33,378 bases of DNA from an uncultured bacterium (GTDB lineage Bacteria > Bacteroidota > Bacteroidia > Sphingobacteriales > Sphingobacteriaceae). The notes beneath the pieces were generated by a model. That model saw only the letters and a program-made list of their open reading frames with translations. It was not told where the DNA came from and searched no databases. Position numbers and translations under genes: made by a program. The DNA is taken from assembly GCA_903958995.1 (NCBI GenBank), contig CAJBVG010000111.1, forward strand, positions 1 through 33,378, given 5' to 3'. This document shows positions 1 through 33,378 of the stretch, one piece after another (position 1 is the first letter of the stretch; each line of letters begins with the position of its first letter).

Positions 1-578
1 ACCTAATGATTATTGAGCATTCGGGAGCAAAGCAGAATTTAGACAACCTAATGAGCTACCTGTACGAAGAGTATTACAAAAAGAAAAATATAGGATTTAC
101 TGACGAGCAATTTAAAGCAGCTGCGGAGAAATTTACGGGTAAAAACTTGGATGCATATTATAAAAGTTATGTAAACGGAGTTGAACCAATTCCTTACGAA
201 ACTTACTTAAAAATTGCGGGTTTAAAACTTACGGATTTAAATGCAGCGAAGAATGAAGCGTACTTAGGTGCGAATAGTACAAACACCAATGGCAAAGTAT
301 TGATTACATCCGTTGTGAAAAATAGTCCAGCGTATACTTTTGGTATTAACGTGAATGATGAAATTTTATCGATAGACAAATACAGAACAGATGATTTAAC
401 AAAGGCCTTATCTTATAAAAAAGCAGGTGATAAAATATCAATTCTGTTGAGCCGTGATGGAATGATAAAGACGATTGAAGTCACCTTAGTAAAAAACACA
501 ACTGTAAAATATAAGATAGAGAAAGTTGCTACACCTAGCCCAGAGCAAGAAGCGGCTTACAAGCAATGGATTCGATAA
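1..578 (+). CDS. M61-family glycyl aminopeptidase-like protein, C-terminal part with PDZ domain (5' truncated by window edge)
   Basis: Frame is open to the window start (no stop upstream of the listed ATG at 6). The C-terminal region has a PDZ-like stretch (GKVLITSVVKNSPAYTFGINVNDEILSID) typical of M61 peptidases. Confidence 0.75.
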   Translation, partial: LMIIEHSGAKQNLDNLMSYLYEEYYKKKNIGFTDEQFKAAAEKFTGKNLDAYYKSYVNGVEPIPYETYLKIAGLKLTDLNAAKNEAYLGANSTNTNGKVLITSVVKNSPAYTFGINVNDEILSIDKYRTDDLTKALSYKKAGDKISILLSRDGMIKTIEVTLVKNTTVKYKIEKVATPSPEQEAAYKQWIR

Positions 579-625
579 TATAGAGAATGGTGATAAATGT
601 TACAGAATAGCATATAGATAAAGAA

Positions 626-633
626 TACCTTTG
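626..633 (+). promoter_or_regulatory. Candidate Bacteroidota -7 promoter element TACCTTTG
   Basis: Exact match to TAnnTTTG, ending 4 nt before the ATG at 638; no clear -33 TTG seen. Confidence 0.4.
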
Positions 634-637
634 CAGC

Positions 638-823
638 ATGGTTTTAGTAAAAAAATATAAAATGCAAATTATAGGAACATTAGTGGGTGCTGCATTGGGC
701 TATGCGTACTATTATTTTATTGGTTGTGCGAGTGGCACTTGTGCCATTACTTCTAAGCCTCTAAACAGTACACTTTACGGAGCCTTAATGGGCCTATTAT
801 TTTTTAGCAGTTTAAGTAAATAA
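638..823 (+). CDS. Small membrane protein, DUF6132-like
   Basis: 61 aa, two hydrophobic segments, Cys-containing loop GCASGTCAITSKPLN; precedes a rhodanese gene by 4 nt. Confidence 0.65.
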   Translation: MVLVKKYKMQIIGTLVGAALGYAYYYFIGCASGTCAITSKPLNSTLYGALMGLLFFSSLSK

Positions 824-827
824 TCAC

Positions 828-1529
828 ATGAAAAAAATCACCTACATTTTAATTACATTAATTATTGCGGTTGCAAGTAGCTGCTCAAATGGTAAAGCGG
901 AAAAAACAAATTTAGCACCTAAAGATTTTCAAGCGAAAATAAAAAGTACTGAAACGGCTGTTGTTATAGATGTTCGTACTGCCGATGAATTTTCGTCAGG
1001 GCACTTAGTAAACGCAGTGAATATGGATTGGAATGATGCGGCAACAGAAGCTCAATTGAAATCTTTAGATCAAAGTAAAACCTATTTTGTGTATTGCCTA
1101 AGTGGTGGTAGAAGTTCAGGGGCTGCAAATTTAATGAGAAGCAATGGATTTAAAAATGTAATTGAGTTAAATGGTGGCATGATGGCTTGGAGATCTGAAG
1201 GATTAGCAGAAGAAAGTGCTTTAGTGGCTAATGCTGGGATGAGCTTAGAAGATTATGAAGCATTATTGAAAAGTGATAAGACTGTGGTAATTGATATTTT
1301 CGCAGAATGGTGTGGCCCATGTAAGAAAATGTCGCCTTACCTTACTGAAATGCAAAATACAATGAGCGACAAGGTGACAATCATTAGAATTGATGCCGAC
1401 AAAAACCCCGACTTATGCAAAACGTTAGGCGTAAATGCTCTGCCAACCATATTTGTATATAAAGCCAACCAAAAAACCTTTGAACATATAGGTTTTTTGG
1501 GTAAAGATGAATTATTAAAGGAATTATAA
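828..1529 (+). CDS. Rhodanese-thioredoxin fusion lipoprotein
   Basis: Lipoprotein signal with lipobox (MKKITYILITLIIAVASSC), rhodanese domain (VIDVRTADEFSSGHL...YCLSGGRSSGAA), C-terminal thioredoxin with WCGPC. Confidence 0.88.
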   Translation: MKKITYILITLIIAVASSCSNGKAEKTNLAPKDFQAKIKSTETAVVIDVRTADEFSSGHLVNAVNMDWNDAATEAQLKSLDQSKTYFVYCLSGGRSSGAANLMRSNGFKNVIELNGGMMAWRSEGLAEESALVANAGMSLEDYEALLKSDKTVVIDIFAEWCGPCKKMSPYLTEMQNTMSDKVTIIRIDADKNPDLCKTLGVNALPTIFVYKANQKTFEHIGFLGKDELLKEL

Positions 1530-1543
1530 GCCAAAATATTACG

Positions 1544-1551
1544 TATATTTG
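1544..1551 (+). promoter_or_regulatory. Candidate -7 promoter element TATATTTG for the cold-shock-domain gene
   Basis: Exact match to TAnnTTTG, about 90 nt upstream of the ATG at 1642. Confidence 0.45.
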
Positions 1552-1608
1552 CGCAAGTTCTTCTTGGAAAGCTAGGTCAAATTACATTCTCTTCGCCTAC
1601 ATCAAGCA

Positions 1609-1624
1609 CTAAAAAGCATTTTAG
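1609..1624 (+). promoter_or_regulatory. Hairpin in 5' leader of cold-shock-domain gene (CTAAAA-AGCA-TTTTAG)
   Basis: Perfect 6-bp stem with 4-nt loop, ending 17 nt before the ATG, inside a roughly 85-nt leader. Confidence 0.4.
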
Positions 1625-1641
1625 GACAATTTAAACACATT

Positions 1642-2094
1642 ATGGCTAAATCACAGGAAACCTTTAATAAAAAAGAAAAAGAGAAAAAAAGGCTGAAGAA
1701 AAAACAAGAAAAAGATCAAAAGAAAGAAGATCGTAAGGGAAGTTCTGTTAAAGGTAAAAGCTTAGAAGAAATGTTCGCTTATGTTGACCATAACGGTAAC
1801 ATCTCCAATACTCCTCCAGATATCACTCTGAAAAAAGTATTTAAAACTGAAGATATCCAAATCGGAATCTCTCGTCAAGAACCTATTGACCCTGCAGATT
1901 TAATTAGAAAAGGAACTATTACTTTCTTCAACCAAGAAAAAGGATACGGCTTTATTAAAGATCACGTAACTCAAGAAAGTGTGTTTGTTCACATCAACGG
2001 ATTAACTCAACCAGTTAAAGAAAATGACAAGGTGAGTTTCGAAACTGAAATGGGACAAAAAGGTATTAATGCGATAAAGGTTAAACTAATTTAA
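1642..2094 (+). CDS. Cold-shock-domain protein with Lys/Glu-rich N-terminal extension
   Basis: C-terminal CSD: GTITFFNQEKGYGFIKDHVTQESVFVHINGL (RNP1-like KGYGFI, RNP2-like VFVHI). N-terminus is KKEKEKKRLKKKQEKDQKKEDRK. Confidence 0.88.
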   Translation: MAKSQETFNKKEKEKKRLKKKQEKDQKKEDRKGSSVKGKSLEEMFAYVDHNGNISNTPPDITLKKVFKTEDIQIGISRQEPIDPADLIRKGTITFFNQEKGYGFIKDHVTQESVFVHINGLTQPVKENDKVSFETEMGQKGINAIKVKLI

Positions 2095-2121
2095 CTTTAG
2101 TATTAAGAATTGAGATGTTAG

Positions 2122-2139
2122 TCCCGATAGCTATCGGGA
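2122..2139. repeat. 18-nt perfect palindrome TCCCGATAGCTATCGGGA between convergent genes
   Basis: Read directly. Lies in the convergent intergenic region between 2094 and 2153; possible bidirectional terminator or REP-like element. Confidence 0.7.
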
Positions 2140-2152
2140 TGAGAAAAATAAT

Positions 2153-3847
2153 TTAGTTCTTAATTTTTAACTTCAATAGATTTTGTATACTAAAAGCAAA
2201 AATCACCACTAATAAACATCCTATAACATTTAACCATAGGAACGCGGTTAAATCTTTCCAATAGCATATACATACGATAATTTCAGCGAGTGCAGCCCCA
2301 TAAAAGGCCGCATTCGCTCCTATTTTTTTGAAGTAAAAAGCTACTACAAAAATTCCTAAAATCGTACCGTAAAATAAGGATCCTAATATATTTACTGCCT
2401 CTATTAAGTTTCCTAATTTCCCAGCATAAAATGCAATTATCATTGCAAATACTCCCCAAGCAACAGTAAACCATCGAGTAGCTTTTACATAGCTTTCATC
2501 ACTCTCTTCTTTCTTTACTAATCGTTTATAAATATCTACTACGGTTGTAGAAGCTAATGAACTTAAGCCTGAAGCGGTTGAACCCATAGAGGCTAAAAAG
2601 ATAACGGCAATAATTAATCCGATTAATCCTTTCGGCAAATAATGAATAACGAAATTTAAAAACACATAATTACTATCATCCGAATCTTTAGTAGTGTTTG
2701 ATGCAGTTATAATTTCTTTTGCATTTTTACGAAGCGATTGATAGTGCTGTTCATACCCTAGCAATAGCGATTCATGCTTTGCTATTTCTGAAGTTGCATT
2801 TGTTTTGTATGCATCAGACAATGCGTGAATAGAAATTGCTTTTTGATCAGCAACAAGCAATGCTGCATGTTCTACGGAATCATAACGAGCAGCAAACGAT
2901 GAAGCTTTCACTTCGGTTACTGCGTGCTCATTAAAGTAAATGGGTGGCGTGTAAAATTGATAGAACACTACCAATAATGCACCAATTAATAATATGGAGA
3001 ACTGCATTGGGATTTTCACAATGCCATTCATTATTAACCCCATTCTGCTTTCGCGTATAGATTTACCAGCTAAGTAACGCGCTACTTGTGATTGATCGGT
3101 TCCGAAATAAGATAAGGCTAAAAAGAAACCGCCAATTAATCCCGACCAAACGTTATATCGATTGTTCAAATCGAATTTGGTGTCTATCGTATTTATTTTA
3201 CCAAGTTTATCAGCCAGTCTGTACGTCTCTTTAAACCCGAAGCCCTCTGGCAACATATGTATAATCATGTATCCAGCAATAAACATTGCGGAGAAAATAA
3301 TGGCCATTTGCAATAGGTGAGTATACGACACCGCTTTAGTTCCACCATACACTGTATAAATAATAACGAGTAGCGCTATAATACTTGTGGTATAAACTTG
3401 TGAAATATTTAATATGGTTGATAAAATAATGGAAGGAGCGTAAATAGTTATTCCTGTTGAAACCCCACGTTGAATTAAAAAAAGTAGCGCCGTAAATGTT
3501 CTAGTTTTTAAATCAAATCGCTGTTCTAAAAATTCATAAGCGGTAAATACTTTTAATCTGTGAAAAATTGGAATGAATGTAATGCACAGAACCAACATTG
3601 CTATCGGTAATCCGAAATAAAACTGTACGAAGCGTGTACCATCCGTAAACCCTTGCCCAGGAGCAGATAAAAATGTAATTGCAGACGCTTGTGTTGCCAT
3701 AACCGAAAGGCCTACATTATACCAAGGCATCTCTCTGTCGGCAAGTAAATAGGCCTCCATGCTCTTACGTCCACGGCTTTTATAAACGCCGTAAAGCACA
3801 ATAGTTAACAGAGTAACAGATAATACAATCCAATCAATACTCGACAT
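2153..3847 (-). CDS. Sodium:solute symporter (SSS family)
   Basis: 564 aa, multi-TM, SSS-like features (AYLLADREMPWYNVGLSVMATQASAITFLSAPGQGF; GGFFLALSYFGTDQSQVARYLAGKS; ASMGSTASGLSSLAS). Confidence 0.9.
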   Translation of the reverse strand: MSSIDWIVLSVTLLTIVLYGVYKSRGRKSMEAYLLADREMPWYNVGLSVMATQASAITFLSAPGQGFTDGTRFVQFYFGLPIAMLVLCITFIPIFHRLKVFTAYEFLEQRFDLKTRTFTALLFLIQRGVSTGITIYAPSIILSTILNISQVYTTSIIALLVIIYTVYGGTKAVSYTHLLQMAIIFSAMFIAGYMIIHMLPEGFGFKETYRLADKLGKINTIDTKFDLNNRYNVWSGLIGGFFLALSYFGTDQSQVARYLAGKSIRESRMGLIMNGIVKIPMQFSILLIGALLVVFYQFYTPPIYFNEHAVTEVKASSFAARYDSVEHAALLVADQKAISIHALSDAYKTNATSEIAKHESLLLGYEQHYQSLRKNAKEIITASNTTKDSDDSNYVFLNFVIHYLPKGLIGLIIAVIFLASMGSTASGLSSLASTTVVDIYKRLVKKEESDESYVKATRWFTVAWGVFAMIIAFYAGKLGNLIEAVNILGSLFYGTILGIFVVAFYFKKIGANAAFYGAALAEIIVCICYWKDLTAFLWLNVIGCLLVVIFAFSIQNLLKLKIKN

Positions 3848-3848
3848 A

Positions 3849-6308
3849 CTATTTTCCTTGGCTTATAATGTTAGCGAAAAGTCGGTATGCTCCAGGAACA
3901 CCTGCTGGTAATTGTCTGAAGAACGAAATCCCTGTATAGGTGAAAACTCCTTTACCATATTTACATGAAACTAAAATACCATCACCAGGTTTTTCATTAG
4001 GGTCATTTGTTGAAAAGGTTTTTGAATAATGTTCATCTACATTGGTTACAAAATACAATCCACGCTCTTGCACCCAATTTGAAAAATCATTCTCAGCAAT
4101 TTTATTAGGATAATTTAAAATTGGATCCGTTGAATTAATCATATTCATTTTTGCATTCTCATCGGTCACACGATCTCTTCCCACTTTGAAAGGATACGGG
4201 CCAATTTTTGAACTCACTGAACTGATGAAATTATTAGTATTGTATTGCACTACAAAATTCCCACCATTAGAAACATAGTTCATTAGCTTTTCATAATACG
4301 ACTGCATTTTGTCATTTGTGTTATACAAACGAATTCCAGCTATGATCACATCATAACTCGATAAGTCTTGTGAATTCAAAATATCGTCAGTCAACATCAC
4401 CACTTCAAAGCCCATATTTTTAAGGGCTTCCGGGATCTCATCACCAGCACCTGGGATGTAACCAACTTTGTTTCCTTTAACCACCAAATCAATTTTCTCT
4501 ATACGAATAGAAGCATTTTTAACTTGCGTTTGCACAGGAATGTGATCGTATTGAATATGCTCAACAGTCATTGAGTAGTTAGTATTCTCAACTGTTGCCA
4601 TTGGATTTATTTTACCCGATTCAGCATTTGCTTGTGCTGAAATTTCAAAATCAAATGTTAAGGTGGCATCTTTTGATTTTACATCAAATGGAAATTCTTG
4701 AGGTGTACATGTCCAACCATTTGGAATATTCAATTTCAAAATACCTTTTAAATCCGATTCATTAGTATGCATTATTACTTGTACTTTTTTCTTGCTGTCT
4801 TTTGAAGTAAAAATTAAATTCTTAGCATTAAAATTTAATTGCACTGCTGGCAGTATTTCTAAGTTTCTATACAATTCCCCTTTTACAGGGTCTACCCATT
4901 TGTATTTTACATCTCTTGTATATTGATAATCTTTACCTTCAATGGTAAAATAAAATGTAGTAGGCATACTCGGAGAATTGTACGCTCTACCAATATTTTG
5001 CTGATTAGCGACATGAAATAAACCCTTGCTTGGATGCTCTAATAACCAATAGGGATTGGAGTATGCTTGATTTTTATCGATAATAATTTTAGTAGAATAA
5101 TTCAATAAACTATTGTTAGCTAATTGCAGATTGATACTTGTATCAAAACTATTTGCAATACTAATTCTATTCAATTTTACATTAGCGTTAGAACGATTAA
5201 TGGATTGAATATTGATTTTAATTTTACTACCTGGTGTAGTTGAATACTCTGCTGAAGTAATATCAATGAATAGTCCAGCACAAGCAAATACTAAATCACT
5301 AATTTCTTTTCTTTTTTGATTTACCCAATAGGTGTTTTCGATTGCATTTAATGCATTATCTATTTTAATTAATTGAGGAATACTTTTTTCTGGATGAATA
5401 GGGTCGAATGATTTATTTAGCTTCTCAATTAATCCTTGAATCATCTTCCCATTTTTTAATTGAAGCCAAGTAAAATCAATACCGTCAAATATGGAATTCT
5501 TTACACTATCCCCTTTAATATATTTAAAGGTTTCTACGCTTGTCCCTCTTTGCATAGGTACACCGAAGCCTTGACTTTTATGTTGTGACCTACTTTGCGA
5601 AGCTATCTCTCCATAACTTTTCCCTAATAAAGCACTATAACTACCAATATCAATTTTTGTAAAATCTTTACCATCGCTTTGCGGGCGACCACCAAAATTA
5701 AAACCATTCCACACTAAGCGTTTCACTTTCCATACACTTACATATTTTAATTGTTCTGGGAACTTGGTTTCATCAGCAGCGTAATCCATTGCTATTTCTG
5801 CAAGTATTGCAGATGCTGTATGATGTCCGTGTCCACCACTCCCATCTGTAGGGAAGCGAGTGATAATAATATCGGGCTGAAAATTTCTAATTACCCAAAC
5901 CATATCGGCAATAATGGAATCCTTATTCCAAAAGGTAAAAGTCTCTTCTGGATTTTTAGAAAAACCGAAGTCGAATGCACGGCTGAAATATTGCTCTGCC
6001 CCATCTATGGAACGAGCGGTTAGTAATTCTTGAGTGCGAATCATTCCCAGCTTTTCAGATTGCTCTGTGCCTATTAAGTTCTGACCACCATCTCCACGAG
6101 TTAAGGAAAGATAGGCCGTTCTCACTTTTAGCTCATTGGCTAAATAGGCGAGTAAGCGAGTATTTTCATCATCAGGATGTGCAGCTACATATAATACAGC
6201 ACCAATAGATTTAAGTTTTTCGAGTTTAAGCTTGATATCTGAAGCATTTTGAGCGCTTGCGTGGATAAGAATATTGAGGAATAAGAGGGTTGTAAATACT
6301 TTTTTCAT
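3849..6308 (-). CDS. PIG-L/LmbE-family deacetylase, large form, with N-terminal signal peptide
   Basis: AHPDDE and GHGHH metal-site motifs, SLTRGDGGQNLIG; 819 aa with long C-terminal region; 1 nt from the SSS gene. Confidence 0.88.
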   Translation of the reverse strand: MKKVFTTLLFLNILIHASAQNASDIKLKLEKLKSIGAVLYVAAHPDDENTRLLAYLANELKVRTAYLSLTRGDGGQNLIGTEQSEKLGMIRTQELLTARSIDGAEQYFSRAFDFGFSKNPEETFTFWNKDSIIADMVWVIRNFQPDIIITRFPTDGSGGHGHHTASAILAEIAMDYAADETKFPEQLKYVSVWKVKRLVWNGFNFGGRPQSDGKDFTKIDIGSYSALLGKSYGEIASQSRSQHKSQGFGVPMQRGTSVETFKYIKGDSVKNSIFDGIDFTWLQLKNGKMIQGLIEKLNKSFDPIHPEKSIPQLIKIDNALNAIENTYWVNQKRKEISDLVFACAGLFIDITSAEYSTTPGSKIKINIQSINRSNANVKLNRISIANSFDTSINLQLANNSLLNYSTKIIIDKNQAYSNPYWLLEHPSKGLFHVANQQNIGRAYNSPSMPTTFYFTIEGKDYQYTRDVKYKWVDPVKGELYRNLEILPAVQLNFNAKNLIFTSKDSKKKVQVIMHTNESDLKGILKLNIPNGWTCTPQEFPFDVKSKDATLTFDFEISAQANAESGKINPMATVENTNYSMTVEHIQYDHIPVQTQVKNASIRIEKIDLVVKGNKVGYIPGAGDEIPEALKNMGFEVVMLTDDILNSQDLSSYDVIIAGIRLYNTNDKMQSYYEKLMNYVSNGGNFVVQYNTNNFISSVSSKIGPYPFKVGRDRVTDENAKMNMINSTDPILNYPNKIAENDFSNWVQERGLYFVTNVDEHYSKTFSTNDPNEKPGDGILVSCKYGKGVFTYTGISFFRQLPAGVPGAYRLFANIISQGK

Positions 6309-6405
6309 AGGAAAATAATGAATTTGAAGATAATAGAATTAAATGAAAATCGGAATTTTCAGGATTAATGCCTTTTAAGGTGTAATTTTATAGGTATAGG
6401 GCGAT

Positions 6406-6419
6406 ATGACAAATATCAT
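6406..6419 (+). promoter_or_regulatory. Candidate FNR/CRP-family box ATGACAAATATCAT upstream of the CcoI-like gene
   Basis: TGA-N6-TCA core; 7 of 10 specified positions match TTGATNNNNATCAA. A degenerate -7 element (GATTTTTG, 6442-6449) lies downstream. Confidence 0.35.
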
Positions 6420-6456
6420 TTTTAATACCCCCTCATAAGCTGATTTTTGTAGTAAT

Positions 6457-8856
6457 ATGAAACAAACTATCGACACCAAAACATTATGCTACCATTGCTC
6501 TGAAGATTGCGATGAAGTAGTCGTAAAATTTGATAATAAAGCATTTTGCTGCGAAGGATGTAAATTAGTTTATGAATTGCTTTCGGAAAACAACCTTTGC
6601 AATTATTATACATTAGATAGCAAGCCTGGAATTAGCAGGAAAGATAGTCACCAACAATTCAGGTATTCATTTTTAGATGATGAGGATTTAAAGCGCACCT
6701 TAATTACTTATACAGACGGCAAGGAAACACATATTACCCTAAATGTTCCTAGTATGCACTGCAGTTCATGTGTTTATTTGCTAGAGAATCTACAACGTCT
6801 TAACCCTGGAGTTATTCGCTCAACGGTAAACTTCCCGAAGAAAGAAGTGGAAATTGTTTACCTCGAAGCCGATACAAAACTTAGCGACATCGCCGATTTA
6901 ATGTCGAGCATCGGCTATGAACCACATATTAGTTTAGAACAAGCCGACAAAGGCCCTGATAAAAAAATCAACAGAAGTAAAATATATAAAATTGGTATTG
7001 CTGGATTTTCTTTTGGTAATATTATGATGCTTAGTTTCCCTGAATACTTTTCATTAGGGAATTATTTTGATCAAGAACATTTTACTTCTTGGTTTGGTTA
7101 TTTAAATATCGTTTTATCATTACCTGTATTTTTCTATTCAGCTAATGAATTCTTTATTTCCGGAATTAAAAGTTTACGTAAAGGTTTCCTAAATATTGAT
7201 TTGCCAATAGCATTAGCGGTATTGGTTACGTTCGTAAGAAGTCTATATGAAATTAGTTCGCATACAGGTGCTGGATATTTAGATTCGATGACAGGCATTG
7301 TATTCTTTATGTTAATAGGTCGCTATTTTCAAGATAGAACTTACGAAACCTTATCTTTTGAAAGAGATTACAAATCATTTTTCCCAATGGCCATTACTAA
7401 GATGAATAAAGGGAAAGAAGAAGTGATTCCTGTTATCAAACTAAAAAAAGGAGATCACATATTAGTAAGGAACAAAGAACTTATTCCTGCAGATGCCATA
7501 TTAATTAAAGGAGATGCGCACATCGACTATAGTTTTGTAACTGGAGAGTCGGAGGCAATTGAAAAGAAACGAGGCGAATTATTATACGCAGGAGGCCGAC
7601 AAGAAGGTAGTGCATTGTTGTTAGAAGTAGTGAAAGAAGTTTCTCAAAGTTATTTAACACGCTTATGGAATAAAGATGTTTTCCAAGAACGTGAAAATAA
7701 ATACGATTCCTTTATTCACACGATAAGTAAGTACTTCACCTTAGTATTATTTGTTGTTACTGCAGCAGCATTCTTTTACTGGTCGACAATAGATATGCAC
7801 AAAGCATTGAATGCATTAACCACTACATTAATTATTGCTTGTCCTTGCGCATTATTGCTATCATCAACATTTACGAATGGCAATGTAATTCGACTGTTTG
7901 GCAAGTATATGTTTTACTTAAAGAATTCAGATGTAATTGAATCGTTAGGCAAAGTAGATGTGATTGTATTCGACAAAACAGGAACCATTACAGAAGCTCA
8001 ACATGCTGAAGTTAGTTATCATGGTGATGTATTAAATGAAGAAGAAAAAGTACTCTTAAGAAATACGGTTAAACAATCTGCTCACCCACTCAGTAAAAGA
8101 GTATATGATTTCATTGGGCATACAGACACTATTGATCTAAGTACGTTTGATGAAATTCAAAGCAAAGGGATTTGCGCTAGTTACAATACTCACGATATTC
8201 GTATTGGTTCTGAACAATTCATTTTAGGCAAGGTAGAAAATGTAAATGTAAAAGAGAGTCGTGTTTACTTAGAAATCGACGGACAATACAAAGGATACTT
8301 TGGATTACACAATGTGTATCGTGCAGGATTTGCAACATTGGTAGAGCGATTGAAAAATAAATACCAATTGATGGTACTTTCTGGCGACCATGATTCGGAA
8401 CGTGAAGTGCTAAGTTATATGTTAGGCGATCAAGCACAATTGTATTTTAAACAAAGTCCGGAAGATAAATTAAATAAGATAGAAGCACTACAACGCGAAG
8501 GCAAGAAAGTAATGATGATTGGGGATGGATTAAATGATGCTGGAGCTTTGAAACAAAGTGATATTGGCATTGCCGTTACTGATCAAGCAAATTATTTCTC
8601 ACCAGCTTGCGATGTGATTATGGATGGACAAGCATTTAGTAAACTCGATAAATTTATTCGATTCGCTAAGGATTCTAAAAACGTAATCTTAGGAAGTTTT
8701 GTAATCTCAGTAGTCTATAATTTAGTGGGCTTATACTTTGCTGTACAAGGAGATTTATCACCAGTAATTGCAGCGATACTAATGCCAATCAGTTCGATTA
8801 GTATTATCTTATTTACAACTACGTTCTCGAGTATTTTTGCGATGAAACTAAAGTAG
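6457..8856 (+). CDS. Heavy-metal (copper) translocating P1B-type ATPase, CcoI/FixI-like
   Basis: N-terminal Cys-rich metal-binding region (CYHCSEDCDE...FCCEGC), HMA-type MHCSSC, CPC in TM (IACPCALLLS), DKTGTIT, GDGLNDAGAL. Confidence 0.9.
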   Translation: MKQTIDTKTLCYHCSEDCDEVVVKFDNKAFCCEGCKLVYELLSENNLCNYYTLDSKPGISRKDSHQQFRYSFLDDEDLKRTLITYTDGKETHITLNVPSMHCSSCVYLLENLQRLNPGVIRSTVNFPKKEVEIVYLEADTKLSDIADLMSSIGYEPHISLEQADKGPDKKINRSKIYKIGIAGFSFGNIMMLSFPEYFSLGNYFDQEHFTSWFGYLNIVLSLPVFFYSANEFFISGIKSLRKGFLNIDLPIALAVLVTFVRSLYEISSHTGAGYLDSMTGIVFFMLIGRYFQDRTYETLSFERDYKSFFPMAITKMNKGKEEVIPVIKLKKGDHILVRNKELIPADAILIKGDAHIDYSFVTGESEAIEKKRGELLYAGGRQEGSALLLEVVKEVSQSYLTRLWNKDVFQERENKYDSFIHTISKYFTLVLFVVTAAAFFYWSTIDMHKALNALTTTLIIACPCALLLSSTFTNGNVIRLFGKYMFYLKNSDVIESLGKVDVIVFDKTGTITEAQHAEVSYHGDVLNEEEKVLLRNTVKQSAHPLSKRVYDFIGHTDTIDLSTFDEIQSKGICASYNTHDIRIGSEQFILGKVENVNVKESRVYLEIDGQYKGYFGLHNVYRAGFATLVERLKNKYQLMVLSGDHDSEREVLSYMLGDQAQLYFKQSPEDKLNKIEALQREGKKVMMIGDGLNDAGALKQSDIGIAVTDQANYFSPACDVIMDGQAFSKLDKFIRFAKDSKNVILGSFVISVVYNLVGLYFAVQGDLSPVIAAILMPISSISIILFTTTFSSIFAMKLK

Positions 8857-8898
8857 GTATCGGGTAGCGAGTATCGGGTAATTAATTACGAGCTACGA
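8857..8898. repeat. Degenerate heptamer-periodic repeat (gtatcgg gtagcga gtatcgg gtaatta attacga gctacga)
   Basis: Six consecutive 7-nt units by eye; exact 10-nt direct repeat GTATCGGGTA at 8857-8866 and 8871-8880. Confidence 0.6.
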
Positions 8899-9199
8899 GC
8901 ACCAAACGTTCAACAACACGATTAGCCACCAAATGCTCATCCACAATTTCTGCTACATCACTTAATTGTACGTGTTGGTAGAATACACCTTCAGGGTAAA
9001 CGACTAAAACCGGACCATGGTCGCAAAGATCTAAGCATCCTGTTTTTTGCGTTCTAATTTCAACACTTAAGCCCTTCTCTTTAATAAGTTTCTTGAATTC
9101 ACTGATTAGCTCTAATCCATGTGCTTCTCCACAACTTGGTTTTGCTGCTCCCTCTGGACGTTGATTGGTACAAATAAATAGGTGTTTTTGATAAATCAT
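8882..9199 (-). CDS. Thioredoxin-like [2Fe-2S] ferredoxin domain protein
   Basis: 105 aa; KHLFICTNQRPEGAAKPSCGEAHG...KTGCLDLCDHGPVLVVYPEG: Cys-x12-Cys and Cys-x3-Cys ligand pattern. Confidence 0.85.
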   Translation of the reverse strand: MIYQKHLFICTNQRPEGAAKPSCGEAHGLELISEFKKLIKEKGLSVEIRTQKTGCLDLCDHGPVLVVYPEGVFYQHVQLSDVAEIVDEHLVANRVVERLVLVARN

Positions 9200-9253
9200 A
9201 TTGATAAAGATAATAAAACATTATGAGTTGTATCTTGTTTTAGTGGTAGATCT

Positions 9254-9274
9254 AAGACATAGGACTTGAGACTT
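9254..9274. repeat. Degenerate heptamer repeat (aagacat aggactt gagactt)
   Basis: Three consecutive 7-nt units in the intergenic region upstream of the TIGR01777 gene. Confidence 0.45.
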
Positions 9275-9298
9275 AGTATAAATAATTAAATACATAAG

Positions 9299-10201
9299 AT
9301 GGCTTCGATATTAATAAGTGGTGGAACGGGATTAATTGGCAAACAATTATCTAAGTTATTAAGAGAGAAAGGATATGTAGTTCGCATATTAAGTAGAAAG
9401 TCAAGCAATAATAATACTTTCATTCATTGGGATATTGATCAACAATACATTTCTGAGAATGCACTTATAGGTATAGACACTATAGTACATCTTGCCGGTG
9501 AAGGTATTGCGGATGGGAAATGGACAGATGAACGAAAAAAAGAGATTTTTGATAGCCGTGTGAACAGTACGAAGCTACTTTATTCTATACTCTCTAAAGG
9601 GAACCATCAAGTGAAGTCATTTATTTCTGCTTCTGCCGTAGGATACTACTCGGAGCAAGGAGAAAAAATGATGGTTGAAACAGATTCTGCCAATACTGAC
9701 TTTTTAGGGACTACTTGCTTAGCCTGGGAAAATGAAATGGATAAAATTTCTTCTCTCAACATCAGAATAGTAAAATTAAGAACAGGTATTGTATTGAGTC
9801 TTGTAGGAGGAGCTTTAAAGAAAATGATTTTACCATTTAAGTTTGGTTTAGGTTCAGCAATAGGCGATGGCAAACAATGGATGAGCTGGATTCACGAAAA
9901 AGATCTTTGCAAGATGTATGTATATGCTATTGAAAACGCAAAACTTACTGGTGCTTATAATGCTGTTGCACCAATACCAGTAAGGAACAAAGAGTTCAGT
10001 ATAGAATTAGCATCTGCATTAAAAAAACCATTTTGGTTTCCTAATGTTCCTAAATTTATGTTGCAATTATTATTTGGTGAAATGTCCATTGTTATTTTGG
10101 GTAGCACTAAAGCTAGTTCACAAAAAATTGAAGATGCAGGTTTTGAATTTCAATTTAGAACATTGGATAAATGTTTAAAAAATTTAGTGGAAAATAAATA
10201 A
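9299..10201 (+). CDS. TIGR01777-family NAD-dependent epimerase (SDR)
   Basis: ILISGGTGLIGKQLSKLLREKGYVVRILSR; HLAGEGIADGKWTDERKKEIFDSRV; ISASAVGYY; WMSWIHEKDL. Confidence 0.9.
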   Translation: MASILISGGTGLIGKQLSKLLREKGYVVRILSRKSSNNNTFIHWDIDQQYISENALIGIDTIVHLAGEGIADGKWTDERKKEIFDSRVNSTKLLYSILSKGNHQVKSFISASAVGYYSEQGEKMMVETDSANTDFLGTTCLAWENEMDKISSLNIRIVKLRTGIVLSLVGGALKKMILPFKFGLGSAIGDGKQWMSWIHEKDLCKMYVYAIENAKLTGAYNAVAPIPVRNKEFSIELASALKKPFWFPNVPKFMLQLLFGEMSIVILGSTKASSQKIEDAGFEFQFRTLDKCLKNLVENK

Positions 10202-11493
10202 TGAATATTTTTTGGTTTAGAAGAGATTTACGATTAGAAGATAATGCAGGTTTATACCATGCATTAAAATCAGGCGAAAAAGTTCAGTGTATATTTATAT
10301 TCGACAAAGTTATTTTAAATCAATTAGAGGATAAAGATGATGCAAGAGTAGAATTTATATTTGATCAAACACAAAGGTTAAAAAGTGAATTGCAAAATTT
10401 AGGCTCAGACCTTTGGATTTATCACTCTACACCAAACGAAGTGTTTAATAGCATCTCCAAAGATTATACCATCAAAGCTGTATATACTAATCACGATTAC
10501 GAGCCTTACGCTAAGAAAAGAGATTTAGAAATATTCGAGTTACTAGATAAAAAATCAATTGCATTTTATACTTATAAAGATCAGGTTATATTTGAGAAGG
10601 ATGAGATTTTAAAAGATGATGGCAAACCATACACCATTTTTACTCCCTATAAAAACAAGTGGTATAAAAAACTTACTGAATACTATCTTAAGAGTTACCC
10701 AACAGAAAAGTATTTTCAGCATCTAAATTCATCAGAAAATAAAATAAAAAACATTTCATTAGAAGAACTTGGGTTCGAACACAATGTCATATCTATTCCT
10801 CCGATAGAATACAAAAGCATACTTAAAGAATACCATCATAACAGAGATATTCCATCAATTAAAGGGACTTCGAAGATATCTATTCATTTAAGGTTTGGAA
10901 CAGTAAGCACACGAGAGCTTGCTAGGAATGCACAAGGTAAATCGGAAGTTTGGCTTAATGAATTAATATGGAGAGAATTCTATTTTATGATTCTTTGGCA
11001 TTTCCCACATGCTGAAAAAAAATCATTTAAACCTGCTTATGATAAAATTGTATGGCGGAATAACGAAGATGAATTTGCTCGTTGGTGTGAAGGGAAAACT
11101 GGCTACCCTATTGTAGATGCAGGGATGCGTGAACTTAATTCAACAGGTTTTATGCACAACCGAGTTCGAATGATTGTTGCTAGTTTTTTAATCAAGCATT
11201 TGTTAATAGACTGGCGATGGGGAGAAGCTTATTTCGCAAGAAAACTTCTCGACTTTGAATTATCATCAAATAATGGAGGATGGCAATGGGCAAGCAGTAG
11301 TGGCTGTGATGCAGCGCCGTATTTCAGAATATTCAATCCATACGAGCAAACGAAAAGGTTTGATCCAGAATTAAAATACATTAGGAAATGGGTTCCGGAA
11401 TTTCAAGAGTTAAACTATCCTGCTCCTATCGTAGATCATAAGTTTGCTAGAGAACGATGCTTATTAGTTTATAAGAATGCTTTATCAAATTAA
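10201..11493 (+). CDS. Cryptochrome/photolyase family protein, probable class I CPD photolyase
   Basis: NIFWFRRDLRLEDNAGLYHAL; IWREFYFMILWHFP; CEGKTGYPIVDAGMRELNSTGFMHNRVRMIVASFL; NNGGWQWASSSGCDAAPYFRIFNP. Start overlaps the upstream stop (TAATG). Confidence 0.92.
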   Translation: MNIFWFRRDLRLEDNAGLYHALKSGEKVQCIFIFDKVILNQLEDKDDARVEFIFDQTQRLKSELQNLGSDLWIYHSTPNEVFNSISKDYTIKAVYTNHDYEPYAKKRDLEIFELLDKKSIAFYTYKDQVIFEKDEILKDDGKPYTIFTPYKNKWYKKLTEYYLKSYPTEKYFQHLNSSENKIKNISLEELGFEHNVISIPPIEYKSILKEYHHNRDIPSIKGTSKISIHLRFGTVSTRELARNAQGKSEVWLNELIWREFYFMILWHFPHAEKKSFKPAYDKIVWRNNEDEFARWCEGKTGYPIVDAGMRELNSTGFMHNRVRMIVASFLIKHLLIDWRWGEAYFARKLLDFELSSNNGGWQWASSSGCDAAPYFRIFNPYEQTKRFDPELKYIRKWVPEFQELNYPAPIVDHKFARERCLLVYKNALSN

Positions 11494-12044
11494 TTTTTAT
11501 TGATTAATGAATAAATCAAGCAATCAATATATTCTCCATTCCAAAAATCACTTTCTTTTAAATGCCCTTCTTTAACAAATCCAGCACGCTCAATGACATT
11601 GATAGAGGGAGTGTTTCTAGGATCAATTATTGCTTCAATAGAATGAAAACCGATCTCATGAAATGCAAAACGAATCATCTCCTTCAACGCTTCATGAACA
11701 TAGCCATTCCCTTTATGGTCGGGATCTAATATGTAGCCCACTTCAGTTCTATTAGCATGCCACTTTGTGCGATAAAAGCCAATAGACCCAATGAACTTAT
11801 TTGTTTGTTTAAGAGCTATCGCAAAATTGATCATCTCCCCTTTTTCATATAATTCTTCACCAACGTTAAAGAAATCTATAATCTCTTGTTCTGTTTTCGA
11901 TAAAGGTCGAGGGATGTAACGCATTACTTCTGGATTCGATCTTAACTTTAAAAAACCAGCAACATCATCGTTGCTGATTTGTCTTAGTATTAAACGTTCC
12001 GTAATAAGTTCAGGAAATTTATCAAGTGGAAATACTGCCTCCAT
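11490..12044 (-). CDS. GNAT-family N-acetyltransferase (RimJ/RimL-like)
   Basis: TERLILRQISNDDVAGFLKLRSNPEVMRYI; FIGSIGFYRTKWHANRTEVGYILDPDHKGNGYVHEAL; NTPSINVIERAGFVKEGHL. Stop overlaps the photolyase stop by 4 nt (convergent). Confidence 0.9.
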   Translation of the reverse strand: MEAVFPLDKFPELITERLILRQISNDDVAGFLKLRSNPEVMRYIPRPLSKTEQEIIDFFNVGEELYEKGEMINFAIALKQTNKFIGSIGFYRTKWHANRTEVGYILDPDHKGNGYVHEALKEMIRFAFHEIGFHSIEAIIDPRNTPSINVIERAGFVKEGHLKESDFWNGEYIDCLIYSLINKN

Positions 12045-12454
12045 TATTTTTTAGGAGTAGTGGCTGTTACTAAATACCCTAGTATTAGTTTTTCTCCTGT
12101 CTCATCAACAAAATCAGTAAACTTCAAATTGTATTGAATAACCATTGGGGGTACCATCTTCTCCCAAACAGCTGTTGGAAAAGACATAGGATTCTTTAAC
12201 TCATGGCATGAGTTACATTTTGATTCATACAAAGTTTTTCCTTTTACGTATTCTGCATATCGAAAATCTTTAACTGTTGAAGAAAAGTCGGCTTCTGTCA
12301 TTACTGGAGCTTTGCCAACAGCCGGACTAAAAGAATTTGTAATCTTTGCAACTGGCGCTGCAGGTGGAGCAGGAGGCGCTGATACCGTTGCAACTTTTTT
12401 ACTTGAACAAGCTACAATAAAAATCAATGCAGCTAGATATATTATTTTTTTCAT
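12044..12454 (-). CDS. Monohaem cytochrome c-like lipoprotein
   Basis: From the internal ATG at 12454 (MKKIIYLAALIFIVAC, lipobox); Ala/Pro-rich linker; CNSCH haem motif. The track's 12490 start is an ATT codon and less likely. Confidence 0.82.
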   Translation of the reverse strand: MKKIIYLAALIFIVACSSKKVATVSAPPAPPAAPVAKITNSFSPAVGKAPVMTEADFSSTVKDFRYAEYVKGKTLYESKCNSCHELKNPMSFPTAVWEKMVPPMVIQYNLKFTDFVDETGEKLILGYLVTATTPKK

Positions 12455-12516
12455 AGGGTGTAATTTGTAGCAATTTAATAAAAAAAACAATTTACAAGAA
12501 CCTATGCGTAATAATC

Positions 12517-13944
12517 TTATAGCTTAGAAGCAATTCTATTGATCATCCCATTAAAAATAAAAGCATGGAATGGCAGTACTGAATACCAGTACAATCTACC
12601 TAAAAGACCTAATGGCCTAAAAGTAGCGGTTTGCGTAAGTATATTATTTTTGTCGATTTTAAATTCTAACCAAGCTTCACCAGGGAGTTTCATCTCAGCA
12701 TATAATAGCAATCGCTTTTCTTGTTTATCAGCTAAAAGAACTCTCCAAAAGTCAAGTGCGTCTCCAGAAACAATTTCAGTATCGCTTTTTCTACCTCGCC
12801 TCATTCCTACTCCCCCAAACAATTGATCCATAATTCCTCTAATTTCCCAGAGCCAATTCGCATAAAACCATCCTCTTTTTCCACCAATAGACCATATTTT
12901 TTGTAATGCCGAATTTAAATCTTCCACTTTAATCGTACGAACATCTTTAAAACAACCATTTACTGGCACTTCTATAAATTTCGAGAATCCTTCATTAAAT
13001 ATTGTACTCGTTTGAGCATCTTTCCAACTCGACAACACTTGATTTTGCTCAATTTTATCAAAAGCTAGTTTAATCGAGCTATCATAATCAATTAGATTTA
13101 TACCTAGTAAAGCTGTTAAATTATTTGGCTTGCACGTCACATCAACTTTCATGCTATTAACTAAATTCTTTGCAAGCGCATAAGAAGTAGCTGTAACGAA
13201 ATACAACCAATAAGACGATATTCTTGGAGTCATAACAGGAACTATTACAATCCTTCTCTTCAATCCTCTGATTTTTGCAAATCTCAATAGCATTTCCTTA
13301 TAACTTAATATTTCTGGACCACCAATATCATAACTATTATTATAGGTTTCTGATCTTCCAATTACACCAACAGCAAATTCAACAACATTACGAATAGCAA
13401 TAGGTTGGCATTTTGTTTTTAACCAACGAGGGGTAATCATGAAAGGTAATTTCTCTACGATATCTCGAATGATTTCAAACGAGGCACTCCCAGAGCCTAG
13501 TATTATTCCAGCTTTTAATGTAGTTAATGCAAAAGTAGAATCAGACAAAATTGTTTCTACATTCTTGCGAGAAGATAAATGTTTTGATAGTTCATCAGCA
13601 TTACTTATGCCGCTCAAGTAAATCACTTGTTTAGCATTCGTTTGCTCAATACTTTTTTTGAAATTAGTTGCACAAATTTCTTCCATACTTTCAAAGTCAC
13701 CTGTTTGAGTCGACATAGAATGTATGAGGTAATAAGCAACGTCAATATCTTTTGGAATTACCTGAAGACTTTTCTCATTTAAGAAATCTGCTTCTATGAC
13801 AGTAAGGTTTGAGTTCAAATAATTTTTTCGATTAAACCTATTCGAGTCCCTTACACAACATACTACCTCATGGCCATTGTCTAGCAATACAGGCAATATT
13901 CGTTGGGCTATATAACCCGTTACACCGGTAAGTAGTATTTTCAT
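12517..13944 (-). CDS. SDR-family NAD(P)-binding protein with C-terminal DUF2867-like domain
   Basis: MKILLTGVTGYIAQRILPVLLDNGHEVVCCVRD; YLIHSMS; C-terminal ...FWRVLLADKQEKRLLLYAEMKLPGEAWLEFKI...ATFRPLGLLGRLYWYSVLPFHAFIF. Confidence 0.86.
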   Translation of the reverse strand: MKILLTGVTGYIAQRILPVLLDNGHEVVCCVRDSNRFNRKNYLNSNLTVIEADFLNEKSLQVIPKDIDVAYYLIHSMSTQTGDFESMEEICATNFKKSIEQTNAKQVIYLSGISNADELSKHLSSRKNVETILSDSTFALTTLKAGIILGSGSASFEIIRDIVEKLPFMITPRWLKTKCQPIAIRNVVEFAVGVIGRSETYNNSYDIGGPEILSYKEMLLRFAKIRGLKRRIVIVPVMTPRISSYWLYFVTATSYALAKNLVNSMKVDVTCKPNNLTALLGINLIDYDSSIKLAFDKIEQNQVLSSWKDAQTSTIFNEGFSKFIEVPVNGCFKDVRTIKVEDLNSALQKIWSIGGKRGWFYANWLWEIRGIMDQLFGGVGMRRGRKSDTEIVSGDALDFWRVLLADKQEKRLLLYAEMKLPGEAWLEFKIDKNNILTQTATFRPLGLLGRLYWYSVLPFHAFIFNGMINRIASKL

Positions 13945-13951
13945 TTATGAT

Positions 13952-14221
13952 TTATCGTTTACTGATTTTATTTAAGGAGATGCTACGTTGTAATGTACAT
14001 TTAAATCTATCAATATCTGAATTGCGCTTGTGGGCATGCTTTTGACTAACTCCACTATTTACACGTTTTCTCCAAAGGTTAAAGCTAGAGCGTTTAAGTT
14101 CCTTTCGCATTAGCGAGATGACATTTGCTTCAGTAAAACCAAATTGAAATTCAATGGCCTCGAATGGGGTTCTATCTTCCCAAGCCATTTCAATGATTCT
14201 GTCGATATCCTTATCTTCCAT
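13952..14221 (-). CDS. TIGR03643-like small protein of unknown function
   Basis: 89 aa: MEDKDIDRIIEMAWEDRTPFEAIEFQFGFTEANVISLMRKELKRSSFNLWRKRVNSGVSQKH, matching my memory of this Trp/Met-containing family. Confidence 0.75.
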   Translation of the reverse strand: MEDKDIDRIIEMAWEDRTPFEAIEFQFGFTEANVISLMRKELKRSSFNLWRKRVNSGVSQKHAHKRNSDIDRFKCTLQRSISLNKISKR

Positions 14222-14279
14222 GAATTCGGTTTACATTAATAACCGATATTCATGGAAAATGTTTGAATTTGAATACCTA

Positions 14280-15206
14280 TTAACGCTTTGTACTTTCGAC
14301 TAAAGCCTTAATTCCTGCTTTTGGGGTAGTTGCAGAAATTCCAAATCGTTTCTCGAATTTCGAACTATCAAAAATATAATCTTGATTATATTGATACATC
14401 ATTTCCGGAAATTCCTTCATCATTGGAATAAATAGCCCAAGTATATTAATCAACCAAACAGGAACCATTTGAATTTTCGATTCCACTTTTAACTCATCGG
14501 CAATTAATTGAATCCATTGAGCATTCGTTAGTTTCTCTGACGTAGTTGGAACATGCCAAACTTGATTGTAAGCATCTGGAGTATTTCCAAGTAATGCTGT
14601 AGCCATGGCGGCATCTGGAGTATAGGTATAAGTGTGGATTTTATTTACATCACCAAAAGCTTGTGCTTTTTTGCCTTTCAATAAATTTTCAAGCACCATA
14701 AGATTTAAGGCACTGGTTTTATTTTCTGGACCATAAAAATCAGCAGACCTTGCGATAAGTGCAGTAAGTGAACCGTTATCCACTTCCTTCATTATCATCT
14801 CGTGCAATTCTTGTCTTACCACTCCTTTTTTGCTTGGTGCATTAATTGCAGTAGATTCTGTCATGTGAGGAATAGCTGACTGATCATACATGTATACATT
14901 ATCAAAGAATACAAGTTTTGATTTGTGTTTTTTGCATGCATTAATTACTGCTTCGAGAAAACGAGGCCATGTTTTTTGCCATACACTCAACTTATACTCG
15001 AAGCCTATCACTACATAAACAACTTCACTACCTTCAATGGCTTTGTCGAGTTGCGATAGATCATTCGCATCCATCGGATAAAGTTCATCCGTTGAATTAA
15101 CTTTCTTCGGATTTCTACTGACTAAACGAATATTATCCGTAAATTTTTTTAATTCTTTTGCTAATGGCGCTCCAATTGCGCCGCCTGAGCCTAGTATTGT
15201 TTGCAT
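14280..15206 (-). CDS. NAD(P)-dependent epimerase/NmrA-like SDR
   Basis: N-terminal nucleotide-binding ILGSGGAIGAPLAKELKK; VYVVIGFEY; VFFDNVYMYDQ; 308 aa. Confidence 0.8.
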   Translation of the reverse strand: MQTILGSGGAIGAPLAKELKKFTDNIRLVSRNPKKVNSTDELYPMDANDLSQLDKAIEGSEVVYVVIGFEYKLSVWQKTWPRFLEAVINACKKHKSKLVFFDNVYMYDQSAIPHMTESTAINAPSKKGVVRQELHEMIMKEVDNGSLTALIARSADFYGPENKTSALNLMVLENLLKGKKAQAFGDVNKIHTYTYTPDAAMATALLGNTPDAYNQVWHVPTTSEKLTNAQWIQLIADELKVESKIQMVPVWLINILGLFIPMMKEFPEMMYQYNQDYIFDSSKFEKRFGISATTPKAGIKALVESTKR

Positions 15207-15303
15207 GAGAGAGATAAGTATAATTGATAATTGAAATTACAAAATAAAACTAAACTCGTTAAACATTAACAATAATAATACTCAATATAAAGTACTTGGT
15301 AAT

Positions 15304-17094
15304 CTAAAAGCAATACTTATTCTCTTCGATTAATTTCTTAGCAATACGTTGACGAGCTTCTTTTAAATTCATTGGTTCAATCTTCGTAAATCTACGAAGA
15401 CCCATCAGCATCATGCGTTGTTCATCACCTTCTGCAAAAGAGTTGATGGCTTCTTTGCCTTGTATGTATGCTTTATCGAGCGACTCGTGTAGATACACTC
15501 TAGCCATATCAATCTGCAATGCCACTTCAGCTTCAGAATGTATTGATGCTAATTTTTCAGCACGCAATAATGCACTTTCTGCGATGTAAACTAAGCTTGC
15601 CATATCAGCAATATTCATGAGTATCTCTTGCTCTTTCGCTAAAGTCATCATGAATTTTTGCACCGCTGATCCTGCAACCATTAATGTTGCTTTCTTTAAA
15701 TTTAGTAATGCCTTTTTCTCTTTCGCAAAAAATCCATCATCCTCTGCTCCGAAATCTGGAATCTCCATTAACTCTTTAGCAACATTCATTGCTGGCGTCA
15801 TTAAATCTAATTCCCCTTTCATCGCACGCTTCAACATCATATCTACTGTGAGTAATCTGTTAATTTCATTGGTGCCTTCGAATATTCTATTGATACGCGC
15901 ATCACGGTAAGCTCTATCCATTGGAGCCTCTGCTGAGTAACCCATACCTCCATAAATTTGAACTCCTTCATCGACTACATAATCCAAGGTTTCCGAGCCG
16001 TATACTTTTAGTACCGCACATTCTACCGCGTATTGTTCTGTACTTTTCAATTTCGCTTTCCCCGAATCCATTCCACCAGCTACTAATGCATCATAGGCAT
16101 CGTCGATATTCTGACCTGCACGATAAGCCGCAGCTTCTGTACACCAAATTTTAGTCGCCATCTCTGCTAACTTATATCGTATAGCACCGTATTTAGAAAT
16201 TGGAATATTAAACTGTATTCTTTCGTTCGAATAATTAATGGCTTTACTAGTTACTTCTTTACAAGCTCCAATAGCTGATGCACATAATTTTATTCTACCA
16301 ATATTTAAAATATTTACAGCAATCTTAAATCCATTTTGTCTTTCTGATAATAAATTTTCTACTGGAACTTTACAATCGTTAAAAAATACTTGTCGTGTTG
16401 ATGACCCTTTAATTCCCATTTTATGTTCTTCGGGATTCATCGTAATTCCTCCGAAAGATTTTTCAATAATGAAGGCTGATAAATTTTCATCATCATCTAT
16501 TTTCGCAAATACAGTAAACACATCTGCAAAACCTGCATTGGTAATCCACATTTTTTGCCCGTTGATGATGTAATGTTTTCCATCTTCCGATAATTTTGCT
16601 TTTGTTTTCCCTGAGTTAGCATCCGAACCTGCATTCGGTTCAGTTAAGCAATATGCGGCTTTCCATTCTCCACTCGCTAGCTTCGGAATGTACTTCGCTT
16701 TTTGTTCTTCGTTACCATAATACAAAATTGGCAAGGTGCCAATACCTGTATGTGCTGATAAAGCTACCGCGAATGAATGTCCTGCTCCAACTTTTTCAGT
16801 AACAAGCATCGATGAATTAAAATCTTTACCGAAACCACCATATACCTCAGGCACTGAAACTCCTAATAAACCAAGCTCTCCAGCTTTATTCATTAAGCTT
16901 TCCATTAATCCTTCTTCCTGACTATCGATTCTATCGAGATTCGGATTCACTTCTGCTTCTAAAAAATCCACACAAGTTTGAGCAATCATTTTTTGCTCTT
17001 CAGTCCATTCTTCTGGTATAAAAATATCTTGAGCTAACGTTTCTTTAATTAGAAACTCTCCGCCTTTTGTTAGTGTTTTATCTGTAGTTGCCAT
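15304..17094 (-). CDS. fadE: Acyl-CoA dehydrogenase, about 600-aa FadE-type (extended C-terminus)
   Basis: YCLTEPNAGSDANSGKTKA; MWITNAGFADVFTVFAKI; YGGMGYSAEAPMDRAYRDARINRIFEGTNEINRLL. Confidence 0.9.
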   Translation of the reverse strand: MATTDKTLTKGGEFLIKETLAQDIFIPEEWTEEQKMIAQTCVDFLEAEVNPNLDRIDSQEEGLMESLMNKAGELGLLGVSVPEVYGGFGKDFNSSMLVTEKVGAGHSFAVALSAHTGIGTLPILYYGNEEQKAKYIPKLASGEWKAAYCLTEPNAGSDANSGKTKAKLSEDGKHYIINGQKMWITNAGFADVFTVFAKIDDDENLSAFIIEKSFGGITMNPEEHKMGIKGSSTRQVFFNDCKVPVENLLSERQNGFKIAVNILNIGRIKLCASAIGACKEVTSKAINYSNERIQFNIPISKYGAIRYKLAEMATKIWCTEAAAYRAGQNIDDAYDALVAGGMDSGKAKLKSTEQYAVECAVLKVYGSETLDYVVDEGVQIYGGMGYSAEAPMDRAYRDARINRIFEGTNEINRLLTVDMMLKRAMKGELDLMTPAMNVAKELMEIPDFGAEDDGFFAKEKKALLNLKKATLMVAGSAVQKFMMTLAKEQEILMNIADMASLVYIAESALLRAEKLASIHSEAEVALQIDMARVYLHESLDKAYIQGKEAINSFAEGDEQRMMLMGLRRFTKIEPMNLKEARQRIAKKLIEENKYCF

Positions 17095-17110
17095 ATTATT
17101 GTATTAAGTA

Positions 17111-18289
17111 TTATAGTATTTCAAAAATTCCTGCCGCACCTTGACCCGCACCAACGCACATCGTCACCATTCCATATTTATTATTTCTTCTTCGCATTTC
17201 ACCAAAAAGTTGTACACTAAGTTTTGCACCTGAGCAACCCAATGGATGCCCTAATGCTATTGCTCCACCGTTCACATTGACGATATCTTGATTCAATCCC
17301 AATGTTCTTATTACCGCTAATGATTGTGATGCAAATGCTTCGTTCAATTCAATTAATTCGATGTCGGCTAATTTCATGTTTGCTGCTTTCAATGCCATTG
17401 GTATTGCTTCCACAGGACCAATACCCATAATTCTTGGAGGTACACCTGCAACAGAATAAGAAACTAATTTTGCGATAGGTTTTACATTTAATCGTTTCAG
17501 CATTTCTTCTGATACAACTAAAACAAAAGCAGCACCATCTGACGTTTGAGAAGAGTTACCAGCAGTAACCGATCCACCTGCATCAAACACCGGTTTTAAC
17601 TTTGCTAATTTTTGAATATCAGTATCGGCACGTGGACCTTCATCTGTATCAAAAACAGTTGTACGTGTTTTCTTTTTACCATTCGCATCAAGATATATTT
17701 CTTCAATATTGATAGGAACAATCCCATCTTTAAATCGACCTTCATTTATGGCTGCAACTGCTTTTTGATGTGATGCAAATGAGAACGCATCTTGATCTTC
17801 TCGTGATACATTATATTCTTTAGCAACAGCTTCAGCTGTTAAGCCCATTCCCCAATAGTAATCAGGATTGTTTTTCGCAACTTCATAATTGGGTACAACT
17901 TTCCATCCACCAAAAGGAATTGGCGACATGGTTTCAACACCACCTGCAATAATACAATGCGACATGCCTGCACGAATTTTAGCCGTTGCTATAGCAATGG
18001 TTTCTAAACCCGATGCACAATAACGATTAACAGTCATGCCCGGGACCTTATCCGTTTTTAATCCCATCAAGGAAATCATTCTTCCTATGTTTAAGCCTTG
18101 CTCCGCTTCAGGTGTAGCGTTACCAACAATCACATCATCTATCCACTCTTTTTCTAATTGAGGGAATTCTAACATCATATGTGAAATCACATCCGATGCT
18201 AAATCATCCGGACGATAAAAACGCAGTTTACCACGAGGGGCTTTCCCTACTGCTGAACGATATCCTGCAATTATATAAGCTTCTTTCAT
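17111..18289 (-). CDS. fadA: Acetyl-CoA C-acyltransferase (thiolase)
   Basis: VNRYCASGLETIAIA (acylating Cys), ELNEAFASQSLAV, NVNGGAIALGHPLGCSGAK, MVTMCVGAGQGAAGIFE. Confidence 0.93.
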   Translation of the reverse strand: MKEAYIIAGYRSAVGKAPRGKLRFYRPDDLASDVISHMMLEFPQLEKEWIDDVIVGNATPEAEQGLNIGRMISLMGLKTDKVPGMTVNRYCASGLETIAIATAKIRAGMSHCIIAGGVETMSPIPFGGWKVVPNYEVAKNNPDYYWGMGLTAEAVAKEYNVSREDQDAFSFASHQKAVAAINEGRFKDGIVPINIEEIYLDANGKKKTRTTVFDTDEGPRADTDIQKLAKLKPVFDAGGSVTAGNSSQTSDGAAFVLVVSEEMLKRLNVKPIAKLVSYSVAGVPPRIMGIGPVEAIPMALKAANMKLADIELIELNEAFASQSLAVIRTLGLNQDIVNVNGGAIALGHPLGCSGAKLSVQLFGEMRRRNNKYGMVTMCVGAGQGAAGIFEIL

Positions 18290-18290
18290 A

Positions 18291-20693
18291 TTAATTTCTT
18301 AGCGGTTTACCACCTTTTAAAATGGCTTGTAATCTTTCTAATGTTTTTCTTTCTGTACAAAGCGATAAAAATGCTTCACGCTCTAGGTCTAATAAATATT
18401 GTTCAGAAACAAGTGTTGGTTCACTCAAATCTCCACCACATAATACATATCCTAATTTTTCAGAAATCTTTTTATCGTGTTCGGAAATATAATGACCAGA
18501 GTACATGGTGTTAGCACCGGCATATACCATACCTAATCCTTGTCTGCCTAATACTCTAATATCTGTTCGCTCTGTAGGTCTTATATAACCAGCCTCTGCG
18601 AGCTCAATTGCTTTTTGTTTCGCATCAGTAAGTAATCTATTTTGATTCATACTAATGCTGTATTGACCTTGTTTCAAGTATCCTAATTCAAAAGCTTCTT
18701 CAGCAGAAGTAGAAACTTTTGCCATACCAATAGTTAAGAATTTTTCACGAAGTGTGTTCAATTGATAATCTCCATCGCGATAAGCATCAGCAAAACGCAA
18801 TGCAAATTCTTTAGAACCACCGCCACCAGGAATAACACCTACACCAAACTCTACTAATCCCATATAGGTTTCTGCATTAGCTTGTACATGGTCAGCATGT
18901 AAACATAATTCACAACCACCACCAAGTGTTAAATGATGAGGAGCAGCAACAACTGGTATTGATGAGTAACGTACACGCATCATTGTTTTCTGAAACTGAC
19001 GAATAGCAAAATCGATTTCATCGTATTCTTGCTCAACTGCCATCATAAATATCATGGCAATATTTGCGCCCGCTGAAAAATTCGCACCTTGATTTCCTAC
19101 TACTAAGCCTCTGAAATCTTGTTCGGCTAAATCAATGGCTTTGTTAATACCCATTAGTACTTCACCACCAATGGAATTCATTTTAGTATGAAATTCACAA
19201 TTCAAGATACCATCACCTAAATCGGTTATGGTTACTCCAGAATTACCCCATACTTTTTTGGTATTTCTTATATTATCTAAAATGATAAATGATTCTGCAC
19301 CTGGTATCGATTTAAATTCTTTTGAGAATTGGTCATAATATTTTACTTGTGTATTCTCTGCAGAATAAAAAGATGATTTACCAGAGGCTAACATTTCTGT
19401 AATCCATGGCGCAACGGTCAGACCTTCTTTTAACATGGCATCTACGGTGCGTTGTACACCCAATACATCCCATATCTGAAACGGACCAAGCTCCCACCCA
19501 AATCCGGCACGCATAGCATCATCTAATCGGAATAAATCGTCGGTAATTTCTGGGATTCTATTGCTACAGTATGCGAACAACATGTGCATGGTTTTACGGA
19601 AGAAAATCCCTGCAGTATCGGTAGCGGTATTTAAAAATTGTAATCTATCTTTAAGATTATCCATGGTTTTCATGGCTTCTAAAGAAGATGATTTGAATTT
19701 CTGTTTAGGTTCGTAGTCTAATGTTTTTAAGTTAAGAGATAAAATTTCTTTTTCTCCTTTTTCGTTTTTCGTTTTCTTATAGAAACCTTGCTTAGTCTTA
19801 TCACCTAACCAATTGTTGGCTTCCATTTTAGCAATAAATTCAGGGACTATGAATGCATCTTTGGATTCGTCATTCGGTAAATTATCTTGTAATCCACGCG
19901 CAACTTTAATTAAGGTATCTAAACCAACCACATCAGTAGTTCTGAACGTAGCTGACTTAGGTCGACCTACAATGGTACCGGTATAACGATCCACTTCATC
20001 AATACTTAATCCCATTTCTTCAACCATATGGAATAAAGACAATATAGAGAACACTCCAATTCGATTCGCTATAAATGCTGGAGTATCTTTGCACAATACC
20101 GTTGTTTTTCCTAAATACAAATCGCCGTAATGCAAAAGAAAATCGACTACCGATTGGTCTGTATCTGTAGTAGGAATAACTTCTAATAATGGTAGATAAC
20201 GAGGAGGATTAAAGAAATGTGTTCCACAAAAATTCTTTTTAAAATCTTCGGACCTATTCGCGGTCATCAAGTGAATTGGAATTCCAGAAGTATTAGATGT
20301 AATTAAAGAACCTGGTTTCCTAAATTGTTCTACCTTTTCAAATAGGCTTTGCTTAATGCCTAGATTTTCTACAACAACTTCAATCACCCAATCACAATCT
20401 TGTATCCACGACAAATGATCATCAAAGTTTCCTGTCTTAATTAGTTTTGCAGTTGACTTTGTAAATACTGCAGAAGGGTTTGATGAAAGCGTTTGCTTCA
20501 AAGCTTCATTAACAATTCTATTTTTTACTATTGGATTATCTAATGTTAATCCCGATGCAGTTTCAGTATCTGTTAATGCTTTTGGTGCGATATCGAGTAA
20601 ACAAACTGAAACCCCTGCATTGGCAAAGTGACATGCAATTCTTGATCCCATTACTCCGGAACCCAATACTGCTACCTTATTTATTTTTCTCAT
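18291..20693 (-). CDS. fadN: 3-hydroxyacyl-CoA dehydrogenase/enoyl-CoA hydratase fusion, FadN-type domain order
   Basis: HADH domain at the N-terminus (MRKINKVAVLGSGVMGSRIACHFANAGVSVCLLDI), ECH domain at the C-terminus (GANFSAGANIAMIFM; HHLTLGGGCELCLHADHVQANAETYMGLVEFGVGVIPGGGGSKEF). ATG at 20693 preferred; the track start 20735 overlaps the upstream CDS. Confidence 0.9.
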   Translation of the reverse strand: MRKINKVAVLGSGVMGSRIACHFANAGVSVCLLDIAPKALTDTETASGLTLDNPIVKNRIVNEALKQTLSSNPSAVFTKSTAKLIKTGNFDDHLSWIQDCDWVIEVVVENLGIKQSLFEKVEQFRKPGSLITSNTSGIPIHLMTANRSEDFKKNFCGTHFFNPPRYLPLLEVIPTTDTDQSVVDFLLHYGDLYLGKTTVLCKDTPAFIANRIGVFSILSLFHMVEEMGLSIDEVDRYTGTIVGRPKSATFRTTDVVGLDTLIKVARGLQDNLPNDESKDAFIVPEFIAKMEANNWLGDKTKQGFYKKTKNEKGEKEILSLNLKTLDYEPKQKFKSSSLEAMKTMDNLKDRLQFLNTATDTAGIFFRKTMHMLFAYCSNRIPEITDDLFRLDDAMRAGFGWELGPFQIWDVLGVQRTVDAMLKEGLTVAPWITEMLASGKSSFYSAENTQVKYYDQFSKEFKSIPGAESFIILDNIRNTKKVWGNSGVTITDLGDGILNCEFHTKMNSIGGEVLMGINKAIDLAEQDFRGLVVGNQGANFSAGANIAMIFMMAVEQEYDEIDFAIRQFQKTMMRVRYSSIPVVAAPHHLTLGGGCELCLHADHVQANAETYMGLVEFGVGVIPGGGGSKEFALRFADAYRDGDYQLNTLREKFLTIGMAKVSTSAEEAFELGYLKQGQYSISMNQNRLLTDAKQKAIELAEAGYIRPTERTDIRVLGRQGLGMVYAGANTMYSGHYISEHDKKISEKLGYVLCGGDLSEPTLVSEQYLLDLEREAFLSLCTERKTLERLQAILKGGKPLRN

Positions 20694-20703
20694 TGTAATT
20701 TCT

Positions 20704-22467
20704 TTATGCATATAGTTTTTCAATACCCTCAGCATATTTAGCGAGTATCGCTTTTCTCTTCATACTTAATTTTGGTGTTAACTCGCCTTCGTCGATACTA
20801 AACTCACGAGGCAACAGAATAAACTTTTTCATTTGTTCCCAACTGCCAAGTGTTTGATTTAAGTGGTCTACTTCTTTTTGTATTCGAGCTATAATTACAG
20901 GTTCATTTACCATAAGCTCATTAGTTGAGTATGCGATTCCTTTAATTACACACCAATCTTTTAAATGCTTAAATTCTGGGATTATTAGTGCGGCAGGGAA
21001 TCTTCTGTTTTCTCCAATCACCATAATCTGCTCAATGAATTTAGACTCTTTAAATTTATTCTCGATCATTTGCGGTGCGATGTATTTACCGCCAGCAGTT
21101 TTGAATATTTCTTTTTTGCGATCCGTAATTTTTAAATAACGATTCTGCACCCACTCTCCAATATCACCTGTATGAAACCAACCATCAGCATCTAATACTT
21201 CATTAGTTGCTTCTTCATTTTTATAATAACCTTTCATGATGTTCGGACCACGCGCTAATATCTCACCATCACTTGCAATCTTTACTTCTACACCTGGTAT
21301 TACTGGACCAACAGTACCGAACCAACGCATGCCTTTATCTATCCCATTTACAGCTACTACAGGTGATGTTTCTGTTAAACCATAACCCTGAAGCACCGGG
21401 ATTTTAGCTGCCCAAAACACTCTCGCCAAACGTTCTTGCAATGCAGCACCACCAGCGCATATAGCTAATATTTCACCACCTAAAGCAGCACGCCATTTGT
21501 TGAAAATAATTTTGTTTGCAATAGATAATTGGAATTCATACCACCATCCATTTGCTCCATCATATTCATACTTTAACCCTAAATCTAAAGCCCAGAAAAA
21601 TATTGCTTTTTTAATTCCCTTTTGCTCTGATCCTACTGCTACAATTTTATCGAATACCTTTTCTAATAAGCGAGGTACCGTAGTAAACATATGAGGATTT
21701 ATTTCTTTTAAATTGTCTGAAATCTTTTCTAAACTTTCTGCATAATATATACTAACTCCCTTGCTCAAATACATATATACTACCATGCGTTCGAAGATAT
21801 GCGACAATGGAAGAAAACTTAATGCTTTGTGTGAACCTTCAGGAATAAGTGGATTTGATGATTTGAAATTACTTACAATATTATCATGGGTAAGCATTAC
21901 ACCTTTTGGATTCCCAGTTGTTCCTGATGTATAAATTAAGGTAAGGATATCATCTGGTTTAACTTGTTCTCTATAGGCAATTATTTTATCCATTTCTGCT
22001 GGATCGCCCATTTCTTTTAATTCATCCCAATGTTTAACGTCCGAATGATTAATCTCTTCATAACTGAAAATATATTGAAGATCTGGGCATTCACTTTTAA
22101 CACTGATAATTTTTTGATATAAATCTTCAGTTGCAACAAATACTACTTTAGTTTCTGAATTAATTAAAATGTATTTTAAATCTGCTTCAGAAAGTGTTGG
22201 GTATAAAGGCAAATGAATTGCACCCATTTGCATTACCGCAAAATCAACAACATTCCATTCGGGCCTGTTCGGCGACATGTTTGCAATTTTATCGTCTTTC
22301 TTAATGCCTAATTTCAGAAGTCCTAAACTTAATTCGTCTACTTGACTAATAAATGACTCCGTAGTAAGTCCGACCCACTCTCCATCTTTCTTTGCAGAAA
22401 AAATAGTTTTCCCAGGGTAATACATCTCAAGAAATGGCAATAAATCAAATACTCTAGTCATATTCAT
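20704..22467 (-). CDS. Long-chain fatty acid-CoA ligase / AMP-binding protein
   Basis: LTLIYTSGTTGNPKGVMLTHDNIVSNF; QGYGLTETSPVV; GWFHTGDIGEW; LKITDRKKEIFKTAGGKYIAP. Confidence 0.93.
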   Translation of the reverse strand: MNMTRVFDLLPFLEMYYPGKTIFSAKKDGEWVGLTTESFISQVDELSLGLLKLGIKKDDKIANMSPNRPEWNVVDFAVMQMGAIHLPLYPTLSEADLKYILINSETKVVFVATEDLYQKIISVKSECPDLQYIFSYEEINHSDVKHWDELKEMGDPAEMDKIIAYREQVKPDDILTLIYTSGTTGNPKGVMLTHDNIVSNFKSSNPLIPEGSHKALSFLPLSHIFERMVVYMYLSKGVSIYYAESLEKISDNLKEINPHMFTTVPRLLEKVFDKIVAVGSEQKGIKKAIFFWALDLGLKYEYDGANGWWYEFQLSIANKIIFNKWRAALGGEILAICAGGAALQERLARVFWAAKIPVLQGYGLTETSPVVAVNGIDKGMRWFGTVGPVIPGVEVKIASDGEILARGPNIMKGYYKNEEATNEVLDADGWFHTGDIGEWVQNRYLKITDRKKEIFKTAGGKYIAPQMIENKFKESKFIEQIMVIGENRRFPAALIIPEFKHLKDWCVIKGIAYSTNELMVNEPVIIARIQKEVDHLNQTLGSWEQMKKFILLPREFSIDEGELTPKLSMKRKAILAKYAEGIEKLYA

Positions 22468-22560
22468 ATTAACAGGTGTTTTTTGAATAAGTTACGAATT
22501 ATTTTCTATTCAAGTATCTATAAATAACAATATATTAGTGAAATTAGCGTAGAAAGTAAA

Positions 22561-22604
22561 ACTATATACCATTTCAGTATATAGTACAAATATATTACTA
22601 TATT
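22561..22604. promoter_or_regulatory. Candidate operator: ACTATATAC-N7-GTATATAGT with third half-site ACTATAT
   Basis: Perfect 9-bp arms at 22561-22569 and 22577-22585; ACTATAT at 22598-22604 is the reverse complement of ATATAGT at 22579-22585. Lies between divergent fad operon and nitronate monooxygenase gene and abuts a -7-like TATATTTA (22599-22606). Confidence 0.6.
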
Positions 22605-22620
22605 TAAATAAAACAAGATT

Positions 22621-23616
22621 ATGAGTACAAAATATAACTTTTCTGCTGAACTGAGTCTAAAAATGCCCATTATAATGGCTCCTATGTTTTTAGTGACAAA
22701 TATGCCGATGCTGAAAGCTTCAATTGATGCTGGAATACTTGGCGTATTCCCAACATTGAACTTTAGAAAAGATGGGGAATTAGATACCGTATTGACTGAA
22801 ATATTAGCATACAGAGAAGGTAAAACTCATGGAAATATCGGTGTAAATCTTATTGTTCAGAAGTCGAACATCTTATTTGAAAAGCATTTAGAAGTATGTG
22901 TAAAACATAAAGTTCCCTTTTATATCACATCACTAGGATCGCCAGCAAGAGTAATAGAAGCAGCACATCAATACGGAGCAAAAGTATATTGTGATGTTAC
23001 CAATTTAGTACACGCGAAAAAATGTTTTGATTTAGGATGTGATGGCTTTATAGCCGTTGGGCAAGGTGCTGGTGGACATGCAGGCAATAATCCATTACAG
23101 GTATTAGTACCTGCACTTCATAAGGAATTCCCGAACATGCCTATTGTTGCAGCAGGAGGAATTGCAACTGGAGAAGGCTTGTTATCTGTTATGGCATTAG
23201 GAGCTTGTGCAGCTTCCATTGGTACTCGTTTTATAGCTAGTACCGAAGCAAGTGTTAGCGCTGAATATAAAAATGGGATTGTGAATTCTGAAATGGATGA
23301 TATTGTATTAACCGAAAAAATTTCGGGTACGCCATGTACCATTATTAATACTCCATACGCACAAAAAATCGGATACACTCAAAACTGGTTCGAGAAATTT
23401 ATGTCGAAAAATAAACGCACGAAAAAATATTTTAAAATGTTCACCCAACTGAAAGGCATGAAACTATTAGGGAAATCAACCCTTTCGGGCTCTTATGAAA
23501 CGTTATGGTGCGCAGGGAAATCGGTTTCGCTAATTAATGATGTGCAACCAATTCATACTATTGTTGAACAGATTTCAATAGAGTATACTAGTGCTTTAAA
23601 AGAATTGGGACAATAG
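22621..23616 (+). CDS. Nitronate monooxygenase / 2-nitropropane dioxygenase-like flavoprotein
   Basis: PIIMAPMFLVTNMPMLKASIDAGILGVFP; GCDGFIAVGQGAGGHAG; PIVAAGGIATGEGLLSVMALGACAASIGTRFIAS. Confidence 0.88.
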   Translation: MSTKYNFSAELSLKMPIIMAPMFLVTNMPMLKASIDAGILGVFPTLNFRKDGELDTVLTEILAYREGKTHGNIGVNLIVQKSNILFEKHLEVCVKHKVPFYITSLGSPARVIEAAHQYGAKVYCDVTNLVHAKKCFDLGCDGFIAVGQGAGGHAGNNPLQVLVPALHKEFPNMPIVAAGGIATGEGLLSVMALGACAASIGTRFIASTEASVSAEYKNGIVNSEMDDIVLTEKISGTPCTIINTPYAQKIGYTQNWFEKFMSKNKRTKKYFKMFTQLKGMKLLGKSTLSGSYETLWCAGKSVSLINDVQPIHTIVEQISIEYTSALKELGQ

Positions 23617-23618
23617 AA

Positions 23619-23675
23619 ATTGGACAAATGGACATTGGACACTGGACACTGGACACTGGACACTGGACACTGGAC
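23619..23675. repeat. Tandem heptamer array: five exact ACTGGAC units (23641-23675) preceded by degenerate units
   Basis: Read directly: attggac aaatggac attggac (actggac)x5, immediately after the stop of the preceding gene. Confidence 0.9.
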
Positions 23676-23719
23676 AAAAAAATAATCAAATAACTTAATA
23701 AATCAATAACTTACTAACT

Positions 23720-24226
23720 ATGCTAAATCTAGAAAATATAGTTAAACGAGCTTACCAAAGTAGCTTCTGGTTAGGAATACTAAACTATGGTTTATGGTTT
23801 AAGATCCCTTTTAATAAGCCTCATCGTTTACGAGTTATTTCATTAAGTGAAAATTCCATAACCGTTAAAATACCTTATATCAGAAAAAATTTAAATCATT
23901 TAAAAGGAATTCACGCTTGTGCATTAGCAACGGCAAGCGAATATGCTTGTGGATTTTTATTGATTAGTAGATTAAGTGCAGATAAATATAGATTGATTAT
24001 GCGCAGTATGCATGTTGATTATACTAAACAAGGGAAGTCTGACTTGTTTGTTAAGTTTAATCTTTCAGAAGAAAGAATTGAAATAATAAAAAATAAACTT
24101 CAGAATGAACCTCAGTGTTTAGAGATATTAGAGGTTGAAGTAAGAGATGCTCAACAGAATTTAATTTCTGTAGCGAAACTGGAGTGGCAGTTGAAGGAAT
24201 GGACTAAAATAAATTCTAAATTGTAA
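23720..24226 (+). CDS. DUF4442 hotdog-fold (PaaI thioesterase-like) protein
   Basis: 168 aa; ENSITVKIPYIRKNLNHLKGIHACALATASEYACGFLL...RSMHVDYTKQGKSDL. Confidence 0.78.
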   Translation: MLNLENIVKRAYQSSFWLGILNYGLWFKIPFNKPHRLRVISLSENSITVKIPYIRKNLNHLKGIHACALATASEYACGFLLISRLSADKYRLIMRSMHVDYTKQGKSDLFVKFNLSEERIEIIKNKLQNEPQCLEILEVEVRDAQQNLISVAKLEWQLKEWTKINSKL

Positions 24227-24277
24227 ATTGTAAATTATTTGTTTTACTTACAATTTACAATTTACAATTTAGAATTT
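24211..24277. terminator. Bidirectional hairpin with perfect 23-bp stem covering both convergent stop codons
   Basis: Left arm AAATTCTAAATTGTAAATTGTAA (24211-24233), right arm TTACAATTTACAATTTAGAATTT (24255-24277), 21-nt loop; arms built of 7-nt units. Confidence 0.65.
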
Positions 24278-25146
24278 TATTTATTTTTTTTCGGTGCTAC
24301 AGGCGCAGCCATCTCTGCAATTAATTTATCATTAAGTGCAACGTAATCTGTACTTCCAGCTTTTGCAGCAATTTCTTTTGATAACATAGCGGCTTCGGTT
24401 GCAGCTATTTTATTATTTAGTTTTTTGTAGATTTTAGCTTTTAAATGAACCATCCAAAATGCATCCGGGCGACCAGCAATTGCTAGGTTTACCCAATCTA
24501 AAGCTTTATTTAAATCTTTATCATTTTCGAAATAATAACTCGCTGCCGAGAAATATGAATTTGCATCTGGTTTTGGATTTAATGTTTTTTCTATGCTAGC
24601 AGAAATCTTAGCATCTATATCTGTAGAAATATTAAATGTCACTTTCGTTTTATCCCATTCTAAACTCATTTTACAAGTATTCGCAGTAACATCTGCTATT
24701 GAAATTGTAAAATTCTCAACAGCTGTATTTGTTTGTGGTTTTACTTTGAAACGAATTGCATCATTCTCTTCTTTGTAATCACCTGGATCGCCTAATCCCC
24801 ATAACTTAATATTTTTATGGAAGATGATTGTCCATTCCATTTTACCTGGTATAGTATATAAAGCATATTCACCTGCTGTTAACTTATTACCTTCGATGGT
24901 TACATCATCGGTAAACGATACTTTTGTAGATGCATTGGCACCTGTTCTCCATAATTTATCAAATGGAACTAAATCGCCAAAAATAACACGCCCTTTTGCT
25001 TGTGGACGAGAATAGTTAACTGAAATTTCTCCTAAACCAAAAGCTTGTTTAAAACTCGCATTCGGACTAGGTTGTGGTGTTTTAATCTGGGCAAATGATA
25101 ATGTGCCCATTAAACACATGATTAGCGTAAGTCTGATTTTTTTCAT
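24277..25146 (-). CDS. DUF2911-domain secreted protein with TPR-like C-terminus
   Basis: Signal peptide; QPSPNASFKQAFGLGEISVNYSRPQAKGRVIFGDLVPFDKLWRTGANASTKVSFTDDVTIEGNKLTAGEYALYTIPGKMEWTIIFHK. Confidence 0.85.
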   Translation of the reverse strand: MKKIRLTLIMCLMGTLSFAQIKTPQPSPNASFKQAFGLGEISVNYSRPQAKGRVIFGDLVPFDKLWRTGANASTKVSFTDDVTIEGNKLTAGEYALYTIPGKMEWTIIFHKNIKLWGLGDPGDYKEENDAIRFKVKPQTNTAVENFTISIADVTANTCKMSLEWDKTKVTFNISTDIDAKISASIEKTLNPKPDANSYFSAASYYFENDKDLNKALDWVNLAIAGRPDAFWMVHLKAKIYKKLNNKIAATEAAMLSKEIAAKAGSTDYVALNDKLIAEMAAPVAPKKNK

Positions 25147-25194
25147 AAGGTGGTTTTTAATAAATATAGATAACTAATTTAAAGAAATCTTGTT

Positions 25195-25947
25195 TTAGTC
25201 TTTAAAAATAAATTGTAAAATTTTGGATAAAGGCTTCATCAATAAAGTATAAAACTTTGGCTGCACACCATTTACAGTCCAAGCTCTCCTATCATCTCTA
25301 TTTGCATTTAAACGGTGCTGTAAGCTACGGTTACTCAATCCACCTTCTCGCATCAATACAAATACTTTAGGGATATATGCCAATTTAATGTTCTTCACAT
25401 GTATTACACGTAACATAAACTCATAGTCGGAAGCAGATGGCATATCTGTACGAAAAACGCCAAATTCATCATATACTTTTTTGCGAACATAAAAAGTCGG
25501 ATGAGGTGGCATCCACCCTTCTAAAAATTTACCGGGTCTATAGGTTCCAGATTTCCAGAATCGAATAACCTTACTAAGGTCATTTTGCTGCACATATTTT
25601 AAGTCGCCATAAACACCTGAGATTGTCTCATCATTAAAGGCCTTCATTACATCATCTAACACATTATTGTCAGCATAAACATCGTCAGCATTTAAAATAC
25701 CTATTACATCTCCTGTGGCCATAGCAATACCCTTATTCATTGCATCGTAAATGCCATTATCTTTTTCGGAAATCCATTTCGAAATTACTCCTTCATTTTT
25801 TTGAATAATTTCAACAGTATTATCTTTCGACAATCCGTCTACCACTATATATTCAATATTTGGATATGTCTGCTTTGAAATAGACATAATAGTATCTGCT
25901 ATTGTTGCAGCTGAATTATAACAAACTGTTATGATGCTAATTTTCAT
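25195..25947 (-). CDS. Glycosyltransferase family 2
   Basis: MKISIITVCYNSAATIADTIMSISKQTYPNIEYIVVDGLSKDNTVEII; GIYDAMNKGIAMATGDVIGILNADD. Confidence 0.92.
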   Translation of the reverse strand: MKISIITVCYNSAATIADTIMSISKQTYPNIEYIVVDGLSKDNTVEIIQKNEGVISKWISEKDNGIYDAMNKGIAMATGDVIGILNADDVYADNNVLDDVMKAFNDETISGVYGDLKYVQQNDLSKVIRFWKSGTYRPGKFLEGWMPPHPTFYVRKKVYDEFGVFRTDMPSASDYEFMLRVIHVKNIKLAYIPKVFVLMREGGLSNRSLQHRLNANRDDRRAWTVNGVQPKFYTLLMKPLSKILQFIFKD

Positions 25948-25949
25948 TG

Positions 25950-27680
25950 CTATGCTCTAGCGATATAAAAGTTGTCCATTACTAATACATCCATCTTCGT
26001 TCTTAAATAACAATCTAAGGCTTCTTGAGGTGTATTCACAATAGGTTCGTTTTCATTAAACGAGGTATTCAACAAAATTGGAACACCCGTTTTTTCATTA
26101 AAACGTTCAATAAGGCGATGGTAAATTGGTTCGTTCAATTTATCCACTGATTGTAATCTTCCGGTACCGTCAACATGTGTTACTGCCGGAATTTTATCTC
26201 TCATTTCGGGTTTAATAATGAACACCTTTTCCATGAATGGTACTTCGTCTGTTTGTTCAAAATAATCAGGAACTTTTTCAATTAAAATAGAAGGAGCGAA
26301 TGGTCTAAACGACTCTCTTCTTTTAATTTTTAGATTTAATATTTCTTTCGCATCGTTTCTACGAGGGTCGGCAATAATAGAACGGTGCCCTAATGCACGT
26401 GGACCAAATTCTGCTCTCCCCTGATACCATCCAATAACTTGTCCATCGATAATACGATCAGTTACAATATCAATTAATGCTTCTCTATCCTCAAAATATT
26501 GGAATGCTACATTATTACGTGTTAAAGTTTCTTCAATTTCTTCTTTAGTAGCTTTGTATCCGTAATAGCCAGTTTTACTAACTAGTGTTCTTTTATTTTT
26601 TTCTGTTTGATGGTAGTAATACAATGCGGATCCAATGCTTGTACCAGCATCATGCGCTGCAGGAGGTATATACAAATTTTTGAAACCTGTATTTAATATT
26701 ATTTTACCATTTGCTACTGAGTTTTGTCCAACACCACCAGCTAAGCATAAATTTTCTGATTTAGTTTTCAAACGTAAATGTTCAGCCATATGGAAAATAA
26801 CTTCTTCGGTTACTGCTTGAACACTCGCTGCTAAATCCTTATGGTATTGACTTAACTCTTCCTCTTTACCTCTAGCTGGCCCAAATGATTTTACGAACTG
26901 ATTCGAATACATCGTATCAACAAACGGAATTCCGTCTGTCCATGTCATGTTTACACCATTACGTGTATGGTTAAAGTAATTTAAATTCAATTTGAACAAT
27001 CCATCAGAAGTTAATTCTATAACCTGACGAACTTGCTCTTTATACAAGGCTTTGCCATATGGCGCCAAGCCCATCACTTTATACTCATCACCATAATGAG
27101 GAAATCCTAAGTATTGAGTAAATGCGGTATAAAACACCCCTAAGGAATGAGGATAATTTACTTTATCAAGTACTGTAAGTTGATTGCCTTTTCCATAAGA
27201 TGTCATAACAGAAGAGAAATCTCCGAAACCATCAATTGATAAAACGGCAGATTCTTCGAAAGGAGAAACGAAAAAAGCACTAGCTAAATGAGAACGATGA
27301 TGCTCAACATTTACAAACTTAGCTTTCATTGAAGAAAACTGATCTGAGAAGTGCAAGCGAAATTCATCTTCAATATTACCAGCTTTTCGAATATTAGATA
27401 CTCTATCTTTTATATTTCCTATGCTTAATCTATTTTTTAAAGCGCTAATAACCTTCAAGCCAAAATTAGCATACGGATCTCTCGAAATAGTAATAACATC
27501 AATATCTTTAAGGGTTAGACCCGCATCTTCTAAACAGAATTTTATTGCTTCGCTAGGAAAACCAGCCCAATGCTTAATTCTCCTAATTCGTTCTTCTTCT
27601 GTGGCAGATACTACTTGTCCGTCTATTAACAAACATGCAGATGCATCTCCATGATAGGCATTAAGTCCTAGTATTTTCAT
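25950..27680 (-). CDS. NodU/CmcH-type carbamoyltransferase
   Basis: MKILGLNAYHGDASACLLIDGQVVSATEEERIRRIKHWAGFPSEAI; LSIDGFGDFSS; CLAGGVGQNSVANGKI; WYQGRAEFGPRALGHRSIIADPR; PILLNTSFNENEPIV. ATG at 27680 preferred; the track start 27704 is a TTG. Confidence 0.92.
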   Translation of the reverse strand: MKILGLNAYHGDASACLLIDGQVVSATEEERIRRIKHWAGFPSEAIKFCLEDAGLTLKDIDVITISRDPYANFGLKVISALKNRLSIGNIKDRVSNIRKAGNIEDEFRLHFSDQFSSMKAKFVNVEHHRSHLASAFFVSPFEESAVLSIDGFGDFSSVMTSYGKGNQLTVLDKVNYPHSLGVFYTAFTQYLGFPHYGDEYKVMGLAPYGKALYKEQVRQVIELTSDGLFKLNLNYFNHTRNGVNMTWTDGIPFVDTMYSNQFVKSFGPARGKEEELSQYHKDLAASVQAVTEEVIFHMAEHLRLKTKSENLCLAGGVGQNSVANGKIILNTGFKNLYIPPAAHDAGTSIGSALYYYHQTEKNKRTLVSKTGYYGYKATKEEIEETLTRNNVAFQYFEDREALIDIVTDRIIDGQVIGWYQGRAEFGPRALGHRSIIADPRRNDAKEILNLKIKRRESFRPFAPSILIEKVPDYFEQTDEVPFMEKVFIIKPEMRDKIPAVTHVDGTGRLQSVDKLNEPIYHRLIERFNEKTGVPILLNTSFNENEPIVNTPQEALDCYLRTKMDVLVMDNFYIARA

Positions 27681-29040
27681 ATTTCTCGTTGAATCTAATG
27701 GCAATAACCATCATTGCAAAAATAACAAAATAAGAGATGATATTGAAGATGAAATGATGGTCGATGTTAATATTACTCCATTCAGTATAGGCGATACCAA
27801 CGGCAGATATTCTCAAAATATTTAATATATAGATGATTAATAAACCTACAAATAAATATGTTCTACGCACAAGATATTTAAATGGATAAGATAGTGCCAA
27901 AGCAATTTGAATACTCATTATACCATATCCTAAACAACTATACCCGACCCCGACACGCACTCCATCAATTATTTTCAAATGATAGGGTAATCGTATAGTG
28001 TCATAATTAAATATAGATAAAACTAAAGATGAAAAATAAATAATCGACTCGCGTAACCATCGAATATAATTCAAATGTTGATCTAAAAACGATGAGTAAA
28101 ACCTTCCGCCCTCTCCAGTAATTCCAATAAATAACTCGTTAAAGTAGTATAGCAATAAAAAAATGATGATGAATCGAGAGACAAAAAATATTTCACGATA
28201 ATTTTTTTTCGAATTTGCTTTTAATTCAAAAATATTTTGATCGACCGTTCGTCTGTACCAATAGGCTTGTAAATAATGAAACTTGGAACCAGTATAACCA
28301 TCTAGGAAACCTCCTAATATGATATATCGAGATAAGAAATAAATAATCGGACGGACAAATAGTGGCATTCTATTCCACATATTTTTTAAAAACAACCTAC
28401 GTTGATCCTGATTACCAAATAATCGTCCAGGGTTAGTTAGCAATTTCTCGTATTCTTCTTGAGCTTGAAGTTTAGCATATTTAACATGTTTGCTCTTCCA
28501 GAATATTAAATCTTCTTTTAGGTTATTCTCAATCATGTCTGATTGTAAACGTGCCGTCTTACCTTTAACATAGAAATGATGATCCATCAATTCAGATTCA
28601 TCCAAAAACACATCATCTTTTTTGAAGAGTTTTAGTAGAAAACGATTTTGATATCCACCGAATCGAATCCATTTCTCTAAAAAATAATTTCTTCGTCTAA
28701 TATAAAATCCACTAGTCGTAATTTCTTCTTTTGAACTAAACAACTCCATCAATTCTAAATTTAACTCTTGCGTAATGGTTTGGTCTGCATCTAATCCCAA
28801 TACCCAATCTACATCTTCAGGTAGTTGCGTTAATGCGAACTTCCATTGTTTTGTGTGAGTTTCAAACTTATTTGCGATAAATGTTGCACCAAATGCTTTT
28901 GCTATTTCTTCAGTTCCATCTGTAGAAAATGAATCTATAACAAATACATTTGCATTTAAGCCCTTAATACTCTCGAGGCATTTGGGAAGATTGAGCTCTT
29001 CATTAAATGTTAAAATTACTACAGCTAAGTTATTGCTCAT
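27661..29040 (-). CDS. GT2 glycosyltransferase - exosortase/archaeosortase-family fusion protein
   Basis: N-terminal GT2 (VVILTFNEELNLPKCLESIKG; IDSFSTDGTEEIA; LGLDADQT) to about residue 265, then about 175 aa of multi-TM sequence with GYSCLGYG (Cys369), LNILRI (Arg410), DHHFIFN (His428/429) in the order expected for exosortases. Confidence 0.8.
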   Translation of the reverse strand: MSNNLAVVILTFNEELNLPKCLESIKGLNANVFVIDSFSTDGTEEIAKAFGATFIANKFETHTKQWKFALTQLPEDVDWVLGLDADQTITQELNLELMELFSSKEEITTSGFYIRRRNYFLEKWIRFGGYQNRFLLKLFKKDDVFLDESELMDHHFYVKGKTARLQSDMIENNLKEDLIFWKSKHVKYAKLQAQEEYEKLLTNPGRLFGNQDQRRLFLKNMWNRMPLFVRPIIYFLSRYIILGGFLDGYTGSKFHYLQAYWYRRTVDQNIFELKANSKKNYREIFFVSRFIIIFLLLYYFNELFIGITGEGGRFYSSFLDQHLNYIRWLRESIIYFSSLVLSIFNYDTIRLPYHLKIIDGVRVGVGYSCLGYGIMSIQIALALSYPFKYLVRRTYLFVGLLIIYILNILRISAVGIAYTEWSNINIDHHFIFNIISYFVIFAMMVIAIRFNEKYENTRT

Positions 29041-29044
29041 AGAA

Positions 29045-30181
29045 TTAATGTGAGTTCAACGATGTGTTGTACATCGCAATGTACCTATTAGAAATATTCG
29101 CTTCTGAGAAATTACTCTCTATAATAGAGGTTGAAGTCTCTCTAATGTTTTTCAATTTTTGCGGACTTGTTTTGCTTTCATTTAAAACTTCTTCTAAATT
29201 ATTTACAGAGCTATCATACACCCAACCTAAATTATTGTCCGAAACAAAATCAGATAAGCCTACATTTTTCGAAACAATTACAGCAGTGCCTTGTGCCAAA
29301 GATTCTAAAACAGTATTCGCGAAATTCTCATCTTTAGAAGGAAGTATAAATACATCTGCATTTGCATAAGATCGAATTTTGTCGTCATTATACAATGCCC
29401 CTTTCCAAGAAATACTATTTTCTATCATCAGTTTTCTAGACAATAATTTTAATTCTTCTATATAGTTTGAATCGCCATCGCCTACTATACTTAGGTGGTA
29501 ATTAAAACCCACTTTACTCAATGCACTAAACAAATCCTCTAACCCTTTTTTGGGATGAATCCTAGACAAAAACAACAAATTGAAAATATCAGAATTTTCA
29601 CTTCTAATTACATTTTGAGACTTTGAATTTACATCAACGTAATTTGGTACATCAATTAAAGTATAGCGTGGATTTAATTTATCTAATTTCTGTTTCTCAT
29701 CATTACTAGTCACATGAATTATAGCATTTTTCAATAAATAGTTCCCAATAAGGTTGTGAATAATCTTTTTTACAATAGAATGCTCAATTGTATATGGGCT
29801 AAGCATTCCCCTCGGACTAATAATATATTTCCAAGATTTTATTTTACAAATAAGTGCTGTTAAAACTGCGACAGTATTCCACCACGACTGTATATGTATT
29901 ACCTGGTATTCGCCACCATGTTTCCATAGATAGCGCAGCATACCAATCGACAAATGAGAATGGTCTTTAGTTTGACGCTTGAAAAATCTAATATTAACAC
30001 CATCCATTTGTAAAGGGTGTAGTGTATCAATTGTTAAGTTCTCCTTACCATTTGCATTAGTTGACAGCACAAACACTTCGTTATGTTTCAATAAATTTTC
30101 AGCTAAATAAGCTACCGAAAATATTGGTCCGCCGTAAACAAATGCAGGCTTATAAGAAGGAGTAATGATTAAAATTTTCAC
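29045..30181 (-). CDS. Glycosyltransferase family 4 (resembles XrtY-associated type)
   Basis: MKILIITPSYKPAFVYGGPIFSVAYLAENLL; SPRGMLSPYTI; LFLSRIHPKKGLEDLFSAL; DVFILPSKDENFANTVLESLAQGTAVIVSKNVGLSDFV. Confidence 0.9.
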   Translation of the reverse strand: MKILIITPSYKPAFVYGGPIFSVAYLAENLLKHNEVFVLSTNANGKENLTIDTLHPLQMDGVNIRFFKRQTKDHSHLSIGMLRYLWKHGGEYQVIHIQSWWNTVAVLTALICKIKSWKYIISPRGMLSPYTIEHSIVKKIIHNLIGNYLLKNAIIHVTSNDEKQKLDKLNPRYTLIDVPNYVDVNSKSQNVIRSENSDIFNLLFLSRIHPKKGLEDLFSALSKVGFNYHLSIVGDGDSNYIEELKLLSRKLMIENSISWKGALYNDDKIRSYANADVFILPSKDENFANTVLESLAQGTAVIVSKNVGLSDFVSDNNLGWVYDSSVNNLEEVLNESKTSPQKLKNIRETSTSIIESNFSEANISNRYIAMYNTSLNSH

Positions 30182-30183
30182 TT

Positions 30184-31608
30184 CTAACGGCTGTTTACTG
30201 AATGAAAATACTTTGGATTTGGAATGATATAGTTAAAACGCTTCATGGTGAATAATACAATGAACATGGATACAATACCCCAAAATATTGAGTTCACTAA
30301 AAACTCCATGCAATTTCCTCTATTCATAATTTGAAACAAGCCTAAGTATATCCAAATGGTCCCTAAGTTATAACCACAGAATAAATATTCTGCAGCAGTG
30401 TTGATTAAAGATGTTATTGCACCAAATGCAAATAATACCAAAAACACAAACAACAATCCACCAGATAAATAGGCATCCACAACAATTGGAGGCTTAGCCG
30501 ATACAAGCATTTGTTGATTAACTACACCTACTTCATATACTCTTTTCATTACATGCTCTTCAATGTCGGGTTTATCAGGCCAAAATAATCGAGGTAATAT
30601 AAATCGAAATGAATCCCATATAATTGTTATTCCATAATAATTAATTTCTGAAGGAACTTTACGTTTGTATTCATTTAACATGGAGATTTCAGAGGCTCGA
30701 GTAACTAAAAACTCCCAGTTGTCATCGTAGACATTAATCTCCCCAGATTGAATGGCATCAATTGCTGATTGTGCTGCTTCAGATGATTCTACACCCTCAG
30801 CCCATGCTTGATTTCTATATGTAGCATTAAAACTAGGTAAGAAAAATACAACCAAAAAGAATATAGGTAATGCCGAAAAGATAACTGTTCTTTTATATCG
30901 TGGATATAAATAGGCTGCAAAAATGATTATGGTAAAAATAATTGGCTCTTTCCAACCAGATAATAGTACTTGAGCAAAATTTATAGCGAATAATACATAA
31001 GCCAAAATATAAAATTGTGCCTTTTTATTATCTGATTTATAAAGTATTGATATAATAGAAGAAATATAAGCAAAATCTGCTGCCTTCACAGAGAACTGAC
31101 TAAGACCTGGAATAAATAGAAATACAAATTTTAAAATTGTTAAAAGTACAGCTGCTTTCAAGAAAAAATTAGCATCTATCTTTTCTTCATTTACAATCCA
31201 TTTTATGTTTTTCTTATATTGAAGAAAAAACAATAACCCAAAAGAATAGGCCGCATGCGCTAAAGCATAAATTCTTTGACTAGCTGCGGTTTCATCAAGT
31301 GTTGAGTAGTCAATATAAAACACCGGCGATTTAATGAAATTCTTATACCCTAACACATCTAAATAAAAAAACACAGAGGTTAAGCTCATGTATCCAACAA
31401 ATATTAATTGACCTAAAAACATAGGTCGCATAAATTGATGACTTAAATCAAAATCTTTAGGGATAGGACGAATTACGCCGTAATACACTAATATTAAATT
31501 CAGAATGGAACCACCCCAAGCAATGCTATATGAAACAGCGGGGTTACTTGCTAAAAGCGAAGCAAAAAACCAGGGTATAAATAAAATAAGATATCGTAAG
31601 TTAAACAT
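30184..31608 (-). CDS. Wzy-like O-antigen/exopolysaccharide polymerase-type membrane protein
   Basis: 474 aa, many TM segments with a large soluble loop (FLPSFNATYRNQAWAEG...ITIIWDSFRFILPRLFWPDKPDIEEHVM), inside a glycan locus. Assignment rests on topology, context and remembered similarity. Confidence 0.65.
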   Translation of the reverse strand: MFNLRYLILFIPWFFASLLASNPAVSYSIAWGGSILNLILVYYGVIRPIPKDFDLSHQFMRPMFLGQLIFVGYMSLTSVFFYLDVLGYKNFIKSPVFYIDYSTLDETAASQRIYALAHAAYSFGLLFFLQYKKNIKWIVNEEKIDANFFLKAAVLLTILKFVFLFIPGLSQFSVKAADFAYISSIISILYKSDNKKAQFYILAYVLFAINFAQVLLSGWKEPIIFTIIIFAAYLYPRYKRTVIFSALPIFFLVVFFLPSFNATYRNQAWAEGVESSEAAQSAIDAIQSGEINVYDDNWEFLVTRASEISMLNEYKRKVPSEINYYGITIIWDSFRFILPRLFWPDKPDIEEHVMKRVYEVGVVNQQMLVSAKPPIVVDAYLSGGLLFVFLVLFAFGAITSLINTAAEYLFCGYNLGTIWIYLGLFQIMNRGNCMEFLVNSIFWGIVSMFIVLFTMKRFNYIIPNPKYFHSVNSR

Positions 31609-32761
31609 TCTTTAATAAGGCGTTTTCAAAATTAACAACTAATTTATTTATTGACCAATCTTTAATATTGATGATGGACTTCTCTTTCATCTCCATTAAT
31701 ATGATATTATGTTGAATAAGCTCTTTCATCTTTACAGATAACATATCACTATTACCAGCTTCAAATATATACCCATTATTGGTAATTAAATCAACAGCGG
31801 AACCAACTTTATCACTTGCAATTATAGCTAATCCACAATTCATGGCTTCATTTATTCCTAAGCCCCATGTTTCTGAAACCGATGGCAATACAAAAACGTC
31901 AGCTGAACGATAAATCATTGGCATTTGAGATTGATTCATAAACCCTACAAAACGAATATTGGGGTCTGTTGAAGACATATTTTTTAACATCTCTTCATCA
32001 GGGCCATTCCCTACCATTAGTAAAGTGCAGGGTTGATCTTTCAAATTCAATTTCGCTTGAATAAGTGTTTGTAGATTTTTTCTGTATTCAAATTTCCCAG
32101 TATAAAGAAAAACTGTATGATTCTCTGGGATTTTCAATTCAGACTTAAAATCTGCGACCTTACGCTTTAACTCATCAGTATAAACAACAAACCTAGATTC
32201 ATTAATTGCATGAGGTGCAAAAAAAATGTTTTCTTCTTTAAAACCTACCCATTTATAATACTCTTTGTTGTTACTTCCTACAGCAATTGGGTAATCTACA
32301 TTTCTATAGATCCAATTTAAGTATAATCTTCTGATTAAATTTTTGAAAGATGATTGCTTAGTTAGTAGATGAGAATCTCCTCTGAAATAAATTGGCACCT
32401 TGCCTTTGAAATACTTCAAAACAGATAGATGACTTTTAAAACTCCATCCAAAAACAACAATTTTATCTGGATTATACTCTTCTATTCTTTGTATAATATC
32501 TGGATTCACTATGCCATTAAAATGATGTGTCCCGGGATCTTGTGCTGTATTATTTAGAAACTCGTATGAATAACCTTCTAATAAAGGAACATCCCATTCT
32601 ACTACTCGATTGAATCCTGGATCAAATTTATTTATGGATTGTTCTCCCCAAGTATAAAACACTTTTAGATCTATATTCCCACGCTCTACTAGTCCAGTTA
32701 ATATTGGCACATAGTATTGTATAGGATGAGATATAATAAATGCTACTTTGACTTTACTCAT
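31601..32761 (-). CDS. Glycosyltransferase family 4
   Basis: VAFIISHPIQYYVPILTGLVERGNIDLKVFYTWG; FLYTGKFEYRKNLQTLIQA; DVFVLPSVSETWGLGINEAMNCGLAIIASDKVGSAVDLI. Overlaps the next gene by 8 nt. Confidence 0.92.
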   Translation of the reverse strand: MSKVKVAFIISHPIQYYVPILTGLVERGNIDLKVFYTWGEQSINKFDPGFNRVVEWDVPLLEGYSYEFLNNTAQDPGTHHFNGIVNPDIIQRIEEYNPDKIVVFGWSFKSHLSVLKYFKGKVPIYFRGDSHLLTKQSSFKNLIRRLYLNWIYRNVDYPIAVGSNNKEYYKWVGFKEENIFFAPHAINESRFVVYTDELKRKVADFKSELKIPENHTVFLYTGKFEYRKNLQTLIQAKLNLKDQPCTLLMVGNGPDEEMLKNMSSTDPNIRFVGFMNQSQMPMIYRSADVFVLPSVSETWGLGINEAMNCGLAIIASDKVGSAVDLITNNGYIFEAGNSDMLSVKMKELIQHNIILMEMKEKSIINIKDWSINKLVVNFENALLKNV

Positions 32762-33378
32762 TTATATTTCGAGATTTAAAATTCTAAATTTAGGAGAGTC
32801 AATAATAATTTTTTTCACATATTCAAGATCTCTTACATAAATTAAATTATCAAAATCGTGTAGTTTTGCTGGTATTAGTACTCTTCTAAATGGATCATAT
32901 TCAAAAGATTGAAACCCATATGATTTTAACTTTTCATCAATGTCAGTATCTTTAAACCCATAATTCATTCCACTCCCATTTAATTCAATTATAATTGCTT
33001 TTAATGAATTCTTTTTAAGAGTTTCTTCCCCTCCATTTAATACTTCTAATTCAAAACCTTCAACGTCAATTTTCAATAGACTTGGGTTTTCATTATTTAA
33101 TATCGCATCAAGCGTGTTCACTTCAATTTTCTTAGTAGTCGAGTTTGCTTCACTTGAATTTACAACATGATTCATTGAGGAATCTTGTTCATCTGAAAAC
33201 AATAATTCTCCCTTTTGGGAAGAAAGCCCAATGTTCATTAATACTGTATTTTTAGAAATATTATTTAATGATATATTTTTATGCAATTGATTAAATGTAT
33301 TTGGAACTGGTTCAATACAATAAGTGTGTGCGCCAATCTCTGCTGATGCTAAAACTGTATAACTTCCGATGTTAGCCC
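32762..33378 (-). CDS. FkbM-family SAM-dependent methyltransferase (N-terminus beyond window edge)
   Basis: LLKIDVEGFELEVLNGGEETL. Reading the same frame past the listed TTG start gives ANIGSYTVLASAEIGAHTYCIEPVPNTFNQLHKNISLNN, a FkbM-like SAM-binding region open to the window edge. Confidence 0.85.
   Translation of the reverse strand, partial: ANIGSYTVLASAEIGAHTYCIEPVPNTFNQLHKNISLNNISKNTVLMNIGLSSQKGELLFSDEQDSSMNHVVNSSEANSTTKKIEVNTLDAILNNENPSLLKIDVEGFELEVLNGGEETLKKNSLKAIIIELNGSGMNYGFKDTDIDEKLKSYGFQSFEYDPFRRVLIPAKLHDFDNLIYVRDLEYVKKIIIDSPKFRILNLEI

Follow-up and report, generated by a model that had tools for sequence, protein, structure and literature searches.

An exosortase Y-like polysaccharide locus of an uncultured Sphingobacteriaceae bacterium and a candidate PID-CTERM mini-protein substrate encoded elsewhere in its genome

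The window, i.e., the whole stretch of DNA analyzed here, is an entire contig of 33,378 bp from a 2.3 Mb MAG (356 contigs, 94% complete). Seven genes, all on the minus strand, fill positions 25,195 to 33,376 and are transcribed in the order FkbM methyltransferase, GT4, Wzy-like polymerase, GT4 (XYAG1), GT2-exosortase, NodU/CmcH carbamoyltransferase and GT2. The row of same-strand genes with tiny gaps and overlaps described in an earlier note on this DNA was recovered in full, and its recomputed spacings are 0, -8, +2, +4, -44 and +2 nt in transcription order. The contig ends at 33,378, which rules out extending the locus within this genome. The features are the following:

32762..33376, minus strand: FkbM-family methyltransferase, 5' part lost at the contig end (TIGR01444, 99.6 bits, cut-off 37.7)
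31601..32761, minus strand: GT4 glycosyltransferase (PF00534, 106 bits)
30184..31608, minus strand: exosortase Y-associated Wzy-like polymerase (NF046084, 499 bits, cut-off 420)
29045..30181, minus strand: XrtY-associated GT4 glycosyltransferase XYAG1 (NF046085, 424.9 bits, cut-off 400)
27661..29040, minus strand: GT2-XrtY fusion (PF00535, 53.6 bits; NF046083, 135 bits; TIGR04178, 33 bits)
27934..27936, minus strand: codon of predicted catalytic Cys369 (alignment columns)
27811..27813, minus strand: codon of predicted catalytic Arg410 (alignment columns)
27757..27759, minus strand: codon of predicted catalytic His428 (alignment columns)
25950..27704, minus strand: NodU/CmcH-type O-carbamoyltransferase (PF02543, 212 bits; PF16861, 231 bits)
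25195..25947, minus strand: GT2 glycosyltransferase (PF00535, 94.5 bits)

Judged by its profile matches, the locus is of a known kind, the exosortase Y (XrtY) polysaccharide locus (NF046083, NF046084, NF046085), because XYAG1 and the Wzy-like protein, both found beside the exosortase, exceed their NCBIfam cut-offs and the exosortase domain matches the XrtY model with an E-value of 2e-39. It also shares the gene order of its relatives, among which the position of the GT4 gene at 31,601..32,761 is kept (neighbourhood cluster c3), but differs from most of them in having a carbamoyltransferase where they have a hexapeptide-repeat acyltransferase. The ORF of this carbamoyltransferase opens with TTG at 27,704; the internal ATG at 27,680, which would agree with the relatives, is the likely start and would change the spacing to the preceding gene from -44 to -20 nt. 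A carbamoylated and methylated glycan is a plausible product on the basis of the gene families.

The protein encoded by the fifth gene carries a GT2 domain at approximately residues 1-278 (DAD at 84-86) and the exosortase domain at approximately 282-446. The earlier assignment of this C-terminal domain to the exosortases held, as apart from the XrtY match it scores 33 bits with the exosortase/archaeosortase signature TIGR04178 (cut-off 23) and its Cys369, Arg410 and His428 occupy alignment columns that do not vary across 17 XrtY/XrtX proteins. With NF046083 it reaches 135.1 and 137.8 bits, under the curated cut-off of 160, far above its XrtX score (58 bits), and in the tree it groups with above-cut-off XrtY proteins, apart from XrtX. 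From these sequence comparisons, it appears best termed XrtY-like. In seven relatives, GT2 and XrtY are encoded separately, by adjacent genes. That the fusion arose only once was rejected, as well-supported branches force at least two fusion or split changes, given that G024, sister to the clade of the window, has the two genes split. An additional fusion in G012 was only apparent, produced by read-through of what are really two genes. An AlphaFold model of the fusion, built on a four-row alignment, has a pLDDT of 50.

The earlier note had also reported that no sorting-signal substrate is visible in the window. Scanning for a C-terminal hydrophobic stretch followed by a basic tail indeed gave no plausible ORF there, nor any in the corresponding loci of 12 relatives. 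The description of the locus as lacking a substrate does not extend to the genome, in which the search for a sorting tag, set beforehand as a check, returned exactly one PID-CTERM protein (NF046080, 46.1 bits, cut-off 26), encoded on another contig and unlinked to the XrtY locus, and no match to classical PEP-CTERM (TIGR02595) at E<=10. This mini protein has 62 residues, about 13 of which separate the signal peptide from the tag; its gene immediately follows that of a 944-aa T9SS cargo protein, and the predicted mature peptide is about 16 aa long (QDPGPDPGGDPDAPID). In the other genomes, this peptide has a median length of about 22 aa, counted as far as the tag. Tag variants include PLDTW, PIDTP, PLDNY and PVNGG. 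In XrtY genomes the linkers are acidic, with a median D/E fraction of 0.29 against 0.00 (p=3e-6), and the Cys count is either 0 or 2 in 44/44. Low-complexity Pro/Gly stretches are common to mini-protein linkers, the sequence of which is not conserved.

Profiling across genomes, which had likewise been proposed, revealed co-occurrence of exosortase and PID-CTERM among 198 genomes of the class, with both present in 84, PID-CTERM only in 4, exosortase only in 36 and neither in 74 (p=1.3e-21). In 54 of 88 genomes, the PID mini gene immediately precedes an exosortase gene. Within the family itself, PID-CTERM was found in 9/13 genomes with an exosortase and in 0/12 without one (p=5e-4); a congener (G001) keeps both, and in G132 the cargo gene, the PID mini gene and an XrtY-like gene are contiguous. 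The polysaccharide core can persist without XrtY, as G007 and Rhodocytophaga aerolata carry the GT4/Wzy/XYAG1-position/GT2 core without XrtY, and these two also lack PID-CTERM and cargo. Mini protein and cargo are not obligatory partners of XrtY either, since the near-complete XrtY genomes G002 and G014 have no cargo domain and instead encode longer P[IL]D-tagged proteins of 135-182 aa, and the XrtY genome G010 (71% complete) shows neither these nor the domain. In the present genome, as in most of the relatives with XrtY, mini gene and XrtY locus are unlinked; their pairing therefore rests on sole-candidate status (the MAG contains one exosortase) and on co-occurrence, which could also stem from a shared lifestyle and not from direct action.

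The protein encoded beside the mini gene was identified as T9SS cargo by PF18962 (46.6 bits, cut-off 27) and, in its C-terminal part, TIGR04183 (41.6 bits, cut-off 23). A T9SS tail is present on 23/35 genes upstream of mini genes, and 21 such genes have in common a domain of about 230 residues which no Pfam or NCBIfam model matches. Concerning its distribution in the 198 genomes, domain and exosortase were both found in 115, the domain without a detected exosortase in 13, the exosortase only in 5 and neither in 65 (p=1e-32); the link persists after stratification by family (p=1.7e-6) and after removal of the model-building genomes (p=7.5e-6). Mere presence of T9SS as the source of this signal was rejected, T9SS being near-universal (SprA in 191/198 genomes) and the association unchanged among those genomes. 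None of the 13 exosortase-negative genomes searched individually has the domain; in the class-wide sample, the 13 genomes in which it occurs although no exosortase was detected (in some of them as 10-14 copies) indicate that it is not exclusive to exosortase systems and also serves elsewhere. Cargo position also pointed to a mini gene in the XrtY-positive G003, which the HMM had missed. The arrangement of a mini gene following a large T9SS cargo gene with an unmodelled domain is apparently undescribed. The literature searched yielded no papers on XrtY, exosortase Y or PID-CTERM. In the exosortase passages of PMC7468200 and PMC10936215 an exosortase-T9SS link of this kind is not reported, and the former speculates there on a sugar chemistry shared by exosortase and T9SS.

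Compared with known systems, XrtX with PID-CTERM (NF046081, NF046080, NF046082) resembles the present one in pairing a PID-CTERM mini substrate with an adjacent T9SS cargo gene and in having polysaccharide genes nearby. It differs in forming a separate clade, in the usual adjacency of its mini gene and in its mostly neutral linkers (often CWPPPC), in contrast to the acidic ones here. For XrtG with its dedicated glycosyltransferase (TIGR03110, TIGR03111), no target is known to us. The analogy to XrtG drawn in the earlier note applies to the dedicated GT2 and not to the lack of a target, given the candidate substrate found here; moreover, no XrtG match was listed for the exosortase of the window in the profile search, and its GT2s do not belong to the XrtG-associated family (25,195-25,947 scores 36 bits with TIGR03111, cut-off 364). 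Genomes with PEP-CTERM/EpsH usually have many substrates. That system (exosortase A; PMC1569441) also combines a tripartite C-terminal tag, an exosortase and EPS genes, but its tag has a PEP motif, whereas here there is one PID mini substrate in a genome without PEP-CTERM. XrtF of Flavobacterium johnsoniae is another Bacteroidota exosortase, of a different subtype (the exosortase of the window scores 25 bits with XrtF, cut-off 90); according to the exosortase passages of PMC10936215, xrtF and its neighbour are required for surface colonisation and XrtF substrates are not known.

In the pathway that we propose, the GT4s, GT2s and Wzy-like polymerase would produce an exopolysaccharide bearing carbamoyl and methyl groups, while the mini protein, exported by Sec, would remain in the inner membrane with its C-terminal helix as the anchor. 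XrtY, held beside its dedicated GT2 (here by fusion), would then cleave the mini protein at P-[IL]-D through the Cys-Arg-His site. We assign this part of the reading a probability of roughly 0.7, drawing on family identities, catalytic residues and the presence in the genome of a single exosortase and a single PID-CTERM protein, together with class-wide co-occurrence and adjacency, the cargo-mini gene order and the co-absence in XrtY-less relatives. Transfer of the released acidic peptide to an acceptor, probably the glycan or its lipid carrier, may follow, and its attachment to the glycan has slightly less than an even chance in our estimation. The surface-exposed conjugate might finally partner with the T9SS cargo, e.g., as a docking site in the matrix, which we regard as doubtful. 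The cutting enzyme, cleavage site, transfer chemistry, acceptor and docking are all predictions from sequence patterns.

The earlier note had left two options for the exosortase, a distant protein or the glycan carrier itself. The former gains from the sole, unlinked PID-CTERM protein and the strong co-occurrence; the latter, in which the exosortase would act directly on the glycan or its lipid carrier, for example to release or ligate the polymer, with no protein substrate, is disfavoured and in our view very improbable. It would suit the place of XrtY in a polysaccharide locus, its tie to GT2 by fusion or adjacency and the missing substrate genes in the loci of the 12 relatives, but the co-occurrence and frequent adjacency of exosortases and PID-CTERM genes argue against it, as do G007 and R. 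aerolata, where polysaccharide genes are kept and XrtY, PID-CTERM and cargo are gone together. Release of a short peptide by XrtY as a signal or small secreted factor, with the locus position serving co-expression only, seems unlikely: the very short predicted mature peptide and the 0 or 2 Cys would agree with it, but the exosortase fused or adjacent to a glycosyltransferase, and the presence of Wzc-like, Wzx-like or GT genes in the vicinity of XrtX as well, fit attachment better, and unconserved low-complexity linkers speak against such a factor.

The mini protein and its cargo might also have nothing to do with XrtY, the true substrate being missing from the assembly or bearing an unrecognised tag. 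A 94% complete MAG in 356 contigs, an unlinked mini gene and the longer P[IL]D-tagged proteins of G014 and G002 leave room for this, yet we consider it quite improbable, as exosortase and PID-CTERM protein are each the only one of their kind in the genome, both are kept in G001, every exosortase-negative genome of the family is without PID-CTERM, and the XrtY-like gene of G132 directly adjoins a PID mini gene.

That XrtY cuts the mini protein is consequently the reading that we retain. To our knowledge, neither the substrates nor the chemistry have been established for most exosortase subtypes, and one exosortase paired with one tiny candidate substrate reduces function to a simple experimental question. 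That the conserved neighbour is T9SS cargo with an unmodelled domain points to a cooperation between exosortases and T9SS in the construction of cell surface and biofilm matrix. As a speculative extension, against which we would set the odds, exosortases X and Y of this class may belong to a three-part surface device in which a peptide cut from the mini protein and joined to the polysaccharide made by neighbouring genes becomes the docking partner of a dedicated family of giant T9SS proteins. If this is true, the mini protein would act as a linker and not as a functional protein in itself, joining exosortase and T9SS export, which are usually treated apart.

The seven genes are packed on a single strand, the minus strand, as the earlier note had described, with intergenic spacings of 0, -8, +2, +4, -44 and +2 nt (0 to +4 nt, or overlaps of 8 and 44). 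Family searches identified, in order, an FkbM methyltransferase, a GT4, a Wzy-like protein, XYAG1, a GT2 fused to exosortase Y (XrtY), a NodU-type carbamoyltransferase and a GT2. Three of the matches were:

Exosortase Y-associated Wzy-like protein: NF046084, 499 bits (cut-off 420)
XrtY-associated glycosyltransferase XYAG1: NF046085, 425 bits (cut-off 400)
GT2 fused to exosortase Y: NF046083, 135 bits, below the cut-off of 160 (E = 2e-39)

The exosortase identity of the C-terminal domain is upheld by this last match and by the retention of Cys369, Arg410 and His428, columns that are invariant across 17 XrtY and exosortase X (XrtX) proteins. The family matches and these residues mark it as an XrtY polysaccharide locus, a type for which NCBI already has curated models. 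The AlphaFold model of the fusion was of too poor quality for use, and our literature search found no paper on exosortase Y, XrtY (the three text matches were unrelated) or PID-CTERM.

GT2 and XrtY are fused in the window's genome (G000) and in relatives G001, G003 and G015, and are separate neighbours in G002, G012, G013, G014, G019, G022 and G024; the tree implies that fusion or fission happened twice or more. Such repeated fusion suggests that the two proteins work together, perhaps so that acceptor synthesis takes place right at the exosortase. In the slot that follows XrtY, eight relatives encode a hexapeptide acyltransferase (loci L038-L041, L043, L045-L047), and a carbamoyltransferase is encoded there in the window (25950-27704), G001, G024, G014 and, by resemblance, G132 (relatives' loci L036, L037, L044, L098). 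The two enzymes never occur together in this slot across the relatives, as if acyl and carbamoyl groups were alternative decorations of the same glycan. Two small membrane proteins were also observed in other loci. One follows XrtX and precedes a conserved 423-424-aa protein (in L128 it matches the XrtX-associated NF046082 below cut-off); the other, conserved and of 77-93 aa (e.g., ..WYAQPWVWVVGVAVFIIIIIAITR..), is found in three relatives close to an ATP synthase gene, at a distance of several kb from XrtY, and is probably unrelated to it:

L128 8715-9203, small membrane protein after XrtX
L131 7120-7596, small membrane protein after XrtX
L133 2744-3214, small membrane protein after XrtX
L140 7411-7872, small membrane protein after XrtX
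L040 16227-16508, 77-93-aa membrane protein
L043 5252-5503, 77-93-aa membrane protein
L045 659-892, 77-93-aa membrane protein

The window spans one entire contig of a MAG of 2.3 Mb and 356 contigs. The reported absence of a sorting-signal substrate was borne out: neither the window nor the corresponding locus of any of 12 relatives has a plausible substrate ORF with a C-terminal helix and basic tail, and a search of the whole genome gave no PEP-CTERM protein. NCBIfam also models a PID-CTERM sorting tag (NF046080), with an accession adjacent to the ones given to XrtX, XrtY and the proteins associated with them. This model has exactly one match in the genome (46 bits, cut-off 26), a 62-residue protein on another contig, MKKVFKHTLALTALLVAFSIPTFA-QDPGPDPGGDPDA-PID-GGIGILAAAGIAYGVKTLRKKN, consisting only of a signal peptide, a short stretch of Pro, Gly and Asp, and the tag. 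A single exosortase is encoded in the genome.

Phylogenetic profiling, as proposed in the earlier note, favors the option of a distant protein substrate. The comparison covered 198 genomes from the class, all GTDB representatives and many of them MAGs: exosortase and PID-CTERM occur together in 84, PID-CTERM alone in 4, exosortase alone in 36 and neither in 74 (p = 1.3e-21). Exosortases were scored with the XrtY model (E <= 1e-6), a criterion that also picks up XrtX and other subtypes. The exosortase immediately follows the PID gene, in the same orientation, in 54 of the 88 PID-positive genomes, and G132 carries an XrtY-like gene (115 bits) with a PID mini gene and a cargo gene alongside. Within the window's family, PID-CTERM was found in 9/13 exosortase genomes vs 0/12 others (p = 5e-4). 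G007 and Rhodocytophaga aerolata possess the GT4, Wzy, second GT4 and GT2 genes, the latter also a NodU-like gene, and lack both XrtY and PID-CTERM; they are natural knock-outs for XrtY, and therefore the polysaccharide genes can persist without XrtY, which tracks the mini protein. In R. aerolata (L003 9989-12594) the NodU-like gene directly follows GT2 with no exosortase between, as if XrtY were missing from a similar locus.

In the window's genome the mini gene begins 5 bp past a gene whose 944-residue product ends in a T9SS sorting tail (PF18962). G001, G012 (twice), G013, G019, G022 and G024 (there across a 470-bp gap) show this order too. Of 35 genes that precede mini genes in a wider set, 23 have a T9SS tail, and 21 share a conserved region of ~230 residues just before it, for which Pfam and NCBIfam list no model. 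The region is present in 128/198 genomes and associated with exosortase (both 115, region only 13, exosortase only 5, neither 65; p = 1e-32), also when stratified by family (p = 1.7e-6). Since the model used for this cargo region was built from cargos adjoining PID genes, the association was re-tested without the source genomes (p = 7.5e-6); it was unchanged within the 191 of 198 genomes with SprA (T9SS). All 10 genomes of the window's family that carry the region also have an exosortase, and the region was found neither in the 12 exosortase-negative genomes nor in R. aerolata. In G015 C6 (~234200-259000; L126, L099) large T9SS cargo genes stand in tandem, with the mini gene at the end of the array. 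In G162 and G192 the cargo domain occurs in 10-14 copies, with no exosortase detected.

XrtY-positive G003 has no PID-CTERM match; a cargo match on contig C67 pointed to a T9SS-tailed cargo gene that is followed directly by a mini gene of 78 residues, tagged CPIDTPVILLVAAVLFLTVKK, and G015 has the same arrangement with the tag PLDTW. Divergent mini genes also lie between a T9SS-tailed upstream gene (tails judged by eye) and the exosortase in PID-negative G133, G061, G164, G069, G203 and G044, and therefore the P-[IVL]-[DN] tag family is wider than the curated model captures. No such arrangement was found in exosortase-positive, PID-negative G038 and G188, nor any such trio beside the exosortase-like genes of G027, G033, G037, G080 and G095. 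XrtY-positive G002 and G014 lack the cargo region and have longer P[IL]D-tagged proteins. These are secreted proteins of 135-182 aa (G014 L101 1080-2838, three genes in tandem; G002 L100 2762-3169 and L113 6025-6453), tagged CPLDTY, CPIDGY, PIDDY, PLDNY or PLDDY.

Removal of the signal peptide together with exosortase cleavage at the tag would leave a remainder of 16-27 residues in XrtY genomes (linker cleavage positions set by eye). The linkers of XrtY genomes are acidic, with a median Asp+Glu fraction of 0.29 vs 0.00 in others (p = 3e-6), and all 44 linkers examined have 0 or 2 Cys. The general proposal for exosortases, summarised in PMC7468200, is that they cut off the tag and conjugate the C terminus so formed. 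Surface colonisation by F. johnsoniae requires the related exosortase XrtF and its neighbour (PMC10936215). Judging from these genomic associations, the best supported step would be the processing of the PID-CTERM mini protein by XrtY. XrtY would then likely transfer the released short peptide to the polysaccharide or its carrier, and, more speculatively, the resulting conjugate might be the docking partner of the T9SS cargo.

Follow-up and report, generated by a model that had tools for sequence, protein, structure and literature searches.

The locus described here raises the question of why a glycosyltransferase and a sortase-like membrane enzyme should be joined in one polypeptide, and what such a protein would act on. 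The window, by which we mean the whole stretch of DNA analysed, is an entire contig (C111, 33,378 bp) of a 94% complete metagenome-assembled genome (MAG) of 2.3 Mb in 356 contigs. On its minus strand, one ATG-started open reading frame running from 29040 to 27661 encodes a 459-aa protein, in which domain models place a GT2 glycosyltransferase at the N-terminus and an exosortase at the C-terminus; the plus strand across the same interval contains many stops. The initial annotation proposed exactly such a single-frame fusion, and this is borne out by the matches of PF00535 and NF046083 within the frame and by the same fusion in the sister MAG G396 (71% identity). Together with at least 38 other fused frames, the sister MAG rules out an assembly error or a chance read-through. 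The fusion is thus real and recurrent, and it belongs to an XrtY-type system. The matches of the two domain models abut with no linker between them. An AlphaFold2 model of the fused protein has a mean pLDDT of 93.5 and a pTM of 0.78. In searches of solved structures with the fused protein, all significant matches fall on the GT2 part (SunS, TarS, WrtF and similar), with no solved exosortase among them.

The GT2 part comprises residues 1 to about 277 (28210..29040, minus strand). Its PF00535 core at residues 7–133 is matched with an E-value of 3e-14 and 53.6 bits, above the gathering score of 23.3. The DxD motif is found as DAD at residues 84–86, with Asp86 present in 54 of 54 aligned rows and Asp84 in 53 of 54, and Asp36 is also near-invariant. 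The GT2 motifs reported earlier for the N-terminal part are therefore confirmed. The exosortase domain covers residues 282–447 (27700..28197, minus strand). Here the exosortase Y model NF046083, which has 168 positions and describes the exosortase part only, matches residues 282–446 with an E-value of 2e-39 and 135.1 bits, below its cut-off of 160 bits, and the general exosortase/archaeosortase model TIGR04178 matches residues 365–451 with 33 bits, above its cut-off of 23. PF09721 reaches 17.9 bits against a gathering score of 25.7, and the XrtF and XrtX models give 25 bits (cut-off 90) and 58 bits (cut-off 170). The suggested HMM comparison of the C-terminal half thus succeeds with TIGR04178 and falls short with PF09721 and exosortase Y. 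Cys369, Arg410 and His428/429 are found where the initial annotation had put them, in this order within a domain of hydrophobic segments. In an 85-row alignment, Cys369, Arg410, His429 and also Asn407 are each present in 62 of 62 exosortase rows, and His428 in 61 of them. On the evidence of these models and residues, the C-terminal half does belong to the exosortase family and has the conserved triad.

The fusion gene is surrounded by glycan-related genes on the same strand, which make up almost the whole operon. Upstream, the gene of an XrtY-associated glycosyltransferase, XYAG1 (29045..30181), lies 4 nt from the ATG of the fusion, followed by those of an exosortase Y-associated Wzy-like protein (30184..31608), a GT4 glycosyltransferase (31601..32761, PF00534) and an FkbM-family methyltransferase fragment near the contig end (32762..33286, family models). 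Downstream, a NodU-type carbamoyltransferase (25950..27680, PF02543 and PF16861) overlaps the 3' end of the fusion gene with its ATG at 27680, and a second, ordinary GT2 glycosyltransferase follows at 25195..25947 (family model). No sorting-signal gene is seen within this operon. The locus can be assigned to the XrtY type by its partner genes, though its exosortase misses the XrtY cut-off, because the adjoining Wzy-like protein and XYAG1 pass theirs (NF046084, 499 bits over 420; NF046085, 425 bits over 400). The earlier suggestion that this locus may be of the XrtY type is thereby supported. For comparison, the separate XrtY of the relative G415 scores 183 bits with NF046083, against the 135.1 bits of the window protein. 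At other XrtY loci, a conserved hydrophobic protein of about 520 aa is encoded after XrtY and a 184-aa protein (L108:5981-7564, minus strand, and 36 other loci); one 523-aa example of this protein, which lies downstream of many canonical loci, was scanned and gave no Pfam family over cut-off.

How the fusion arose is best seen from its relatives. Of the 396 genomes in the family to which the window belongs, 186 have exosortase Y matches, 156 of them over the cut-off, and in the match list of these genomes at least 38 places besides the window carry fused open frames, of 472–514 aa. The DNA around chosen XrtY loci contains 41 fused frames (40 at full length) and 62 separate XrtY genes, numbers that give no frequency since fused loci were chosen on purpose. 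In 54 of the 62 split loci, all of Sphingobacteriaceae, a family of soil and water bacteria, a GT2 gene stands directly upstream on the same strand, and many of these pairs overlap by 1–29 nt. In the ORF studied here, two genes that usually lie side by side in the XrtY-type exopolysaccharide locus of Sphingobacteriaceae have become one. Whether the fusion might be part of the XrtY definition had been left open in the initial annotation; this is ruled out, as NF046083 is limited to the exosortase and XrtY mostly has a gene of its own, immediately behind that of the GT2. Among named genomes, searched with a profile of 10 fused rows, the two-domain relatives are nearly all Sphingobacteriaceae (Pedobacter, Mucilaginibacter and others). 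Of 80 loci in named genomes, 16 have the same GT2 family with no adjoining exosortase, among them loci of Saprospiraceae, Cytophagales, Chitinophagaceae and one Pedobacter. In G402, a genome without an XrtY match, the GT2 occurs in three tandem copies with a Wzy gene nearby (L124:7391-10120).

In a tree of 94 GT2 plus XrtY rows, the fused and split states interleave and change about six times, with five of the changes forced by starred branches, while the operons are otherwise similar; the tree does not separate gain of the fusion from its loss. Both the window and its sister G396 carry the fused form; in G415, closest to this pair in the tree, the genes are separate. Two further loci are to be noted. 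In G407, GT2 and XrtY share one frame with two TAA stops between them, suggestive of a fusion that has been broken or has almost formed (L115:6784-8235), and G788 carries, besides a full copy at L110, a second, 5'-truncated copy of the GT2–XrtY fusion (L109:7436-8419).

A candidate substrate is found elsewhere in the genome. The window genome contains one exosortase match and one match to the PID-CTERM model NF046080, although at 94% completeness a further exosortase or target could be missed. The PID-CTERM protein, encoded on the minus strand of contig C283 (L170:3919-4107), scores 45–46 bits against a cut-off of 26. It is a mini-protein of 62 aa composed of MKKVFKHTLALTALLVAFSIPTFA, QDPGPDPGGDPDAPIDGG, a hydrophobic stretch and KTLRKKN, which is little beyond a signal peptide and a sorting signal. 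A close relative is present in the sister G396, which likewise has a single exosortase and a single PID-CTERM protein. The PID-CTERM open frames of the relatives measure 56–147 aa, and in the shorter ones the sorting signal follows the signal peptide almost directly. Matches to PID-CTERM occur in 51 of the 186 exosortase-positive genomes versus 3 of 210 negative ones, and, among the matches listed, in 11 of 15 positive genera versus 0 of 10 negative genera. When the XrtY genomes are binned by score, with bins set once the scores were known, the signal is found in 40 of 66 lower-scoring genomes versus 2 of 107 canonical, high-scoring ones.

A variant C-terminal signal, C-PLDxW, is observed in Mucilaginibacter on short open frames, mostly of 67–100 aa (L210-L239); four examples were scanned with NF046080 and all stay under its cut-off. 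The A3 profile ('C-x-V-P-L-D-x-W'), built from three Mucilaginibacter examples that are all from exosortase-positive genomes, gives 71 matches at E < 1e-4, 70 of them in exosortase-positive genomes. Taken together, the PID or PLDxW signal is present in 113 of 186 exosortase-positive versus 4 of 210 negative genomes (Fisher p 6e-43, phylogeny ignored); the four are G439, G683, G770 and G779. Exosortase and mini-protein are strongly associated, also when genera are compared. A set of 40 canonical Pedobacter genomes, in which XrtY scores are high, yielded neither signal. In these 40 genomes, the best matches of a broader profile (A2) lie inside long frames of about 840 aa, and a recurrent frame of 67–77 aa is without the signal.

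In the window genome, a gene for a 944-aa T9SS type A cargo protein (L170:4113-6947, minus strand; TIGR04183, 40 bits over 23) ends 5 nt before the ATG of the mini-protein. A tail model built from 12 neighbours detects a T9SS type A cargo tail beside the mini-protein gene in 43 of 61 loci versus 6 of 1235 background genes, a contrast that is indicative, since the background is drawn from XrtY polysaccharide loci and not from whole genomes. Among held-out same-strand neighbours within 60 nt of the mini-protein gene, 25 of 25 carry the tail, and 10 of 10 sampled neighbours pass TIGR04183. That exosortase and T9SS surface systems should be connected through such a gene pair was unexpected. Compared with the fusion itself, the association with a signal-only mini-protein encoded beside a T9SS cargo gene is the greater surprise.

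The orientation of the fused protein bears on any mechanism. Family-wide charge and hydropathy show a positive segment before TM1, slightly acidic loops at residues 307–324 and 344–368 and a positive loop at 385–391; the helix 325–343 has low hydropathy and may be re-entrant. With this helix taken as re-entrant, the pattern fits a cytoplasmic GT2 domain, with Cys369, Arg410 and His428/429 towards the periplasmic ends of the helices. It appears unlikely that one active site hands its product directly to the other, because the charge distribution sets them on opposite faces of the membrane, so that any coupling would need a flippase step and a flipped lipid-linked sugar. We consider it about an even chance that the protein is an inner-membrane fusion of a cytoplasmic GT2 and a periplasmic-facing transpeptidase which processes the 62-aa mini-protein, with the glycan or glycolipid of the operon as plausible acceptor. 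The GT2 domain would add a sugar to a glycan precursor on the cytoplasmic side, with flipping and Wzy polymerisation coming after. The exosortase part would most likely cleave the PID-CTERM signal of the mini-protein. The short remaining peptide would be held on Cys369 and then passed to an acceptor, most plausibly the glycan or glycolipid of the fusion's own operon, lipid-linked or polymerised, which would tie the processing of the mini-protein to this glycan. Several observations count against this explanation: the XrtY score of 135 bits, below 160; the operon lacking a sorting-signal gene; the 40 canonical Pedobacter genomes; the GT2 family at loci with no adjoining exosortase; and the four genomes with a signal and no exosortase match.

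Other explanations have to be weighed against this one. The initial annotation suggested one membrane enzyme that makes a glycan intermediate and also attaches it. As stated, this is unsupported, given the opposite faces inferred from charge, and it is further weakened by the GT2 family at loci without an adjoining exosortase. Its strictest form, a bifunctional enzyme that builds a sugar-lipid and itself links this very sugar to a protein, would account for the physical joining of a GT2 to a transpeptidase; with the two active sites apart and with most relatives using two separate polypeptides, we regard it as highly improbable. A simpler account is that the fusion only fixes stoichiometry and co-localisation, the domains being independent: adjacent, often overlapping genes would occasionally lose a stop or shift frame. 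The frequent short overlaps of split pairs make fusion easy, and the missing linker and the interleaving of both forms in otherwise alike operons agree with it. Nevertheless, the repeated origin of the fusion and its retention in about 30 related Mucilaginibacter loci suggest that GT2 and exosortase work together, as does the strong conservation of both active sites, and this account is in our judgement rather unlikely.

The exosortase domain might also serve as a factor of exopolysaccharide export or anchoring with no protein substrate, the mini-proteins being processed otherwise or correlated through shared lineages. Such a role would suit an operon made up nearly entirely of glycan genes, and also the canonical Pedobacter genomes without a signal. 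It is countered by the strong co-occurrence of signal and exosortase, which is seen between genera as well, and by the two sister genomes, each with one exosortase and one PID-CTERM protein; we hold it improbable. A bolder extension of the transpeptidase mechanism is that the exosortase joins the mini-protein peptide to a Wzy-made surface glycan, whose precursor is made by the fused GT2, and that this peptide–glycan anchors or partners the T9SS type A cargo. We think this unlikely; if true, it would unite exosortase, Wzy polysaccharide and T9SS surface systems.

We know of no established acceptor for the targets of bacterial exosortases, and of no established substrate in Bacteroidota; the recurrent exosortase–GT2 fusion points to a glycan as acceptor. 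Since a single exosortase and a single candidate mini-substrate are detected, the question of the acceptor becomes directly testable in this system, and the mature peptide expected from the mini-protein, of only about 15–20 residues, would be easy to follow by mass spectrometry.

Several known systems can be compared. For the joint curation of an exosortase family and a GT2, there is a precedent in XrtG and the GT2 of TIGR03111, which are Gram-positive and encoded by separate genes; the fused GT2 of the window gives no match to TIGR03111, the model described as XrtG-associated. We know of no GT2 fusion of archaeosortase A. The Haloferax enzyme ArtA has been modelled as a Cys peptidase/transpeptidase that attaches a lipid to the new C-terminus of its target (PMC7157517). 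It resembles the window protein weakly (E 0.006, below the cut-off of its model) and differs in being archaeal and in its proposed acceptor, archaetidylethanolamine, which involves no glycan. XrtF of Flavobacterium johnsoniae (TIGR04128) is likewise a Bacteroidota exosortase, related to the window protein with an E-value of 1.6e-5, well under the model's cut-off in bits; in the parts of the report consulted (PMC10936215), a GT2 fusion is not mentioned for XrtF, its substrates are left to future work, and deletion of xrtF strongly reduces biofilm and abolishes zorbs. The ArtA model and this biofilm loss fit the proposed mechanism and do not test it. For XrtY and PID-CTERM, no paper was found in the literature searched. 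The exosortase Y system (NF046083, NF046084 and NF046085) resembles that of the window in its exosortase model, which matches the window protein, and in both associated families, which are over cut-off. The window system differs from it in the score of its exosortase, in the fusion to a GT2 that lies outside the 168-position model, and in its pairing with PID-CTERM, which canonical XrtY genomes mostly lack. The one PID-CTERM protein detected in the window genome matches NF046080 above its cut-off; it is distinctive as a 62-aa product with hardly more than a signal peptide and the sorting signal, encoded beside a T9SS cargo gene.
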